Shown here: positions 1 through 64,000 of the stretch, in pieces
How the letters are laid out: each line of letters begins with the position of its first letter
Position numbering within the stretch: the first letter of the stretch is position 1
Assembly (NCBI RefSeq): GCF_014803405.1
Contig: NZ_JACYFG010000036.1
Coordinates: forward strand, 496,001-560,000
Length of the DNA: 64,000 nucleotides
Source of the DNA: Pelagicoccus enzymogenes
GTDB lineage: Bacteria > Verrucomicrobiota > Verrucomicrobiia > Opitutales > Opitutaceae
Reading direction: 5' to 3'
The notes under the pieces: generated by a model
What the model saw: only the letters and a program-made list of their open reading frames with translations
Told to the model about the DNA's origin: nothing
The model's database searches: none
Position numbers and translations under genes: made by a program

Positions 1-668
1 CCGTCGACGTGCTCCTTGCCAATCGCTGCGAAGTAGTCACCCCGCGAAACCAAACATGCTGCGGCTCGCTGCATGGTCACAACGGAGCGCCTGAGCTCGC
101 CAAAGAGCTCGCCCGCAAAACCATCGACCAGTTCGAGGACCTGGATTCCCTGGATGCCATCATCTCCAACGCTGGAGGCTGCGGCTCTCACTTGAAGCAC
201 TACCATCGCCTCCTGTCCGACGATCCTGAATACGCAGAAAAGGCGAAGCTCTGGGATGCCAAGCTTAAGGATATCCACGAATTCCTAGCTGAGATCGAAA
301 TGGTCCCGCCCCCCAAAAAGGTGCACAGCCAATCAGTCACCTACCATGACTCTTGCCACCTCTGCCACGGCCAAAAAGTCAGCCAACAGCCACGCAATCT
401 GCTCAAGCTCATCCCGGGACTCGTATACGAAGAGCTCCCCGAGGCCAACCGCTGTTGCGGAAGCGCGGGGATCTACAATATCACGCAACCTGAGGAATCG
501 CAGCGTCAGCTCGATCGAAAAATGGAGCAGCTCGCCAAAACGGACGCAACGGTCGTGGCGACCGCAAATCCTGGCTGCCACCTGCAGCTTCAAAACGGAA
601 TCAAGACAGGAAAGCTTGGCAAACAAGTCGTCCACCCCATTTCCCTCCTCGCCCAAGCCTATCGCTAG
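1..668 (+). CDS. glcF: Glycolate oxidase iron-sulfur subunit GlcF, 3' part
   Basis: The reading frame is open from the left edge (first full codon at position 3), so the 5' part of the gene, including the ferredoxin-like clusters, lies outside the window. The visible ~221 residues carry the paired cysteine-rich CCG modules of the GlcF/LutA/HdrD type: CCGSLHGHNG and NAGGCGSH in the first module, HDSCHLCHGQ and NRCCGSAGIYN in the second. In glycolate oxidase this subunit passes electrons from the flavin subunits (GlcD/GlcE) to the membrane. The LL-lactate LutA subunit is the main alternative, but the GSLHGHNGAPELAKELA and CCGSAGIYNITQPE wording is closer to GlcF. A REP-like hairpin follows the stop. 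Confidence 0.85.
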   Translation, partial: VDVLLANRCEVVTPRNQTCCGSLHGHNGAPELAKELARKTIDQFEDLDSLDAIISNAGGCGSHLKHYHRLLSDDPEYAEKAKLWDAKLKDIHEFLAEIEMVPPPKKVHSQSVTYHDSCHLCHGQKVSQQPRNLLKLIPGLVYEELPEANRCCGSAGIYNITQPEESQRQLDRKMEQLAKTDATVVATANPGCHLQLQNGIKTGKLGKQVVHPISLLAQAYR

Positions 669-680
669 GAAGGGTCCTAA

Positions 681-715
681 TGGAGGGACCGGTTCCACCC
701 GGTCCGCGCTGCAGG
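681..715 (+). repeat. REP-like hairpin, family R3, copy 1
   Basis: The segment begins TGGAGGGACC and ends GTCCGCGCTGCAGG around a short stem. A close relative lies at 31677-31711 and a diverged one at 20646-20672. All three sit just downstream of a gene's stop, between converging genes, so they may also act as transcription terminators or 3'-end protectors. Confidence 0.6.
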
Positions 716-820
716 TGAGGCGATCGCCAACCCTCGGCAAGCGTTCGTACCGGCCCATTTCCACCGCTCGAAGCGGGAGAACGCGGGTCTCAAGCAGACA
801 CCTGCCTTTGCCAAGATCGC

Positions 821-2359
821 TTACCGCGGATTCCGAACTCCGCTCTGCGTGGAAAAGTCGGCTAACTCCTTGAGAATGTTAGCGGTATCGGGCCTTGGCC
901 TCTCATAAACGCCAAGGGCGGCAATCTCCTGCTGCAGCTCCGGCGGATCCTGCCGCAACAAACCGTAGTCTTTCGCAGCCGGCATCTCCCATTTGGGAAA
1001 CTGACGCCAGCCCTCCCCATCCCAAGGAGCGTCGTATCCGTCTCCCTTGAATCGCTCGAAGAGCGACTCCCTCAAACGAATCAGTTCGCCGGAAAAAGCG
1101 GGATCTGCAGCCAAGTTTATCTCCTCTTCGCTGCCCCGGTACAACCACTCCTTTTCATCCGCAGCGCTGTAAACGTATTTCCACTTCGAGTCAGCGGCGA
1201 GATACAACCCCAAACCATTCTGGGAAAATTGGCTAAATACGACTCGCTCTGCTTCGTTGCCCTCAAGAGTCGACACCAAGCTTGTCCCTTCAAGGCTCGT
1301 CTTGCTCATCAAAGGATCGGCAGTGTCAATAAAGGTTGGATACAAATCCAGGAGACTCACTGCCCTATCGCAGATTTCACCTTCCGGTATGACGCCAGGC
1401 AAACTGGCAAGCATAGGGATCCTAGCTGAAGCATCCAGCATGCAGCGCTTTCCGTAACAGCCGAAATCGCCCAGCATTTCCCCGTGGTCGGAAGAGAAGA
1501 CGACCAAGGTGTTTTCGATTTCATCGCCCAGAGCGTCCAGAATTCGCCCAAGATGGAAATCCACGTGCGATATCGTGGCATAGTAGGCTGCCCGAATCAT
1601 GCGGCTGATGTGCCGGTCGTATCCACCGTCACGGTACTTGTAACGGTTTTGCACGCGATTCCAAAGGCTCTGCTGCTCCTCGTAACCATCCGGCAAATAC
1701 GGTTCGTCCATCTCGTGCATGCTGTATATTCGCGACCACGGAATGGGAGTCTCAAAAGGGGGATGCGGCTTTATGAAACTACTCCACAAGAAAAACGGCC
1801 GATCCCTGTCGCGGTTTCGCAGGAAATCGATGGAACGATCCGCCACCCAGGTCGTGTTGTGATGCCTGTCCGGCAATTGGGACGGTTGCGGCAGATAGTA
1901 GTATTCGCTGCGCAATCCGTGAGGATCCAGCACGTGCTCGAAGCCATTTTTCGCAAGATAGTCCCGGTAGTCGTCTCGAACGCCTGGATACACAAGCTCT
2001 TCGGAAACGTCGCGACTCTGAAAGCCCCAATCCCCTTTTCCCTCCACGAAGTGCATTTTTCCCACGCCATGCGTCTGGTATTCCAGCATGTTCAGCTCAT
2101 CCATGAAACTGGTACGGTGACACTCGATATCGACGTTGTCCACGCACCCTGTCTGGTGGGGCGACACCCCACAAGTGAGAGCATGGCGCGCCGCTACGCA
2201 CACCGGACTCGGAGTGTAGCAGCGAGTAAAGGCTGTCCCCGAACGCACAAGCCGGTCGAGGTTTGGAGTCTTGATCTGGGAGTTTCCAAGGGCCCCGATA
2301 CAGTCAGCCCGGAACTGGTCAGTGAAAAGGAAGAGGATGTTTTTACGCTTCTCGGACAT
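821..2359 (-). CDS. Sulfatase without signal peptide
   Basis: A 512-aa alkaline-phosphatase-superfamily sulfatase. The N-terminus has the metal-binding stretch NILFLFTDQFRADC. Cys54 in SPVCVAARHALTCG is the formylglycine precursor in a C-x-A-x-R context. GKMHF (substrate/metal Lys-His) and SSDHGEMLGDFG (metal Asp-His) follow. The C-terminal part has the usual small sulfatase subdomain. No signal peptide or membrane segment precedes the catalytic domain, unlike the two sulfatases at 28364 and 30001, so it probably acts in the cytoplasm on imported sulfated sugars. The TDQ form resembles choline/arylsulfatase-like members, but the substrate cannot be read from sequence. It is divergent from the LacI gene at 2545, with two operator-like sites between them. 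Confidence 0.9.
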   Translation of the reverse strand: MSEKRKNILFLFTDQFRADCIGALGNSQIKTPNLDRLVRSGTAFTRCYTPSPVCVAARHALTCGVSPHQTGCVDNVDIECHRTSFMDELNMLEYQTHGVGKMHFVEGKGDWGFQSRDVSEELVYPGVRDDYRDYLAKNGFEHVLDPHGLRSEYYYLPQPSQLPDRHHNTTWVADRSIDFLRNRDRDRPFFLWSSFIKPHPPFETPIPWSRIYSMHEMDEPYLPDGYEEQQSLWNRVQNRYKYRDGGYDRHISRMIRAAYYATISHVDFHLGRILDALGDEIENTLVVFSSDHGEMLGDFGCYGKRCMLDASARIPMLASLPGVIPEGEICDRAVSLLDLYPTFIDTADPLMSKTSLEGTSLVSTLEGNEAERVVFSQFSQNGLGLYLAADSKWKYVYSAADEKEWLYRGSEEEINLAADPAFSGELIRLRESLFERFKGDGYDAPWDGEGWRQFPKWEMPAAKDYGLLRQDPPELQQEIAALGVYERPRPDTANILKELADFSTQSGVRNPR

Positions 2360-2420
2360 AGGTCAGCTTATCGCCCCATGGAATCTTGAAGTCAGGGCCG
2401 CTCCCAGCCAGCCAGAGCAA

Positions 2421-2431
2421 TAACTGTAGGA
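2421..2431 (-). promoter_or_regulatory. LacI-type operator candidate, site A
   Basis: Plus strand reads TAACTGTAGGA, i.e. TCCTACAGTTA on the minus strand. It matches sites B-F of this region in the TCCTAC core plus the TTA arm. It lies 62 bp upstream of the sulfatase start. Confidence 0.5.
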
Positions 2432-2460
2432 TTGCCCTGCAGTAGCGATTCCAACTAGTT

Positions 2461-2472
2461 TCCTACAATTAG
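2461..2472 (+). promoter_or_regulatory. LacI-type operator candidate, site B
   Basis: TCCTACAATTAG, 73 bp upstream of the LacI gene start and 30 bp from inversely oriented site A. It is identical over 12 bases to site E upstream of the second LacI paralogue. Confidence 0.55.
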
Positions 2473-2544
2473 CATTCAAGAGGATTGAGCACGGGCCGCG
2501 ACCGCGCTTAGCTGCCTGAACCCGCCCGAAATTCGCCCCGTTAA

Positions 2545-3606
2545 ATGACCAAGCAAACTGGAAAGAGCTCTTCTGACGTTGCCCGTCGCGTGACTGTGAG
2601 AGACATCGCGGCGGAGATAGGCGTGCATTTTACCACTGTCGCGGAAGCCTTGCGCGATTCTCCTCGAGTGAAGGAGGCAACCAAGAAAAAGGTACGGGCC
2701 GCGGCCGAGCAAATGGGCTATCGCTCCGATCCCATGCTTTCCGCCCTCTCCGCCTACCGGACGCGCAGCAGCAAGCCAACTTTCCAAGGAACCTTAGTTT
2801 GGATCAATGGCTTCGGCGAAAGGGATTTCTTTTCCAAGGGCCGCGGCTTCTACACGGATTGTTTCGCCGGAGCCCGCAGGCGGTGCCAAGAACTTGGATA
2901 CCGGCTGGAGCCCTTCTGGATGTCCGAGCCCGGCATGAGCGCTCCTCGCGCCTCGCAGATACTGGACAGCCGCAAAACGTCCGGCGTGATCGTGGGCCCC
3001 ATGCCTCATGGCGTCGACGAGCTCGACCTGTTTTGGGAAAAGTTTTGCTCCGTGCGTATCGGATACTCCCTGCGAAGCTCGGAGCTGACGACCATCATCT
3101 CTGACCAATTCGGGAATGCTCGCATGCTTTTCGACCGCTTCAAAGACGCAGGCTATCGGCGCATCGGCTTCGCCTGTCCGCAAGCGCTCGACGACCGCAC
3201 CAACAACCACTGGTCCGGCAGCTACCTGGCAAGCCAGCAGCACTATCCGCAAATGGAGCAACTCCATCCCTTCATCGATCGCAACAACGACAAGAGCGAG
3301 TTCCTGAGTTGGATGGAAGCAGAGAAACCCGACGCCTTGATTTGCGGAGGCGGACGGCGCTATTCCGATTGCCTGGAGGCGGCAGGTTATCGAATTCCCG
3401 AACAACTCAGCATCGCTTGCCTTCATGCGGACAGCTACGACGAGAACCTTGCCGGCATCATGCAAAACGGAGAGATAGTGGGCACCGCATCCGTAGACCA
3501 TCTCGTCGCCATCATTCATCGTTTCAAAGTGGGACTGGAAACGCACCCGAAAGTCGTGACGGTAAGCGGCAAGTGGAAGGACGGCACTACCTTTAAAAGC
3601 TCATAG
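2545..3606 (+). CDS. LacI-family transcriptional regulator (paralogue 1)
   Basis: A 353-aa repressor. Residues ~16-62 form the LacI helix-turn-helix and hinge (VTVRDIAAEIGVHFTTVAEAL). The recognition-helix positions equivalent to LacI Tyr17-Gln18 are Phe-Thr. Residues ~75-345 form a periplasmic-binding-protein-like effector domain. It is clearly paralogous to the regulator at 16086-17177: both share the HFTTVA recognition helix, a DPxxSA hinge region, a PGMSAxRASQI segment and FCSVRIGYS. It is divergent from the sulfatase, with sites A and B in the shared upstream region, which suggests autoregulation. The inducer is unknown; the neighbours suggest an oligosaccharide from a sulfated polysaccharide. 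Confidence 0.92.
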   Translation: MTKQTGKSSSDVARRVTVRDIAAEIGVHFTTVAEALRDSPRVKEATKKKVRAAAEQMGYRSDPMLSALSAYRTRSSKPTFQGTLVWINGFGERDFFSKGRGFYTDCFAGARRRCQELGYRLEPFWMSEPGMSAPRASQILDSRKTSGVIVGPMPHGVDELDLFWEKFCSVRIGYSLRSSELTTIISDQFGNARMLFDRFKDAGYRRIGFACPQALDDRTNNHWSGSYLASQQHYPQMEQLHPFIDRNNDKSEFLSWMEAEKPDALICGGGRRYSDCLEAAGYRIPEQLSIACLHADSYDENLAGIMQNGEIVGTASVDHLVAIIHRFKVGLETHPKVVTVSGKWKDGTTFKSS

Positions 3607-3938
3607 GGGATCGTCTCCTAAGGGGCGACCGGAGCTCCCCATGCGTCGCTATTCGAGCAAGCAGGAGCGGACTACCCGTTCCGGATGAACCTTAAAAAAG
3701 GGTTATCACCATTTTGCGGGGAGACGCTCTCGAACGTAGGGCTGTCGCTCGTCATGGATCTTGAGCGAAGCCGAAAGGCGCCACGCCGCAATGAAGGATG
3801 TTCTAGGATAGGGATCTGCGGCACGTCGCGAGTGTTTAGCGGCCCTACAGGTAAAGCAGCAAATCCACTGCTTATGGTGATGAACCCCAAAAAAGCCCCC
3901 ACCTCGCGAAAGATGGGGGCTGTGGCTAAAAGCGGCGG
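3607..3938. other. Intergenic region between converging genes
   Basis: No convincing gene is present. A plus-strand frame at 3685-3942 has the low-complexity look of a chance ORF. The only supported element is the minus-strand terminator at 3888-3921. Confidence 0.6.
3888..3921 (-). terminator. Rho-independent terminator of the TonB receptor gene
   Basis: On the minus strand an 8-bp GC-rich stem (positions 3914-3921 pairing with 3894-3901, AGCCCCCA/TGGGGGCT) with a 12-nt loop is followed by a run of T (3894-3889). It begins 18 bp after the TonB receptor stop. Confidence 0.85.
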
Positions 3939-6900
3939 CTAGAACTTAAACGTGTTCGTCAGCTGATAGGTAATTGGATCGTTGATACCGAAAACGGCGC
4001 TACCGTCTGGATTGAGGCGAATCACGCGGAGATCGTCGCCCTGGCGGAAGAGGTTGTTCACGTTGAGCTGGATTCTCCAATCCACCCGATCGTTGAAGAT
4101 CTTCTTTCGGTAGTTCGCCATAACCCCGCCGGTCACGTGGGAGTCGCCGCGCAAGGCGTTGTCTGGGTCCGCGATCATGGTTGGCGTATTTACGCCGCCT
4201 AAGGTTGTGTCCACCTGCTTCAATTCGTTGCCGAGGACCTTACCGCTTTCCCAGCGGAGGTTCGTGCCCAGCGAAACGCCCTTGAAGCGCCCGTCGTGGA
4301 AGCGGTAGTTCGCCGTCAAACGGGCGTTGTATTTGGAAATCCCTACATTCGAGACACCCTCGGCCTCCAGGTCTTCGAGCAACTCGTTACCCATCGAATC
4401 GAGGAAAATTTGACTCAGCAAGGTATCGTCGCTCGGGATCGAATCGCCATCTTCGTAAACCGTGGCGTCAGTGTCGCCGTTTCGATGAAGCCCCTCCTGG
4501 AAAAACTGTTGCCAGTAGGGAGTACGGTATCGGATGTACTCGAGCACCTCCGATTGGCGATTCGCCACGGCGTTTTCGAGCTTGCTGAAGCTCGCCATGA
4601 AGCGCCAGTTCTTGGTCGGGTTGAAGGTCACCGAGGTTTCCCATCCTTCCGATACGGAATCTTGCGTGGCCGCAACATCGTTGGGAGCGTCGTACTCGCC
4701 AAAGTAGTCATACTGCCGCTCTCCGTCCGCATCGAAAACCGGTCCCCCATCCTCGCCGACTTGAGCCGTCTGGGAACCGCCTGCAAGCACAGGACCGTCG
4801 CCATCCCAGCCGACAACTGCCTGCCACTCGTCGATGCGTCCCGATTCGCTAAGGGCATCGAACAGGCGATCCTCGAAACCGGGCAAACGATTTCTGGCAA
4901 TGGAGGTGGGTACGCTCTGACCCGCTTGGCGGGTTTCGTAGGCGGTGAAGCGAAGGTCCAGCTTGTTTTCCATCAGCATCAAACCGAGACCGTACTCCTC
5001 GACCTTTCCGCTCTGTGGGGAAATCGGGCGAAAGAAATTGTCGGTCCGCGGAGTGGTCAGGTCGAAATTCTCCGATTCGTTGGCGAACACTCGTAACCAG
5101 TTGGTCGCGTGGAATACGATGCCCTTGGTCATGGTCGGTTCGGTGATCGAAACCGTAGGATCGCCCGGATGCTCGAAGTGCTCGCGCTGGCTTCCGTCCG
5201 TCACGCCGTTGTCCCGGTCCCAAAGCCATCCGTAGGTATCCACGGAGTCCTCTCTCCAACCCAGCGTGGCAACGATGCGATCTTGCCACAAGTAACTCTG
5301 AAGCGACGCGCCATAGCCTTGAGCTTCGATGGTCGTGCGCTCCGGGCTGTTGTCCTGAATGTAGTCTACAATGCGAAGATCGTTCGGGGCAAATTGCCAA
5401 GTGCCGAAGGAGCTTTCGATATTGTCATAGTACCAGTAAGGAGCCGCTTTGCCGCGATAGGGGTTCGTGCTCGCGGGGAATCCTGTCAGACGCAGGGAAG
5501 TATCGCCGGGTTGCACTGGATCGCCGACATAGAAAGTTGGATACATGTGCTTCGACGAATCGAAGCCACCTCTCCCCAGGACCCCGGGCGTTTGTTCGCC
5601 CAGCAATCCGTAGCGATAGGAGTTGGTATTCTCCGTGTTCTCGGAGAAGAAACCGGTGATTCGGTGTTTGCCCAACCAAGCGAGTCGATCGGAAATGTCG
5701 ACGAAGTCCAAGTCGTAGTTGGCCTGCACCAACAGGCTCTCCGCGTCCTCGTACTCGTTGCGGGCGAAGGAACGCCCTACGATCATGGGACGAAGGAAGT
5801 TCTTGTTCACGCGGCCGTCCGGCAAGGTTGTATTGATGTCGATAGCGATGCTGTTCTGCTGAGCAATCGGACCGAAGATCTGCTCCTGCGAGTAGTCTTC
5901 TTTCTGATACGTCGCGGAAACGTAGAACTTGTCGGTAATCCGCTGCTCGAGATTGAAGTGCACCTTCTCGTTCGTGTTCTCTCTCAGGTTTCCAGGGAGG
6001 GCGCTGATTTCATATTCCTTCCATGGAAAGATCCCCTCGTCGATCGCTTGCGGATCTGCGTATCCACGATCGTCTTCATAGGGGTCCGCCGAACGGTGCA
6101 TCTCCATGCGAGCTCGCTCCGCAGAGCTATTTGTAGGCTGGCTGCCAGAGGCAGTCACCGTCCCGTGCCGCGTGTAGAACCCATCCATCGGATTCCACCA
6201 ATCGGCGCTGTCGTAGTAGGCGGTCAAGGCCTTGTCGCGCCCGTCGATGTCGTCTCTCAGTTCAGGATTAAAGGGTTCCCCCGTCAGGCGAGAAATGAGC
6301 TCGATGTCAGGAGAACGAGGCGCCTCGCCGTTGGAAACGCGAGTGTTGTAGGGGTCCCAATAGAAGTTGTTGGCGATCTGCTCCTCGCTCCAGCCATCCG
6401 CATGGGCTTGGTTCCAAAGCTCCAACCAGCCGGAAACGTAGTCGGTGGGAAGACGATAGTTCGGTCTCCGTCCGTCCGACTCCTGCTCTTCGTAGAAAGC
6501 AGTGATGGTAGTGCTTTCGAAGGGCTTGTACGTCGTCGTGAGAAAGATCCTGTCGTCGTCTTGATAGGCCGTCTTCACGCGGTACTGCGTCTTCGAATTC
6601 TTGAAGACGGCCCGAATGGCGAGAACGTCCTCCTTGATGACTCGACTGAAGTCGAATACGCCGCGAGCCGTTCCGAAATTGTCGAGGTTGAACTGGACCT
6701 CGTTCAGGTCACGCCCGAGGTGGGCGCGCTTCGTCGTGTAGTTCATGAGGCCTGCTGGTTGAGCGAGGCCGAACAGGATGGAGTTCGGCCCGCGCAGGAA
6801 CTCGGCACGCTCGATATTGTAGCGATCAACCGATCCCCGCACCTCTATGAAGTTGGCCGACGTTGAAGCGCGTCCCAACCCACGCACCCGCACCGAATTC

Positions 6901-7283
6901 TCCCGCGTGTTGCGATCGCCAAAGTCGCCGCCGAGATAGCCTTGGCTAAGGCTTGGGGAAGTATCGTCCGTGGTGATGTCGGTCTCGGTTCCGGCGACCA
7001 TCGAAAGGGCCGTCGCGAGGTCGGTGGAACCGAGATCGTCCATGAAGGCGTTGGTTAGCACCGTTACCGACGCCGCCACATCCTTGAGTTCAGTGTTCAG
7101 CCGACTTCCGGAGATAGTCGATCCCGCGCGGTAGCCTTCGTCCTTCGAAGCATCGACGGTGAAAGGCGAAAGCTCGAAAATCTCTTCCTCGGACGCGTCC
7201 TGGGCAAAGGATGCGACAGGAGCCAACGAAGCGAGGAGAGAAACACCGAGCAGCTTGCTGGTTTGCTTGCTATTGATGGTCAT
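3939..7283 (-). CDS. TonB-dependent outer-membrane receptor
   Basis: 1114 aa. A signal peptide (about residues 1-27, ending SFAQ) is followed by an ELSPFTVDASKDEGY segment, which is typical of Opitutales receptors and may hold the TonB box. Then comes the plug domain (~50-200: GSRLNTELKDVAASVTVLT, RGLGRASTSANFIEVRG, ERAEFLRGPNSILFG) and a 22-strand barrel to the end. The last residues, YQLTNTFKF, end in Phe as needed for BAM insertion. Such receptors import oligosaccharides or siderophores; the neighbouring GH43, GH78, GH3 and sulfatase genes favour an oligosaccharide. No SusD partner is present, as usual in Verrucomicrobiota. It is divergent from GH43 across a 544-bp region with operator-like sites C and D. 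Confidence 0.93.
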   Translation of the reverse strand: MTINSKQTSKLLGVSLLASLAPVASFAQDASEEEIFELSPFTVDASKDEGYRAGSTISGSRLNTELKDVAASVTVLTNAFMDDLGSTDLATALSMVAGTETDITTDDTSPSLSQGYLGGDFGDRNTRENSVRVRGLGRASTSANFIEVRGSVDRYNIERAEFLRGPNSILFGLAQPAGLMNYTTKRAHLGRDLNEVQFNLDNFGTARGVFDFSRVIKEDVLAIRAVFKNSKTQYRVKTAYQDDDRIFLTTTYKPFESTTITAFYEEQESDGRRPNYRLPTDYVSGWLELWNQAHADGWSEEQIANNFYWDPYNTRVSNGEAPRSPDIELISRLTGEPFNPELRDDIDGRDKALTAYYDSADWWNPMDGFYTRHGTVTASGSQPTNSSAERARMEMHRSADPYEDDRGYADPQAIDEGIFPWKEYEISALPGNLRENTNEKVHFNLEQRITDKFYVSATYQKEDYSQEQIFGPIAQQNSIAIDINTTLPDGRVNKNFLRPMIVGRSFARNEYEDAESLLVQANYDLDFVDISDRLAWLGKHRITGFFSENTENTNSYRYGLLGEQTPGVLGRGGFDSSKHMYPTFYVGDPVQPGDTSLRLTGFPASTNPYRGKAAPYWYYDNIESSFGTWQFAPNDLRIVDYIQDNSPERTTIEAQGYGASLQSYLWQDRIVATLGWREDSVDTYGWLWDRDNGVTDGSQREHFEHPGDPTVSITEPTMTKGIVFHATNWLRVFANESENFDLTTPRTDNFFRPISPQSGKVEEYGLGLMLMENKLDLRFTAYETRQAGQSVPTSIARNRLPGFEDRLFDALSESGRIDEWQAVVGWDGDGPVLAGGSQTAQVGEDGGPVFDADGERQYDYFGEYDAPNDVAATQDSVSEGWETSVTFNPTKNWRFMASFSKLENAVANRQSEVLEYIRYRTPYWQQFFQEGLHRNGDTDATVYEDGDSIPSDDTLLSQIFLDSMGNELLEDLEAEGVSNVGISKYNARLTANYRFHDGRFKGVSLGTNLRWESGKVLGNELKQVDTTLGGVNTPTMIADPDNALRGDSHVTGGVMANYRKKIFNDRVDWRIQLNVNNLFRQGDDLRVIRLNPDGSAVFGINDPITYQLTNTFKF

Positions 7284-7502
7284 AATCTAGTTTGCAGGTT
7301 TTAGGTTTTAACACTCCGCCACGAGAAAACCTTCCAAAGGTAAAACAGCATCCGCGATACGGCAGCGAAAGCTGGATAGAAGGGGTAGCGACGCGGCGTG
7401 CGTCGGGGTGGGGGCTTAAAGTACGAATGAGTCGAGACGTACGATTGGGAAAGATGTTAGGATAGTTTACAGCCGCCAAATTTTCTCAATTCCACGCCCC
7501 TG

Positions 7503-7513
7503 CTAATTGTAGT
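7503..7513 (-). promoter_or_regulatory. LacI-type operator candidate, site C
   Basis: Plus strand CTAATTGTAGT, reading ACTACAATTAG on the minus strand. It differs from the consensus TCCTACAATTAG only at its 5' end. It lies 220 bp upstream of the TonB receptor start. Confidence 0.45.
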
Positions 7514-7760
7514 ATTTCACACAAGCATTTACGCATAAAGCCAAACCCTCGAACACCGTCCCTCGGCACGGTCGCGAAGAACCTTTTCGTATCCACTTTT
7601 TGAATCTATTTTTCTCAACGAAGAGCAGAACACGAGAAAGCTTCCCAAAAATGACCGCTCCTACTTCGCGACCAGGTTCTAGGCTTCACGCCTTGGAGTG
7701 AGTTGAGAAACGCTTAAGACGAAAGCGTAAACGGGTAGAATTCGAAACCATACAACGGAA

Positions 7761-7771
7761 TCCTACAATTA
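7761..7771 (+). promoter_or_regulatory. LacI-type operator candidate, site D
   Basis: TCCTACAATTA, 57 bp upstream of the GH43 start. It is identical to sites B and E over 11 bases. Confidence 0.5.
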
Positions 7772-7827
7772 TTCCCGTTAGAGACCTTTCACCCTTTCGC
7801 TTCAGCTTGCTACGCTAGGCCGCAGCA

Positions 7828-9159
7828 ATGATGAACTCCACTCCGACTCTCCCCATCACCCTCGAGCGGTTGCAAGGGTACGGCGTAACCGATCCCCAGG
7901 TCCGCATCTATCAGGACACCGCCTACCTTTACGCATCCCATGACGAGCATCCGGAAAACACCGAATTCGTGATGCCTGACTGGCAAGTTTGGAGTTCCAA
8001 GGACTTGGTCAATTGGCAGTACGAAGCGACGCTGTCTCCAGAGGATACCTACATCGGAGCGCCGTTCAAAGGCTGCTGGGCGGGCGACTCAATCTACAAG
8101 AACGGCATCTACTATTGGTGCTTCTCCGCTGTCGATAAGTCCACGGACAAGCACGAAATCGGCCTGGTATCCGCCCCCTCTCCCACCGGTCCGTGGACCG
8201 ATCCCATCGGTGAAGCTTGGATCCCTCACGATTCCGCCCCTACCCACGTTTACGATCCTGGCTTCCTGCAGGAAGATGATGGTACGACCTACATCGTTTT
8301 CGGCGTTTGGGACTACTACATCGCTCGCCTCGAAGGGGACATGAGCGGCCTCGCCGAAACGCCTCGCAAACTCGAGATCCTCGACCCTCGCGGACCCTAT
8401 GGAGAGGGTACAACCGACGACAAACCTTTCCTGCATAAACACGGAAACCTGTACTACCTGTCCTGGGGAGCGTTCTATGCGACCTCTGAAAACCTGTATG
8501 GTCCCTACCAATACAGAGGTTGCTTGATCGACGAAAAGCTCATGGACAGCTCCTTCGCGGAAAAGACCTGGCCCCACGGCCCCCAGCAAGGGCGTCACGG
8601 TTCCTTCTTCGACTGGAACGGCCAAAGCTATTTCATGTACTGCGACATGAGCTTCTCCGGAAACCGCTACTACCGAGGTTCTTGGATCAGCTACGTGCAC
8701 TATCGAGAGAATGGCGAAATTGCGCCCATCGAAATAACATCCGAAGCGGTCGGTCGCTACACAGCTGGAAAGCCAATACCAGCAGCCAATTTCAGCGACG
8801 GAAACGGCATTCAAAAAGTGGAGAATCCAGATGGGAGGCTTTCAATCGCCCCCATCGAAAGGGGTGCCCAGGTCTCCTACCCAAACATCAGAGACATCTC
8901 GACACCGTCCGTCGACGTCATCCTCAGGTTCAGCAAATCAAGCGATTCCCAAACCATCAAAATCTCAAACGGCCACCACCATTGCGGCGAGGCAATCCCG
9001 ATCAACGCAACGGAAGTCCACTACCGCATCGATGCCTTCGTCCCTCATGACGGTATCACCCTCCAATTCTGCGAAGTCAAAACTGAGTCAATCCAACTCG
9101 ACTACCTAACCGTTGCAGAACACCAGCAACGACTCGCAATCCACAATGCAGGATCGTAG
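7828..9159 (+). CDS. Glycoside hydrolase family 43-like enzyme
   Basis: 443 aa with a five-bladed beta-propeller layout. Likely catalytic base Asp22 (GVTDPQVRIYQDTAYLYAS), pKa modulator Asp143 (VYDPGFLQEDDGTTYIVFG) and general acid Glu193 (GPYGEGTTDDKPFLHK) are in the expected order. The last ~110 residues form a separate beta-rich, possibly carbohydrate-binding, domain. There is no signal peptide, so it probably acts on imported oligosaccharides as a beta-xylosidase or arabinofuranosidase-like enzyme; specificity is not readable. Its last ~12 codons (from 9124) and its stop codon lie inside the first copy of the RAYT-linked repeat unit, so its native C-terminus seems to have been replaced by repeat sequence. 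Confidence 0.85.
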   Translation: MMNSTPTLPITLERLQGYGVTDPQVRIYQDTAYLYASHDEHPENTEFVMPDWQVWSSKDLVNWQYEATLSPEDTYIGAPFKGCWAGDSIYKNGIYYWCFSAVDKSTDKHEIGLVSAPSPTGPWTDPIGEAWIPHDSAPTHVYDPGFLQEDDGTTYIVFGVWDYYIARLEGDMSGLAETPRKLEILDPRGPYGEGTTDDKPFLHKHGNLYYLSWGAFYATSENLYGPYQYRGCLIDEKLMDSSFAEKTWPHGPQQGRHGSFFDWNGQSYFMYCDMSFSGNRYYRGSWISYVHYRENGEIAPIEITSEAVGRYTAGKPIPAANFSDGNGIQKVENPDGRLSIAPIERGAQVSYPNIRDISTPSVDVILRFSKSSDSQTIKISNGHHHCGEAIPINATEVHYRIDAFVPHDGITLQFCEVKTESIQLDYLTVAEHQQRLAIHNAGS

Positions 9160-9337
9160 GGTTGGAGCTTGCTCCAGACCGCTCTGCCCAAACTCAAATC
9201 AGCGCAGCCCTAATCAAGCTCCTGCAACGCAGAGGGTAACAAAATAGCGAGCCCCAGGCATCGACACCCTTCCGAAATGCATCCGCTGCGTCTTTCGTGT
9301 TCGGAGATCCTTTTCCATACCGTTCACCTACCCCTTG
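9124..9337 (+). repeat. RAYT-linked repeat unit U1 (214 bp)
   Basis: Unit U1 starts with a stretch that also encodes the GH43 tail, continues with a forward R1 REP (9155-9182, CGTAGGGTTG...AGACCGC with a GGAGC/GCTCC stem), and ends with a truncated inverted copy of the RAYT 5' end. Unit U3 (10010-10223) has the same length and plan. Confidence 0.85.
9221..9328 (-). pseudogene. RAYT remnant 1 (5' end only)
   Basis: Nearly identical to the first ~108 bases of the intact transposase gene (9892-9999). It encodes MEKDLRTRKTQRMHFGRVS and stops matching at CCTGCAACGC. That decamer occurs both inside the RAYT gene and at the edge of the flanking REP, so recombination between the two probably deleted the rest. 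Confidence 0.75.
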
Positions 9338-9471
9338 CAGCAACGACTCGCAATCCACAATGCAGGATCGTAGGGTTGGAGCTTGCTCCAGGCCGCTCTG
9401 CCCAAACTCAAATCAGCGCAGCCCCTAACAAGCTCCTGCAACGCGGTCTGCGCCAAGGCGCAACCCTACGG
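9338..9471 (+). repeat. RAYT-linked repeat unit U2, REP pair
   Basis: Contains a forward R1 REP (9369-9396) and an inverted R1 REP (9443-9471, GCGGTCTGCG...ACCCTACGG). The inverted REP overlaps the 3' end of the intact RAYT gene and supplies its TAG stop. Confidence 0.8.
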
Positions 9472-9999
9472 TTGAGAACGCGCCAACCTCAGCCAATTCT
9501 CCGGGACCACGCCGTCCCGATCCAGCAGCGCTTCAAATCGATAGGGCGAAACTCGCCACCTCCGCCAACAATCCCAACGCTCGTCCAGAGCAAGCAAGCC
9601 CTTCGTGTACGGATTCATGAATACGTAAAAACCATAGGCTTCTTCAGATTCGTCTTCCCTCAGTCGATGGTCATAAAAGTCTTTCTGCCATCGAGCTGCC
9701 GACCTCGTCAGCGTCTTGAACTTCGAAACGACTCTACCCAAGCTCAGCGATGAGCCCAAGCGGAAGAGCAGATGCATGTGGTCAGGCATTACAACCGCGC
9801 AGGCCATCTCGACCTCCTGGTCCGCATGGAGCCTATCCAATTGCCTGAACAAAGTATCCGCCGCTGCCTTTTGTCTTAGCGTTTCCTTTCGTCCTGCAAC
9901 GCAGAGGGTAACAAAATAGCGAGCCCCAGGCATCGACACCCTTCCGAAATGCATCCGCTGCGTCTTTCGTGTTCGGAGATCCTTTTCCATACCGTTCAC
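9466..9999 (-). CDS. REP-associated tyrosine transposase (RAYT, Y1_Tnp family)
   Basis: 177 aa in the IS200-like Y1 transposase family. It has the HUH metal-binding motif (VVMPDHMHLLF) and a candidate catalytic Tyr in GFYVFMNPYTKGL. The C-terminal WRVSPYRFEALLD is a common ending of Verrucomicrobiota RAYTs. The start is GTG at 9999, or ATG at 9990 (MEKDLRTRKTQRM). R1 REP hairpins border the gene on both sides. RAYTs are thought to mobilise or copy their cognate REPs; here the only intact copy is embedded in four repeat units, two of which contain truncated copies of the gene. Confidence 0.92.
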   Translation of the reverse strand: MNGMEKDLRTRKTQRMHFGRVSMPGARYFVTLCVAGRKETLRQKAAADTLFRQLDRLHADQEVEMACAVVMPDHMHLLFRLGSSLSLGRVVSKFKTLTRSAARWQKDFYDHRLREDESEEAYGFYVFMNPYTKGLLALDERWDCWRRWRVSPYRFEALLDRDGVVPENWLRLARSQP

Positions 10000-10009
10000 C
10001 TACCCCTTG

Positions 10010-10223
10010 CAGCAACAACTCGCAATCCACATTGCAGGATCGTAGGGTTGGAGCTTGCTCCAGACCGCTCTGCCCAAACTCAATTCAGCGCAGCCCCTAA
10101 CAAGCTCCTGCAACGCAGAGGGTAACAAAATAGCGAGCCCCAGGAATCGACACCCTTCCGAAATGCATCCGCTGCGTCTTTCGTGTTCGGAGATCCTTTT
10201 CCATACCGACGACCCACCCCTTG
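10010..10223 (+). repeat. RAYT-linked repeat unit U3 (214 bp)
   Basis: Same organisation and length as U1, with a forward R1 REP at 10041-10068 and the second truncated RAYT 5' end. It differs from U1 by a few substitutions, so the duplication is recent but not brand new. Confidence 0.85.
10109..10208 (-). pseudogene. RAYT remnant 2 (5' end only)
   Basis: Encodes MEKDLRTRKTQRMHFGRVSI and breaks at the same CCTGCAACGC junction as remnant 1. The same breakpoint in both suggests duplication of one deleted unit or a repeated recombination event. Confidence 0.75.
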
Positions 10224-10356
10224 CAGCAACAACTCGCAATCCACATTGCAGGATCGTAGGGTTGGAGCTTGCTCCAGACCGCTCTGCCCAAACTCAAATC
10301 AGCGCAGCCCCAACAAGCTCCTGCAACGCGGTCTGCGCCAAGGCGCAACCCTACGG
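10224..10356 (+). repeat. RAYT-linked repeat unit U4, terminal REP pair
   Basis: Forward R1 REP (10255-10282) and inverted R1 REP (10328-10356). It abuts the stop codon of the SSS symporter gene and may form its 3'-end hairpin. Confidence 0.8.
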
Positions 10357-10357
10357 A

Positions 10358-11992
10358 TCACCAGAAATAAAGGTAGATCGCGACTGACAAAACACAGACG
10401 ATTCCCACCCAAACCGCGAATTGGCGATTCTCTGCCGGGGTCGCTTCCATATCTAGCAGCACCCGGGAACGGGCGGCCGCAAACCCTTCCTGCCCCTTCC
10501 CCTTCGTCGCGAACGAAACGACAAAGAGCACGAGAAAGCTGGCAACGGTGAGGAAGAACCCGGCATGCAGAAAGTTCATCTGCATGAAGTCGAAACCAAG
10601 TTCGTCAACGATCCCGCTGAACCAGGCATTGTCTACCGAGAGCCACATGAGCACTCCGGCCGTGGTCCCGAAGAGCAAGGTCACGAAACCTCCCACACGA
10701 TTGGGTATCGGGGAGAGCAAACCGCCCAAGAAGCAAGCCAGTACCCCGCCGACCGAGTAGGAGGCGAACTTGGCAAGGTAGTCGAAGAGGAACTTGAAGT
10801 TCGGAATGACCCAAAGGGCCCAGATCACCGCCGACACGATCAAAACCACACCGAAGATGCGGCCCGCCACCACTACTTCACGCTCGCTCGCGTGCGGGCG
10901 CATCGGCTTGTACCAGTCGAGAGTGATGAGGCTCGAAGCGGAGCAAAGGAAGGAATCCACAGAACTCATAAGGGCTGCCACCAAGCCAGCCAAGGTCAGT
11001 CCCACCATGCCCACCGGCAAGAGCGAGCGGATCATGGATGCGTACAATTGGTCCGGCGACTCCGGAGGCACCTCGAAAAAACCGTCCTTCAAGAGCATCA
11101 GCCCCACCACGCCCGGCATCACGATAAGGAAAATGGTGGTACACTTGAGCAAGGCCGCAAAGAGGCCGCCCATGCGGGCTTGGTGAATGCTCTTGGCCGC
11201 CATCGCGCGCTGCACCACTGCGTGATTCACCGAACAATAGTAGAGCGCGTGTATCGACAATCCAAACACAACCGCGGTCCAAGGGATCTGAGGATCGTCT
11301 GCTGAGCGCACCATGGAAAAGAGGTCAACTCCCTCGCTCGCCTGGTAGGCCTCGATCTTTTGCGTAAAGACGTCCCAGCCACCGACCGCGTTCAATCCGA
11401 AGAGCAGTACCATGATTCCTCCCGCGAGGAGGATGAACATCTGGATAAAGTCAGTGATAACGACCGCTCGCAATCCCCCGAGAACAGCGTACAAACCAGT
11501 CGTCACTGCCAGGATAAGCACTCCCGGCAACAGACTCTCCCAACCGAACAAGTCCTGCATGACCCGTCCTCCCGCATAGAGGGAAACAGGTACCGCGTTA
11601 ATCGCCAAGAAGAGGATCTGGAAAATGGATACGAATCGGTAGGATTCCTTTCCATAGCGGATGTTCAGGAACTGCGGCGTGGTCACGATTCCCAAACGGA
11701 TGTAGATGGGCAAAAAGATGATTCCCATCAGCAAGAATCCGAAGACTCCCGCCATTTGATAGTTTGCGACCGCTACGCCCATCGCCATGGCCAAGCCAGC
11801 CTGCCCCACAAACTGCTCGGCCGAGATGTTGGTAGCGAACAAGGACGCTCCAATCATCGGCCAACGCATGGAGCGGCCCGCCAGGAAGTAGTCGTTCGAA
11901 TCCTTTACCCCGCGGCCGACCCGCACGGTAATCCAGAAAACGAATACGAAATAACAGAGAACGATAGAGAGGTCTAGGGGGGAGATGTTCAT
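10358..11992 (-). CDS. Sodium:solute symporter (SSS family, SGLT-like)
   Basis: 544 aa with about 14 hydrophobic segments. Typical SSS/SGLT-like features are YFLAGRSMRWPMIGASLFATNISAEQFVGQAG near the N-terminus, an RYG motif, YAVLGGLRAVVITDFIQM, and a long terminal segment ending in a helix. The SGLT branch moves sugars or sugar acids with Na+ across the inner membrane, which fits import of monosaccharides or oligosaccharides released by the neighbouring hydrolases. The substrate is inferred. A run of nine C lies 3-11 nt upstream of the ATG, where a ribosome-binding site would be expected. Confidence 0.9.
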   Translation of the reverse strand: MNISPLDLSIVLCYFVFVFWITVRVGRGVKDSNDYFLAGRSMRWPMIGASLFATNISAEQFVGQAGLAMAMGVAVANYQMAGVFGFLLMGIIFLPIYIRLGIVTTPQFLNIRYGKESYRFVSIFQILFLAINAVPVSLYAGGRVMQDLFGWESLLPGVLILAVTTGLYAVLGGLRAVVITDFIQMFILLAGGIMVLLFGLNAVGGWDVFTQKIEAYQASEGVDLFSMVRSADDPQIPWTAVVFGLSIHALYYCSVNHAVVQRAMAAKSIHQARMGGLFAALLKCTTIFLIVMPGVVGLMLLKDGFFEVPPESPDQLYASMIRSLLPVGMVGLTLAGLVAALMSSVDSFLCSASSLITLDWYKPMRPHASEREVVVAGRIFGVVLIVSAVIWALWVIPNFKFLFDYLAKFASYSVGGVLACFLGGLLSPIPNRVGGFVTLLFGTTAGVLMWLSVDNAWFSGIVDELGFDFMQMNFLHAGFFLTVASFLVLFVVSFATKGKGQEGFAAARSRVLLDMEATPAENRQFAVWVGIVCVLSVAIYLYFW

Positions 11993-12081
11993 GCGGGGGG
12001 GGGCACTATGAAACGAGTCCGAGCCGCTTTTCAGCTCGGCGAGAAAGTGGATGCGAAGCTAAACGCCGCGGATTGGCGACG

Positions 12082-12273
12082 CTACGAGGCGTCGTCCTCG
12101 ACCGCTGGCAGGATGCGGCTCGCGAGAATCGAGCCCACGAACCAAGCGACCATGCCAATTGTCATGTAAAGCTTCACGCTATCGAGATCGATAGCGTCGA
12201 ACAAAAAGAGGATAGAAGGCAAAACGGTTAGCAAAAGTCCAACACGTCCTAAAATTTTGAATACTGTAATCAT
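12082..12273 (-). CDS. Small two-helix membrane protein
   Basis: 63 aa with two predicted transmembrane helices (about residues 8-26 and 33-52) and an acidic C-terminus (VEDDAS). It lies 33 bp downstream of the NCS1-type permease in the same direction and is probably co-transcribed. Function is unknown. Small membrane subunits often accompany verrucomicrobial and planctomycete transporters, so an accessory role for the permease is a reasonable guess. Confidence 0.65.
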   Translation of the reverse strand: MITVFKILGRVGLLLTVLPSILFLFDAIDLDSVKLYMTIGMVAWFVGSILASRILPAVEDDAS

Positions 12274-12306
12274 TTTCGTATGCGTTAACGGTTAGCGTGT
12301 TGAAGC

Positions 12307-13707
12307 TTAGGCTCTCCTCGACTTTACGCTGAACAGGAGGTAGAGACAGCCGCAGGCAATCCAGCAGGGCATGGTGAAGAACCAGGGTGAAACGCCTTTG
12401 ACTTGGATAAAGTAGAGGCTGATCGCGATCGGGATCAACCAAGCGAAAAGCACCGCGAAGTTGAAGGAGCCCTTGAACGCCCTTTCGTGCAAAGTCACCG
12501 CATCGCCACGGCTGCGGAAGTACCAGTTGAAGAAAATGATCGCTCCAATCGGAGCGAGGATCATTCCGTAAAGCCCCACGAAATCGAGCAGCTTGAATGC
12601 GAGGGCTGGGAACATGCCAGACAAGGTCGCCAAGGCTCCAGCCGCCAAGGTGGCCGCCCGGCGGGATACGAAAGGCACCATCGCTTGGAATGCCAAGCCC
12701 GCCCGATAGATGGTTGGGTTAGCCGTGGTCCAGCCCGCGACGATCACGCAGATGATGCCCGCCAATCCCGTCACTTGCTCCGCCATGGGGCCAGCGAGGG
12801 GGTCGGCGTTCTGGGTCAGCTTAATCTGGGCGGCCAACATGAAGGCGGCCGCAATCCAAGCCACGTAGTGACCGACATACATCCCGGCAGAGGTCGCCCA
12901 ACCGTAGCTTGGTTTCTTGGCAAAACGAAAGACTGAAAGGTCCGCCATTCCCATGTGCATCGCGGCGTTACAGAGCCAACTGAAGAATACCACGCTCCAG
13001 AAGCCCATGACCGAGCTCTCCTTGCCCTCTTGGGCGAACGCAATCGAACCCGTCCACAAGGTATTCAGCTCGTCCCAACTCGAAACGTCGAGCTGCTTGA
13101 AAGCGACGATGCCGCAGGAAACGAAGACGAGAACCATCCACGGCGACGCGATATTGGCGAACTTGGCGACCGAGTCGTAGCCCAAGGTGGCGACCACCGC
13201 GATCAAGCCTCCCGTGCACAAGGCAACCACCACAAAAAGGGCGCTGTTGGGAAAAACGTCCTCCATGGCGGGCATGTCCATGTTGAACGGAATTCCCACC
13301 GCGGTCGCGGAGACGGTCACCATCGCTCCCGCCAAAAAGCAGAACAGCACGCCGTTGGCCAAATTGTAGACCTTCACCAAACCGCCCCCTGCGATCTTCT
13401 CCAACTGGAAATAGAGCGTCAGACGCGCCTTGGTCGCGATGGGCGTGCACACGTAGCGCCAACTCAAAACCGCCAGCAGGTTGCCTAGCAGGAGACCGAG
13501 AAACACGTTCTGCAGGGTCACCCCGTTGAGCAGGAAAAGCGGGCCGATCATGAACTCCGTGCCGGCCGCGTGCTCGCCCGCATACATGCCCCAGAACTTG
13601 CCCGCTCCCTTGTGCGCCTTCTTGGGAACCGGCTGGCGTTCGTATTCGTTTACAGCGGAGTCGTTGCGGGAGGCATCGACCGATTTAGAGGAATTGTCGG
13701 TATACAT
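12307..13707 (-). CDS. NCS1-type (purine/cytosine permease-like) transporter
   Basis: 466 aa with about 12 hydrophobic helices after a ~35-residue polar N-terminus. The helix-1 sequence FWGMYAGEHAAGTEFMIGPLFLLNGV, the AxVGIPFNMD region and the AGLAGIICVIVAGWTTANPTIYRAGL segment are typical of the NCS1 cytosine/purine/allantoin permease superfamily. A nucleobase carrier is unexpected among GH78, GH3 and SSS genes, so the real substrate may be a sugar or sugar derivative. It heads a two-gene unit with the 63-aa membrane protein. Its upstream region holds two weak operator-like sites (13791-13802, 13840-13851). Confidence 0.8.
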   Translation of the reverse strand: MYTDNSSKSVDASRNDSAVNEYERQPVPKKAHKGAGKFWGMYAGEHAAGTEFMIGPLFLLNGVTLQNVFLGLLLGNLLAVLSWRYVCTPIATKARLTLYFQLEKIAGGGLVKVYNLANGVLFCFLAGAMVTVSATAVGIPFNMDMPAMEDVFPNSALFVVVALCTGGLIAVVATLGYDSVAKFANIASPWMVLVFVSCGIVAFKQLDVSSWDELNTLWTGSIAFAQEGKESSVMGFWSVVFFSWLCNAAMHMGMADLSVFRFAKKPSYGWATSAGMYVGHYVAWIAAAFMLAAQIKLTQNADPLAGPMAEQVTGLAGIICVIVAGWTTANPTIYRAGLAFQAMVPFVSRRAATLAAGALATLSGMFPALAFKLLDFVGLYGMILAPIGAIIFFNWYFRSRGDAVTLHERAFKGSFNFAVLFAWLIPIAISLYFIQVKGVSPWFFTMPCWIACGCLYLLFSVKSRRA

Positions 13708-13790
13708 AGGCAGGGCCAGAGGCGGTGGGGTTTGGGAACAATGGGAAAAACAAGACAGCTTTTAGCGAAAGAATCACCGGACAAGCAAAT

Positions 13791-13802
13791 CTAACTGTAT
13801 GA
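13791..13802 (-). promoter_or_regulatory. Weak LacI-type operator candidate, site G
   Basis: Plus strand CTAACTGTATGA (minus TCATACAGTTAG). It differs from site A by one base over the TAACTGTAGGA core. It lies 84 bp upstream of the NCS1-type permease start. The match is weaker than for sites A-F. Confidence 0.3.
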
Positions 13803-13839
13803 AAGACGACCCGATTACGGATTTACACCAAGGAAAGTT

Positions 13840-13851
13840 CCATACAGTCAG
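13840..13851 (+). promoter_or_regulatory. Weak LacI-type operator candidate, site H
   Basis: CCATACAGTCAG faces site G with 37 bp between them. The two share CATACAGTNAG. This could be a looping pair controlling the permease unit, or chance similarity. Confidence 0.25.
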
Positions 13852-13873
13852 AATTGGCCGACTGGAAAGTCCG

Positions 13874-16036
13874 CTATTCATAGTCGAGCCGAATCCGATA
13901 CGCTCCACTGGCGATTCCCTCGAAAGTCACGATACCGCCCTCCTCTTCGTAGTCGGCGGGCTTTCCATTCACGAGGGCCCTTCCTAATCGTTGCCCCTCC
14001 GGAAGCTTGAGCGAAACCACCGGCTCCGTATTTCCAGGAATCCGCAAAACGACTTCCATAGACTCGCCTCGTACTTGCTTCACCGATACATCGACGGGTC
14101 CGCGAATGGTCGGGACCCGCCCTTCCACGAATTCCAAGGATCCGGGACGCGGCGCGATCAACATCTTCGCGAAACCGGGAGTGAGCGGACGCACTCCTAA
14201 CATGAAGCGGGCAATCGCGTTGCCGGGCGCCGCGCCCCAAGCGTGATTCCAATCCTGGTTCGGCTTAAACGAATCGTCCCAAGCTTCCAGCGTGATGGTC
14301 GATCCCACCGCCAGCATGTTCTGCCAACTGCGAATTCCCTTCATGGTCATCAGCCGCAAGGCGGCGTCCTCGCGACCTCCAGCGTAGAGGGCTTCCAAGA
14401 GGTACTGAGCCGCGTAGACGCTGCAGGCCAAGTCCTTGGATACGATGAAATCCGCCACGCTCTCGTAGCGCGCCTCCGGAACAAGTCCAAATGCCAGCGG
14501 AAAGAGGTTCGCGTGAAAGGCAGAGTGCTCGGTCCCTTCCCCATCGACGTAGAGTCCCGTTTCCTCGTTGAACAGCGTCTCGTTGAAGGTCACGTAGAAA
14601 CGTTTCGCCCTTGAACGGTAGTCGAGCGCCTCGTCCGCCTTTCCCAAGGCCTCCGCTATCTCGGCCATCTGCAATAGGTTCAAGTAGTGAAACGCGTTCA
14701 CCACCGTGTTGATCTCGTTAAAGACATAGTTGTCGCGCTCTACCGGAGGCCAATCGACGATATCCGCCGACCTGCCGGGACGCTGACCGTGGTTCGGGTA
14801 AGGATAACCCACTAGCAAACCGTCCTCGCGCGCCCGCTCTTCCAGAGTTTTCTCCTTTTTTAGCCGCTCGTAAACGCGGCGAATGGAAGCGATATCGCCC
14901 GTATACATAAAGTCGATACCGGCCATCATAACGGAGTGCTGCTTCCACTCCGTCGGCCACGTCTCGAAGTCCATCAAATACTCGTGCGTGTAGCGCCCGA
15001 GCGAATACTCGCTATCTACCGCATAATGGGAGAGCATGTTGATATAAGTGTCCGCTTCGTAAGGAATGCGTTCCCGGTCGCCGTCAACGTAAGTTCCCGC
15101 GAAACTCGTCGCCTTCATGCTGTACTTGCAAAGTTCCCAGAGAGCGTTGAGGTCTTCGTTGGATGAGCGAAACGAGGACGCGTATTCATCCCATGGATAA
15201 TGTATCGCGAGCTGCTTCGCCTCCAACTTGCCGAGCTCGATCCCATTGGTCTCGATTTCCACGTAACGGAAAGGAGCGATGGTTCCGAAGCGGCCCGGTA
15301 TCGCGATGGCGACCGGCTTGGTGTTGCGAAGGTTCTTGGGCGGATGAACCCCGTAGACGCCGTTTCCCTCGCTCACAGCCAGCGAAACTTCATAGTAGCG
15401 CACGCTCGATTTCTCCGGCAACTCCCTCAGGACGCCCTCCGGGCTCCCGCGTTCGCCGAAGTGAACCGTCAGCTCGCCGGCCTTCGAAGCGACGAGGTCC
15501 AACTCCATGAAGCCGAAAGCCACCTTGCCGAAGTCCAACAAGTAGCGGCCTGGCTCCAGCTCGACAATCGACTTGGGGGCCACAGGGGTCGCCTCCGTCG
15601 GATGCCGCGACGGAGCGTCCGCAAGCTCCGCCGCCATGGTGAAACGCTGCGGCCTGGACCAGTGACCGAGCTCGCCTCCTTCAACTCCCACGCGAACCCT
15701 CCACTCGTAGGCTTCAAGCGCTTGCAAGGGCTCGCCAGCGTATTCAACTCCCAATGACGCTGAGGATTGCTCAGAACCCGAGTCCCATACCGGAGACTTT
15801 CCCCTGCCGAAGCCGTCCGCCGCTTTTGCGACCTGAACTTGGTAACTCGTTTGACGTCCGCCCTCCTTCTCCACTGGCACGATCCACGCGAAGTGCGGCG
15901 TCGGATCGACGATCGAACCGAGAACATCGCCTTTCAGCAGTTCACAACGGAGTTCGTACGGAGCCTGCGTTCGAGCGAACAAGCTAGTGGCGCAAAGTAG
16001 TGACATCATTACGAGAAGACGCGTGGTAGATTTCAT
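13874..16036 (-). CDS. Alpha-L-rhamnosidase-like enzyme (GH78 type)
   Basis: About 720 aa from ATG at 16036 (ATG at 16042 is also possible). The longer frame to 16135 would overlap the LacI gene and lacks a signal peptide, whereas MKSTTRLLVMMSLLCATSLFA at 16036 is a clear one. An N-terminal fibronectin/Ig-like domain (PHFAWIVP, VQVAKA) is followed by a beta-sandwich and then the (alpha/alpha)6 catalytic barrel, with DGDRERIPYEADTYINMLSHY holding the acidic catalytic region, followed by a C-terminal beta-sandwich. GH78 enzymes release terminal rhamnose. The periplasmic location and local sulfatases fit breakdown of a rhamnose-containing sulfated polymer such as ulvan; that substrate is inference. 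Confidence 0.85.
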   Translation of the reverse strand: MKSTTRLLVMMSLLCATSLFARTQAPYELRCELLKGDVLGSIVDPTPHFAWIVPVEKEGGRQTSYQVQVAKAADGFGRGKSPVWDSGSEQSSASLGVEYAGEPLQALEAYEWRVRVGVEGGELGHWSRPQRFTMAAELADAPSRHPTEATPVAPKSIVELEPGRYLLDFGKVAFGFMELDLVASKAGELTVHFGERGSPEGVLRELPEKSSVRYYEVSLAVSEGNGVYGVHPPKNLRNTKPVAIAIPGRFGTIAPFRYVEIETNGIELGKLEAKQLAIHYPWDEYASSFRSSNEDLNALWELCKYSMKATSFAGTYVDGDRERIPYEADTYINMLSHYAVDSEYSLGRYTHEYLMDFETWPTEWKQHSVMMAGIDFMYTGDIASIRRVYERLKKEKTLEERAREDGLLVGYPYPNHGQRPGRSADIVDWPPVERDNYVFNEINTVVNAFHYLNLLQMAEIAEALGKADEALDYRSRAKRFYVTFNETLFNEETGLYVDGEGTEHSAFHANLFPLAFGLVPEARYESVADFIVSKDLACSVYAAQYLLEALYAGGREDAALRLMTMKGIRSWQNMLAVGSTITLEAWDDSFKPNQDWNHAWGAAPGNAIARFMLGVRPLTPGFAKMLIAPRPGSLEFVEGRVPTIRGPVDVSVKQVRGESMEVVLRIPGNTEPVVSLKLPEGQRLGRALVNGKPADYEEEGGIVTFEGIASGAYRIRLDYE

Positions 16037-16085
16037 CAACATAGAGATAAGGTTAAGAAAGAGTTCGAGGCGCGAGAGCGACTGC

Positions 16086-17177
16086 CTAGCTTGATACGGA
16101 GCCGAGGTCTGCAGGGCGCGAGCAACTCGCGCCATCCCTCCAAAAGCCAGGGGTCATGATGGTCTTGGGCGCGCTGTCCAAGCCGACTTGCGAACGACGC
16201 ACGATACCAGCGAGCAGGTCGACCGCGACCGCTCCTACGACTTTAGCCTCCTGGTCGATCCCTGCATAGTTTCCTACTTGGTCGTGCTCCAAGGACACGA
16301 AAGCCAGCTTCACGTCCTCCGGAACCGACAGGCCCATGCCCTTCAGGTACTCTGGGTAGGATGTCATGCCGGCAAGGATGATCACTTCGGGCTTGTTGCG
16401 ATGCATCCAAGATTCGAACGCGTGAAAGTCGTCTTCGTCCTGGCTCAAGAAGAGGGGAAGATAACGGGAACCGTCCGCCCCGTAGCGCCTGAGTTGGTAG
16501 GCTCCCGACCATTTGTTCTCCACCCGATCGTCGATCCACTTCTTGCTCGCGAAACCAATGCGCCCAAAGCCGAGAGACTCCAGCTTGTCGCAAAGCAACT
16601 TCATGTTGGCGAAATGGTCCGAAACAACGTTCGTCAGAGGGACTTCCGGCACGGAATAGCCGATACGCACCGAGCAAAACGAATCCCACCTCATATCCAA
16701 CTTATCGATACTGGGCGGCATGGGCGCTACGATCAAACCTGCCTCTCCCCGGCTATGGATGATTTGCGAAGCGCGCTTTGCCGACATCCCCGGCTCCCCG
16801 AACCAAAAAGGGACCAGCTTGTAGCCCAACTCTTCACAACGTTCCTTCGCCCCTTCGTAACACTCGCGATAGTAGCCCTTCGCCTCCACCTCGAAAAAGT
16901 CCGGGGTATGGAATCCGTTGATCCAGCTCAGGTTCCCTCGGTACCCCTGCTTCAAGTGACTGCTCCGGTAACTGCAGAACGCCGACACAAACGGATCCGC
17001 CTGGTAACCGAGCCGCCCGGCGGCCTCCTTCACCAACTTGGCGGTGTCCGGCTTCACGAGGTCCGAATCCTTCAACGCCCGAGCCACCGTGGTGAAATGC
17101 AGGCCGACTTCGTCTGCAATGTCTCGGATCGTCACGCGCTGCTTCGCGGCCTTGGGACTGCCTTTCTGGGGGTTCAT
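16086..17177 (-). CDS. LacI-family transcriptional regulator (paralogue 2)
   Basis: 363 aa. Residues ~14-60 are the LacI DNA-binding domain (VTIRDIADEVGLHFTTVARAL), with recognition residues Phe-Thr as in paralogue 1 and Arg instead of Glu at the position matching LacI Arg22. The effector domain is ~75-345. The gene is followed, after ~50 bp, by the GH78 gene on the same strand and is divergent from GH3 at 17469. Sites E and F lie in that divergent region. Similar recognition helices and near-identical upstream sites suggest that the two paralogues read the same operator class. Confidence 0.92.
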   Translation of the reverse strand: MNPQKGSPKAAKQRVTIRDIADEVGLHFTTVARALKDSDLVKPDTAKLVKEAAGRLGYQADPFVSAFCSYRSSHLKQGYRGNLSWINGFHTPDFFEVEAKGYYRECYEGAKERCEELGYKLVPFWFGEPGMSAKRASQIIHSRGEAGLIVAPMPPSIDKLDMRWDSFCSVRIGYSVPEVPLTNVVSDHFANMKLLCDKLESLGFGRIGFASKKWIDDRVENKWSGAYQLRRYGADGSRYLPLFLSQDEDDFHAFESWMHRNKPEVIILAGMTSYPEYLKGMGLSVPEDVKLAFVSLEHDQVGNYAGIDQEAKVVGAVAVDLLAGIVRRSQVGLDSAPKTIMTPGFWRDGASCSRPADLGSVSS

Positions 17178-17284
17178 ACGGAGTTTGTGGCAGGCCTTAG
17201 ACGCAAATCAGAGCATGCCGAGGTATACAGGATGGGGAGACACTACCCAGCCGCCCTCGCTCTCCGCAAGCCGTCAAACCATTT

Positions 17285-17296
17285 TCCTACAATTAG
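17285..17296 (+). promoter_or_regulatory. LacI-type operator candidate, site E
   Basis: TCCTACAATTAG, identical to site B. It lies 108 bp upstream of the second LacI gene and 172 bp upstream of the GH3 start. Confidence 0.55.
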
Positions 17297-17353
17297 CAAT
17301 TCGTTTCGCGGCCCCGCAGCCGGTCGCCCCCCGCCCGCCCCTATCGAAGCGAA

Positions 17354-17365
17354 TCCTACTGTTAG
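17354..17365 (+). promoter_or_regulatory. LacI-type operator candidate, site F
   Basis: TCCTACTGTTAG. With the following GG it forms the most symmetric copy of the motif, CCTA-N4-TAGG. Such symmetry is expected of a LacI-dimer site. It lies 69 bp from site E and 104 bp upstream of GH3. Confidence 0.5.
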
Positions 17366-17468
17366 GGACTCGCCCGCTTTGAGGGTCCCTCCGATCCCTT
17401 CGACTCTAGGAAGTCCCGTTCCGCCCCGCGGAGCCCGGACCCTCTCCTCCTAGTCATACTTACCGTAG

Positions 17469-19697
17469 ATGGACACTCACTTAGCTCAAGCCACCCTCAC
17501 GAACCTCGACAGCTCCGCTAGCGCGGACCCGATCGAGCAGCGCGTAAACGCCTTGCTCGCCAAGATGAGCGTCGAAGAAAAAGTCGGGCAAATGCGCATC
17601 GTGCACGCCCAGCTCGGAGTCTCCCTCGACGAGGCAGGCGAACTTGTGCTCAGCGAGCACTTCAAGCAGCAAGTGAAGCACGGCATCGCCGGCATCAAAA
17701 ACCCGGGGGAACACCTTCCGCCCGAGCAAGCTGCCCGTATCAACAATCTCTTGCAAAAGTACCTCGTGGAGAACAGCCGGCATGGAATCCCGGGCATGTT
17801 CGTGACGGAATCCTACAACGGAGTCGACGCCGCCGGCACCACTGACTTTAGCCGTCCCATCAATCTCGCAGCTAGCTGGAACCCGGATCTCGTGGAACGG
17901 GTTTGGGACCAGGTCGGGCGCGAAGCCCGATCCCGCGGCATGCACATGTGCCACTCGCCCGAAGCAGACCTGATTCGCGATCCCCGTTTCGGCCGCATGA
18001 GCGAAGCCTTTGGAGAGGACACCCATCTGGTCACCGAAATGGTGGTTGCCGCCGTCAAAGGCGTTCAGGGCAACGGCCAAGGACTCGCCTCCACCCACAT
18101 CGGGGCTGTCACCAAGCACTTCGCCGGCTACGGCCAGGTGGAGGGCGGACGCAACTTCGCCTCCGTTCAGATCTCCGAACGCGACCTCGTCGACCAGATC
18201 CTGCCTCCCTTCAAAGCAGCCGTGCAGAGAGCCCACACCCTGGGCATCATGGCATCGCATGGAGACCTCAACGGCATCGCCTGCCACGGCAACCACCACC
18301 TGCTCACCGAGATCCTACGCGAGCAATGGGGCTTCGACGGATACACCGTTTCCGACGCCAACGACATTGGCCGCCTCTTCTACTTCATGGCGGTCGCCGA
18401 AAACGAGGACGAGGCCGCCCTGCTCGGCCTTCGGGCCGGCATGAACGTGGATCTCTACAACGAGGACTGCTACGTGCGCTTGCCGCAGCTGGCCGAGAAG
18501 TTCCCCGACATCATCCCGCTCATCGACCAGGCTGCCGGAAACGTGCTACGCGCCAAATTCCGCCTCGGGCTCTTCGACAATCCCTACGTCGACGAAAAAG
18601 CTGCCCCCGAAATCAACCGAAGCCCAGCCTCTCTTGCCCTCGCGTTGGAGTCCGACCTCGACTCTTTGATTCTCCTTAAAAACGAAAACGGAGTCCTGCC
18701 GCTCAGTCCCGAAAAAACGTCCACGGTGGCGTTGGTTGGCCCGCTCCTCAAAGCGCAAACCCTCGCCCAGTTCCAAGCCGCCGCGGGTCCCTCCGTCACC
18801 TTCCGCGCCGAAAAGGGCTTTTCCCTCACCAACGGAGAAATCAACTATCCCGACCTGCTCACGCCCGAACAGTGCGCCGAGGGCTTGGAACGAGCGGTGC
18901 AAACCGCCTCCCAAGCCGACGCCACCGTGCTCTTCGTGGGCGGCGACGAATTCACTTCCAAGGAAGCCTTCTTCGACTTCGCGATCGGCGATCGCGCCTC
19001 CATCGATTTGCTCGGCTCGCAGGTGGAGCTGTTCCACCGCCTCAAGGCCCTCGGCAAACCGGTCATCGTGGTGCTCAAGCATCGCCGGACCCTCGCCATA
19101 AACGAGCTCGCAGCCGAAGCCGACGCCATTATCGACGCCTGGGATCCCGGCGAACAAGGCGACACCGCCATCGCTATGACCCTCTTCGGACAATCGGTTC
19201 CTTCCGGCAAGCTCCCTTGCACGGTACCGCGCACCATCGGGCAGTTGCCCTTCCACTACAGCCAGAAGAAGATAAACTATAAGAAGGGCTACATGTTCAT
19301 GGAAAACGGCCCGCTGTATCCCTTCGGCTTCGGACTGAGCTACACCCGTTTCCACTACGAGAACCTCCAGCTCTCGCGCGACCAGATCGAAAACGGGGCA
19401 TCCCTGACGGCCAGTATCAAGCTCACGAATACGGGCTCCCTCGCCGGCAAGGAAGTCGTTCAGCTCTACATCCAAGATCCCATTGGCTCGGTCGTACGTC
19501 CGCTCAAGGAGCTCAAGGCCTTCCGTAAAATCGAGCTCCAGCCGGGCGAAACGAAAACCGTCACCTTCGAGATCACCCCCGAAATGCTGGCTTGCACCGG
19601 AGCCGATATGGTACGAAAGGTTGAAAACGGCGATTTCGTTGTCCAAGTCGGCAGTTCTTCCGAGGACGTTCTGGAGGCTGGGTTTCGAGTCGTCTAA
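17469..19697 (+). CDS. Glycoside hydrolase family 3 enzyme (beta-glucosidase/xylosidase type)
   Basis: 742 aa. Residues ~20-340 form the GH3 TIM barrel: GKMSVEEKVGQM-like entry, HSPEADLIRDPRFGRMSEAFGED, TKHFAGYG and the nucleophile Asp296 in GYTVSDANDIGRL. Residues ~385-620 form the alpha/beta sandwich, and ~645-740 the C-terminal fibronectin III-like domain (TNTGSLAGKEVVQLYIQDP). There is no signal peptide, so it probably hydrolyses imported oligosaccharides in the cytoplasm. The GH3 family covers beta-glucosidases, xylosidases and others. It is divergent from the LacI paralogue 2 with sites E and F between them. Confidence 0.9.
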   Translation: MDTHLAQATLTNLDSSASADPIEQRVNALLAKMSVEEKVGQMRIVHAQLGVSLDEAGELVLSEHFKQQVKHGIAGIKNPGEHLPPEQAARINNLLQKYLVENSRHGIPGMFVTESYNGVDAAGTTDFSRPINLAASWNPDLVERVWDQVGREARSRGMHMCHSPEADLIRDPRFGRMSEAFGEDTHLVTEMVVAAVKGVQGNGQGLASTHIGAVTKHFAGYGQVEGGRNFASVQISERDLVDQILPPFKAAVQRAHTLGIMASHGDLNGIACHGNHHLLTEILREQWGFDGYTVSDANDIGRLFYFMAVAENEDEAALLGLRAGMNVDLYNEDCYVRLPQLAEKFPDIIPLIDQAAGNVLRAKFRLGLFDNPYVDEKAAPEINRSPASLALALESDLDSLILLKNENGVLPLSPEKTSTVALVGPLLKAQTLAQFQAAAGPSVTFRAEKGFSLTNGEINYPDLLTPEQCAEGLERAVQTASQADATVLFVGGDEFTSKEAFFDFAIGDRASIDLLGSQVELFHRLKALGKPVIVVLKHRRTLAINELAAEADAIIDAWDPGEQGDTAIAMTLFGQSVPSGKLPCTVPRTIGQLPFHYSQKKINYKKGYMFMENGPLYPFGFGLSYTRFHYENLQLSRDQIENGASLTASIKLTNTGSLAGKEVVQLYIQDPIGSVVRPLKELKAFRKIELQPGETKTVTFEITPEMLACTGADMVRKVENGDFVVQVGSSSEDVLEAGFRVV

Positions 19698-19722
19698 CAG
19701 ATTAAAAACTCCCCCCCCAACC

Positions 19723-20616
19723 ATGCCCAAATTCTGGATACCGGCGCTCCTGCTGGCGCTCTTTGCCGCGTCGACAGCTCATGCTCAACTCTTCTCCCGC
19801 AAAAACGCGCGAGTGATCACCAACGCCTGGGCCAGCCCGGAATTCGTGGAGCGACGCATGGGCGACGAGGGACCCATCCCCATGACCTACCATTTCGCCG
19901 AGGGCAAGTTCTACGGCGGAGCGATTCGCGACAAGAGCCTCGAGAACTACACGCTGCAGGACATCGTCGAAACGCTTGCCTCAGACATGGAAGAGCAGAA
20001 TTTCTTCCCGGCTCCTTCCACCGAAGAAGGCGACCTCGTCATCGTAGTGCATTGGGGCGTGACGGAGGTGGAAGAGGATTGGGACGAGCTCTTCCCGGGC
20101 GACGAGTCGGGCGACAGCAGTGGAGGCGACTTCTCCGAAGAGGGCGAAAGCCTGGACAGCTCGTCCGATAGCTACAGCAGCGACCTGAGCACCGTGCGAA
20201 GCTATTCCAAAACGCGGGAAAACGCCATACTCACCGGCATCGACAAGGCCCTCAACAAAAAGGGCACCCTGCCCTCCGACTACCAAGATTACATGAGCCT
20301 CCTCGAAGAGGAGCGCTACTTCATCGTGCTCATCGCTTACGACTGGCAGAAGCTCTTCAAGGAAAAGCAAAAGGAGGTGCAGTTCGTCACCCGCTTCAGC
20401 CTGCGCTCGCCTGGAACCAACTTCATCGACGCCGTTCCCTCCTTGAGCCGCGCCGCCGTGCCACACCTCGGCACCAACCTCGACGACCTCGCCAAGACCA
20501 AGACCCAGCTCGGATGGGGCAAAGGCACGGTGGGAGAACTGGAAGTCGTGGAAGAAATCGACGCCGCCGAGCTCGAGGAGATCACCAATTCCGAAAAGCG
20601 GAAGAAGACGAAATAA
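19723..20616 (+). CDS. Exported protein of unknown function
   Basis: 297 aa from ATG at 19723, which gives a signal peptide (MPKFWIPALLLALFAASTAHA). The frame continues further upstream only as an overlap with GH3. The mature protein has no recognised domain. It contains an acidic, Ser-rich middle (GDESGDSSGGDFSEEGE) and a Lys-rich tail. It lies 25 bp after the GH3 stop, but its content does not suggest a catabolic role. An eight-C run precedes the ATG. A REP-like hairpin follows. Confidence 0.7.
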   Translation: MPKFWIPALLLALFAASTAHAQLFSRKNARVITNAWASPEFVERRMGDEGPIPMTYHFAEGKFYGGAIRDKSLENYTLQDIVETLASDMEEQNFFPAPSTEEGDLVIVVHWGVTEVEEDWDELFPGDESGDSSGGDFSEEGESLDSSSDSYSSDLSTVRSYSKTRENAILTGIDKALNKKGTLPSDYQDYMSLLEEERYFIVLIAYDWQKLFKEKQKEVQFVTRFSLRSPGTNFIDAVPSLSRAAVPHLGTNLDDLAKTKTQLGWGKGTVGELEVVEEIDAAELEEITNSEKRKKTK

Positions 20617-20645
20617 CAAAGCCGCGCCTCGATCGATTCGCAGCC

Positions 20646-20672
20646 TGGAGGGCCGGCTTTTACGCCGGCCGC
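20646..20672. terminator. Hairpin between convergent genes, R3-like
   Basis: TGGAGG followed by a perfect GGCCGGC/GCCGGCC stem with a TTTTAC loop. It lies between the converging exported-protein and AraC genes. It resembles the R3 repeats at 681 and 31677, and may be a bidirectional terminator without a strong T-run. Confidence 0.55.
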
Positions 20673-20673
20673 T

Positions 20674-21492
20674 TCAGCGTTCCAGCTTGTGCCTGTAGGC
20701 CCTTGGCGAGCAGCCTTGCCGTTGTTTGAAATAGCGGGAAAAAGCGAAAAGGTCCGGAAAGCCTAGCTCCTCTGCCAACTCGGATACGCTCCGGTCCGAA
20801 TAGGCGAGCAGCAAACGAGCTCGCTCCATGCAGACCGCGTCCACCTTCTCCTTCAAAGACGCCCCCGTCTCTCGCTTGAATCGAGCGCGCAAGTGGCCCT
20901 GCGTCACCCCTAACTCGCGCGCCAGCTCACCGACTTGCCGCAAGCGCCCCTTGCCCTGGTCGATAATTCGCAAAACCCGCGAAACCAATTCCCCATAGCC
21001 CACGTCGCGCCCGCCTACCGCGTCCGACTCCGCGCTCAGGTGCGAAAGCAAACCTTCCAACACCCGAGCCAGAGGCTCCGCGTCCGCCGTGGGAGCATGT
21101 TCGCCTTTAGGAACAAGCGCCTGCAGCAAACGCAAAAATCGCTTCAACGTATCATCTCCTCGAATACAGCCAAGTCGTGGAGTTCGATCCGATTCGCGCA
21201 ACTCGTACTTGATCGAAAGATAGTCGTTTTTCGGTTCGAGGTAGGCGAAACAATGCCGCTGCCTCGGTCCGATCACGAAACAGTCGCCCGGATCCAAAAC
21301 CGTAGCCCGCTCCCCGACTCGCACTTCGATCGCTCCCGACAAACAAAAGTCGATCTGCCAAAAGGGATGCTCGTGCCAACGAAAACGGCTGCCCTCCTCG
21401 AAAAAGTCCTGTCGGTGGTACAATAATTCCAGATGCGACCCCATCCACAAACCCTCAGCCAAACCTTCGTTTTTGCCAAGTTTTAAGACCAT
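20674..21492 (-). CDS. AraC-family transcriptional regulator
   Basis: 272 aa. The N-terminal ~120 residues form a cupin-type effector domain (HEHPFWQIDFCLSGAIEVRVGE, PGDCFVIGPRQRHCF). Residues ~170-270 carry the double AraC helix-turn-helix (VGELARELGVTQGHLRARFKRETG and VSELAEELGFPDLFAFSRYFKQ). It is divergent from the dehydrogenase at 21536 with only 43 bp between the starts, so it probably regulates that gene and perhaps the alginate lyase beyond it. The C-terminal codons reach the R3-like hairpin. Confidence 0.9.
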   Translation of the reverse strand: MVLKLGKNEGLAEGLWMGSHLELLYHRQDFFEEGSRFRWHEHPFWQIDFCLSGAIEVRVGERATVLDPGDCFVIGPRQRHCFAYLEPKNDYLSIKYELRESDRTPRLGCIRGDDTLKRFLRLLQALVPKGEHAPTADAEPLARVLEGLLSHLSAESDAVGGRDVGYGELVSRVLRIIDQGKGRLRQVGELARELGVTQGHLRARFKRETGASLKEKVDAVCMERARLLLAYSDRSVSELAEELGFPDLFAFSRYFKQRQGCSPRAYRHKLER

Positions 21493-21535
21493 TTACGCCA
21501 TTTAATAATCCGATAGTTTCCATTATGATAAAAAG

Positions 21536-22582
21536 ATGGCACGCATGATGACCCAGCCCTCCTTGGAAATCCTCGACTCCCCCGGGCCCGACACTCAGCG
21601 GATCGCAATCCTGCGCGAGACCAACAGGGTCGAACTCGCCTACGCCGCGATTCCCGAACCGGGTCCGGAGGAGATTCGCATCAAGATCAAGTGGGTTGGC
21701 ATCTGCGGATCGGACGTCGAAGCCTTTCGCGGAACCCGCCAGCCTGAGTTCATCAGCTTCCCTACCCGCCTCGGACACGAGGTCGGCGGCACCATCGAAA
21801 AAGTCGGCTCCAACGTGCTCGGCCTGCAAGTCGGCGACCAAGTCAGTTGCCGCTACGTCTGGGGCGCCTTCGCCGAATACATCGTTTGCTCCCCATTCAA
21901 CGTGAAAGTGGTTCCCTCTAGGATTCCCCTCAAAGAAGTCAGCCTGCTCGAAACCCTCCCCGGCATCATTCATGCCGCTGAACTTTCGCGTATCACCTCA
22001 TCCACTACAGTGCTGATTACCGGTCAAGGCGTCAGTGGGCTGATTCTCACCCAAGTCGTATCCCTCTTTTCCCCTAAGCGTCTTGTCGTAACCGACATTC
22101 ACCAGAAGAACCTCGACCTCGCTCGCAAGTACGGCGCCACCGACACCTACCTGCTCGATTCTCCGGCCTCCTCTTCCGCTGCCGCCATAAAGGTCCAATT
22201 CCCGGACGGCTGCGAGGTCGTCATCCCCTGCCTGCTCGAGGGCGACGGCATGATTGACGCCGTAGACGCCGCCAGCTTCGGCGGTCGCATCGTCATGTAT
22301 GGCTGTATCGGAATCTGCCGCCAACCCTTCGACTTCTTCAAGGTGCACCGCAAACGACTCGAGATCTATTCCACCGAACCCCGCAGCGACATCGAAATGC
22401 GGCGCTACTTCCAGGAAGGGGTACAACTTCTCCTCGACGGTCTGCTGAACACCCGAGAACTCGTTTCCAAAACCGTATCCTTAGAAAACATACAAGAAGC
22501 CTTCTACCTCCGCTCCGACCAAGAAAACGACACCATCCATGTCCTTATCGACTGCGAATCGCCCCGAAGCAGAGAGCGTTAG
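21536..22582 (+). CDS. Medium-chain dehydrogenase/reductase (zinc-type)
   Basis: 348 aa. A GroES-like catalytic domain (WVGICGSDVEAFRG, LGHEVGGTIEKVGSNV) holds the catalytic zinc Cys and His-Glu. A Rossmann domain follows (TVLITGQGVSGLILTQVV, then VVTDIHQKNLDLARKYGA). The structural-zinc four-cysteine loop of alcohol dehydrogenases is missing. ATG at 21536 or 21545 could be the start. Family members oxidise polyols, threonine or sugars. Its position between an AraC gene and a lyase suggests work on a sugar acid or alditol released from alginate-like polymer, which is inference. Confidence 0.82.
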   Translation: MARMMTQPSLEILDSPGPDTQRIAILRETNRVELAYAAIPEPGPEEIRIKIKWVGICGSDVEAFRGTRQPEFISFPTRLGHEVGGTIEKVGSNVLGLQVGDQVSCRYVWGAFAEYIVCSPFNVKVVPSRIPLKEVSLLETLPGIIHAAELSRITSSTTVLITGQGVSGLILTQVVSLFSPKRLVVTDIHQKNLDLARKYGATDTYLLDSPASSSAAAIKVQFPDGCEVVIPCLLEGDGMIDAVDAASFGGRIVMYGCIGICRQPFDFFKVHRKRLEIYSTEPRSDIEMRRYFQEGVQLLLDGLLNTRELVSKTVSLENIQEAFYLRSDQENDTIHVLIDCESPRSRER

Positions 22583-22693
22583 CCCGCGACCGCATCTCCC
22601 CCAAAGCCAATAACAGTCAGCCAGACCATCCACTCCTGCGCAAAAAAAGCGCAACCTTATGTTTTATTGCCCAACAAGCTCCGCTCCCACCCC

Positions 22694-24985
22694 ATGAGAA
22701 CTGCACTTTCGATCTTTTCCCTTTTCATAATCTCCTCCCTCTCCGCCAAGACTTACCTCGCCCGGGACCTGCAAGAGCTGAACGACCACCTAAGATCCGC
22801 CCAGCCCGGAGACACCGTTCAGCTCGCCGCGGGCGAATGGGCGAACATCGATCTAGACCTTACCCTCAAAGGTACCGCCGCGGCTCCCATCACTGTTACT
22901 GGTTTCCCCAACGGAGGCACTCGCATCACGGGTCGATCCCGCATCGGAATCGCGGGAGCACACGTCGTCCTCTCCCATCTCGTATTCTCCCGCGTGGAGC
23001 CGCCCGAGGACGCCGAAGCCATCGTCTCCTTCCGTACCAGCGGCACGAACTACGCCCACCACAGTCGCTTGAGCCACTGCGTCTTCGACGCCTGCAACCC
23101 TGCCGATCCCGAACGACGCTACCACTGGATTCGCCTCTATGGCACCCACAACCGAATCGACCATAACCTTTTCCGCGCTCAGGCGCACGAAGGGGTCACC
23201 ATCCAAGTCCGCCTCCTCACGGCCAACGCCCAACACCGTATCGACCACAACCACTTCATGAACCGGGCAAAAGGCGACGGCAACGGCTTCGAATGCATCC
23301 AAATCGGCCAGAGCCAAGACTCCCGCAGCGTCGGAGCCTGTCTCGTCGAGAACAACCTCTTCGAACGCTGCGACGGGGAGACCGAGATCATATCCAGCAA
23401 AACGGGCGAAAACGTCATACGCGGAAACCTCTTCTACGAATCCGCCGGTACCCTCACCCTGCGTCACGGAACCAACAATCTCGTCGAGGACAACGTATTC
23501 ATCGGTAACGGAAAACCGGATACGGGCGGCGTCCGCGTCATCGATTCCGGGCACGTCGTGCGCAACAACACCTTCCACGGGCTAAGCGGATTCACCGGGG
23601 GCATCGTCGTTCTCTACTCCGGCATCCCCGATTCGCCCCTCAACGGCTATTTCGCCGCCGACCGAGCCCTCATCGAGGGCAACCGTTTCTACGACTGCCA
23701 AGCGCCTCTCCTACAAGAGAGAGGAGGATTCGGCGAACGCGGACGCAGCATTCTCCCGCAGGACTACCGTATCGAAAATAACCATACGCTTGAATCCCCG
23801 CCGGACGACGTCAAGTTCCTCCGTCGCACAGAAGTAGGCCCCGCATGGCAAAGTACGCTTCCCCACCTCATGGCCCTCAGCCCTCGTCAAATCGCGCGGC
23901 TCGCTCGCGCCACCGACGATGAGCTCCGCCCACTCGTAGGGGAGACGATCGCTCAAGCCGAACAGCTTCTTGCTGCAGGGAAAACCTATAGCGTTACTTC
24001 CAACGAACGCCTTCCTCCCAGCGGCGACATGCGTTCCTACTACAGCACCGGCCCTTATTGGTGGCGCAATCCCGACACTCCCGACGGGCTCCCCTACATC
24101 CGCCGCGACGGCCAATTCAACCCCGAGCGCGACCTCGTATCCGACCGTCCCCAGCTTCACGCCCTGGTGCAGGACACCTGGACCCTCGCCATCGCCTATA
24201 CCGCCACCGGCAAGCAAGCTTACGCCCGACACGCCGAGGAAATGCTTCGCGTCTGGTTTATCGACGACGAAACCCGCATGCTTCCCAACCTCAACCATGC
24301 CCAAGCCATCCCTGGCGTGACCGACGGGCGCGGTACTGGAATTATCGATACGCTCGTATTCGTCGAGCTCGTCGATGCCCTCAAGCTTCTGGAACTCTCC
24401 TACACCTGGAAACCCGCGGAACGCTCCGCCATCAAGTCATGGTTTTCCGAATACCTAGACTGGCTCTCAAGTCACCCCAACGGATTGGACGAACGTGCCG
24501 CAAAAAACAACCACGGCACAGCCTACGACCTTCAGCAGCTCGCCATCGCCGACTACCTCGGCGAGATCAAGCTCGCTTTCGAGATTATCGAACGCGTCAA
24601 AACCCAGCGTATCGACACGCAAATCACCGGCACAGGCGAGCAGCCGCTGGAGTTCGCCCGCACCCGCTCCTGGTCCTATTGCACGGAAAACCTCGAGCAT
24701 TTCGCCCGCATTGCAGCCATCGCCCTCGACTACCGCGTCAACCTTTTCGAGTACCAGAATCCCGCAGGCGGCAGCCTGCGCAAAGCGCTCGAGTTCCTGC
24801 TTCCCCACGCCTGCGATCCCGCGGCCACTTGGCCCGGCAAGCAAGTAACCGAGTGGCAAAGCGAATACATCTACGCCGCTACCGCGATAGCTGCCAGCAT
24901 CACCCAGAACGAGAGCTATTTCGAGGCCCTCGACTGCATCCCGCCCGCCCACGACCAACTGCTTTCCCTGCTCATGCGCCACTGA
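22694..24985 (+). CDS. Two-domain polysaccharide lyase: PL6 fused to alginate_lyase-type domain
   Basis: 763 aa from ATG at 22694, which yields the signal peptide MRTALSIFSLFIISSLSA. Residues ~18-370 form a right-handed beta-helix of family PL6 (chondroitinase B/alginate lyase). The catalytic Lys is in EIISSKTGENVIRGN (codon 23399) and the Arg in LTLRHGTNNLVEDN (codon 23462), the Lys/Arg pair used by PL6. Residues ~380-755 form an (alpha/alpha)-toroid of the Pfam Alginate_lyase type (PL5/PL38-like): STGPYWWRNPDTPDGLPYIRRDG and AAKNNHGTAYDLQQLAIADY with the Asn-His-Tyr set. Both halves are lyases that beta-eliminate uronates, so one exported protein may combine two activities on alginate or a related polyuronate. 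A REP hairpin starts right after the stop. Confidence 0.85.
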   Translation: MRTALSIFSLFIISSLSAKTYLARDLQELNDHLRSAQPGDTVQLAAGEWANIDLDLTLKGTAAAPITVTGFPNGGTRITGRSRIGIAGAHVVLSHLVFSRVEPPEDAEAIVSFRTSGTNYAHHSRLSHCVFDACNPADPERRYHWIRLYGTHNRIDHNLFRAQAHEGVTIQVRLLTANAQHRIDHNHFMNRAKGDGNGFECIQIGQSQDSRSVGACLVENNLFERCDGETEIISSKTGENVIRGNLFYESAGTLTLRHGTNNLVEDNVFIGNGKPDTGGVRVIDSGHVVRNNTFHGLSGFTGGIVVLYSGIPDSPLNGYFAADRALIEGNRFYDCQAPLLQERGGFGERGRSILPQDYRIENNHTLESPPDDVKFLRRTEVGPAWQSTLPHLMALSPRQIARLARATDDELRPLVGETIAQAEQLLAAGKTYSVTSNERLPPSGDMRSYYSTGPYWWRNPDTPDGLPYIRRDGQFNPERDLVSDRPQLHALVQDTWTLAIAYTATGKQAYARHAEEMLRVWFIDDETRMLPNLNHAQAIPGVTDGRGTGIIDTLVFVELVDALKLLELSYTWKPAERSAIKSWFSEYLDWLSSHPNGLDERAAKNNHGTAYDLQQLAIADYLGEIKLAFEIIERVKTQRIDTQITGTGEQPLEFARTRSWSYCTENLEHFARIAAIALDYRVNLFEYQNPAGGSLRKALEFLLPHACDPAATWPGKQVTEWQSEYIYAATAIAASITQNESYFEALDCIPPAHDQLLSLLMRH

Positions 24986-25006
24986 GTAGGAGCGACCTTG
25001 GTCGCC
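24986..25006 (+). repeat. REP-like hairpin, family R2, copy 1
   Basis: GTAGGAGCGACC-TTG-GTCGCC; the stem GCGACC/GGTCGC is perfect. It directly follows the lyase stop codon. Other copies are at 28321, 29957, 40271 and 43381. Confidence 0.75.
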
Positions 25007-25157
25007 ATCCCTCGTTCCGTCATCTTCGACCTGAAAGGCTCAAGGGTTGGAAGACAAAACACGCTCGGATAGCATTGACAGCCTCCCGCCAAAGGCGGCT
25101 ACTCGAAGTAGCAACGAACATCCCTAGCGCTCATCCCCCGCCAACTCCTACTGCATC

Positions 25158-25529
25158 ATGAAACTCGGCGCCTTTTCGATCAGCCTCACCGTCAAGAACA
25201 TCGAAGCCTCCATAGACTTCTACAAGAAGCTCGACTTCACGCAGATCGCCGGAGATCCCAAGCAAGGTTGGGCGATCCTGAAAAGCGGCGAGCATGTCCT
25301 CGGACTCTTCCAAGGCATGTTCGAGAAAAATACGCTCACCTTCAATCCGGGCTGGGACCAGTCCGGAGCGGAGCTCGACAGCTTCGATGACGTGCGACAC
25401 ATCCGCGACCAACTGAGCAAAAGAGGAATTCCTATCCTCAAAGACGACACGGGCAATCCCCAAGGTCCCGGCAGCATCGTGATCGAAGATCCCGACGGAA
25501 ACCCCATCCTCATCGACCAGCATCGTTGA
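25158..25529 (+). CDS. VOC-family (glyoxalase/dioxygenase superfamily) protein
   Basis: 123 aa with the paired beta-alpha-beta-beta-beta motif of the vicinal-oxygen-chelate fold: SISLTVKNIEASIDFYKKLDF at the start and GPGSIVIEDPDGNPILIDQ at the end. Metal-binding residues are not all identifiable, so its reaction cannot be named. The stop TGA lies one base before the next gene's ATG, so the two are probably translated together. Confidence 0.82.
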   Translation: MKLGAFSISLTVKNIEASIDFYKKLDFTQIAGDPKQGWAILKSGEHVLGLFQGMFEKNTLTFNPGWDQSGAELDSFDDVRHIRDQLSKRGIPILKDDTGNPQGPGSIVIEDPDGNPILIDQHR

Positions 25530-25530
25530 T

Positions 25531-25839
25531 ATGTACGAAGTTTATCGAGACATCGATTCCGCAAAGGTCGGACTGATCAACGAAATGTTGAAGAACGAGG
25601 GTATTCAGACTATGCTGCGAAATTGGAACGCCACCAATATAATTTCGATTCCCATCCCCGAGTTCTATCCAAACATCTGCGTATCCAAGGTCGAAGAAGC
25701 TCAAAAAGCGAAAGCCCTCATCGACGAGTATCTGGCACCGAGCCGAGAAACCTTCGAGAGCTGGCTTTGCTCGCATTGCGGCGAAAGCGTCGAGGGAAAT
25801 TTCCAAGAGTGCTGGTCCTGCCAAAGCCCGAAGGCTTGA
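25531..25839 (+). CDS. DUF2007-type protein with C-terminal zinc ribbon
   Basis: 102 aa. Residues 1-70 form the small alpha/beta DUF2007 domain (putative signal-transducing fold; EVYRDIDSAKVGLINEMLKNEGI, CVSKVEEAQKAKALIDEY). The C-terminus has two CxxC pairs separated by 11 residues, a zinc ribbon (CSHC...CWSC). Function is unknown. It starts one base after the VOC gene stop. Confidence 0.72.
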   Translation: MYEVYRDIDSAKVGLINEMLKNEGIQTMLRNWNATNIISIPIPEFYPNICVSKVEEAQKAKALIDEYLAPSRETFESWLCSHCGESVEGNFQECWSCQSPKA

Positions 25840-25902
25840 GCATCTCGATTGGAGAAGGCAAGATCGCGACTCTAAAACAGTATCCGCAATTAGAATACAA
25901 TA

Positions 25903-26562
25903 TTGCTCGCCATTTTCGATATAGACGGCACCTTGATCGACAGCCAAGTCGTGGAAGGGCAATGCTTCGCCGAGACTATAAGAGAGTTCACCGGCGTTTC
26001 GTTGGACACGCTCGACTGGTCACAATATCCCGAAGCGACCAGCAGTGGAATCTTCCGAGGCTGCCTGCAGGACCACAGCAACCTGACCACTCTCGAAAGA
26101 GAGTTTAAGGATCGCTTTCTCGAGAGACTGCGCGCTGCACGTCCTCAGCATCCCCACGAATTCTCCCCGCTGAAAGGCGCTCTGGAATTTATCCAAACGC
26201 TAGACGAAAACAATGATGTTCAAGTCGCCTTCGCAACAGGAGGCTTTGATACGGAAGCCGCTTTCAAACTCGACTGTTGCGGGATTGACCTCGCCTCCTA
26301 CCCGCACGCGACCTCCAGCGACTCGCCCCAGCGCCACCAAATCATCGCAATCGCAACCCAACGAGCCGAGAGGCAATTGAGCGAAACAATCTACTTCGGC
26401 GACGGAAAATGGGACGTGCTTGCAACGCGGGCCCTGCAAATCCCCTTGATCGGCATCGGGAGAAACATCGAAAAGCTGCAGTCCCTCGGCGTCGTCAACA
26501 CCTTTGCCGACTACAGCGAGCCTGAAAAACTACGCGCCGCCATGAACGCGCTGCTCCGCTAA
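25903..26562 (+). CDS. HAD-superfamily phosphatase
   Basis: 219 aa. Motif I is IFDIDGTLID (both nucleophile and acid Asp), motif II AFATGG, motif III a Lys/Arg region near SDSPQRHQ, and motif IV YFGDGKWDV, with an alpha-helical cap between motifs I and II. It resembles phosphoglycolate/beta-phosphoglucomutase-like HADs. No ATG fits: a stop at 25891 and the sequence LAIFDIDGT leave TTG at 25903 as the most likely start, without a visible ribosome site. The substrate is unknown. Confidence 0.82.
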   Translation: MLAIFDIDGTLIDSQVVEGQCFAETIREFTGVSLDTLDWSQYPEATSSGIFRGCLQDHSNLTTLEREFKDRFLERLRAARPQHPHEFSPLKGALEFIQTLDENNDVQVAFATGGFDTEAAFKLDCCGIDLASYPHATSSDSPQRHQIIAIATQRAERQLSETIYFGDGKWDVLATRALQIPLIGIGRNIEKLQSLGVVNTFADYSEPEKLRAAMNALLR

Positions 26563-26631
26563 ACTTGCCATCGACCCGGGCAAGGCGTTGTCGCAACCGC
26601 CTGGCAAGCGAAGCGCTACCCCATCTTATTG

Positions 26632-26645
26632 TTTCATTTATGAAA
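26632..26645. promoter_or_regulatory. Perfect palindrome upstream of GH28-like gene
   Basis: TTTCAT-TT-ATGAAA, 118 bp upstream of the GH28-like ATG. It could be a regulator site; none is assigned. Confidence 0.3.
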
Positions 26646-26694
26646 TATGGCTTAACTGTTCGCTTTCTTAATTGCCGCATCGCGGTCCCTCATC

Positions 26695-26708
26695 TAGCAA
26701 TATTGCTA
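26695..26708. promoter_or_regulatory. 14-bp perfect palindrome upstream of GH28-like gene
   Basis: TAGCAATATTGCTA, uninterrupted, 55 bp upstream of the GH28-like ATG. Length and position suit a helix-turn-helix dimer operator. No match to the LacI-type motif of the first region. Confidence 0.4.
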
Positions 26709-26762
26709 TCAAAACTGGGAGTTCCCCCGAAACACCACTTCTCCCGGTTCGCCTACCTGCGC

Positions 26763-28280
26763 ATGACAGCCCCCACTCGTACATTCCACCTAGCCCTGAG
26801 CTTCCTTTGCTTTGCGGCCCTCGCGAACCTCGGCTTCGCCGCCGTGAAAACGTTTCCGGCCCCCCCGGACAACGAGCACGCTGTGGTACCGCAGTCGCAG
26901 CGCTACGCAGTTAGGATCGCCCAAGGCGGAAAGGCTTCGCCATCGTTCGTCTACCAAAGCGACGCCGGCTTGGCGGGGCCCGGTTCCCAGTGGGTGGAGG
27001 GACGCTCCGTTTCTTGGACGGACTTCGAGCTGAGCGGTACCGCCACAATCGAGGTCTCCCTTCCCGGAGCGCAGATTTCAGAAAGCGAAGAGATCACCGT
27101 CTACCCTCTCCGCCACGGCATCGTACCCACTGTCTCCAACGGCAAGGCGCGTTTCCAGATCCCCGGCGAAGGGCACTACGTTCTGACAGTGGGCGAAAAC
27201 GGCTTCGACCACGCCCTCTGCCTCTTTGCCAACCCACTCTCGCTCACGCCCCCGAGCTTGGCCGACTCCCCGAAAATTTACTTCCCCGAACCCGGCGACA
27301 ACCGCGACCTCATAAAACGCATCGGCCAAGCCGAGGAGCTACACTTCGCGCCCGGAGCCTACCAGTTGGGTGGCGGCAAGCTGGTACTTCCCAAGAACAT
27401 CAAGCGCGTGCATATCGCCGGCGGCGCTGTGGTGTATGGAGCCTTCTTCGTTGGACATGACAATGTGACCATCGACGGCCACGGACTTCTTTCCGGCCGC
27501 TACCTCAAGCACCGCGAGGCTCATCTCATCGAAACGCCCTCCAACGTCGGGCACACCATCGTCGATGGCCTCACCGTATCCGATTTCCCCTACTTTGCCG
27601 TGCGCCTGCTCGGGCACGATTCCGTGATCAAGAACGTCAAAACTGTTGGCCCCTGGGTCTACAACGCCGACGGCTTCGTCGCCTGGAAACGCTCCACCAT
27701 CCGCGACTCCTTCATCATGGCCAACGACGATTCCATCAAAGTCTACGACAGCAACGTATCGGTAAGGGATTGCGTCATCTGGAACCTCAACAACGGCGCC
27801 TGCCTCCAGCTCGGCTGGTCCTCCCTCGACGCCCACGACATCGTAGTAGACGGCATCGACATTATCCGCACCGAATGGCGCCCCGAGTCCAACGCCGCCA
27901 ACAACGGCGTCATCAACCTGCGCCTTTCCAGAGGCGGGGAAAACATCCAGTCCAACCTGCTCTTCCAAAACATCCGCGTCGACACCCCGGTGCTCCGCAT
28001 CTTCGACCTGCGCATGGACGGCATGGGCCCCGAACGCCCCGCCAACAAGCACCGCTTCCACAACGCCACCTTCCGCAACATCGACGCCAAGATGCTCACG
28101 CTGGAAGGCAATCCCAACAACCACAACTACATCATCCCCTACGACCAAGACTACGGCTTCAAAAACCTCGTCTTCGAAAACCTCACCATAAACGGCACCC
28201 CCATCACTGCTCAAAACGCCGCCACCGCCGGCCGCTTCATCATCGACGAAAAGTCCCTCCCCGAAGTCACCTTCAAATAA
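26763..28280 (+). CDS. GH28-like right-handed beta-helix glycosidase
   Basis: 505 aa from ATG at 26763, giving a signal peptide (MTAPTRTFHLALSFLCFAALANLGFA). An N-terminal beta-sandwich (~30-180) precedes a right-handed beta-helix. The catalytic region reads NADGFVAWKRSTIRDSFIMANDDSIKV, with the Asp and Asp-Asp pattern of GH28/GH49 enzymes, followed by NNGACLQLGW. The canonical polygalacturonase NTD and GHG motifs are altered, so this may be another member of the beta-helix hydrolase group (GH28, GH49 or a related family). It is probably exported and acts on a polysaccharide, with two sulfatases directly downstream. Confidence 0.75.
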   Translation: MTAPTRTFHLALSFLCFAALANLGFAAVKTFPAPPDNEHAVVPQSQRYAVRIAQGGKASPSFVYQSDAGLAGPGSQWVEGRSVSWTDFELSGTATIEVSLPGAQISESEEITVYPLRHGIVPTVSNGKARFQIPGEGHYVLTVGENGFDHALCLFANPLSLTPPSLADSPKIYFPEPGDNRDLIKRIGQAEELHFAPGAYQLGGGKLVLPKNIKRVHIAGGAVVYGAFFVGHDNVTIDGHGLLSGRYLKHREAHLIETPSNVGHTIVDGLTVSDFPYFAVRLLGHDSVIKNVKTVGPWVYNADGFVAWKRSTIRDSFIMANDDSIKVYDSNVSVRDCVIWNLNNGACLQLGWSSLDAHDIVVDGIDIIRTEWRPESNAANNGVINLRLSRGGENIQSNLLFQNIRVDTPVLRIFDLRMDGMGPERPANKHRFHNATFRNIDAKMLTLEGNPNNHNYIIPYDQDYGFKNLVFENLTINGTPITAQNAATAGRFIIDEKSLPEVTFK

Positions 28281-28286
28281 GGCCTC

Positions 28287-28345
28287 CCAGGAAGCGGCCT
28301 CGAGCCGCGCTACCCCCAACGTAGGAGCGACCTGCTCGCGAAAAA
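28287..28345 (+). repeat. REP pair (variant R2 + R2 copy 2)
   Basis: A variant unit, GGAAGCGGCC-TCGA-GCCGCG, is followed by GTAGGAGCGACC-TGC-TCGCGAAAA starting at 28321. The same two-REP order recurs at 29918-29980 before the next sulfatase. Confidence 0.65.
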
Positions 28346-28363
28346 CATTCCGTGCCCAACATC

Positions 28364-29911
28364 ATGATACGCAAAATCTCAACCCTCCTCTTCAGCCTCG
28401 TCGCTATCCACTCTTCCCTCTTCGCAGAGAAAGCTCCCAATTTCCTCTTCATCGCCATCGACGACCTCAAGCCAGTGCTCGGCTACCAATCCGAGTTGCC
28501 CGGCAACTTCCTGCAGGAGCTCTATCCCGATCCTGCCAAGCGGCGGGCGATCGCCGCAGTCCTATCCCCCAACCTCGATCGCCTCGCCAGCTCCGGCGTC
28601 GCCTTCAACCGCGCCTTCTGCGCCTCCTCCGTCTGCCGCCCATCCCGCACCGCCATCATGACCGGCTTCCGCCCCCACGTTTCCGGCATCGTCGGAAACG
28701 CCGACGGCTACTTCCGCAAAAAAAGCCACCCCAAGGAACTGCGCGAAGCCATCACCCTGCCCCAGTTCCTGCGCAGCCAAGGCTACTACGCGGCGGGTAC
28801 CGGCAAGATCCTGCATACCGGGTCTGACCTCGAAGCGGACTTTCCCATCTCCTGGGACCAATGGTTCAACGAAGCCCCCGCTCCCGCCGATCGCGGCCGT
28901 CGCGCCCTGAGTCCTTGGTCCACCAACGACAGCAAGAAAAGCAAGATGAAGTTCGGGGCCGACTACGGACCGATCGAGGGCCAGGAGGACTACGGCAACG
29001 CCGACCTGATCGCCCGCCTTCTGCTGGAAGGCACCGTATCCGTGGGCGATCGCTCCGCCAGCATCTCTCCCGATCAACCCTTCTTTCTCGCCTGCGGAAT
29101 CTTCCGTCCCCACCTACCGCTCTTCGCCCCCAAGGAACTGGTCGACTTGTTTCCCACCGAGGACATGGCCCTCAACCACGAGACTCTAGAGTCCTACTAC
29201 CAAGACCTCGCCGACACGCCCGACGGACTACCAAAGGACAAACTCTCCGGCCCGCTCGGCGACGCTCTCAAAGTCGGCCTCGAGCACGGCAAGGAGAAAG
29301 GGATCAAAGACGGCGACCTCATCGCCTACCGCGAGTCCATACGCCACTACCTTGCCAGCGTCGCCCTCGCCGACCGCTGCGTCGGTCGCCTCATCGATGC
29401 CCTCGAAGCCAGCCCTTACGCCGACAACACCATCGTCGTGCTCTGGTCCGACCACGGCTGGTACCTCGGCGAAAAGTACCTCTTCCTCAAGACCCGCGTG
29501 TGGGACGAAGCGGCCAACAGCGTGCTCATCATCCGCGATCCGCGCGAAGGGCAGCAAGGCCAAGGCCCTTGCTCCAGCCCCGTCAACCTGCAGGACCTCT
29601 ACCCAACCATCTCCCAACTCGCCGGCCTTACGCCCCCACCGCACGTGGCAGGCGCCAGTATCCAATCTTTGATACAAGCTCCGCAGGCCGACTGGGACAT
29701 TCCCTCCCTCACCACTTGGCACGGCAACGAATCCATCCGCATCGGCCCCTGGGCCTACCTCCGCTACGACAAGGACCCCGCTCAATCGGAGCTTTACCAC
29801 ATCCCCAGCGATCCGGACGAACGAAACAATCTCGCCAAGGACCCGAAACACCAAGCCAAGCGCCAAGAGCTCGACGCCCTCCTAAACGCCACCCTCGCCT
29901 CTAAAAAGTAG
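28364..29911 (+). CDS. Exported sulfatase, iduronate-2-sulfatase-like
   Basis: 515 aa from ATG at 28364; the upstream GTG at 28352 gives a poorer signal peptide. Signal peptide MIRKISTLLFSLVAIHSSLFA, then NFLFIAIDDLKPVLGYQ (metal Asp-Asp). The formylglycine Cys is in SSVCRPSRTAIMTGFRP, the GTGKILHTG Lys and WSDHGWYLGEKY Asp-His follow. The DDLKPxLG and SDHGWxLGE wording is typical of iduronate-2-sulfatase-like S1 members. It is expected to desulfate saccharides in the periplasm. A formylglycine-generating enzyme is needed and is not in the window. Confidence 0.9.
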   Translation: MIRKISTLLFSLVAIHSSLFAEKAPNFLFIAIDDLKPVLGYQSELPGNFLQELYPDPAKRRAIAAVLSPNLDRLASSGVAFNRAFCASSVCRPSRTAIMTGFRPHVSGIVGNADGYFRKKSHPKELREAITLPQFLRSQGYYAAGTGKILHTGSDLEADFPISWDQWFNEAPAPADRGRRALSPWSTNDSKKSKMKFGADYGPIEGQEDYGNADLIARLLLEGTVSVGDRSASISPDQPFFLACGIFRPHLPLFAPKELVDLFPTEDMALNHETLESYYQDLADTPDGLPKDKLSGPLGDALKVGLEHGKEKGIKDGDLIAYRESIRHYLASVALADRCVGRLIDALEASPYADNTIVVLWSDHGWYLGEKYLFLKTRVWDEAANSVLIIRDPREGQQGQGPCSSPVNLQDLYPTISQLAGLTPPPHVAGASIQSLIQAPQADWDIPSLTTWHGNESIRIGPWAYLRYDKDPAQSELYHIPSDPDERNNLAKDPKHQAKRQELDALLNATLASKK

Positions 29912-29917
29912 AAGCTG

Positions 29918-29981
29918 GAAGCGGCCTTGCGCCGCGATTCACCACAACCAAATCAAGTAGGAGCGACCTCGGTCGCGAAAA
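29918..29981 (+). repeat. REP pair (variant R2 + R2 copy 3)
   Basis: GGAAGCGGCC-TTGC-GCCGCG followed by GTAGGAGCGACC-TC-GGTCGCGAAAA at 29957. Same arrangement as 28287-28345. Confidence 0.65.
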
Positions 29982-30000
29982 TCCCCCCGTAACCACTCCC

Positions 30001-31593
30001 ATGATACGCAATATCTTCCTAACAACCCTCGCCACCGTCACCCTCCTAGCCTCATCGTCCCACCTTCAAGCCGACGACCTCAGCCCCTCCCGCCCCAACA
30101 TCCTCTTCGCGATCGCCGACGACGCCAGCTGGAAACACTTCGGCGCCTACGGAGCCACCTGGATCGACACGCCTCACTTCGACCAGCTCGCAAGCAACGG
30201 CCTGCTCTTCACCAAGGCCTACACTCCCAACGCCAAGTGCGGTCCCTCCCGCACCGCCCTGCTCACCGGACGCAATTCATGGCAACTGGAGGAGCTCGCT
30301 AACCACTGGGTCGACTACCCTGTCGGAAAGTACCAAACCTATCACGAGACCCTCGACAAAAACGGCTACCACGTCGGCTACACCGGAAAAGGCTGGTCTC
30401 CCGGAGACCCCGGCACCCTGCCCAATGGCAAGAAACGCGCCCTGCTCGCCAAGACCTACAATCAGGCGAAGCTGAATCCACCCGCTGAATACATCTCCAA
30501 TATCGACTACACGGAAAACTTCCGCAACTTCCTCGCCGACCGCCAAGCGGGCCAACCATTCTGCTTCTGGTACGGCTCCAACGAACCGCATCGGGCCTAC
30601 GAATACGGAGCCGGCATCAAGTACGGCAACAAGCAACTCAGCGACATCCCCAAGGTTCCCGAGTTCTGGCCAGATACCGAGGAAGTTCGCACCGATATGC
30701 TCGACTACGCCTACGAGATCGAATGGTTCGACAAGCACCTCGGTAACATGATCGAGATCCTGCGCGAAACCGGCGAACTGGACAATACCCTCATCATCGT
30801 CACCTCCGACAACGGCATGCCCTTCCCCCGAGTCAAAGGCCAAGAGTACGAATACTCCAACCACATGCCCTTCGCCATCATGTGGCCAAACGGCATCACG
30901 CGTCCGGGCCGCATCATCGACGACTACGTCAGCTTCATCGACGTTGCCCCCACCATTCTCGAGCTGGCCCAAGTCGACGGCGAGGCTGAAGGCATGGCAC
31001 CCATCACCGGCAAGAGCCTGACCAGCCTTCTCTATTCCGATCGCTCCGGACGTATCGATCCCGCTCGCAACTATGCGTTAATCGGCAAAGAGCGTCACGA
31101 CATCGGCCGTCCCAACGATACAGGCTATCCCATTCGCGGCATTTTCAAGGACGACTTCCTGCTCCTGCAGAACTTCAAGACGGAACGCTGGCCTGCTGGA
31201 CATCCACAAACTGGATACATGAATATCGACAAAAGCCCGACTAAAACCGCGGTGCTCGAAGCACGCTACCAACCCGACCAACGCCTTTACTGGCAGTGGA
31301 ACGTCGGCAAGCGCCCCGAGCTCGAATTTTACGACGTGGCCAATGACGAAGCCTGTATCCACAACCTGGCCAACAGCCCCGTCTACCAAGAACGGATCAA
31401 AGAGATGCACGCCCTCATGCTGGCAGAGCTGGAAAAACAGAACGACCCTCGCCTCGCCGGCAAGGGCGACAGCTTCGACCAATACGAATTCGGGCGGGAC
31501 GGAATGATCAACTTCTTCAACAAGCTCATGAACGGAACGCAAGAAGACATGGGCTGGTACAACCCTGCCGACGTGCAACCCGAAGAAGACTAG
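30001..31593 (+). CDS. Exported sulfatase, heparan N-sulfatase-like
   Basis: 530 aa. Signal peptide MIRNIFLTTLATVTLLASSSHLQA, then PNILFAIADDASWKHFGAYG with the metal Asp pair. The formylglycine Cys is in NAKCGPSRTALLTGRN, followed by GYTGKGWSPGDPG and VTSDNGMPFPRVKG. The DDASWKHxGxYG/NAKCxPSR combination is typical of N-sulfoglucosamine sulfohydrolase-like S1 members (S1_8-like). It probably acts in the periplasm. It is in tandem with the previous sulfatase, separated by a REP pair, which suggests a polymer carrying more than one sulfate ester type. Confidence 0.9.
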   Translation: MIRNIFLTTLATVTLLASSSHLQADDLSPSRPNILFAIADDASWKHFGAYGATWIDTPHFDQLASNGLLFTKAYTPNAKCGPSRTALLTGRNSWQLEELANHWVDYPVGKYQTYHETLDKNGYHVGYTGKGWSPGDPGTLPNGKKRALLAKTYNQAKLNPPAEYISNIDYTENFRNFLADRQAGQPFCFWYGSNEPHRAYEYGAGIKYGNKQLSDIPKVPEFWPDTEEVRTDMLDYAYEIEWFDKHLGNMIEILRETGELDNTLIIVTSDNGMPFPRVKGQEYEYSNHMPFAIMWPNGITRPGRIIDDYVSFIDVAPTILELAQVDGEAEGMAPITGKSLTSLLYSDRSGRIDPARNYALIGKERHDIGRPNDTGYPIRGIFKDDFLLLQNFKTERWPAGHPQTGYMNIDKSPTKTAVLEARYQPDQRLYWQWNVGKRPELEFYDVANDEACIHNLANSPVYQERIKEMHALMLAELEKQNDPRLAGKGDSFDQYEFGRDGMINFFNKLMNGTQEDMGWYNPADVQPEED

Positions 31594-31676
31594 TGCAGTC
31601 GCTCGCGCCACGCCGCCTGCACCGAATCGCAGACCGGCTGGTACCGAAGCAACGCGACACATTCACCGGTCCCTCC

Positions 31677-31711
31677 TGGAGGGACGACTTCCACGTCGTC
31701 CGCGCTGCAGG
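31677..31711 (+). repeat. REP-like hairpin, family R3, copy 2
   Basis: TGGAGGGACG, a GACTTCCACGTC middle, then GTCCGCGCTGCAGG. It is almost identical at both ends to the copy at 681-715. Lying between converging genes, it may terminate both. Confidence 0.65.
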
Positions 31712-31726
31712 ATAACAGCGCCGCCC

Positions 31727-33187
31727 CTACCCGAGTCGCCCTTCTTTCTCGTACTCTCGAGCGATGGCGAGTTCGATATCCCTCGCCTCCAACACATGGT
31801 CGCCGCGTTCCAGCGACTGCAGGCTCGCGTACTGCAGCACGTTGGCGATGTTCGCCCCCGTCAGCTCGTGACGCTGGCAAAGCTGCGTCAGGTTCACTCG
31901 CTCCGACAAGCTGGCCTGGCGCGGCAGCATGCGGCTCCAGATGCGCTGACGCTCCTCCGCGTTCGGCTTGGGAAAATGGATGACCGACTGGAATCGCCGG
32001 AGAAAGGCCTCGTCGATGTTGGTGCGCAAATTGGAGGCCAGTATGACCAAGCCCCCGAAGGTTTCCACCCGCTGCAATAGATAGGACGTCTCCTGGTTCG
32101 CATAGCGATCGTGCGAATCCTTCACCCCGGTGCGTTTTCCGAACAAGGCGTCCGCTTCGTCGAAAAAGAGAATCCAGTTCTTGTCCTCCGCCTTCGCGAA
32201 AATGCGCGAAAGGTTTTTCTCCGTCTCCCCGATGTACTTCGACACCACGAGCGACAAATCGATTCGGTAAACGTCGCGTCCGGTCTGCTTGCCTAGCAGA
32301 GAGGCGGTCAAAGTCTTTCCCGTGCCCGAAGGACCGTAAAACAGAGCCCGGTAGCCGGGCTTTATGAAGCGCTCCAGCTCCCAGTCCACCAACAAGGTAT
32401 CGCCATGGCGTATCCAAGATTCAATTTCACGGACTTCGGCAGCAGTTTGCTTCTCCAGCACCAGATCGTCCCAATCCAGCTTGGTGCTCAGGCGCTGGGC
32501 CGGAAAGTCCGGCCCCAAGCGCGGGCGGCGCGTCGGCAGCCCCATGATCTGGTCCACCACGTCCTCGCCAAGCTCCAGCCGACCGCTGGCCCATGACTCG
32601 TTGCCCCGCGGCTTTTCCAAGCGCAGCACTCCCTTACGAGCAAAGGCATGCTCCTCGTCGAACAGGCTCAGCACCTCCAAACGTTCGTCGATCTCCAACG
32701 CCCCCAGCAAAAACATCACGGTCTCCCCCGTCGGCAAGAAAAGGCGCGAATCCTTGCCGCGCACCCCTCCGATCCGCGGATAGTCAGCCGCTTTGGTCAA
32801 GGCCCCCGCGATCGCCTCGTCGAATAAATGAGGCTGCAGGTGAGTCGCCAATGCAGCCGCAAAGACCACCCCCTCCGACTCGGTCAACAGGACTCCCGGC
32901 AAGGCTGCTCTCACTCCGGCGAAGCTTTTCGCGGGCACGAGTTTACCGAAGGGCTTCGGTTTGGCGCCCGACTCCAATTCCCGGATACGAGCGGCGATCA
33001 GTTTGGCGAGGGATGAAAATGCAGTGCGAAGATCTTTCACGACGGTATAAGTTGGATTTCCGTTTTGGGACAGCAAAAGAGTGCTCGTATCTACCGTTTC
33101 GGTCAATTTCCGATCACCGTATTGTCTGCAGCTCACTTCTTTTCGTTCCGCCTTCCTCGCCTTCAAACGGGCCAGCCGATTGTTCAC
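31727..33187 (-). CDS. Orphan AAA+ ATPase of the contractile-injection-system type
   Basis: 486 aa from GTG at 33187. The N-terminal ~250 residues are a family-specific helical domain. The AAA core follows: Walker A GPSGTGKT (285-292), Walker B ILFFDEADALFG (~339-350), sensor-1 ASNLRTNIDEAFLRRF. Single-ring AAA+ proteins of this layout occur as the conserved ATPase of extracellular contractile injection systems (Afp15-like), but also alone in many genomes. No sheath, baseplate or tail genes are in the window, so its role here is unassigned. It is convergent with the sulfatase gene and divergent from the transporter operon. Confidence 0.82.
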   Translation of the reverse strand: MNNRLARLKARKAERKEVSCRQYGDRKLTETVDTSTLLLSQNGNPTYTVVKDLRTAFSSLAKLIAARIRELESGAKPKPFGKLVPAKSFAGVRAALPGVLLTESEGVVFAAALATHLQPHLFDEAIAGALTKAADYPRIGGVRGKDSRLFLPTGETVMFLLGALEIDERLEVLSLFDEEHAFARKGVLRLEKPRGNESWASGRLELGEDVVDQIMGLPTRRPRLGPDFPAQRLSTKLDWDDLVLEKQTAAEVREIESWIRHGDTLLVDWELERFIKPGYRALFYGPSGTGKTLTASLLGKQTGRDVYRIDLSLVVSKYIGETEKNLSRIFAKAEDKNWILFFDEADALFGKRTGVKDSHDRYANQETSYLLQRVETFGGLVILASNLRTNIDEAFLRRFQSVIHFPKPNAEERQRIWSRMLPRQASLSERVNLTQLCQRHELTGANIANVLQYASLQSLERGDHVLEARDIELAIAREYEKEGRLG

Positions 33188-33293
33188 TTATGACCGTTTC
33201 CAGCAGGCGACACTGCGTAATTTGAGGCGATTTGCCCCGAAACGGGGACATCTTCGGATCTGGCGCAGCCGATGCTCACGGGACACCAGAATC

Positions 33294-33321
33294 GTAATAC
33301 GATTACACTAATTCGTATTAC
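33294..33321. promoter_or_regulatory. NikR-type operator upstream of the ABC transporter
   Basis: A 28-bp inverted repeat: GTAATACG-N12-CGTATTAC (the pairing extends by one A-T inward). Read as GTAATA-N16-TATTAC it has the same geometry as the E. coli NikR site (6 + 16 + 6). It lies 30 bp before the binding-protein ATG. A matching site lies upstream of the NikR-like gene at 39032. Confidence 0.75.
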
Positions 33322-33351
33322 CACCTATTGAAACTGAACAGCCATAACTCT

Positions 33352-34344
33352 ATGAAGTTCCTCCGTCTCGCAAAACGCGCCGTCTCCTCCCTCGCCCTCC
33401 TCGCCGCCTTGCCGCTCGCGCAGGCTGAACCGCTCAAGATCGGTTACTCCGACTGGCCAGGCTGGGTTGCCTGGGAAATTGGCATCCAAAAAGGCTGGTT
33501 CGCCGAAGAAGGCGTGGAAGTCGATTTCCAGTGGATGGACTACGTCGCATCCATGGACGCCTACGCCGCCGGCTTGCTCGACGCGGTTACCATGACCAAC
33601 GGCGACGCCCTCGTCACCGGCGGCACCGGCAAGCCTTCCGTAGGCATCATCATCAACGACTTCTCCAACGGCAACGACATGATCGTGGCCGCTCCGGGCA
33701 TCGATTCGCTCGCTGACCTGAAGGGCAAGAAGATCGGCCTCGAAGAAGGATTCGTGATTCATCTTCTCCTTATGAAGGGCGCCGAAGCCGCTGGCATCGA
33801 TCCTTCCGAATTCACCATCGTCAACACTCCCACCAACGAGACGCCTCAAGTGCTCGCCTCCGGAGCCGTCGACGCCATCGGAGCCTGGCAGCCGAACTCC
33901 GGACAAGCCCTCAAGACCGTGGCCAACTCAAAGCCCGTTCTCACTTCGGCCGACGTTCCTGGCGTCATCTACGACCTGCTCTGCGTCGACCCTGAAAGTC
34001 TGGAAAAACGCCGCGGCGACTGGATGAAGGTGGTCAAGGTCTGGTACCGCATCGTGGACTTCATCAAGGACGAGGACAACCTCGACGAAGCTTTGGAAAT
34101 CCTCTCCGCCCGCGTGGCCATCACTCCAGAAGAGTACGAACCGTTTTTCGCCGGAACCTACATCCTTAGCTTGGAAGAAGTCCTCCCCATCTGGAAAAAG
34201 GCGAAGGGCCTCAAGTCCGTCTACGGTTCCACGGTCATCTCCGACGAATTCAACGTATCCATGGGAGTATACGACGAGCCGCTCAAAACAGAGCAGTACC
34301 TCGATCCTAGCCTTACCAAGGAATACGCCAAGTCAGTCAAGTAA
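33352..34344 (+). CDS. ABC transporter substrate-binding protein (NitT/TauT, guanidine/urea-cluster type)
   Basis: 330 aa from ATG at 33352, with signal peptide [25 protein letters not shown]. The NMT1/SsuA-like fold is visible in [39 protein letters not shown] and [16 protein letters not shown]. This subtype is usually annotated as urea-carboxylase-related ABC transporter binding protein. It is periplasmic and likely delivers guanidine, urea or a related nitrogen compound. A hairpin and 123 bp separate it from the permease. Confidence 0.88.
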
Positions 34345-34379
34345 GCTACCGAGCTGGTTCACTTCCTCGATTTCCCCCC

Positions 34380-34407
34380 AAGGGCGGGCCCTGCCCGGTC
34401 CGCCCTT
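34380..34407 (+). other. Intercistronic hairpin between binding protein and permease
   Basis: AAGGGCGG pairs with CCGCCCTT (8 bp plus partial inner pairs), with only a weak T-run after it. Such a hairpin commonly lets the binding-protein mRNA be more abundant than the downstream permease; that role is inferred. Confidence 0.6.
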
Positions 34408-34467
34408 GTTTCCCTCTGCCTCCCGATCCGGCCTGTCCTCCCGCGCGTCCACCCACCTCACGCCTGA

Positions 34468-35859
34468 ATGAAAATTGGAAAAAGAAGCGGCAAGGTGTCT
34501 AGTCCTTGGCTCGCTATCCGCAAAGACCTAGACGCGAGACAACGCTTCACCCTGAGCTGTCTCTCCTTCATCCTGCCGCTGGCCGCTTGGGCCTTCGTCA
34601 GCTATACGCCCTTCATCTGGCACCCTGACGTCAAGCTGCAGATTTCCGCCGACCGCTCCGACGTCACCACCGTTTACACCGCGGGCGACCACCTCTCCAA
34701 AACCTACTTTCCCGAGTTCGTCGCCGCTATCCAAGCCGACAATGCCGCAACCCTCGCCGCCCGCGAAACGGGCGAAGTCGAGGGACGTGGCTCCACCATC
34801 CGCCGGGCCAACCTCAAGATCGTCCGCCACATCTCCGACGCCGCCGTGGCAAACGATTGGCTCAGCCGCGAGGAAGCGAAAGAGGACGAGCTGCTCTACG
34901 AAGTCTGGCGAGACGTCGCTACCGGCAAGCTCACCGCCAAAACGGTTAAGTTCACCGAGGAGAACCAAGCCATCATCAAGCGTAATTGGGCAATGATGGA
35001 AGAGCTCTCTCCCACCTTCAGCTCGCGGACGCTTCCAGAAGAGCCCATGGAAAAGCTGGTTCCGCAAGGCGTATCCGCCAATCCCGTTTACCTGCCCGCT
35101 CCACACGAAGTAGTGATAAAGGGGATACAGGACTTCACCATCGAATCCGTCGACGACAAGCCCTCCATGCTCGACCGCTACAAGCACTCGCTCAAGATCG
35201 TCTTTTCCGGATTCCTGCTCGCTGCGCTGGTCGGCGTCCCCCTCGGAGTGCTTTGCGGAACCTTCGACTTTTTCTCCAAGCTCTTCGAGCCCTTCATCGA
35301 CTTTTTCCGCTACATGCCCGCTCCGGCCTTCAGCACCTTGCTGGTCGCCGTCTTCCTCGCCCACGACGCGCCCAAAATCGCCCTGGTGTTCGTAGGCACC
35401 TTTTTCCAGCTGGTCCTCGTCGTGGCCAACACCACCCGCCAGCTCGACGCCTCCTTGCTGGAAGCGGCCCAAACGCTCGGCGCCAAAAACCTGACGCTCA
35501 TCCGACGCGTCATCCTGCCCGGCATCACGCCAAACCTTTACAACGACATGCGCATCCTGCTGGGCTGGGCCTGGACCTGGCTGGTCATTGCCGAGCTCAT
35601 TGGCGTTAAGAGCGGACTCACCGAGTTCCTCGAAACGCAAGGCCGCTGGCGCAACTTCGACAGCGTGTTCCCCATCATCATTCTCATCGGGATGTCGGGA
35701 TTCGTCACCGACCAATTCCTCTCTTCCCTGCGAAAGTACCTCTTCCCTTGGACGCCCGAGGCATCGGAGAAAAAACACGGCTTCATCGGCCGCTTCCTTC
35801 TCTGGGTGGTCGATCGCAATGCCTACAGCACCCCTCTCAACGGAAAGGCGAAACAATGA
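34468..35859 (+). CDS. ABC transporter permease with large extracytoplasmic insert
   Basis: 463 aa. TM1 is ~33-48. Residues ~50-235 are a polar, mostly helical segment not found in ordinary NitT/TauT permeases (usually ~260 aa). Then comes the permease core with the EAA loop [21 protein letters not shown] (~330-350). The stop overlaps the ATPase start (ATGA), so the two are translationally coupled. Confidence 0.87.
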
Positions 35860-36758
35860 GCGACTCCATCCAGCTGCCGAGCTACAAGGACCAGAGCGAT
35901 GAGGTGCGCGCCCGCTTCGCCGAAATCTACAAGCGCCCCATCAAGCTGCAAGCCAAGGGCATCAGCAAGAGCTTCACCACACCGAAAGGCACCGTAGACG
36001 TCCTCAACCCGATCAGCTTCAACGTGCACCGACGGGAGTTCATCTCCGTCATCGGCCCTTCCGGCTGCGGAAAGTCGACCTTGATCCGCATGCTGGCTGG
36101 CTTGGAAACCTTGTCCGGCGGGACCTTCCTTCTCGATGGCAAGGAGCCAAGCGGCCCCGGAGCAGATCGCGGCATGGTTTTCCAAGGCTATACCCTCTTC
36201 CCCTGGCTCAGCGTGAAGAAAAACGTCATGTTCGGCCTGGAAGTGAACGGACGGTCCGGAGCTGCCGTCGAGCAAGAGGCCATGCAATGGATCGACCTCG
36301 TCGGCCTTTCCCACGCGGCCGAAAAATATCCGAGCCAGCTTTCTGGTGGCATGAAACAACGCGTGGCCATCGCCCGCTCGCTCGCCAACCAGCCGCAGAT
36401 TCTCTTCATGGACGAGCCCTTCGGCGCCCTCGATCCACACACCCGTTGCCAGATGCAGTCGCACCTGCTGGAGATATGGAGGAACGTGGACGTCACCATC
36501 ATGTTCGTCACCCACGACTTGGACGAAGCCATCTACCTTTCCGATCGCATCCTCGTCCTCAAGGCCAACCCCGGCGAGATCCACGAGTTCATAGAGGTAC
36601 CTGTGCCACGCCCTCGCACCAGCGAACAGCTACTTAGCCCGGAGTTCCTCGCGACCAAGCAACGACTCGAGGAGCTCATCCACCCCAAGCATGAAGCAAC
36701 CGAAGCCGGCGACCTCGCCATCGTTCGCATGACTGACGTAAACGATGTCGTTGAGTAA
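35856..36758 (+). CDS. ABC transporter ATP-binding protein
   Basis: 300 aa from ATG at 35856, which overlaps the permease stop (a longer frame to 35748 lies inside the permease gene). Walker [11 protein letters not shown]-loop [12 protein letters not shown], signature [16 protein letters not shown], Walker [13 protein letters not shown] and switch His FVTHDLDEA are all present. It energises import by the preceding permease and binding protein. A ~30-residue N-terminal extension precedes the usual domain. Confidence 0.92.
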
Positions 36759-37548
36759 CCATAGGATGGATACATTTTCCACACAACAATGGGACGAGCT
36801 CACCTGGGAGGAAATCCAATCCCTGGTTTCCTCCGGCATGGACGCAGCCATTCTTCCCATCGGAGCTACCGAGCAACACGGCCCCCAGCTCACCGTGGGC
36901 ATGGATTCATTGCTGGGGCGCGCCTTGTGTTCCAGCGTTGCAACCCACGCGGGCGTTCCCTGCCTCCCTCTCTTGCCATATGGCTGCTCCCTCGGCCATT
37001 CCCACCGCTGGCCAGGTACGCTGGCCCTCAGTCCGCAGACCTTGATCTCCGTCATCACGGACATCGGCGATTGGCTCTATCCGGCAGGCATTCGCAAACT
37101 CTTCCTCGTCAATTCGCACGTCACCAACGAAGCGCCGCTTCGCTGCGCCTTAGAAATCCTGCGCTCTCGCTACGACGATTTCTGTATAGCGCTTTTCAAT
37201 ACGGGAAAGCTCAACCCCGAGATCGCTGCCGCATTTTCCCAAGATGCAGACGACTGGCACGCCAACGCGGCGGAGACCAGCCTCGTCATGCACCTCCAAC
37301 CCGCCGCCACGCGGCCCGAGAAACTGAAATCCTCCGACGACCCGGATCGCACTGCCGGCAAGGTTTTCTCCCATCCCGTCAATCGCACCAGCTTGAACGG
37401 TGTCACCGGAGCTCCTAGCCAAGCCACTGCCCAAGCCGGGAAAGTCCTTTTCGAAAAACTGGAGCAAGCCCTCGTCGCACTCATCGAAAGTGGACTCCAC
37501 GAGTCTCCCCCGCTGCCCCATTCCTATTTCTCCCAAACCGAGGCCTAG
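36745..37548 (+). CDS. Creatininase-family amidohydrolase
   Basis: 267 aa from ATG at 36745, overlapping the ATPase gene by 14 bases; ATG at 36766 (MDTFSTQQW) is equally possible. Creatininase-fold metal ligands are visible: [19 protein letters not shown] (Glu, His and Asp) and NSHVTNE in place of the usual NGHGGN, plus HANAAETS. Family members hydrolyse cyclic or linear amides (creatinine, FAPy, mycofactocin precursor). Placement with guanidine/urea genes suggests an amidase feeding the carboxylase with a guanidino or ureido compound; substrate unknown. Confidence 0.82.
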
Positions 37549-37571
37549 AGCCTCCCTTGAACCGATTTTAT

Positions 37572-39002
37572 ATGACAGCCGTTTCAGAAATCTACCAATC
37601 ACACAAAAAGGCTCGTGGCTTCGCCTTCGAGCAAAGCTACCCTTGGAGCGACGAGCAATTGCGTGGCATCCAGGAGTCTCTCAAGAAAGCGGGAGTCAAG
37701 TATTGCGTCGGCTCCTACGTCGACCTGCATGGCACTCCCAAGGGCAAGTTCGTCCCTCTTTCCCACTTCGAACACTTCGCCCACGGCTCCGAACTCTACA
37801 CCGGCTACGCCCTCGACGGCGTGGGACAAGCGCCCAACGACGACGAGATCGCCTCCGTACCCGACCTCGGCATGATCATTCCCCTACCCTGGAATCCAGA
37901 GGTCGCCTGGATCCCCGCCGACAACACCTTGCACGGCAAGCCCTACGAAGTCAGCGCTCGCGTAGCGTTGCAGAAAGTTCTGGCCCAAGCGAAAGAAATG
38001 GGCTTCGGCATGAACTTGGGCATCGAAGCGGAAGTCTTCGTACTCAAGCAAGACGAGGACGGACGTCTCCAAATCCCCAATACGGACGATAACCTCACCA
38101 AGAGCTGCTACGACGTCAAGCGCTTCATGGACCGCTACCAGTGGCTCGACAAAATGGCGACAGCTATCGACGACCTTGGATGGGAGCTCTACTCGCTCGA
38201 CCACGAAGACGCGAACTCGCAATTCGAGTTCGACTTCAACTATGCCGACGCCCTCACCATGTGCGACCGTTTCACCTTCTTCCGCATGATGGCTAAACAT
38301 TACGCGGCAGAAGAGGATCTCGTCGCCACCTTCATGCCCAAGCCGTTTGCGGACAAAACCGGCAGCGGCGCTCATTTCAACATGTCTCTCTTCGACCTGG
38401 AAACAGGCGAGAACCTTTTCAAGCGCCCACACGCAGAAGACCCGCGCGGACTCGGCATCACCGAGCTCGGTTACCAGTTTATGGCCGGCATCCTCAAGCA
38501 CGGTCCCGCCCTCTGCGCCACCTTCGCCCCCACCGTAAACAGCTACAAACGACTCGTAAGAAGAGGTCTCATGGCCTACTACTCCTGGGCTCCTGTATTC
38601 AATTCCTACGGACGCAACAATCGAACCAACTCCCTGCGCGTGCCCATGTCCGGCGGACGCGTCGAATCCCGCAACGCAGACGCCGCTTGCAACCCTTACC
38701 TCGCCGCGACCCTCGCCTTGGCCGCAGGACTTGAGGGCATCCGAGAAAAACTCGATCCCGGCGAGCCCCAAGAAGTCAACCTCTACGAACTCTCTCCCGA
38801 GCAAATGAAGGAGCGCGGCATCAGCCAGCTCCCCACGACCCTCGACGAAGCCGTACAAGCCTTCGCCAACGATCCTTTCACCAAGGCCACCCTCGGCGAA
38901 ACCCTTTATTCCGAGTTCGTTAGCTACAAATCAGAGGAATGGCGACTCTACCACCAGAGCGTCAGCCAATGGGAAATCGATAAGTACGCCCGACTTTACT
39001 GA
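37572..39002 (+). CDS. Glutamine synthetase
   Basis: 476 aa from ATG at 37572. GS domains are readable: beta-grasp [31 protein letters not shown] (metal Glu), [40 protein letters not shown] (ATP/Glu binding). Tyr within NLYELSPEQ matches the adenylylation-loop position of type I enzymes. The sequence is a divergent GlnT/GSI-type form that recurs beside urea-carboxylase genes. It would convert released ammonia to glutamine, although gamma-glutamylation of an amine cannot be excluded. Confidence 0.88.
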
Positions 39003-39031
39003 TAAAATCCTTGCTCAATAAACGACCAAAG

Positions 39032-39059
39032 GTATTACGTTTTTATAAATTCGTAATAC
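39032..39059. promoter_or_regulatory. NikR-type operator upstream of the NikR-like gene
   Basis: A 28-bp inverted repeat: GTATTACG-N12-CGTAATAC. It is the mirror arrangement of the site at 33294-33321 with the same half-site GTAWTACG and spacing. It ends 3 bp before the ATG, leaving no room for a ribosome site if that ATG is used. Confidence 0.75.
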
Positions 39060-39062
39060 GTC

Positions 39063-39506
39063 ATGACTTCCGACGACATGACCGACCCCGCAGAACGCGT
39101 TAGCATCACCATCCCTCGCTCCGTGCTTGCCAAGTTTGACAGCATGCTGGCCGACCGTGGGTTTGCCAACCGATCGCAAGCGATCACGGAGATCCTGAAT
39201 CGCGAAATCATCGAGGCCAGTTCCGAGAAGGAGGAGCAGGTCATGGCTGGTACGATAACTCTCTTCTACAGCACCCGGCGCAACAACCTGCAAAGCACCC
39301 TCAGCAAGATCCAGCGCAAGCACTTGGCCGAAGTTATCAGCTCGCTCCACGTCCAACTCGAGGACGACCACATCATGGAAGTCCTCGTCGTGCAAGGTCC
39401 CGCCGCCAAGCTGCGCTCGATCTCCAACGAGCTCATCACCTGCAAGGGCGTCAAAACCGGCAAGCTCAACCTCTCTTCCATCATCATGCCGCCCCTTCAC
39501 CAATAG
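39063..39506 (+). CDS. NikR-like ribbon-helix-helix regulator with altered metal site
   Basis: 147 aa. Residues ~10-55 form the ribbon-helix-helix domain (RVSITIPRSVLAKFDSMLADRGFANRSQAI), with the DNA-contacting strand almost as in NikR (RVTITL). Residues ~62-140 form the ACT-like NikR C-terminal domain (AGTITLFYSTRRNNLQ, SSLHVQLEDDHIMEVLVVQG, CKGVKTGKLNL). Gap-free alignment to E. coli NikR places Arg85, His96, Gln98 and Ile104 at nickel ligands His76, His87, His89 and Cys95, so three of four are lost. It probably senses something other than nickel. ATG at 39063 lies against the operator; ATG at 39078 is an alternative start. It sits between the transport/GS genes and the carboxylase genes. 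Confidence 0.88.
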   Translation: MTSDDMTDPAERVSITIPRSVLAKFDSMLADRGFANRSQAITEILNREIIEASSEKEEQVMAGTITLFYSTRRNNLQSTLSKIQRKHLAEVISSLHVQLEDDHIMEVLVVQGPAAKLRSISNELITCKGVKTGKLNLSSIIMPPLHQ

Positions 39507-39548
39507 GCGCTCCATTCAATCGTCACCCACTCTCCCTCATCTTCCAAA

Positions 39549-40265
39549 ATGTCACTCATCCACAAAGAAACTCTCACCGGCGCCGGCATGTGGTCAAAGG
39601 TCGTCAAACGCGGACGCTCGCTCAAGCTCACCGACCTCGAAGGCGGAGCCAACGTGGGCATGCTGCTCTACAACGCCTACGAGAAGCACGAACGCTACAA
39701 CATGCCCGACACCCTCAAGGGGCAGTACATCTTCCACCTCAAGGCGCCCTACTGCTTGCACTCCGACATGGGGCGCATCTTCGCGTCCATAACAGCGGAA
39801 AGCTCCGGTTGGCACGACACCGTCAGCGGTGCCTCCGACGCCAAAGCCGTCAGGGAGAAGTACGGCCAAGGCGACTACCAAGAGCTGCGCAACGACTTCT
39901 ACCGCAACGCCCAGGAGTGTTTCCTTATCGAGCTCGCCAAGTGGGGACTAGGCAAACGCGACCTCGTGCCAAACATCAATTGGTTTTCCAAGGTGGTCGC
40001 GGACGAAGAAGGAAAGCTCAGCTTCGTCGAAAACCACAGCAAAGCCGGCGACAGCGTCGAGCTCCGCTTCGAGCTGGATACTTTGGTCGTGCTCAACACC
40101 TGTCCGCACCCCTTCGATCCAAACCCTGAATACAGGCCCAAGCCCGTCGAGCTAGCCATCTCCGAGGCTGCGCCTGTGGCCGAAGACGATCCCTCCCTCA
40201 AAGTCCGCGCCGAAAACCAGCGAGCCTACTACAACACCACCGTCTACAACAAGCTCCGCTTCTAA
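39549..40265 (+). CDS. Urea-amidolyase-associated protein 1 (DUF1989; CgdA/B-like)
   Basis: 238 aa DUF1989 (UAAP1) protein: [86 protein letters not shown] and NTCPHPFDP are all family-typical. Paired DUF1989 proteins next to a carboxylase and AtzF have been described as the carboxyguanidine deiminase CgdAB in guanidine-degrading bacteria. The assignment of this copy to one subunit is not certain. Confidence 0.87.
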
Positions 40266-40270
40266 TACAG

Positions 40271-40296
40271 GTAGGAGCGTGCTCGCCACGCGAAAA
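40271..40296 (+). repeat. REP-like hairpin, family R2, copy 4
   Basis: GTAGGAGCGTGCTCGCCACGCGAAAA, a diverged copy whose stem is partly mismatched (written here for a single 26-base element as its two ends: GTAGGAGCG and CGCGAAAA). It lies between the two DUF1989 genes. Confidence 0.55.
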
Positions 40297-40336
40297 AACA
40301 ACCCGATCACAATCACACCCTCCACTCTCCACCACA

Positions 40337-40972
40337 ATGCTTACCGAATCGACCCTCGATCCCGCCAACGCCGTCTACCGCCAAGTCATAAAAGCCGGAG
40401 ACCACTGGAGCCACGTCATCAAAAAAGGACAAACCTTCCGCATCCTCGACCTCGAGGGTAACCAAGCTGCGGATACGCTATTCTACAACGCACACGACCC
40501 CGTCGACCGCTATTCCGCCAGCGATACCATCCGCTGCCAGCAAGCCCTCTATCTCACCACCGGCAGTAAGCTCATGTCGAGCGGAGGCCATGCCCTCCTC
40601 GAAATCACCGCTGACACTTGCGGGCGTCACGACACCCTCGGCGGCGCCTGTTCACGGGAGTCCAATACCATGCGCTACGCCATCGAGAAGGAACCCATGC
40701 ACGCCTGCCGCGATTCCTTCATCTGCGGCTTGCACGACCACTCCGACGACCTCGGGAAGCGCGACATCACCTGCAACATCAACTTCTTCATGAACGTGCC
40801 CGTCACCCCGGAAGGAGGCCTCAGCTTCGAAGACGGCATCAGCGCGCCCGGCCGCTACGTGGAGATGCTCGCCCTCATGGACGTCATCGCGCTCATTTCA
40901 AACTGCCCGCAGCTCAACAACCCCTGCAACGCCTACAAACCAACCCCCGTCGAGGCCATCATTTGGGACTAA
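40337..40972 (+). CDS. Urea-amidolyase-associated protein 2 (DUF1989; CgdA/B-like)
   Basis: 211 aa DUF1989 (UAAP2) protein: [73 protein letters not shown] and [14 protein letters not shown]. With UAAP1 it would form the heteromeric deiminase that turns carboxyguanidine into allophanate if the pathway is guanidine-based. It is separated from UAAP1 by 71 bp that contain a REP. Confidence 0.87.
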
Positions 40973-41075
40973 CTTATTTTCCACGAAGCACATTAACACC
41001 ACTTAGATTTGTCTAGATATTCATTCGTGAAACTTCGTGCCATTCGTGGGCAAAAAAACTTCCTTTAAAGCCACC

Positions 41076-44000
41076 GTGTTCAAAAAAGTTCTCATCGCTA
41101 ACCGCGGCGAAATCGCCTGCCGCGTCATTCGAACCCTCCGCAAGATGGGTATCGGCTCCGTCGCCATCTACTCCGACGCCGATCGCTTCGCCCAACACGT
41201 CGACCTTGCGGACGAAGCCATCCGCATCGGCCCGGCTCCCGTCAAGCAGAGCTACTTGAACATCGAAGCGATCCTTGAAGCGGCCAAATCGAGCGGAGCG
41301 GAAGCCATCCATCCCGGTTACGGTCTGCTCTCCGAAAACGCCGACTTCGCCACTCAAGTGGAAGCTGCCGGAATCGCCTTCATCGGCCCGACTCCCCAGC
41401 AAATGATCGAGTTCGGACTCAAGCACACCGCTCGCGAAATCGCCATCGCCAACGAAGCGCCCCTCCTCCCCGGTAGCGATCTGGTGGATACGCTCGACAT
41501 CGCCTGCTCGGAAGCGAAACGCATCGGCTACCCCGTCATGCTCAAGTCCACCGCGGGCGGCGGCGGCATCGGCATGCGGCTTTGCTGGAACGAGGAGGAA
41601 CTCAAGGACGCCTACGAATCCGTCAAACGCCTCGGCGAAAACAATTTCGCCAATAGCGGCATTTTCCTCGAAAAGTTCGTACAACGAGCTCGCCACATCG
41701 AAGCCCAGATCTTTGGCGACGGGGCCGGCAAAGTCATCGCCCTCGGAGAGCGCGATTGCTCCGTACAGCGCCGCAACCAAAAGGTTATCGAGGAAACGCC
41801 CGCTCCCGCGATCTCCGAGGAATTGCGTAACCAACTGCTCGATACAGCCGTTCGCCTCGCCCAAGGCGTCAACTACCGTTCCGCCGGCACCGTCGAATTC
41901 GTCTACGACGTAGATGCCTCCGCCTTCTATTTCCTTGAGGTAAATACCCGACTACAAGTCGAACACTGCGTTACGGAAGAAGTCACCGGAGTCGACCTCG
42001 TGGAATGGATGGTCAAGCAGGCCGCCGGCGAAATGCCGGACCTTGATTCCATCGAAATAAAACCCAGCGGAGCCGCCATCCAGGCTCGCGTCTACGCGGA
42101 GGATCCCAACAAAAACTTCCAGCCCTCTTCCGGCCTACTCACCGAGGTCAGTTTTCCCTCAGACGTGCGCGTCGACTCGTGGATCGAAACCTCCACCGAA
42201 GTTTCCGCTTTCTACGATCCGCTCTTGGCCAAAGTCATCGCCAAAGGCAGCGACCGCTTGCAAGCGATCGCTGCCCTGGCAAACGCCCTCTCCAAGTCGC
42301 GGGTGGAAGGCATCGAGACCAACTTGGAGTACCTCGAGAACATCCTCGCTACCGAAACCTTCCAAGGCGCCACTCACACAACGAAATTTTGCGACGGACT
42401 CGTCTACCACCCCAGCACCATCGACGTGCTCGAGTCAGGCACCCAAACGACGGTGCAGGACTATCCGGGCCGCGTGGGCTACTGGGATATCGGCGTCCCC
42501 CCTTCCGGTCCCTTCGACGCCTACGCTTTCCGGCTCGGCAATAAAATCTTGGGCAACGACGAAAAGGCTGCCGGCTTGGAAATCACCGTGACCGGTCCCA
42601 CGCTCGTCTTCAACCACGCCACCACAATCGCCCTCACCGGAGCCCCCACCAACGCCACGCTCAACGAGCAGCCCATTCCCTTCTGGCGCGCCATTCCCGT
42701 AGCCGCTGGCGACACCTTGTCCTGCGGCAAGGTAATCGAAAACGGATGCCGGGCCTACCTCAGCGTACAAGGCGGCCTGGACGTACCCGATTACTTGGGC
42801 AGCAAGTCGACCTTCACCCTCGGCCAATTTGGAGGACACTGCGGGCGTACTCTGACGCTGGGGGATGTGCTTCACTTCCACTCCCAATCTACGTCTTCAT
42901 CTTCTTCCCTACAACCGCTCGAGGAAATCGAAGCGTCTCAGATTCCTGAATACAGCCACCATTGGGACATCCGTGTGCTCTACGGACCCCACGGAGCCCC
43001 AGACTTTTTTACCGAAGAAGACATAGCGACCTTCTTCAGCACCGACTGGGAAGTCCACTATAACTCCGCCCGTACCGGCGTGCGCCTGATCGGCCCCAAG
43101 CCCAAGTGGGCCCGCACCGACGGCGGCGAAGCGGGCTTGCACCCTTCCAATCTTCACGACAACGCCTACGCCATCGGCACCGTCGATTTTACCGGGGACA
43201 TGCCCGTCATCCTCGGCCCCGATGGTCCATCGCTAGGCGGCTTCGTTTGTCCCGCTACCATCATCAAGGCTGACCTGTGGATGATGGGACAACTCAAGCC
43301 CGGCGACACCATTCGCTTCCAGAAAGTCGACCAGACAACAGCCACCCGTCTGGAGATGGAGCACGAATCATTTCTTTCAAGTAGGAGCGACCTTGGTCCC
43401 GAAACACCTCCAAAACCTTCCCGCTACGGAGCGGAAGACGCCATCCTCGAGTCCCTGCCTGAACAGCCGGAGCTCGATCGCCCCTCCGTCTGCTACCGTC
43501 GCTCTGGAGACAAGTATCTGCTTGTTGAATACGGAGAAATGAAGCTCGAGTTGAATCTCCGTTTCCGGGCGCACGCCCTTATGGAGGCAGTTAAGGCATC
43601 GAGTATCCCCGGTATTCTTGAGCTTACGCCCGGAATCCGCTCCCTGCAGATCCACTACGAAAGCCTTCGCTTACCACTCGACGAGCTAGTCGACAAGCTG
43701 AAGCAAATCGAGGAGGAACTCCCCCCCATCACGGAAATGAAGGTGCCGACTCGCACCGTCTACCTCCCACTTTCATGGGACGATGAAGCGACCCAGCTCG
43801 CTATCAAAAAGTACGAGTCCGTCCGCAAGAACGCGCCTTGGTGTCCCTCCAACATCGAGTTCATTCGCCGCATCAACGGCCTCGACTCCATCCAGGACGT
43901 GAAGGACATCCTCTTTAACGCGAGCTACCTCGTGATGGGCTTGGGCGACGTTTACCTCGGAGCCCCCGTAGCCACGCCAGTCGACCCGCGTCACCGCCTT

Positions 44001-44693
44001 GTCACTACAAAGTACAACCCTGCCCGCACTTGGACCCCCGAAAACGCGGTCGGAATCGGTGGAGCCTACCTCTGCGTCTACGGCATGGAAGGACCCGGCG
44101 GTTACCAATTCGTGGGTCGAACCGTGCAAATGTGGAATCGCTACAAGCAGACGAAAGACTTCAAGGAAGGGAAACCTTGGCTGCTGCGCTTCTTTGACCA
44201 GATTCGCTTCTACGAGGTATCCGCGGACGAGCTGCTGCAAATGCGGGAAGACTTTATCCACGGTCGCTTCGAGCTGAAAGTGGAAGAGTCCACCTTTGAT
44301 CTGGCTGCCTACAATAAATTCTTGGCCGACAACGAAACCGAAATCAAAACCTTCAAGGACAGGCAGCAAGCCTCCTTCGACGCCGAAAGGCAGCGTTGGA
44401 TCGAGACTGGACAAGCAACATACGTCGCAGACGAAGCCGCCTTCGGTACGATGGAAGAAAGCGAGATTCCGGAAGGCTGCGTTCCTGCTCAAAGCCACGT
44501 CCCCGGAAGCGTATGGAAAATTTGCGTACAGGAGGGAGACAAGGTAAAGAAAGGCGACGTACTCTTGATCGTGGAATCGATGAAAATGGAAATCAACATC
44601 ACCGCTCCCGCAGACGGCACAGTCGAAACCTTGCTTACAAAAGAGGGAAATCCCACCAACAAGGGCCAGAACCTAGTCCTAATCAAAGAATAA
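41076..44693 (+). CDS. Biotin-dependent urea/guanidine carboxylase
   Basis: 1205 aa from GTG at 41076, chosen because [17 protein letters not shown] is the normal start of biotin carboxylases; the frame could begin at GTG 41037. Residues 1-445 are the biotin carboxylase ([22 protein letters not shown]). Then comes the carboxyltransferase, a KipA-like part (~450-765: [25 protein letters not shown]) and a KipI-like part (~790-1010). The carboxyl-carrier domain at the end has biotinyl Lys1170 in [12 protein letters not shown]-dependent carboxylation gives allophanate (urea) or carboxyguanidine (guanidine). Neighbouring DUF1989 genes favour guanidine. A REP (43381-43404) lies inside the coding sequence at the KipA/KipI linker. 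Confidence 0.93.
43381..43404 (+). repeat. REP-like hairpin R2 inside the carboxylase gene
   Basis: GTAGGAGCGACC-TTG-GTCCCGAAA is nearly identical to the intergenic R2 copies at 24986 and 29957. It is in frame and encodes SSRSDLGPE in the linker between two carboxyltransferase modules. The stem carries one mismatch (GTCCC rather than GTCGC). Confidence 0.7.
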
Positions 44694-44767
44694 GCTTCTT
44701 CTGCTTCTCCTTCTTCTGCTCCAAAGAGCATCAAAGAAGTAGAAGTAGATGAAGAAAAAGATTACAA

Positions 44768-46561
44768 ATGAATCTCTCCTTCGACACAACCACGCTCCGC
44801 GAGGGTTACCTCTCCGGCAAGTTCACCGTTTCCGATATCATACGCGAGGTCCTGGCTCGCATCGAGGCAGGCGACTCCAAAATTTGGATATGCGTCGACA
44901 CTGCGGATCGTCTCCTTGCCCAAGCGAAGGAGATCGAAGAGAAGGACCCAAACAGCCTTCCCCTCTATGGCATCCCTTTCGCGGTGAAGGACAACATCGA
45001 CGTAGCCAAACTTCCTACAACAGCAGCCTGTCCCGACTACCGCTACTTCGCCGACGAAGATGCCACCGTGGTCGCGCAACTGCGAGCTGCCGGAGCAATC
45101 CCGATCGGCAAGACCAACCTAGACCAATTCGCAACCGGTCTGGTAGGCGTCCGTTCTCCCTACGGAATTCCCGGTAACGCCTTTGATCCGCAATATATTC
45201 CAGGCGGATCCAGCTCTGGATCCGCCGTATCCGTAGCCCTAGGACAAGTGTCCTTCTCACTCGGCACCGATACCGCCGGATCCGGTCGCGTCCCCGCATG
45301 CTTCAACAACCTCGTTGGCCTCAAGCCATCCCGAGGATTGCTTAGCTCGACTGGCTTGGTACCCGCCTGCAAGTCGCTGGATTGCATCTCGATCTTCGCC
45401 CTCAACGCTTTCGACGCTCAGGCCGCGCTGCGAGTCGCCGCCAGCTACGATCCGAGCGATGCCTATTCGAGACCCAATCCCCTCAGCCTCGAATCGCCCC
45501 GCCGCGCCTATCGCGACGGCATGACTTTCGGCGTACCCTCGCCCGAGCAGCTCCAGTTCTTCGGCGACGAGAACTACCTGAACCTGTACCTCCAATCAAT
45601 CGCTCGTCTCGAGGCGCTGGGCTTCAAGAAGCAAGTCATCGACTTCTCCCCCTTCCTCGCCGCCGCGCGCCTGCTCTACGAGGGCCCTTGGGTCGCGGAA
45701 CGCTACTGGGCCATCCAAGACCTCATCAAAGACGCGCCCGAAGCCCTGCACCCCGTCACCCGAGCCATTATCGAAAAAGGCATCGACGGAACGGCTGTCG
45801 ACGCCTTCGACGCGACCTACAAGCTTCAGGCCTTCCGCCAAGAAACCCTTTCGCTTTGGGAAAGCGTCGACTTCCTAGCAACCCCCACGGCCGGTACCCA
45901 CTACACGATAGAGCAGCTTGAGGCAGACCCCATCCAGCTGAATTCAAACCTTGGATACTACACAAACTTCATGAATCTGCTCGATCTGTCCTCCGTAGCA
46001 GTTCCCACCGGTTTCACTCCCAAGAAAATGCCCTTCGGCATTACCCTAATCGCTCCCGCCTTCCACGACGAAAAGTTGCTCTCAATCGCTCACAAACTCC
46101 AACTCGCCTCGGAACTGAGGATGGGAGCGACCGAGCACCAACGCTTCGAGCCCGTCCTTCCCGCCCAGTGGGACAGCGCGCCCATCGCCGTATGCGGAGC
46201 GCACATGAGTGGACTTCCCCTCAATCATCAGCTCACGGAGCTCGGCGCCACTTTCCAACGATCCACCAGCACCAGCCCCCGCTACCGTCTCTACGCCCTG
46301 CCCGGAACGAATCCCCCGAAGCCAGGCATGGTACGCGATGAAAGCAATGGAGCCGCCATCGAGCTCGAGCTATGGAATCTGCCGCAGTCCCAATGGGCCG
46401 CTTTCATTTCACAGATTCCCTCGCCTCTCGGCATCGGCAACATCGAGCTATCGGACGGCAGTTTCGTCAAAGGCTTCCTCTGCGAGCAATGGGCAACTTC
46501 CCAAGCCGAGGAGGTGAGCGCCCATCGGAGCTGGAGAGAGTACCTCCGGGCCCGTTCCTAG
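44768..46561 (+). CDS. atzF: Allophanate hydrolase (AtzF type)
   Basis: 597 aa. Residues ~1-450 are an amidase-signature domain with Lys74 (FAVKDNID), cis-Ser148 (GGSSSGSAV) and nucleophile Ser172 (DTAGSGRVP). The spacings of 74 and 24 residues equal those of AtzF (Lys91, Ser165, Ser189). Residues ~470-597 form the AtzF C-terminal domain (VCGAHMSGLPLNHQL, SSFVKGFLCE-like end), which in AtzF decarboxylates the intermediate. Allophanate gives two ammonia and two CO2. It follows the carboxylase gene after 74 bp and ends the cluster. Confidence 0.93.
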   Translation: MNLSFDTTTLREGYLSGKFTVSDIIREVLARIEAGDSKIWICVDTADRLLAQAKEIEEKDPNSLPLYGIPFAVKDNIDVAKLPTTAACPDYRYFADEDATVVAQLRAAGAIPIGKTNLDQFATGLVGVRSPYGIPGNAFDPQYIPGGSSSGSAVSVALGQVSFSLGTDTAGSGRVPACFNNLVGLKPSRGLLSSTGLVPACKSLDCISIFALNAFDAQAALRVAASYDPSDAYSRPNPLSLESPRRAYRDGMTFGVPSPEQLQFFGDENYLNLYLQSIARLEALGFKKQVIDFSPFLAAARLLYEGPWVAERYWAIQDLIKDAPEALHPVTRAIIEKGIDGTAVDAFDATYKLQAFRQETLSLWESVDFLATPTAGTHYTIEQLEADPIQLNSNLGYYTNFMNLLDLSSVAVPTGFTPKKMPFGITLIAPAFHDEKLLSIAHKLQLASELRMGATEHQRFEPVLPAQWDSAPIAVCGAHMSGLPLNHQLTELGATFQRSTSTSPRYRLYALPGTNPPKPGMVRDESNGAAIELELWNLPQSQWAAFISQIPSPLGIGNIELSDGSFVKGFLCEQWATSQAEEVSAHRSWREYLRARS

Positions 46562-46898
46562 TCGCCTCCGTCCGTCTAGCTAAGAATCGCCCCGCTTGCA
46601 GCGAGGCGAGAGCTTGGCTGCGGCAAAACGATCCCTTGCAAGCCCTCGTTGCGTCCTGCTTTGGGTTAAAAAAAACATACGGAGCAACACGTAGCTTGGT
46701 ATTTATCCTAAGCCCCGGTACAGAAGCTTCCCAAAGGCAGAGGAATACTCCCTAGCCGAGGGGGATCCAATTTTCCTAGCGGTAGTAAAAAGCGCACAAA
46801 ACGGCTGCGTTTTAGACTCTAGGCTTAAGCGAATCGCATGAAGCAACGATTTTCGAAGGTAGGTAAACCAACCCACGAACAACGACTACACCATTCCT
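46562..46898. other. Intergenic region before the chemotaxis receptor
   Basis: 337 bp with no convincing gene. It contains a weak terminator-like hairpin (46787-46813) and A-rich runs. No riboswitch or sigma-54/sigma-28 box could be matched convincingly. Confidence 0.5.
46787..46813 (+). terminator. Weak terminator-like hairpin
   Basis: AAAAGCGCA and TGCGTTTT pair with one bulged G around a CAAAACGGC loop; the right arm ends in a short T-run. It may end transcription from the nitrogen cluster. Confidence 0.4.
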
Positions 46899-48461
46899 AT
46901 GAAAATGACCTTCGCAAAACGAACTACCCTCGCGTTCGCCTCGCTGACCCTCTTGGGGCTCATTATCGGAGGCATAGGCATCGCGACCCAGCGATCCATC
47001 CTCGTCGACTTGAAACTCTCCTCGGAGAACATTCTCCCTGCGACCGACAACCTCCTGCAACTCGACCGCGACCTGCATCAAGCCTACATCGCTCAGGTCA
47101 TGTTCAGCAACAGCCCGCGCGAGAAGTACGACTCTCTGGTGGACGACACGAAAACCAACCTCTCGCAAGTGGAGGATCGATGGGAATCCTTCAAGAACGC
47201 CGTGGAGCCTTACGCGTCACCTAGGGTACGCGACATCCAATCCAAGTTCGAGACCGACTTCGCCAAATGGAAGCAGTCGTCCTACACCGCCCTCAAGCAA
47301 CTGACGAGCTCCGACAGCGCCGTGCAAGCCGCCGGCACCGCCTTCGTAAGCGGTCCCGCCCTCAAGGACTTCGACACCGCTCGCGACCAGATCGACATCC
47401 TCACCGAAGTCCTCGAGGAGGAGTCAGCCCAAATAAACGCGAACGCGGAAGCGGCTGCCGTGCGCGGACAGTGGACCATTATCGCCGCCATTCTCGTCAG
47501 CCTGCTCGCTGGAGCTCACATGACCTGGAGAATTGGATACACGACTTCCAGCAAGCTGAAGAATATCGCCAACCGGATCGCGACGACCGCTTCCGACACC
47601 GCGGAGACGACCTCCCAGATTAGCGACAGCAGCCGACGCGTGGCCGAAGGAGCCTCGGAGCAAGCTGCCTCCTTGGAGGAAACAAGCGCTTCTCTGGAGG
47701 AGAGCGCCGCGACTATCCAAAGCAGCGCCAACGCTGCCCAGCAGATCAAAGTCGTATCGGAGGAAACGACCGTCGCAGCCCAGCAAGGCAGCTCCGAAAT
47801 GAAGACGATGATCGAGGCCATGCAACTCATCGCGGAATCGAGTTCAAACATCGCTGAAACCTTGAAGACTATCGACGAAATCGCCTTCCAGACCAACATC
47901 CTTGCTCTCAATGCTGCGGTGGAAGCGGCCCGAGCGGGAGAGGCCGGAGCGGGTTTCGCCGTAGTGGCGGACGAAGTACGGGCCCTTGCCCAACGCTGCG
48001 CCAAGGCTGCCCGCGAGACTTCAGATCGCATCGAGGAGTCGACGCAACGAAGCGCAGCCGGGCTTCGCACCAGCGAGCGCGTCGCCGAAGTGTTGGAACG
48101 CATTTGCAGCAAGGCCTTCGAGATGGACGAGCTCATGCGCAATATGGCGACTTCCTCCCAGGAACAATCTGCTGGCATCACTCAACTCAACCTGGCCCTC
48201 ACCCAGATGGACCAAGTCACCCAAACCAATGCAGCCTCTGCCGAAGAAACCGCCAGCGCCACGGTGCAGCTCGACCAGCAAGCCATCAAGCTGCACGGCA
48301 TGGTCGATGAACTTTCTGGCATTTTGGGTATCGATGCGGCAAATACTAAACGGTCCAAAGTCCCTTCCAAGCCTGCGCGGGAGATTCCCGAGAGCGACGA
48401 TTGGGACTTCGGCGATTCGCAGCGTTCGAACAACACCTTTTCCACCTCTTCTCACAACTAA
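46899..48461 (+). CDS. Methyl-accepting chemotaxis protein without HAMP
   Basis: 520 aa. TM1 is ~11-30, followed by a ~150-residue periplasmic four-helix bundle sensor ([15 protein letters not shown]...). TM2 is ~188-207. The segment after TM2 goes straight into the coiled-coil signalling domain without a recognisable HAMP. The hairpin tip [24 protein letters not shown] is the highly conserved CheA/CheW contact. The C-terminus ends in an acidic tail (ESDDWDFGD). The signal it senses is unknown. It is followed by a DUF2490 gene after 19 bp. Confidence 0.92.
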
Positions 48462-48480
48462 TCAAACCGTAGAAACGATC

Positions 48481-49137
48481 ATGCGAAACGCACTCATACT
48501 TCTTACCACCGTCTGCTTGCTCCCGCTGGCAGCCTATTCAGACGATGGACTCGACCTTTGGCTCACCGTCAACGGTCCCGCGCAAGAGATCTGGGAAAAT
48601 ACCAAGACCAAAACGCAAGTCGCCGTCCGATTCCCCGAATTCGACGAGCTCAGCTACTTCTTCGTGTCCCAGAAATTCACCACCAAGCTCAACGAAAAGT
48701 GGTCGCTCGGCACTCATCCCGTATTCGAAACTGCCAAGAAGGGAGACGAGTGGTCGAACACCTACCGTCTCGACTTGGAACTCAACCCCTCCAAGTTCAG
48801 GCTCGGCCAAAACGGCCCCACCATCAGCATGCGCAACCGTTGGGAACTGCGCTGGAAGGAAGGCAAAGGCAGCGATATCTTCCATCGTATCCGCCACTCC
48901 ACCAAGGCGACTTGGAAAATCGACCAAGGTCCCTTCACCGCCTTCAGCATCGGTGACGAGGTCTTCTTCGAGGAGGACAAGGGAAAGATCACCAGAAACC
49001 GCTTCTATCCCGTGATGCTCGACTCCAAGCTCGGCAAGCACAAGATCAACTACTACCTGCTCTACCAAAGCGATCGAGCCGGGACCTCCGACAACTGGAA
49101 CGGTCGCTATATCGCAGGATCTTCCCTAAGTTTCTGA
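48481..49137 (+). CDS. DUF2490 family exported protein
   Basis: 218 aa from ATG at 48481; the longer frame to 47986 overlaps the chemotaxis receptor gene. Signal peptide MRNALILLTTVCLLPLAAYS. The body has the beta-strand-rich DUF2490 pattern (GLDLWLTVNGPAQEIW, MRNRWELRWKEGKG, DEVFFEEDKGKITRNRFYPVML, IAGSSLSF), which is thought to form an outer-membrane barrel; the protein ends in Phe. Function is unknown. It is possibly co-transcribed with the receptor. Confidence 0.8.
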   Translation: MRNALILLTTVCLLPLAAYSDDGLDLWLTVNGPAQEIWENTKTKTQVAVRFPEFDELSYFFVSQKFTTKLNEKWSLGTHPVFETAKKGDEWSNTYRLDLELNPSKFRLGQNGPTISMRNRWELRWKEGKGSDIFHRIRHSTKATWKIDQGPFTAFSIGDEVFFEEDKGKITRNRFYPVMLDSKLGKHKINYYLLYQSDRAGTSDNWNGRYIAGSSLSF

Positions 49138-49217
49138 TAAGAAAAGCCTTGCAAGGAGCGACGAGCAATCGCCCAGCCTTCGCAAAGATTTCACACAGGC
49201 TTCATACTGACTTCATG

Positions 49218-49242
49218 AAAAGGGCGTAATCTACGCCCTTTT
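49218..49242 (+). terminator. Perfect 11-bp hairpin against the DUF4184 start
   Basis: AAAAGGGCGTA pairs with TACGCCCTTTT around a 3-nt loop. It looks like a rho-independent terminator for the DUF2490 gene, but it ends only 3 bases before the ATG of the next gene, where its ribosome site should be. Confidence 0.75.
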
Positions 49243-49245
49243 CTT

Positions 49246-49995
49246 ATGCCATTTACCCTCACACACACCGCGGCGATTCTGCCCATCGCTCGATTCGCCC
49301 CCAAGCTGCCGCTCTCCGCCCTCGCGATCGGAAGCATGCTTCCGGATGCCCCTATCTTCCTGACATTGGGATATGGATACACTTTCCTCCATTCTCTTCC
49401 CGGTTTGCTCCTTGCCGCCGTCCCGCTGGGCCTAGCCTTTTATTACGCCTACCACCGGTTCCTCAAACCAGCCCTCATTAACCTTTTACCCGATTTCGCA
49501 GCCTGCCGACTGCAAACCTACCTCGAGCCCCCCAGCCCCTCTTTCGTACCGGTAGCGATCGCTCTCTTTTTCGGAGCTGCAACCCATTTCGTTTGGGATC
49601 TGTTCACCCATGCAGGCAAAGCGGGGGTCGCCTTAATCCCCCTTCTCCAAAACTCGTACCATATGAGCGGATACAGCATTGCTGGACACGAGATCGCTCA
49701 ACACGGCAGCTCCGCGATCTTCCTTCCCATCCTCGCTTGCGTGGCGATTCGAAGGCTTGCGCGACTTCCTCCAGCTCCCTTTTACCCGCCCGCATCGTCC
49801 CTTCGCCGCTTAACCCAGCTCGCAATTCTGTCCGCGCCTGGTCTTAGCGCTTTCGCTGTTGGGGCGGCCGGAACGAGCTCCATCATGACCTTCCTTTTCG
49901 AAACCACCGTGCTTTGCGGCATGCTGCTTCTTCTGGCTGTGGGCGCCTACGGCTTGGCCCTCTCATGGCAAGCTCAACCCGTTCGCCAGCGGTGA
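49246..49995 (+). CDS. DUF4184 family membrane protein
   Basis: 249 aa with about five hydrophobic segments. The N-terminus MPFTLTHTAAILPIARFAPKLPLSALAIGSMLPD is the DUF4184 hallmark and fixes the start. GAATHFVWDLFTHAGKAG holds a conserved His/Asp pair resembling phospholipase-C-like or YdjM-type membrane hydrolases. Its activity is unknown. Confidence 0.82.
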   Translation: MPFTLTHTAAILPIARFAPKLPLSALAIGSMLPDAPIFLTLGYGYTFLHSLPGLLLAAVPLGLAFYYAYHRFLKPALINLLPDFAACRLQTYLEPPSPSFVPVAIALFFGAATHFVWDLFTHAGKAGVALIPLLQNSYHMSGYSIAGHEIAQHGSSAIFLPILACVAIRRLARLPPAPFYPPASSLRRLTQLAILSAPGLSAFAVGAAGTSSIMTFLFETTVLCGMLLLLAVGAYGLALSWQAQPVRQR

Positions 49996-50004
49996 CGCCT
50001 TTTC

Positions 50005-51252
50005 CTAGAGGACGATCTTAACCCCTCGCCTCAGGTAGGTCGGCGAATCCAAGTCCTGCCCCTCAAAAAGGGTGCCATCCGAATTTTCGAACTCTCCCTT
50101 GGGATCGCCTTCGGAGAAAGAAAACTCTTCCTGAGCCGCGCTCTTGTTGCTCTTGTGCGTCGCGGGACGCGAACTAGCGGCCTTGCTGCGCGGCGCCGTT
50201 TCCGTCTTCTCCACAGCCGGCTCGTCCTTGACGGCCTTGGAACTGGCAGCTCGCGGCTTCACCACCTTGGTGAATGGCACGCTGCTCACCTCGCTGGTTC
50301 CAAGGATGCAGATTTCTACGGAATCTCCGAGATCCTCATCCACCACCGCTCCCATGGTCACGTTAGCATCCGCTCCGAACTCTTCGGAAACCGCTTCCAT
50401 GATCATCTGCGTATCGGCCATTCCGATACGAGTGCCCCCCACGATATTGACCAGTAGCTGATCCGCTTTCTTGGAAAATTCCGGAGTGTGCAACAAGGGG
50501 CATAGCTTCAGGTCAGCAACCGCTTCGACAGCGGCGTTCGGCCCGTCGCCCGCTCCTAGGCCAAACAGCGTCTTGCCTGCCTTCTTGGCCAGCATCTGGC
50601 GCAATTGGGCAAAGTCGACGTTGATCATGCCCGTCTTGTTCATCATGCACCAGATTGAACGAATCGCCTTCTCGATCCACGCGTCGGCCTTGGCAAAAGC
50701 GTCGAGCAAGGAAGCGTCCGGATCGGACTCCTGGATCAATAAGTCGTTAGGCAACGGCACCACCGCGTTGCAAGTGTCGCGCAGGCGCTTCAAACCTTCT
50801 TGGGCCACCTTGGCACGAGCCGCTCGCTCGATAGTGAACGGCAGGGCCACGAATGCGATCACGATTGCTCCGCTCCGCAACGCTTGCTCGGCAATCACTG
50901 GGGCCGCCCCCGTTCCGGTACCGCCTCCCAGACCTGCAGCGATAAAAAGCAAGTCCACATCGCTCACCATCTCGTCGATCGCGTCCAGGTGCTTCAATGC
51001 CGCTTCGCGACCGACCTCCGCATCGCCCCCCGTCCCCAAACCTCCCGTAACGGATTTTCCGATACAGAGCTTGTTGACGATCGGCGACCCAGCGAGGGCC
51101 TGCTGGTCCGTATTGACCGCAACCAACTCTACGCCCGTGACTTGGGAGAGCATCAAGCGATCCACGATGTTCGAGCCTGCCCCGCCCACACCGATCACTT
51201 TCATGCGGATTTCGGGTGAGTCGCTTTGCTCGTCGTCGATTGGATCGCTCAT
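50005..51252 (-). CDS. ftsZ: Cell division protein FtsZ
   Basis: 415 aa. GTPase domain: VGGAGSNIVDRL near the N-terminus, tubulin signature GGGTGTG (109-115), and T7-loop NVDFAQLRQML. The C-terminal subdomain follows to ~residue 320. A long Ala/Lys/Ser/Glu-rich linker leads to a conserved C-terminal peptide (SPTYLRRGVKIVL) used to bind FtsA. FtsZ polymerises into the Z-ring. It is the last gene of the minus-strand dcw cluster and has no visible terminator before the convergent DUF4184 gene. Confidence 0.96.
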   Translation of the reverse strand: MSDPIDDEQSDSPEIRMKVIGVGGAGSNIVDRLMLSQVTGVELVAVNTDQQALAGSPIVNKLCIGKSVTGGLGTGGDAEVGREAALKHLDAIDEMVSDVDLLFIAAGLGGGTGTGAAPVIAEQALRSGAIVIAFVALPFTIERAARAKVAQEGLKRLRDTCNAVVPLPNDLLIQESDPDASLLDAFAKADAWIEKAIRSIWCMMNKTGMINVDFAQLRQMLAKKAGKTLFGLGAGDGPNAAVEAVADLKLCPLLHTPEFSKKADQLLVNIVGGTRIGMADTQMIMEAVSEEFGADANVTMGAVVDEDLGDSVEICILGTSEVSSVPFTKVVKPRAASSKAVKDEPAVEKTETAPRSKAASSRPATHKSNKSAAQEEFSFSEGDPKGEFENSDGTLFEGQDLDSPTYLRRGVKIVL

Positions 51253-51276
51253 AGTTCTGGGGTGTGTATTTGAAAG

Positions 51277-52488
51277 CTAAGCCTTCTGAAAGAGGCTCTT
51301 CAGACGGCCGAATATGCTGCTCTGGCGGTGTTTCGCGTAGCTCTTCTCGCTCTGGTACTGCAAGCCGTAGTGCAAGAGTCCGAGCGCCGTGCTGTATTGG
51401 GAATCCTTCAATTCGCCCGACGCCATCGCCGCGTTGTCTCCCACGTGCGCTTGGATTCCGAATACGTTCTCCGCGCACTGGTCAATGTTGGCCAGCTTGC
51501 TGGTTCCGCCTGAAATGATGACGCCCGAGGAGATCCGCTCCGGTACGAATTGCGCCCCGAGCTTCTTGCGCACGACCTCGAAGATTTCGCTGACTCGCAG
51601 CTCGATAATCTTTTCGATGCTCCAGAGCGGAATAGGACGATCGCCGATCTCGAAGTCGTTGTTGAGCCATACCTTTTCGGTCTTGTCCTTGTGCTCCACG
51701 ATCGCAGATCCGTAGCGAAGCTTGAGGCTCTCCGCCTGCTTCAGTCGCATGCGTAGACCGATGCTCAAGTCGTTGGAGATATGGTCGCCGCCGATCGGCA
51801 AACAGCCCGCCTTGATGCAGCGGCCATCGAGAAACAATGCGTAGTCGGTAGTGCCGCGACCAAGGTCGATCACCAGCACCCCGCTCTTCTTTTGGTCCGC
51901 GGTAGCCACCGCCGCGCTGCTGGCCAATCCCGCCAGCACGATGTCGTCCACATGCAAGTTGAAGCCGTTGATGATGTGAATCGCATCCCCGATCTTACGG
52001 GAATCTCCATGCATCGTCCAGTAGCCGACCTCCAAACGCTCTCCTTCCATGCCCACCGGCGACTCCACGCTCCTACCGTCGAGCCGGTACGGACGCCGCA
52101 AATGGTGGATAGTGGTGCGGTTCTCCGGCAGTTCCCTGCCTTGGGCCAAGGAGCAGGCCTGCTCCACGTCTTCCTGCTGCACCCGGCCATCGGGATCGGT
52201 AATGTTGACGGAGGCTTCGCTCGGGAAGCCTTCGATGTGCCCCCCCGTTTGAGCCAGGTAAACGCCATCGATAGAAACGCCTGCCTGGCTTTCCGCAGCG
52301 AGGATCGCCGCATGCACACAGTCGCTCGCAAGGTGGTAGTCGACGATTTCACCCTTGAGCAGCCCTTTGGAAGACGACTGACCGAGGCCGATCACATTTA
52401 GCTTCCTGCCCTCGTGGATCTCTCCAAGAAGCACAGTCACTTTGCTCGTCCCAATATCTACTCCTGCGATTACTTTAGTCTTATACAC
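51277..52488 (-). CDS. ftsA: Cell division protein FtsA
   Basis: 403 aa from GTG at 52488. The actin-fold phosphate-1 loop GVDIGTSKVTVLLGE, VLVIDLGRGTTDYALF and GVIISGGTSKLAN are clear. The 1C domain is at ~85-165. The C-terminus (SSIFGRLKSLFQKA) is the amphipathic membrane-targeting helix. It anchors FtsZ to the membrane and lies between ftsQ and ftsZ as in most bacteria. Confidence 0.95.
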   Translation of the reverse strand: MYKTKVIAGVDIGTSKVTVLLGEIHEGRKLNVIGLGQSSSKGLLKGEIVDYHLASDCVHAAILAAESQAGVSIDGVYLAQTGGHIEGFPSEASVNITDPDGRVQQEDVEQACSLAQGRELPENRTTIHHLRRPYRLDGRSVESPVGMEGERLEVGYWTMHGDSRKIGDAIHIINGFNLHVDDIVLAGLASSAAVATADQKKSGVLVIDLGRGTTDYALFLDGRCIKAGCLPIGGDHISNDLSIGLRMRLKQAESLKLRYGSAIVEHKDKTEKVWLNNDFEIGDRPIPLWSIEKIIELRVSEIFEVVRKKLGAQFVPERISSGVIISGGTSKLANIDQCAENVFGIQAHVGDNAAMASGELKDSQYSTALGLLHYGLQYQSEKSYAKHRQSSIFGRLKSLFQKA

Positions 52489-52557
52489 CTTGCTTTGACC
52501 GTAGGGCTGACTGTTTTTCGAATTATTTCAACCCGATACTGCCACGCCTCGGAGTCC

Positions 52558-53454
52558 TCAAAGAAATCTTACCGGCACCTGATCTTCCAAGGTCAGGTCG
52601 ACGCTCTCGATTTCCCCTCTGCGGTTGCTCCGGCAATCATCCAAAATGTAGTCCAAGCGGCCGAGCTGGTTGCGAAAGTCCGCGTAGCGATCGAAGACCA
52701 CTTGCTTGGCTCCGCGGCCCTTAGTGATGAGCCGGTCGTCACGCTCCAAGGAAACCACTCGCCAAGCCGCGTAGATGTGCGGGGCGATGGCCTGGGCCTC
52801 GGACAGGAGCTCCGCCAAGGGAGTGATGTTCTCGATGCGAGAATAACCGTACTCCTCCTTCGAAAGAGCGACTCCATCCAAGAAAGGCAAAGTACGGGCA
52901 ATCTTCGGATCCATGCGATCCGCCTCGAAAACAACGCCTTGCTCGTCTACGAAAAGCTTGAGGGTTTCCCCATTGGCCCGCTGAGCCAGAATGCGTACGA
53001 TCGGCTTACGCTCGACGATGGCCACTTCCAAAGCGTCCGGAAAACGGCGGGAAACCACAGCGCTTTCCACCTGCCCGATCGCTTCCAAACGGGCCTTCAT
53101 CTCGTCAAGGTCCACGCTCAGCAGATTGGCGTCCACCGGCACGTCCAAGGTACCCAGGATGTAGTCGCGCTCCAGGTTTCCATCCGACTCGACCTCGATC
53201 ACTCGGATCGGCATCGACTCGCCAGCCTTGGTCAAAAGCTCGGGTCCTCCCTCCAAACGCGGCAGGAAATGTAGCGCTCCGGCAAATACGGCCACGAACA
53301 GCAGGGCCGCTCCCGTGACCTTCAAACGTCCCATCCAGATACGACGCTCCGAAGCCGAGCTCATAGCCTTTGGCTTAACGCTTTGGTCGATGTCTTTCCA
53401 CGTATTTGATTTACGCTTACGACGACTGGAGGAAGTGGGAGTTCGGGCAGCCAT
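52558..53454 (-). CDS. ftsQ: Cell division protein FtsQ
   Basis: 298 aa. A basic cytoplasmic N-terminus (RRKRKS) precedes a single TM (~46-64). The POTRA domain is at ~82-150 (IRVIEVESDGNLERDYILG, LEAIGQVESAVVSRRFPDALEVAIVERKP), followed by the FtsQ beta-domain. It stabilises the FtsQBL part of the divisome. The gap from the Ddl stop is 2 bases. Confidence 0.9.
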   Translation of the reverse strand: MAARTPTSSSRRKRKSNTWKDIDQSVKPKAMSSASERRIWMGRLKVTGAALLFVAVFAGALHFLPRLEGGPELLTKAGESMPIRVIEVESDGNLERDYILGTLDVPVDANLLSVDLDEMKARLEAIGQVESAVVSRRFPDALEVAIVERKPIVRILAQRANGETLKLFVDEQGVVFEADRMDPKIARTLPFLDGVALSKEEYGYSRIENITPLAELLSEAQAIAPHIYAAWRVVSLERDDRLITKGRGAKQVVFDRYADFRNQLGRLDYILDDCRSNRRGEIESVDLTLEDQVPVRFL

Positions 53455-53456
53455 TT

Positions 53457-54389
53457 TTAGCTAGAAGAATTGCCGTCTCTATACCTTAACAAGGCCGGTT
53501 CTACAAGCTTTTGCAGTAGTTCGTCGAAATTGTATCCAAAAAGTGCCGCAGACATGGGCAAAAGACTGGTTTCCTTGAGTCCCGGAAGGGTGTTTATCTC
53601 CAAAAAATAAGGATTTCCTCCCGTATCCACCATGCAATCGATGCGGGCATAGTCCCGACAACCGCAGGCTTCAAAGGCATGTGTAGCCAGTTTTCGGATG
53701 CGCTCGCTCAAATCCGCGCTGATTTCTGCCGGAGCGATGTATTCAGTCATTCCCTTCGTGTACTTGCTTTCGTAGTCGAAACGACCGTTAAGAGGACGAA
53801 TTTCGACCACTCCCAAAGCCTCGCCTTGCACGATCCCAACCGTAACTTCCTTGCCGGCAATGCGCGGCTCGACCAGCCAGCGACCTTCGCGGCATTTCTC
53901 AAGGCAGTCCGTGATTTCAGTTTCCCCTTCCGCGAACTGCAGTCCCACGCTGCTGCCTTCCGCCACTGGCTTCAGCACGACCGAAGGTCCCAACACCGAA
54001 ACGATAGTGGAAGCCAAAGGAAGCTCCCCGTTCTCAAATACGATTTCCGCTGGTACCGGCACGCCAGCCTCCGCCAGCTTAGCCTTGGTCGCGACCTTGT
54101 CGAAAGTCAGGGCGCTGGACGCCGCGTCGCAGCCAGCGTAGTAGACCCCCGCTTCGTCCATCAACGCCTGGGCCGTACCGTCCTCGCCGAACGAACCGTG
54201 CAATGTCGAAAAAACGACATGCCGGCGGGGATCCAAGCCCCCCGGCAACTCCGCGTAGGACTGCAAGTCGAAGACGTCGACCTCGAAAAATTTCGACAAA
54301 GCCGCCGCCGCCGCCTTTCCGGAGCCGAGCGAAACCTCTCGCTCCGCTGAAGTTCCACCGAGCAGTACCGCTATCCTTGGTTCTTTCAT
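53457..54389 (-). CDS. ddl: D-alanine-D-alanine ligase
   Basis: 310 aa. The N-terminus IAVLLGGTSAEREVSLGSG is the first Ddl motif. The ATP-grasp region has PSVVLKPVAEGSSVGLQF, VTVGIVQGEALGVVEIRP and DCMVDTGGNPYFLEINTLPGLKETSLLP. It makes the D-Ala-D-Ala dipeptide for MurF. Its ATG overlaps the MurC-MurB stop (ATGA). Confidence 0.95.
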   Translation of the reverse strand: MKEPRIAVLLGGTSAEREVSLGSGKAAAAALSKFFEVDVFDLQSYAELPGGLDPRRHVVFSTLHGSFGEDGTAQALMDEAGVYYAGCDAASSALTFDKVATKAKLAEAGVPVPAEIVFENGELPLASTIVSVLGPSVVLKPVAEGSSVGLQFAEGETEITDCLEKCREGRWLVEPRIAGKEVTVGIVQGEALGVVEIRPLNGRFDYESKYTKGMTEYIAPAEISADLSERIRKLATHAFEACGCRDYARIDCMVDTGGNPYFLEINTLPGLKETSLLPMSAALFGYNFDELLQKLVEPALLRYRDGNSSS

Positions 54390-56665
54390 TTCAATGCCTC
54401 CTCCCAGCTCGACCCAAAGAGCAAGACCTCCGGATGCAGGTCCACGCCTTTGCGCTCGCGAGCCACTTTGCGGGCAAACTTGACCAGCTCGATCACATCC
54501 GAGCTGCTCGCCCCCCCGCGGTTAATAATAAAGTTTCCGTGCACAGGGCTGATCTCCGCCCCGCCAACGACCGCGCCCTTGAGCCCGAGCTCGTCGATCA
54601 ATCGCCCCGCCGAATCTCCGTCTGGATTCTTGAAAATGCATCCCGCGCTCGGCTCCCGCGGCTGCGACTCCTTGCGCTTGTTCTGGTACGTGTCGATCGT
54701 TCGCCGGATTTCGGACTGGACGCCGCCGCACCTTTTCGAAACGAAAACCGCATCGATAGCGATCGCCGTCTCCAGTTCCCGACAAAAGCGGTATCCAAAT
54801 TCCAAATCCCCCTTCTGCGCTTCCAGGATCTGGCCGGCGAGGGTGACATAGCGAACGGATTCCACCACGTCGAAAACCCAACCGCCCATCGCGCCCGCAT
54901 TCATTCGCAATACGCCGCCAAGGCTCCCGGGAATCCCTTCCAAAAATTCAAAGCCCTCCAGACCTTCCTTAGCCGCTTGACCGCAAAGCGCCTTGATCCT
55001 CATGCCGGCTCCCAATCGAGCACGCCCTTCCCCCAACAACTCGAATCGACTCCAGTAAGGGTGGCTCAAACGTATTACCAATCCCGATACGCCATCGTCG
55101 GAAACCACTAGGTTGGAGCCTCGTCCTAGCGGACGAACTTCAATTCCTGCCGTATGGCAAGCCTTCAAAACCGCAAGCAGCTGAGCAAGCGACTCCGGCT
55201 CGAAGTAGCGCTCCGCCCTCCCGCCTACCCGCATGGTCGTCTTGTTCGCCAGAGGCTCGTCGGCCCTTATCGCGGTCGAGAAACTGGAAACGGTCGCCAG
55301 CGCGCGATTCACTTTTCCCCAACGGGGGTCCAGCGAAGCAAGCTCCTCGCTGAGGCGCTTGGCGACACGATCTCCCCTGCCCGCTCCCAAGAATACGATG
55401 CGCAGCGGACCTTGCTTCGCCCTCGCCGCCAAAGTCATAACCGGATCCACAACCTCGGAGATGAAGATCACTCGATTGTTGAGGCGGCGACACTCCTCGT
55501 AAAGGTCCTGGCCGCTCCCGCCGGCCAGCGGCTCCTCGCTCGCCGCGTAGACATCCAAGAGGACGAGCTCCTCGCAAGAGGCCAAGCTCTTGGCAAACTC
55601 CGCCTTCAACTCCCGAGTGCGAGAGTAGCGATGGGCTTGAAAAACGACCACCGTCTGCCAACCGGACTTCTCGCCCAAGCTCTCCAGCACTGCATCGATT
55701 TCGCGGGGATGATGGGCATAGTCCTCGAAAACCTGAACCGCCGGGCTGTTGTACCAACACCGCTGGCGGCGCTTGACCGGTGTAAACTCGATCCTAAGCC
55801 CTGCTCTCACTGTCGCCCCGATCGCCTCCGCAGCAAGCAAGGCAAAAGCCGCGTCGACTGCGTTCATACGGCCGCTCCGATTAATGGATACGGAAGCAAG
55901 CTCGCTGGCACCCCTTAGGCTGAGCTCCGTCCAAGAAGAACCTGAATCCTTGCGAGAGAGTTGCACCTCACCGTCCTCGCCCAAGCCAACAACTGGCACC
56001 TTGGCGGAGGCCGCCAGACGAGCACGCAAGCTGTCTTCTACGAAGACCTTTCCTGTGGTGCGTAGAACCAGCCCTTGAAAAGCCGCAAAGTAGTCTTCTT
56101 CCGTGGCGTAGCGCGAATGATGGTCGTGGTCTACGTTCAGCACTACCGTCACTTCCGGACAAAACCCTTCGATCGTTCCATCGCTCTCGTCGATCTCCGC
56201 GACTAGTATTTCACTGTTCGCGAAACGGCTAGGAGGCAAACCGTCGAACTGGGCCCCCAACAGGTAGGAAAACTCCACACGGCACTGGGCGAGAATATCG
56301 ATCAACATACCGCAGGTAGTCGTCTTCCCGTGCGATCCCGCGACCGCGATCAAACGTTTCCCTTTGGCGACAAGCGCCAGGCACTCGCCCCGACGCAAGC
56401 AAAGGCCACCGCTTGCTTCCACGAAGCGCCGCGCCGCATTGGACGCTGAAATGGCAGAGGAGTAAACGATTCCGACTCCCGCTTCGCTCGCGAAAGCCTC
56501 GAGTTTAACGCCGCTCGCTTCCAAAAGAGCTCGTCCTTCCTCGCTCAATGCGTCGTCCTCTGCCGTAACGCGGTGCCCCGCTTCCGACAAATAGATGGCA
56601 AGCGGAAGCATGCCAGCGCCGCCTGCACCCAAACAATGAATACGCTCTGGCAATCCCTCTATCAT
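54386..56665 (-). CDS. murC/murB: MurC-MurB fusion (UDP-MurNAc-L-Ala ligase / UDP-MurNAc reductase)
   Basis: 759 aa. Residues 1-~455 are MurC (IHCLGAGGAGM, ATP loop GSHGKTTTCG at 110-119, DYAHHPREIDAVL, FQAHRYSRTREL). Residues ~465-759 are MurB: TTMRVGGRAERYFEPES, RPLGRGSNLVVSDDG, FLEGIPGSLGGVLRMNAGAMGG and SAGCIFKNPDGD. The residue matching the MurB catalytic Ser (Ser229 in E. coli) is Cys676. The protein would reduce UDP-GlcNAc-enolpyruvate and then add L-Ala, two consecutive steps. Ddl is separate, unlike the chlamydial MurC-Ddl fusion. It overlaps its neighbours by ATGA on both sides. Confidence 0.93.
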   Translation of the reverse strand: MIEGLPERIHCLGAGGAGMLPLAIYLSEAGHRVTAEDDALSEEGRALLEASGVKLEAFASEAGVGIVYSSAISASNAARRFVEASGGLCLRRGECLALVAKGKRLIAVAGSHGKTTTCGMLIDILAQCRVEFSYLLGAQFDGLPPSRFANSEILVAEIDESDGTIEGFCPEVTVVLNVDHDHHSRYATEEDYFAAFQGLVLRTTGKVFVEDSLRARLAASAKVPVVGLGEDGEVQLSRKDSGSSWTELSLRGASELASVSINRSGRMNAVDAAFALLAAEAIGATVRAGLRIEFTPVKRRQRCWYNSPAVQVFEDYAHHPREIDAVLESLGEKSGWQTVVVFQAHRYSRTRELKAEFAKSLASCEELVLLDVYAASEEPLAGGSGQDLYEECRRLNNRVIFISEVVDPVMTLAARAKQGPLRIVFLGAGRGDRVAKRLSEELASLDPRWGKVNRALATVSSFSTAIRADEPLANKTTMRVGGRAERYFEPESLAQLLAVLKACHTAGIEVRPLGRGSNLVVSDDGVSGLVIRLSHPYWSRFELLGEGRARLGAGMRIKALCGQAAKEGLEGFEFLEGIPGSLGGVLRMNAGAMGGWVFDVVESVRYVTLAGQILEAQKGDLEFGYRFCRELETAIAIDAVFVSKRCGGVQSEIRRTIDTYQNKRKESQPREPSAGCIFKNPDGDSAGRLIDELGLKGAVVGGAEISPVHGNFIINRGGASSSDVIELVKFARKVARERKGVDLHPEVLLFGSSWEEALK

Positions 56666-57792
56666 GCCCGCAGCCCCTGTTCCGTCCTAGCAGCCATGCT
56701 CAAGCCGTTTCCCGCAACGATCCGCTCCAAATCGTTTGCCATGAATTCGCGAACGTCCTTCCGGTCCGCCAGCTCCAGATTATGTCGAAACTTCTGCATC
56801 AACCATTCGTTGAACAAGACATCCTGCACTTCCTTCAGCAAGTCCCCGAGATAGTCCTGCGACATGCGCAAACCGCAGCCCAACATCTCGAAATGCCGAG
56901 CGTTCTCCACTTGATGATCGTCCGCAGAATACGGATACGGAATCAGGATTCCCGGAGCGCGGCAACGCATCATCTCCGCGATGCTCCCCGCTCCCGAGCG
57001 CGATACAACCAAGTCCGCCGCCGACAACACCGTTGCCATGTCGTCCGAGAAACGGCGAAACAACGAGCGCACTTCCGTGCCCTTGGGCGACTTGAAAGTC
57101 ATGGACCCGTCCGTATCGGATCCACCCGTCAAGCAAAAGACCTGCACTTCCTTCTGGGCTAGAGCAGGCAAGCTGGCCTTCACCCACTTGTTCAGGGACT
57201 CCGCCCCTTGGCTGCCGCCCATGATCACCAGGACCTTGAGTTGCGGATCCAATCCCAGCTTCCGCTTCGCTTCCGTTTTCGACTGGCTCACGATTTCGTT
57301 GCGCACCGGCATCCCCACATAACGGATACGGCTGCTGCGCTTCGTGCGGATTTTGACGCCCTTGGGCAAATAGATGCGGCGAGCGAACCAACTGACGATG
57401 CGCGTCACACGGCCAGCCACTCGATTGGCTTCGTGCACGACCGTGGGCAAACCAGCGAAGTATCCCGCCAGCATGGCAGGCATCGAGAGAAAGCCTCCAA
57501 AGCCAATCACCACGTCCGGATTGCTCGCGTGAACCAGGCGACTGCACTTGAGAGTTCCCCGAACCAAACTGACCAAAAACAGCAGCAAGCGATCTGGCCT
57601 CACGGAGAAGGGGCGACCGTCTACCGTTTCGTATTCAAATTGATCGTACTTTCGCACCAAGCGGGAATCGACTTGCTTGTTGCTGATGAGCAGCGTGCAT
57701 TTCCAGTTGCGCGAGGTGAGTTCCTCCGCAAGAGCGATGCCAGGCGACATATGCCCCCCCGTGCCTCCACATGCTATAAGCGCTCGCTTCAT
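56662..57792 (-). CDS. murG: Lipid II synthase MurG
   Basis: 376 aa GT28 glycosyltransferase: GGTGGHMSPGIALAEEL at the N-terminus, GFGGFLSMPAMLAGYFAGLPTVVHEANRVAGRVTR, VIMGGSQGAESLNKWV and SRSGAGSIAEMMRCRAPGILIPYPYSADDHQVENA. It transfers GlcNAc to lipid I on the inner membrane face. ATGA overlaps occur with both ftsW and murC-murB. Confidence 0.95.
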   Translation of the reverse strand: MKRALIACGGTGGHMSPGIALAEELTSRNWKCTLLISNKQVDSRLVRKYDQFEYETVDGRPFSVRPDRLLLFLVSLVRGTLKCSRLVHASNPDVVIGFGGFLSMPAMLAGYFAGLPTVVHEANRVAGRVTRIVSWFARRIYLPKGVKIRTKRSSRIRYVGMPVRNEIVSQSKTEAKRKLGLDPQLKVLVIMGGSQGAESLNKWVKASLPALAQKEVQVFCLTGGSDTDGSMTFKSPKGTEVRSLFRRFSDDMATVLSAADLVVSRSGAGSIAEMMRCRAPGILIPYPYSADDHQVENARHFEMLGCGLRMSQDYLGDLLKEVQDVLFNEWLMQKFRHNLELADRKDVREFMANDLERIVAGNGLSMAARTEQGLRA

Positions 57793-58955
57793 CCTTCGAT
57801 ATCCTTGAGTTTGCGTTTAGACTGCTGCAACACTGGCCCCCGCCAGGCTAAACTCGTGTTGAGAATGATCGCTACGAAAATGCCCATCGTTAGGAAGTTC
57901 GACCCCCCGTAACTGATAAAGGGCAGAGGCAATCCGGTCGTAGGCAAGACCCCTGTCACCACGCCCAGGTTGAGGATCGACTGTACCGAAATCATCAATA
58001 CGCAGCCCGCGGCAAGCAAGTACTGGTAAGTGTTGGGAGCATTTCGGATGTGCATGATTCCCGCCACGAAGAGCACTCCGTAAGTGAGCACCACTGCGAG
58101 GGTGGCAATCATACCCAGCTCTTCGCCGATAATGGCGAAGATGAAGTCGTTGTGGGCCTCCGGCAGGAAGCTCTGTTGCTGGCGGCCGTTGCCGAGCCCG
58201 ACTCCGTCGATTCCCCCTGCCCCAAAGGCCAGCAATGCTTGCCACCCTTGGTAAGCGTCGCCCGCCTTCTCCGCTTCCATGTTCCAGAACGCGGTCAGGC
58301 GACTCCAACGCTCCGCATCGTTGTAAATCAAGGCAACCACGCCGGAAAAACCGGCCAATACGGAGGGCACCAGGTAGACCAAGCGTACCCCTGCGAGATA
58401 AAGCAGGCTCACCGCCACCATGACGTAAATCAAAGCCGTACCCAAATCCGGCTGTGCAATGACCAGAGCGATGTAAATCCCCATGCCGATCCCCGGATAG
58501 ATGAAGCCACGCAGAAACTTTGAATTATCGGAGCGAATCGAGCTGAAGTAGTGAGCCACAAAAAAGACGAAGCTGACCTTGGCGATCTCCGCGACCTGGA
58601 AACCGATGGGGCCGATGCGCACCCAACTGCGACTTCCGTTAATGGTGGTGCCAATTCCCGGAACGAACACCAGCAAGAGAACCCCAATTCCTATCAGGTA
58701 GCCCACCCAGATGAAGCGGCGAATCCAATCGAGATTCACCAACATTAAAAGGAGGCCCACCAATACGGTGACCCCGATCCAAACCGCCTGCTTTTCAATG
58801 AAAAAGTAAGGCGAGTTCTTGTTGATGTGCAGACTCGCGCTGAAAAGGATGATGATCCCTAGCACTGTAAGCAGACCGGCACAGACCAAAACGACCAGTG
58901 CTGGATTCAGTACACCGTTCGATCCTACATGCTTCTTCTTCGTCTTTTTCGCCAT
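57789..58955 (-). CDS. ftsW: SEDS glycosyltransferase FtsW
   Basis: 388 aa with ~10 TM segments. SEDS motifs include GSRSWVRIGPIGFQVAEIAKVS, AQPDLGTALIYV, GVGLGNGRQQQSFLPEAHNDFIFAIIGEELG and GVLPTTGLPLPFISYGGSN. Location in a dcw cluster favours FtsW over RodA. It polymerises lipid II at the septum together with a class B PBP, which is not in this window. Confidence 0.93.
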   Translation of the reverse strand: MAKKTKKKHVGSNGVLNPALVVLVCAGLLTVLGIIILFSASLHINKNSPYFFIEKQAVWIGVTVLVGLLLMLVNLDWIRRFIWVGYLIGIGVLLLVFVPGIGTTINGSRSWVRIGPIGFQVAEIAKVSFVFFVAHYFSSIRSDNSKFLRGFIYPGIGMGIYIALVIAQPDLGTALIYVMVAVSLLYLAGVRLVYLVPSVLAGFSGVVALIYNDAERWSRLTAFWNMEAEKAGDAYQGWQALLAFGAGGIDGVGLGNGRQQQSFLPEAHNDFIFAIIGEELGMIATLAVVLTYGVLFVAGIMHIRNAPNTYQYLLAAGCVLMISVQSILNLGVVTGVLPTTGLPLPFISYGGSNFLTMGIFVAIILNTSLAWRGPVLQQSKRKLKDIEG

Positions 58956-58985
58956 ACCGCTGTAGTGGCAGCAATACTACAGGGC

Positions 58986-60248
58986 TTACTCGGAGATTTG
59001 GATCAGCGGCTGATCTTCCAGATCCTCTTCCCCAAACGCTTCATCCAAGGTCGGCAAAGTAGGAGGCGGAGTCCGCGTCTCCCTTTCGCGTGGAAGCTCC
59101 TCAAGCGTCGGCAGCGAACGAGCGGGCGGCGTCGAGCGCGGCTGCGTCGTTTGGCTGCGCCTTGGCTGGGGCGTTTCTTGGGTAGCGATACGAGCTTGCC
59201 CCTTTTCCGGGATCAAAAGCGTTTGACCGATGCGAATGAGGCGCGGGTTGCTGATGTTGTTTAGCTCCATCAGCTCGGAGACCGATACGCCGTAAATCGC
59301 TGCATACTTGTCCAAAGTGTCGCCTGCCTCGATCGTAACCTTGGGTCCGCGATGCTGGTTCGACACCAATTCCGCGCTGTTGGAACGGGTTGGGATAACC
59401 AGTTCCTGACCGACGCGAATCATGTCGTTGCTCAAGCCATTGGCCGCCTTCAGCTGGGCAACGGTGACCCCTTGGCGAGAAGCGATCCGAGAAAGCACGT
59501 CGCCGGACTTGACGGTGTAAATCGTTCCGTTGACCGGCTTCGACTCTGGTGCAGAGCTGGAGCTGGGAGCTTGGTACCCCACGCTGGCAGACTCCGTCGT
59601 ACGCGGGATCTTGATGACCTGTCCCGCCCGGATGTTGACAGTGAGCCCTGGATTCACGGCAGTGATGTCCTTTACGTTGATCTTAAAGCGTTGCGAGATG
59701 CCCCAAAGGCTGTCGCCGTTCTGCACCTTGTATTCGATTGTCTGCGACAAGCCTGGCGCTGGAGCGCTGCTGCTTCGCACCGGATAGAGATCGTCGTCTG
59801 GACGGTTGATCGGCGTGAGAAAATCGTCGTCGCGCGTCACGCGGCTGTTGGAACTGGGCTGGCTCGGAGGATTGTTCAGAGTGCTGGAGGAGCTGGGACG
59901 GCGCGGCGCGTAACGGGCACCGGAACTGCTCGATGAGGAGGAATCGTTGCTCGCGAGCAGGACGGATTGCCCCTCACCCGCGTTGTAGCCGCTCAGGTCG
60001 CTGGCTCGGGAATCGAAGAGCGTGCTGGATGATGCGTCCACGCTGGGCTGGCTCGCCGTGGCGCTCTGGTTCGACCAAGTTCCCACGCCTGCGAGCGCCA
60101 CCGAGTCTCCCGCCGGCTGATCGCCGAAATTCGTTACGAGGTAAGTGCCTCCGATAATCACGAGATGGGCTCCCGCAATCAAAATGATGCGGCTCAAAGT
60201 CTGGGCGCGCTTGCTCGATTCGAGGGTTTTGTACGCTGATAGTTTCAT
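58986..60248 (-). CDS. LysM-repeat membrane-anchored protein
   Basis: 420 aa. A cytoplasmic N-terminus and one TM (~18-40) precede a Ser/Pro-rich linker (~55-165) and three LysM domains (~172-216, ~243-287 and ~303-347; YKVQNGDSLWGISQRF, YTVKSGDVLSRIASRQ, VTIEAGDTLDKYAAIY), then a Thr/Pro-rich tail. LysM binds peptidoglycan. It lies between murD (ATGA overlap) and ftsW (30 bp), so it is an extra member of this dcw operon and may tether the wall during division. No catalytic domain is seen. Confidence 0.85.
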   Translation of the reverse strand: MKLSAYKTLESSKRAQTLSRIILIAGAHLVIIGGTYLVTNFGDQPAGDSVALAGVGTWSNQSATASQPSVDASSSTLFDSRASDLSGYNAGEGQSVLLASNDSSSSSSSGARYAPRRPSSSSTLNNPPSQPSSNSRVTRDDDFLTPINRPDDDLYPVRSSSAPAPGLSQTIEYKVQNGDSLWGISQRFKINVKDITAVNPGLTVNIRAGQVIKIPRTTESASVGYQAPSSSSAPESKPVNGTIYTVKSGDVLSRIASRQGVTVAQLKAANGLSNDMIRVGQELVIPTRSNSAELVSNQHRGPKVTIEAGDTLDKYAAIYGVSVSELMELNNISNPRLIRIGQTLLIPEKGQARIATQETPQPRRSQTTQPRSTPPARSLPTLEELPRERETRTPPPTLPTLDEAFGEEDLEDQPLIQISE

Positions 60249-61534
60249 AGGTCTGACAAATGGCTGATGGCTCTCCTGAAGGCTTCCCCACGCTGCGAGT
60301 AGCCGTCGAACATGTCGAGGCTGGCAAAGCCTGGGCTCAATAAAACATTGGATCCGGATTCCGCAACCGCGCTGGCTCCCGCAACTGCGTCGTCCAAATC
60401 TTCGTAGACACGCACCGGCACTCCATGCTCCTCAAAAGCGGGGGCCAATTTGACTGAAGTCTCTCCAATGAGGTGGGCTGAGTGGATTCTTGGGGCTAAA
60501 TTGGCGACGAATCGTGGTAAATCCCCCCCTTTGTTCTTGCCGCCACCGATCCAAACCACCGGATTTTCGAAACGCTTGAGAGCGCCGTAGACTGCGTGGA
60601 AATTCGTAGATTTGGAATCGTCCCAGTAGGAAACCCCGTTGCGGTTCTCGATGAGCTCCATGCGGTGCGGGCTCTTCTTGAAATTGTTGGCAGCCTCGAT
60701 CAGCTCTCCCTCGTCCAAGCCCATGCGCAACCAGAGGGCGCGGGCGATCAGGTAAGTGTTTCGCTCGGGCAAGGTCTCGAAGATGGTGCCGGTCACGCCT
60801 AGTGCCGCCGCGTCCAAGCTATGGTCCACCAAACCCTCCTCCGGTACCGGGCAAGCGAATTCCTCCGCGAAGGATTGAACGCTCTGGTCGAAAAGAAAGA
60901 TATCGCCGCGCTGCAGCTCGACCAAGCTGTATTTGCTTTTGAAATACGCTTCCAAGGATTTGTGTCGGTCGAGATGGTCTTCCGCGAAGTTTGTCCAAAG
61001 CAAGGAGTCGGCATGCAGGTGACGCGACAACTCTGCTTGGAAGGAGCTCACCTCGCAAACAGCGATCGCTTCCCTGTTAAAATCGTCAGCGATCAAGCTG
61101 GAAACCGGGCGTCCGATATTTCCGCAAGCGTAGGCTTCGATCCCCGCGCTGCTGAAAGCCGAAGTCAAAAACTCAGTGAGAGTGGTCTTCCCGTTAGTCC
61201 CGGTGACAACCACGATTGGCCCTTTCCACAGGCAGGCGCCAAGATCGAGCTCAGGAATAACTTCGCAGCCGGCCTCGCGAGCAGCTTGCAACCATTGGTG
61301 GTCAGCCGCAAACCCAGGACTGCAAACCACGAGATCGTATTTGCTCGCTTGCTCCGCTCCGAAAGAGCGCATCGCAGCGGACTCCGCGCGCTCGTCAAAG
61401 ACATGGCACTCGCAGCCCAAGCCTTCCAGCAAGGCGCTAGCCGCTTGACCGCTGGAAGCGCGACCGAAAATTGCGACCGGAGCATCCAGCCGCTTCCTCA
61501 ACCAAGATGGGAGTGTTGCCGCGTCCGAGTTCAC
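60245..61534 (-). CDS. murD: UDP-MurNAc-L-Ala:D-Glu ligase MurD
   Basis: 429 aa from GTG at 61534, which overlaps the MraY stop as GTGA. Starting at 61588 would overlap mraY by 58 bp. Mur-ligase features: VVVTGTNGKTTLTEFLTSAF, CEVSSFQAELSRHLHADSLLWTNFAEDHLDRHKS, RMELIENRNGVSYWDDSKSTN, VLLSPGFASLDMFDGYSQRGEAF. It adds D-Glu in the cytoplasm. Confidence 0.93.
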   Translation of the reverse strand: MNSDAATLPSWLRKRLDAPVAIFGRASSGQAASALLEGLGCECHVFDERAESAAMRSFGAEQASKYDLVVCSPGFAADHQWLQAAREAGCEVIPELDLGACLWKGPIVVVTGTNGKTTLTEFLTSAFSSAGIEAYACGNIGRPVSSLIADDFNREAIAVCEVSSFQAELSRHLHADSLLWTNFAEDHLDRHKSLEAYFKSKYSLVELQRGDIFLFDQSVQSFAEEFACPVPEEGLVDHSLDAAALGVTGTIFETLPERNTYLIARALWLRMGLDEGELIEAANNFKKSPHRMELIENRNGVSYWDDSKSTNFHAVYGALKRFENPVVWIGGGKNKGGDLPRFVANLAPRIHSAHLIGETSVKLAPAFEEHGVPVRVYEDLDDAVAGASAVAESGSNVLLSPGFASLDMFDGYSQRGEAFRRAISHLSDL

Positions 61535-62631
61535 CGCAGTTTGAGGGTCCCCAGTCCCGCAATCGCAAAGATAAGCGAAAGTATCCAAAACCTAACAACA
61601 ACCTTCGACTCCGCCCAGCCCTTCAACTCGAAATGGTGGTGGATTGGCGCCATGCGGAAGATCCGCTTGCCAGTCATTTTAAAGGATGCGACCTGCAAAA
61701 TCACCGACATCGCTTCCATGACGAAGATGCCTCCGACGATAACCAAAGTGACAGGCTGGTGTACCATGAAGGCTACGATACCGATCAAACCACCGAGGGC
61801 AAGCGATCCGGTATCTCCCATGAACACTTCCGCCGGGTGCGTATTGAACCAAAGAAAAGCCAAGCCCGCTCCCACCAAGGAGCCGCAAATGATCGTCAAC
61901 TCCCCGACCCCCGGCACGAAGGAGATAAGCAAATAGTCAGCGATGATCGCATTGCCGGCCGCATAGGCCATCACCGCGTAAACCAAGGCGGCCGAGATGG
62001 TACAACCGATCGCGAGGCCGTCCACGCCATCAGTCAAGTTGATGGCGTTGCTCGAGCCCACGAGCACGAAGAACAGGAAAATGAAGAGAAACCAAAGCGG
62101 CATCGAAGCCCACACCGCATCCTTGAAGAACGGAAGCCAAAGTTCGCGCACATGCGTGCCGCTCTCGGGATGGTTAACGAGTATCAGCAAGGCCACGATA
62201 GTGGTCACGCTTTGCCAAACCAGCTTGAATCGCGAGCTCACCCCTTTGCTGTTGCGCTTGGACACTTTGAGAAAGTCGTCCATGAAGCCCAAAGCTGTAA
62301 GGCTGACATACACCAACAAGGCGGTCAGCACCCAAACGTTCCACTGGGCCCACAGCAAGCAACTCGAGGTCACGCTGAGACAAATCAGAAGCCCGCCCAT
62401 AGTCGGCGTGTTCTTCTTTCCTTCGTGCAGCTCAGCGAGCTTACCCACTTCGCTCTTGTCGCGCAGACTTTGCTGAAAGCTGAAAGCCCGCAGCTTGGCG
62501 ATGACCCAAGGCCCGAGTACGTATCCAATCAACAATGACGTTCCCGAAGCGAAAAGCGTGCGCAAGGTGATGAAGCGCAACAAACGAAACGGACCAAAGA
62601 CTTCTTCGTATTGGGCGAGGTAGCTTAGCAC
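61531..62631 (-). CDS. mraY: Phospho-MurNAc-pentapeptide translocase MraY
   Basis: 366 aa with ten TM segments. Signature motifs: PTMGGLLICLSV, GFMDDFLKVSKRNSKGVSSRFKL (Asp-Asp), NLTDGVDGLA, GDTGSLALGGLIG and RMAPIHHHFELKGWAESKVVVRFWILSLI. It makes lipid I in the inner membrane. Start overlaps the MurF stop. Confidence 0.95.
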   Translation of the reverse strand: MLSYLAQYEEVFGPFRLLRFITLRTLFASGTSLLIGYVLGPWVIAKLRAFSFQQSLRDKSEVGKLAELHEGKKNTPTMGGLLICLSVTSSCLLWAQWNVWVLTALLVYVSLTALGFMDDFLKVSKRNSKGVSSRFKLVWQSVTTIVALLILVNHPESGTHVRELWLPFFKDAVWASMPLWFLFIFLFFVLVGSSNAINLTDGVDGLAIGCTISAALVYAVMAYAAGNAIIADYLLISFVPGVGELTIICGSLVGAGLAFLWFNTHPAEVFMGDTGSLALGGLIGIVAFMVHQPVTLVIVGGIFVMEAMSVILQVASFKMTGKRIFRMAPIHHHFELKGWAESKVVVRFWILSLIFAIAGLGTLKLR

Positions 62632-63989
62632 GAGACGCCTCCTTCCAAGTAAGCCAAAGCGGACTCCAAGCGGTAGCGGCGGCTTCCCTTCAAGAACACG
62701 CTTCCCGAGAAGCGGGCAAGGCGGTCCCTCGCCTCTTCGATGGAGTCGATTTCAAAGCAATTTTTCGTGTCGCGTCCCGCGTCCTTCATACCTCGCAACA
62801 CGCTCTTGGCTTCGCTCCCAATCACAAGCAGGAAATCTTCATTTCGCAGCGGAAAGTCACGGCCGAGCTGCTCGTGCAAGCGGGAAGATTCCCCACCCAG
62901 CTCTTCCATGCACCCTAGCAGGTAAAAACGGGGCCTCTGCGAGGGCGTTTCCGAAACGAACGTGGCCAAGGAATCCTTCATGGAAACCGGATTCGCGTTG
63001 TAACAATCGAGGAAAACACGGTTCCCGCCGACATCTTTCCATTCGTTGCGCATGGCCTTCGCCTGCCAAGTTCCAAGGGTGGCGCGAATCTCCTCGACAG
63101 CGATCCCCATCGAGCTTGCGACAGCGATCGCAAGAGCGACGTTTGAAGCCAAGCCCGCTCCGGCACCAGCGTATTCAAATTCCTGTACATTTCCTTCGAC
63201 CCGTTGACGCAAGCGGCTGCGCCCTGAATCCGAACCGAAGTCATAGCTCCAAGGGCTTGTTAGCGTTTTGTCCCGCTTGACCACCACCGCACTTGGGCAA
63301 GCGATCTCAGCGAGATAGGCGGCCGCGGTTTCGCCCAAGAAAGCCCCCTTGAGCCGACTGCCCTGCAAGAGCTTCCCCTTCTCGCGGGCCACATTTTCTA
63401 CCGTCTCCAGAGCTTCGAGATGAGCGGGCCCTATCGCTGTCACGATTGCCCAATCCGGCTGAATCGCCTCGGCTAAATGCTGCATTTCGCCGGGCTCCGA
63501 GATCCCCGCCTCGAACACCGCATAGTCAGCGGACTGCCCTTCGGGACGCAACATGCTGACCGGCACGCCAATCAAGTTGTTCAAGTTCCCCACCGTGCTG
63601 AGGGTCCGATGCCTTGAAAGCAAACAGGCAAGCACCTCCTTGCAGGTGGTCTTTCCACAGCTGCCGGTGATCCCCACGACTTGTGCGTTCCAATTCCGGC
63701 GATATTCCCGCGCGGCATCGATCAGCGCGTTCGAGACATCAGCCACCAGCAGCTGCGGCAATTCCACTTGCGCCTGATAGCGATCCACCAAGGCGGAGCT
63801 CGCTCCAGCCGCTCGAGCTGCATCCAAAAAGTCATGGCCGTCCCGGGCCGCGGTACGCAGCGCCACGAACATCTCTCCCGACTTCAGCTTTCGCGTGTCG
63901 TAGTTGATTGCGGATACAGTCGGGGGAGCCTCTTTCTTCCATTCGCCGGAAGTCCATCGAGCAAGAGCGACTGGGTCGATGCTAGCCAC
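62625..63989 (-). CDS. murF: UDP-MurNAc-tripeptide:D-Ala-D-Ala ligase MurF
   Basis: 454 aa from GTG at 63989. N-terminal domain (DTRKLKSGEMFVALRTAARDGHDFL), ATP loop VVGITGSCGKTTCKEVL, NLNNLIGVPVSMLR, FEAGISEPGEMQHLAEAIQPDWAIVTAIGPAHLE, DCYNANPVSMKDSL. It adds the D-Ala-D-Ala made by Ddl. The ten bases upstream read GTCGAGTCTGA on the minus strand, which would suit the last codons of a preceding gene (murE expected) overlapping this start, but that is too little to call. Confidence 0.94.
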   Translation of the reverse strand: MASIDPVALARWTSGEWKKEAPPTVSAINYDTRKLKSGEMFVALRTAARDGHDFLDAARAAGASSALVDRYQAQVELPQLLVADVSNALIDAAREYRRNWNAQVVGITGSCGKTTCKEVLACLLSRHRTLSTVGNLNNLIGVPVSMLRPEGQSADYAVFEAGISEPGEMQHLAEAIQPDWAIVTAIGPAHLEALETVENVAREKGKLLQGSRLKGAFLGETAAAYLAEIACPSAVVVKRDKTLTSPWSYDFGSDSGRSRLRQRVEGNVQEFEYAGAGAGLASNVALAIAVASSMGIAVEEIRATLGTWQAKAMRNEWKDVGGNRVFLDCYNANPVSMKDSLATFVSETPSQRPRFYLLGCMEELGGESSRLHEQLGRDFPLRNEDFLLVIGSEAKSVLRGMKDAGRDTKNCFEIDSIEEARDRLARFSGSVFLKGSRRYRLESALAYLEGGVSC

Positions 63990-64000
63990 TCAGACTCGAC

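Follow-up and report, generated by a model that had tools for sequence, protein, structure and literature searches.

A NikR descendant that appears blind to nickel likely represses the guanidine-use operons of Pelagicoccus enzymogenes until a signal from the pathway, most probably guanidine, releases it. This reading draws on sequence features of several kinds: the operator sites, their conservation, their co-occurrence with the regulator gene, the loss of nickel ligands, the monophyly of the regulators, the guanidine-type pathway and a sigma-54 motif. The pairing of regulator and operators is strongly supported by comparison between clusters. Also supported is the reading of an earlier note, which predicted that the regulator acts at two palindromic sites, controls its own gene and represses a transporter operon. 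The features that we mapped in the window, a 64,000-nucleotide stretch of the genome, are collected in Table 1.

Table 1. Predicted genes, operators and promoters of the cluster (window coordinates)
Feature	Position	Strand	Basis or description
Predicted sigma-54 (-24/-12) promoter, transporter operon	33261..33276	+	TGGCGCAGCCGATGCT (GG-N10-GC), 9/12 consensus positions
Operator 1	33294..33321	+	GTAATACG-N12-CGTATTAC; 17 bp 3' of -12 element, 30 bp 5' of ATG
ABC transporter substrate-binding protein (predicted guanidine importer)	33352..34344	+	NMT1/NMT1_2
ABC transporter permease	34468..35859	+	PF00528
ABC transporter ATPase	35856..36758	+	PF00005
Creatininase-family amidohydrolase	36745..37548	+	PF02633
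Type III glutamine-synthetase-like ligase	37572..39002	+	TIGR03105, 613.9 bits, above cut-off
Possible regulator -35/-10 (weak)	39011..39038	+	TTGCTC-16-TATTAC; -10 would fall inside left operator half
Operator 2	39032..39059	+	GTATTACG-N12-CGTAATAC; 3 bp 5' of regulator's first ATG
NikR-fold regulator (RHH + NikR_C)	39063..39506	+	Domain profiles, ligand alignment, tree
UAAP1, carboxyguanidine deiminase subunit (DUF1989)	39549..40265	+	TIGR03425, above cut-off
UAAP2, carboxyguanidine deiminase subunit (DUF1989)	40337..40972	+	TIGR03424, above cut-off
Biotin carboxylase, urea/guanidine type	41037..44693	+	TIGR02712, 1918.7 bits
Allophanate hydrolase	44768..46561	+	TIGR02713 and NF006043, above cut-off

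Judged from its predicted enzymes, the pathway is one of guanidine rather than urea use, a point that the earlier note had missed. On alignment to 5i8i, carboxylase residues D717 and D971 correspond to positions 1330 and 1584 of the K. lactis enzyme, where aspartate marks a guanidine carboxylase (excerpt of PMC11410670). The same guanidine-type aspartates are present in all 52 carboxylases of related clusters that were covered at both positions, and urea was rejected as the carboxylase substrate on the strength of these residues in the window protein and its relatives. Both aspartates, a two-subunit carboxyguanidine deiminase and an allophanate hydrolase, all features of the guanidine carboxylase pathway, are found together here. 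Among NCBIfam models, the substrate-binding protein scores best against TIGR03427 (‘putative urea ABC transporter SBP’), with 142.2 bits against a cut-off of 333.9, and none of its close relatives has a solved structure (best E 6e-7).

The two palindromes had been described as sharing a half-site, an 8-12-8 layout and a length of 28 bp, and both were recovered with zero mismatches. As the earlier note had placed them, one ends 30 bp upstream of the binding-protein ATG (33352) and the other abuts the regulator gene, with a 3-bp gap to its first ATG (39063); a second in-frame ATG occurs at 39078. These are the only matches in the window at up to three mismatches, and 100 shuffles of the window gave a mean of 0.13 matches and never reached two. 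Elsewhere in the genome (6,225,872 bases in 60 contigs, 95.92% complete), no further match occurs at zero or one mismatch. One match was found at two mismatches, and allowing three gives 21 in all, close to the 19 of a reversed-pattern control.

The resemblance to the NikR site plan, printed as GTATGA-N16-TCATAC in the part of PMC7055735 consulted, holds for the 28-bp length and the spacing, with the outer hexamers off by one base (GTATTA) or two (GTAATA) from GTATGA. The half-site letters GTATGA/TCATAC themselves do not occur in the window sites. Each 7-mer GTAWTAC is self-complementary about its centre, and the clearest description of the site is therefore a pair of such units at a distance of 21 bp, readable either as an inverted or as a direct repeat. 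By this sequence plan, both palindromes are NikR-type operators.

The earlier note had staked its reading on the presence of the palindromes in orthologous clusters, and all 34 transporter promoters compared (a set that takes in both L052 and L053) carry the operator at 12 or more of 16 positions; a permuted-pattern control gave a mean of 0.82 and a maximum of 7. Across 141 related genomes, each of the 14 exact pattern matches precedes the transporter, regulator or UAAP1 gene of a guanidine cluster. At no more than one mismatch, 49 of the 60 clusters that contain the regulator gene have the operator, versus none of the 8 that lack the gene (Fisher p 1e-5, on related and hence non-independent rows). 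The 60 take in L179, whose regulator is interrupted, and the 8 include six from two closely related lineages as well as L177, a contig without a transporter gene. Half-site pairs in the promoters of 58 clusters are spaced at 21 bp in 46 cases, at 20 bp in one and at 41 bp in one, and half-sites are far denser in these promoters (2.5 per kb) than in the remainder of the loci (0.09 per kb); the half-site set behind the 58-cluster and 60-cluster counts was picked after sites in these loci were known. Gene starts of relatives were extrapolated from tblastn matches, L077 is truncated by a contig end, and because the genomes are related, the counts do not represent independent events.

The operator is weak in distant members. 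Nine of the 60 clusters reach it only at two mismatches, a threshold at which other spacings match too (up to 12 of 52 transporter promoters), and it was not found at up to two mismatches in L144 and L179. Some distant members carry halves of the GTATGAC/GTCATAC type. When 19 loci whose sites were weak, absent or unscored were searched de novo for perfect inverted repeats, matches were only sporadic; they included 28-bp repeats with GTCATAC and GTATGAA halves in L136 and L143.

It is hardly credible that the palindromes are another regulator's sites, structural AT-rich repeats or a chance pair. AT-rich sites are conspicuous in a window of 58% GC, but their 21-bp spacing is fixed across the 58 clusters, they are missing from the 8 clusters without the regulator gene, and the same plan stands upstream of NikR genes unlinked to the pathway. 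A chance pair or AT-rich repeat was rejected on the basis of the shuffles, the rarity in the genome and the fixed spacing.

The regulator matches PF01402 (21.4 bits, cut-off 20.5) and PF08753 (80.2 bits, cut-off 22), and its predicted model (pLDDT 74.9, pTM 0.51) finds NikR chains as its best fold matches. It therefore shares RHH and NikR_C architecture and fold with the NikR proteins of the E. coli nik operon and P. horikoshii (2bj1), which likewise use a 28-bp operator with two half-sites at equal spacing. The nickel site of NikR is planar and is formed by His87, His89 and Cys95 together with His76 of a neighbouring subunit (excerpt of PMC7055735). At H76/H87/H89/C95 (E. coli numbering), the window protein has R/H/Q/I. 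With three of the four ligands gone, a loss that escaped the earlier note, nickel is unlikely to be the signal. The protein further differs from NikR in carrying Q102 where nickel NikRs have K or R, in its C-terminal MPPLHQ tail with a PP pair, and in belonging to a separate clade. Q102, the PP tail and E91 (E. coli numbering) rank among the most clade-specific positions.

This loss extends to relatives. Among 79 NikR proteins compared, the HHHC nickel site is present in none of the 55 encoded beside the pathway versus 23 of the 24 encoded elsewhere. The set omits L037 and L038 (which duplicate L074 and L075), L053 (nearly identical to L052), L132 and L049 (a single gene broken by a stop) and L171 (no tblastn match); among 134 genomes with matches, coverage was mostly of those with matches stronger than about 1e-21. 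The 55 linked proteins form one clade (support 100/99) that extends into Proteobacteria. NikR-type targets (nickel uptake, urease and hydrogenase) were not found at the sites, and the only sites in the genome at one mismatch or fewer lie in the guanidine cluster. In relatives too, pattern sites belong to guanidine clusters and not to nickel-type targets. Unlike NikR, the regulator is predicted to act on guanidine-pathway rather than nickel-transport genes, from an operator that directly follows a sigma-54 motif.

It is very improbable that the protein is a standard nickel-responsive NikR whose control of a nitrogen operon is incidental. The window protein does pass two NCBIfam NikR equivalog cut-offs (NF003381, 118.5 against 105; NF002815, 84.6 against 83), and within the phylum, HHHC NikRs unlinked to the pathway have the 21-bp plan upstream of their own genes, with an exact pair in 8 of 23. 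However, three of four ligands are replaced, HHHC is absent from all linked proteins, and the tree separates the clade of these proteins from the HHHC proteins. Moreover, the route through the carboxylase depends on ATP, and it is the alternative guanidinase route that has the nickel enzyme (PMC12186494). Nickel regulation was rejected because the ligands are lost in the window protein and its linked relatives alike.

Residues at the old nickel positions vary widely among the linked proteins (76 R/Y/H; 87 H/Q/L/N/R/S; 89 Q/L/H/F/M; 95 Y/T/I/V/S/N/R) and so do not by themselves outline a single new ligand pocket. One branch of 19 regulators (17 HHHY, one HNHY, one HSHY) keeps two or three of the histidines, and metal binding may still be possible there. 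This branch might sense some metal, perhaps not nickel, while the arginine branch, that of the window protein, would have become a metal-independent repressor, so that the clade would be united by its targets and not by its signal. Three histidines with Tyr in place of Cys in 17 of the 55 linked proteins fit such an arrangement, as do direct GTAACAC repeats in 20 of 31 operators of the xHHY branch (at most one mismatch); among the other Verrucomicrobiota rows, HLHS excluded, 36 of 43 have GTAWTAC pairs instead. We nevertheless regard it as improbable, since a single signal is suggested by what the two branches have in common, namely the targets, Q102 and the PP tail at the C-terminus.

Promoters were scored against the general sigma-54 and -35/-10 consensus sequences. 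Of the 44 transporter promoters that carry an operator at up to two mismatches, 39 have a sigma-54 motif 0-19 bp upstream of it (shuffle mean 0.54, maximum 3). The motif forms a conserved block in an alignment of seven transporter promoters, and it is retained in all seven transporter promoters of regulator-less clusters (300 bp searched). Regulator promoters mostly lack it (4 of 29 at 9 or more positions). A gene for RpoN is present, and sigma-54, absent from the earlier note, appears to be involved in control of the transporter operon. Because the operator adjoins this conserved motif, its position favours repression and suggests that the transporter operon is repressed from it. At the regulator gene, a TTG-N(15 or 16)-TATTAC register recurs in six of six promoters (alignment read by eye), with 8/12 consensus positions in five of them and 7/12 in the window by hand count; a standard sigma-70 scan gave no match at either window promoter.

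NikR is tetrameric, and its nickel domain has an ACT-like fold. The regulator, an RHH protein of NikR descent in which the nickel site would no longer be used, is probably also a tetramer and would bind both 28-bp operators. Operator 1 would lie just past the start region of a sigma-54-driven guanidine-importer operon, and operator 2 over the regulator's own promoter, in the unit that continues into the genes for the deiminase, the guanidine carboxylase and the allophanate hydrolase. The regulator would repress both units and hence itself. A pathway signal, most likely guanidine, would bind the C-terminal domain and release the protein from DNA, and nitrogen shortage, acting through RpoN and a presumed enhancer-binding protein, would activate the importer operon.

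It is also conceivable, although we think it less likely, that the regulator uses these operators but senses a signal other than guanidine, such as carboxyguanidine, allophanate or the ammonium or glutamine state, or acts mainly as a ligand-free autoregulated brake. ACT-like domains often bind amino acids, a glutamine-synthetase-like gene is present in 16 loci of the transporter-promoter comparison, and the variable residues at the old nickel site are compatible with such a signal. In contrast, the regulator is linked to guanidine-type carboxylase clusters irrespective of glutamine-synthetase and creatininase genes, which some clusters have and others lack. This points to guanidine or one of its products as the common element.

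Guanidine-I and guanidine-II riboswitches control operons for importers, carboxyguanidine deiminase and guanidine carboxylase in Raoultella and Klebsiella, and also in Vreelandella (excerpts of PMC12186494 and PMC12508155). The kinds of genes governed are the same as in the window cluster. However, no Rfam riboswitch was found in the window, where the guanidine riboswitch that is a frequent, optional companion of the carboxylase pathway is also missing, or in 20 further cluster loci, and strict filters left no guanidine-I riboswitch in 141 genomes (25 candidates scored per genome in the 20 genomes listed). A known riboswitch was therefore rejected as controller for the window and the searched relatives, and control is predicted to operate through a protein and DNA operators. 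The Ni-dependent guanidinase GdmH also serves guanidine use but is a different, nickel-containing enzyme (PMC12186494, in part), and a scan of ten cluster proteins revealed no such gene.

We found no printed account of such a regulator. The consulted part of PMC2667541, on nickel genomics, does not mention the cluster, that of PMC9788540 is devoted to riboswitches and small RNAs, and ‘NikR’ in PMC12153308 is an author name. Transcription factors that bind guanidine are mentioned in a 2025 review as a possible discovery of future work. If our reading is true, the regulator could be the sort of protein sensor for guanidine that the field has lacked. It would also exemplify a metal sensor whose metal site is gone but whose operator plan is retained, and a guanidine-responsive repressor would be usable as a biosensor. 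Automatic ‘nickel-responsive NikR’ labels would be misleading for such proteins.

More tentatively, and at somewhat under even confidence, a NikR-descended clade in Verrucomicrobiota and Proteobacteria may have swapped nickel for guanidine and serve as a protein guanidine sensor in a riboswitch-like role. The clade is a concrete, testable candidate, with operators mapped in dozens of genomes. On Proteobacterial plasmids (7 of 62 plasmid records examined), the linked regulator is without the nickel site in all six loci, and operators are present in four of the six.

The earlier note had described two matching palindromes, one preceding the substrate-binding-protein gene (operator 1) and the other the NikR-like regulator gene (operator 2), and both are present exactly as described. 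With up to three mismatches allowed, the pattern occurs in the window at these two places only (100 shuffles gave a mean of 0.13 matches and never two), and the 6.2-Mb genome holds no further match at zero or one mismatch. The ATG of the binding protein lies 30 bp past operator 1, and the first ATG of the regulator gene 3 bp past operator 2.

Features in and near the operator-bearing cluster, with genes in their order on the + strand
Feature	Position	Strand	Remark
Two tandem sulfatase-like genes	28352-31593		Upstream of cluster; judged by eye from translation
Candidate sigma-54 (-24/-12) motif	33261-33276	+	Second conserved block directly upstream of operator 1 in promoter alignment
Operator 1	33294-33321		
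Substrate-binding protein, permease, ATPase		+	
Creatininase-family protein, type III glutamine-synthetase-like ligase	36745-39002	+	Within cluster in Pelagicoccus and some others, not all
Operator 2	39032-39059		
NikR-like regulator	39063-39506	+	
UAAP1	39549-40265	+	DUF1989
UAAP2	40337-40972	+	DUF1989
Carboxylase		+	
Allophanate hydrolase		+	

The cluster looks built for guanidine, not urea, because carboxylases of this type carry both diagnostic aspartates. An Asp at K. lactis position 1584 is described as required, and an Asp at 1330 as telling guanidine from urea carboxylases (PMC11410670). The window carboxylase has Asp at both positions (D717 and D971, aligned to 5i8i), as do all 52 carboxylases covered at both among 58 loci tried; one more, covered at the first position only, has Asp there, and five loci gave no cover. 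Urea as the carboxylase substrate is rejected on the strength of this pair. UAAP1 and UAAP2 correspond to the subunits of carboxyguanidine deiminase, and the creatininase-family and glutamine-synthetase-like genes perhaps offer an extra route for substituted guanidine, or for gamma-glutamylation.

The regulator carries RHH_1 and NikR_C domains and has matches to the P. horikoshii (E 7.5e-26) and E. coli NikRs. The best solved matches to its AlphaFold model (6 sequences), which is of moderate quality only (pLDDT 74.9, pTM 0.51), are NikR chains. NikR is described as holding nickel through four residues (PMC7055735); at these positions (76, 87, 89 and 95, E. coli numbering) the regulator reads R-H-Q-I, leaving His87 alone. 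It nevertheless exceeds the cut-offs of two NCBIfam NikR equivalogs, NF003381 and NF002815, which would label it a nickel-responsive NikR despite the lost nickel site.

Among 79 homologues compared at the four ligand positions, none of the 55 linked to guanidine clusters is HHHC, and 23 of the 24 unlinked ones are, the last being an interrupted HHHY copy. The residues at the old nickel site differ among the linked regulators, and a branch with mostly HHHY may keep a metal. Residue 102 is Gln in 54 of the 55 (a gap in the last) and Arg or Lys in the 23 HHHC rows. In a tree of these 55 and 25 further sequences, a single branch with 100/99 support sets the 55 apart. A homologue occurs in 41 of 141 genomes, the window's own included, and UAAP2 exceeds its cut-off in 37, of which all except G042 and G128 are among the 41; of the six homologue-bearing genomes lacking UAAP2, four have an HHHC NikR and two an interrupted copy. 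In a phylum sample of 387 genomes, 134 have a homologue and 45 have UAAP2 over the cut-off, 38 of these among the 134. Three genomes carry interrupted regulator genes (L179, L078 and L049). No guanidine cluster adjoins those of L078 and L049, and L049 retains a 13/16 site upstream.

The operators recur near orthologous clusters, as the earlier note had proposed to check. An 8-12-8 site matching at least 12 of 16 positions stands in all 34 transporter promoters (permuted half-sites: mean 0.82, maximum 7), in 18/40 regulator promoters (a set including four unlinked NikRs) and in 15/34 UAAP1 promoters; none was found at promoters of UAAP2 (0/34), carboxylase (0/33) or glutamine-synthetase (0/16) genes. 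Across the 141 genomes, 25 sites match with at most one mismatch, against 13 for the reversed pattern. All 14 exact sites and 6 of 11 one-mismatch sites lie inside guanidine clusters; of the remaining five, three come from genomes that lack a homologue and the other two, which were examined, have no cluster gene. An exact site met blind on a separate contig precedes UAAP1 of a split cluster (L076). Half-site pairs in the promoters of 58 clusters are spaced at 21 bp in 46 cases, 20 bp in one and 41 bp in one, and the other 1.07 Mb of those loci holds a single pair, at 46 bp; the six half-site words were picked after the sites were seen, so that the density, not the spacing, is partly by construction. 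When promoters from Pelagicoccus and its near relatives are aligned, both half-sites and the distance between them are conserved and the flanks drift; in some distant members the operator is faint.

Operator and regulator gene also occur together. The 21-bp pair is exact in 33 of 60 regulator-bearing clusters, and present in 49 at up to one mismatch and in 58 at up to two, the exceptions being L144 and L179; in clusters without the regulator gene it was found in 0/8 at all three thresholds. Half-site letters follow the branch: 36/43 operators on the window's side are GTAWTAC pairs, 20/31 in the mostly HHHY branch are direct GTAACAC repeats, and some distant members have GTATGAC-type halves. 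Since unlinked HHHC NikRs share the 21-bp plan (an exact pair before the regulator's own gene in 8/23), the operator plan looks like an inheritance from NikR, with the signal site being what changed. Guanidine clusters of other Verrucomicrobiota (L173-L178) have three DUF1989 genes, UAAP1 and two UAAP2-like copies; neither the regulator nor the operator was found in them.

Sigma-54 promoters have the -24/-12 form GG-N10-GC. Such a motif, with at least 9/12 consensus positions and 0-19 bp before the operator, was present in 39/44 transporter promoters (shuffles gave a mean of 0.54 and at most 3), 4/29 regulator promoters and 10/16 UAAP1 promoters, in eight of the last abutting the operator. The genome has one RpoN gene. 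Regulator-less transporter promoters have the motif within 300 bp in 7/7 cases and lack the operator. Because the operator sits at and just after the expected start site, we infer that a repressor fits better than an activator.

Judged from sequence, the regulator is most likely a nickel-blind descendant of NikR. As to ligand and direction of regulation, we infer that it would repress the importer and degradation units until guanidine, or a product close to it, releases it, with sigma-54 supplying nitrogen control beneath this repression. Points against this reading are the varied residues at the old nickel site, the metal that the mostly HHHY branch may keep, and the faint operators of some distant members. 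Our search of open PubMed Central papers returned no printed account of such a regulator, and a 2025 review treats guanidine-binding transcription factors as something that later work may uncover. RNA-based control was sought with Rfam: the window gave no match at gathering score, and the cluster, at E up to 5, gave six, none from a guanidine family and each scoring far short of its gathering threshold. No Rfam riboswitch was found in seven of the eight regulator-less loci or in six plasmid loci, the ureB RNA was the sole match in seven regulator-bearing loci, and guanidine-I was not found in the 141 genomes under strict filters that detected the B. subtilis control.

Tblastn of plasmid records gave matches in 62, of which seven were examined. 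In six (three Novosphingobium, Sphingobium, Asticcacaulis and Acinetobacter) the regulator lies among guanidine-pathway genes, has Q102 and no HHHC (QHQV, AHFS, LHFS), and accompanies a carboxylase with both guanidine-type aspartates; the seventh, adjoining urease genes, is HHHC with K102. Adding the six leaves all 61 on one side of the branch (100/99) against 25 others, the Acinetobacter row forming a long branch of unsure placement inside the clade. A C-terminal tail (hydrophobic-P-[P/Q]-hydrophobic) marks 60 of these 61, the sole miss being truncated by a contig end, versus 0/25 others. Gene order in five of the loci is that of the Verrucomicrobiota clusters; the Acinetobacter stretch has carboxylase, allophanate hydrolase and transporter genes and no UAAP gene. 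Four of the six loci (L185, L186, L189 and L190) have operators at up to one mismatch; none was found in L187 or L188. On the Acinetobacter sp. NCu2D-2 plasmid (L185, 7794-16405) the sigma-54 motif again precedes the operator (7794 and 7815), and regulator and operators lie near genes for a 2OG-Fe(II) oxygenase, a hypothetical protein and an SMR exporter. This gene set recalls the Vreelandella methylguanidine operon, which is described as riboswitch-controlled (PMC12508155). In Novosphingobium resinovorum (L189), two regulator matches lie within 4 kb (8001 and 11546), with operator-like sites about 110 bp past the first match and about 50 bp ahead of the second.
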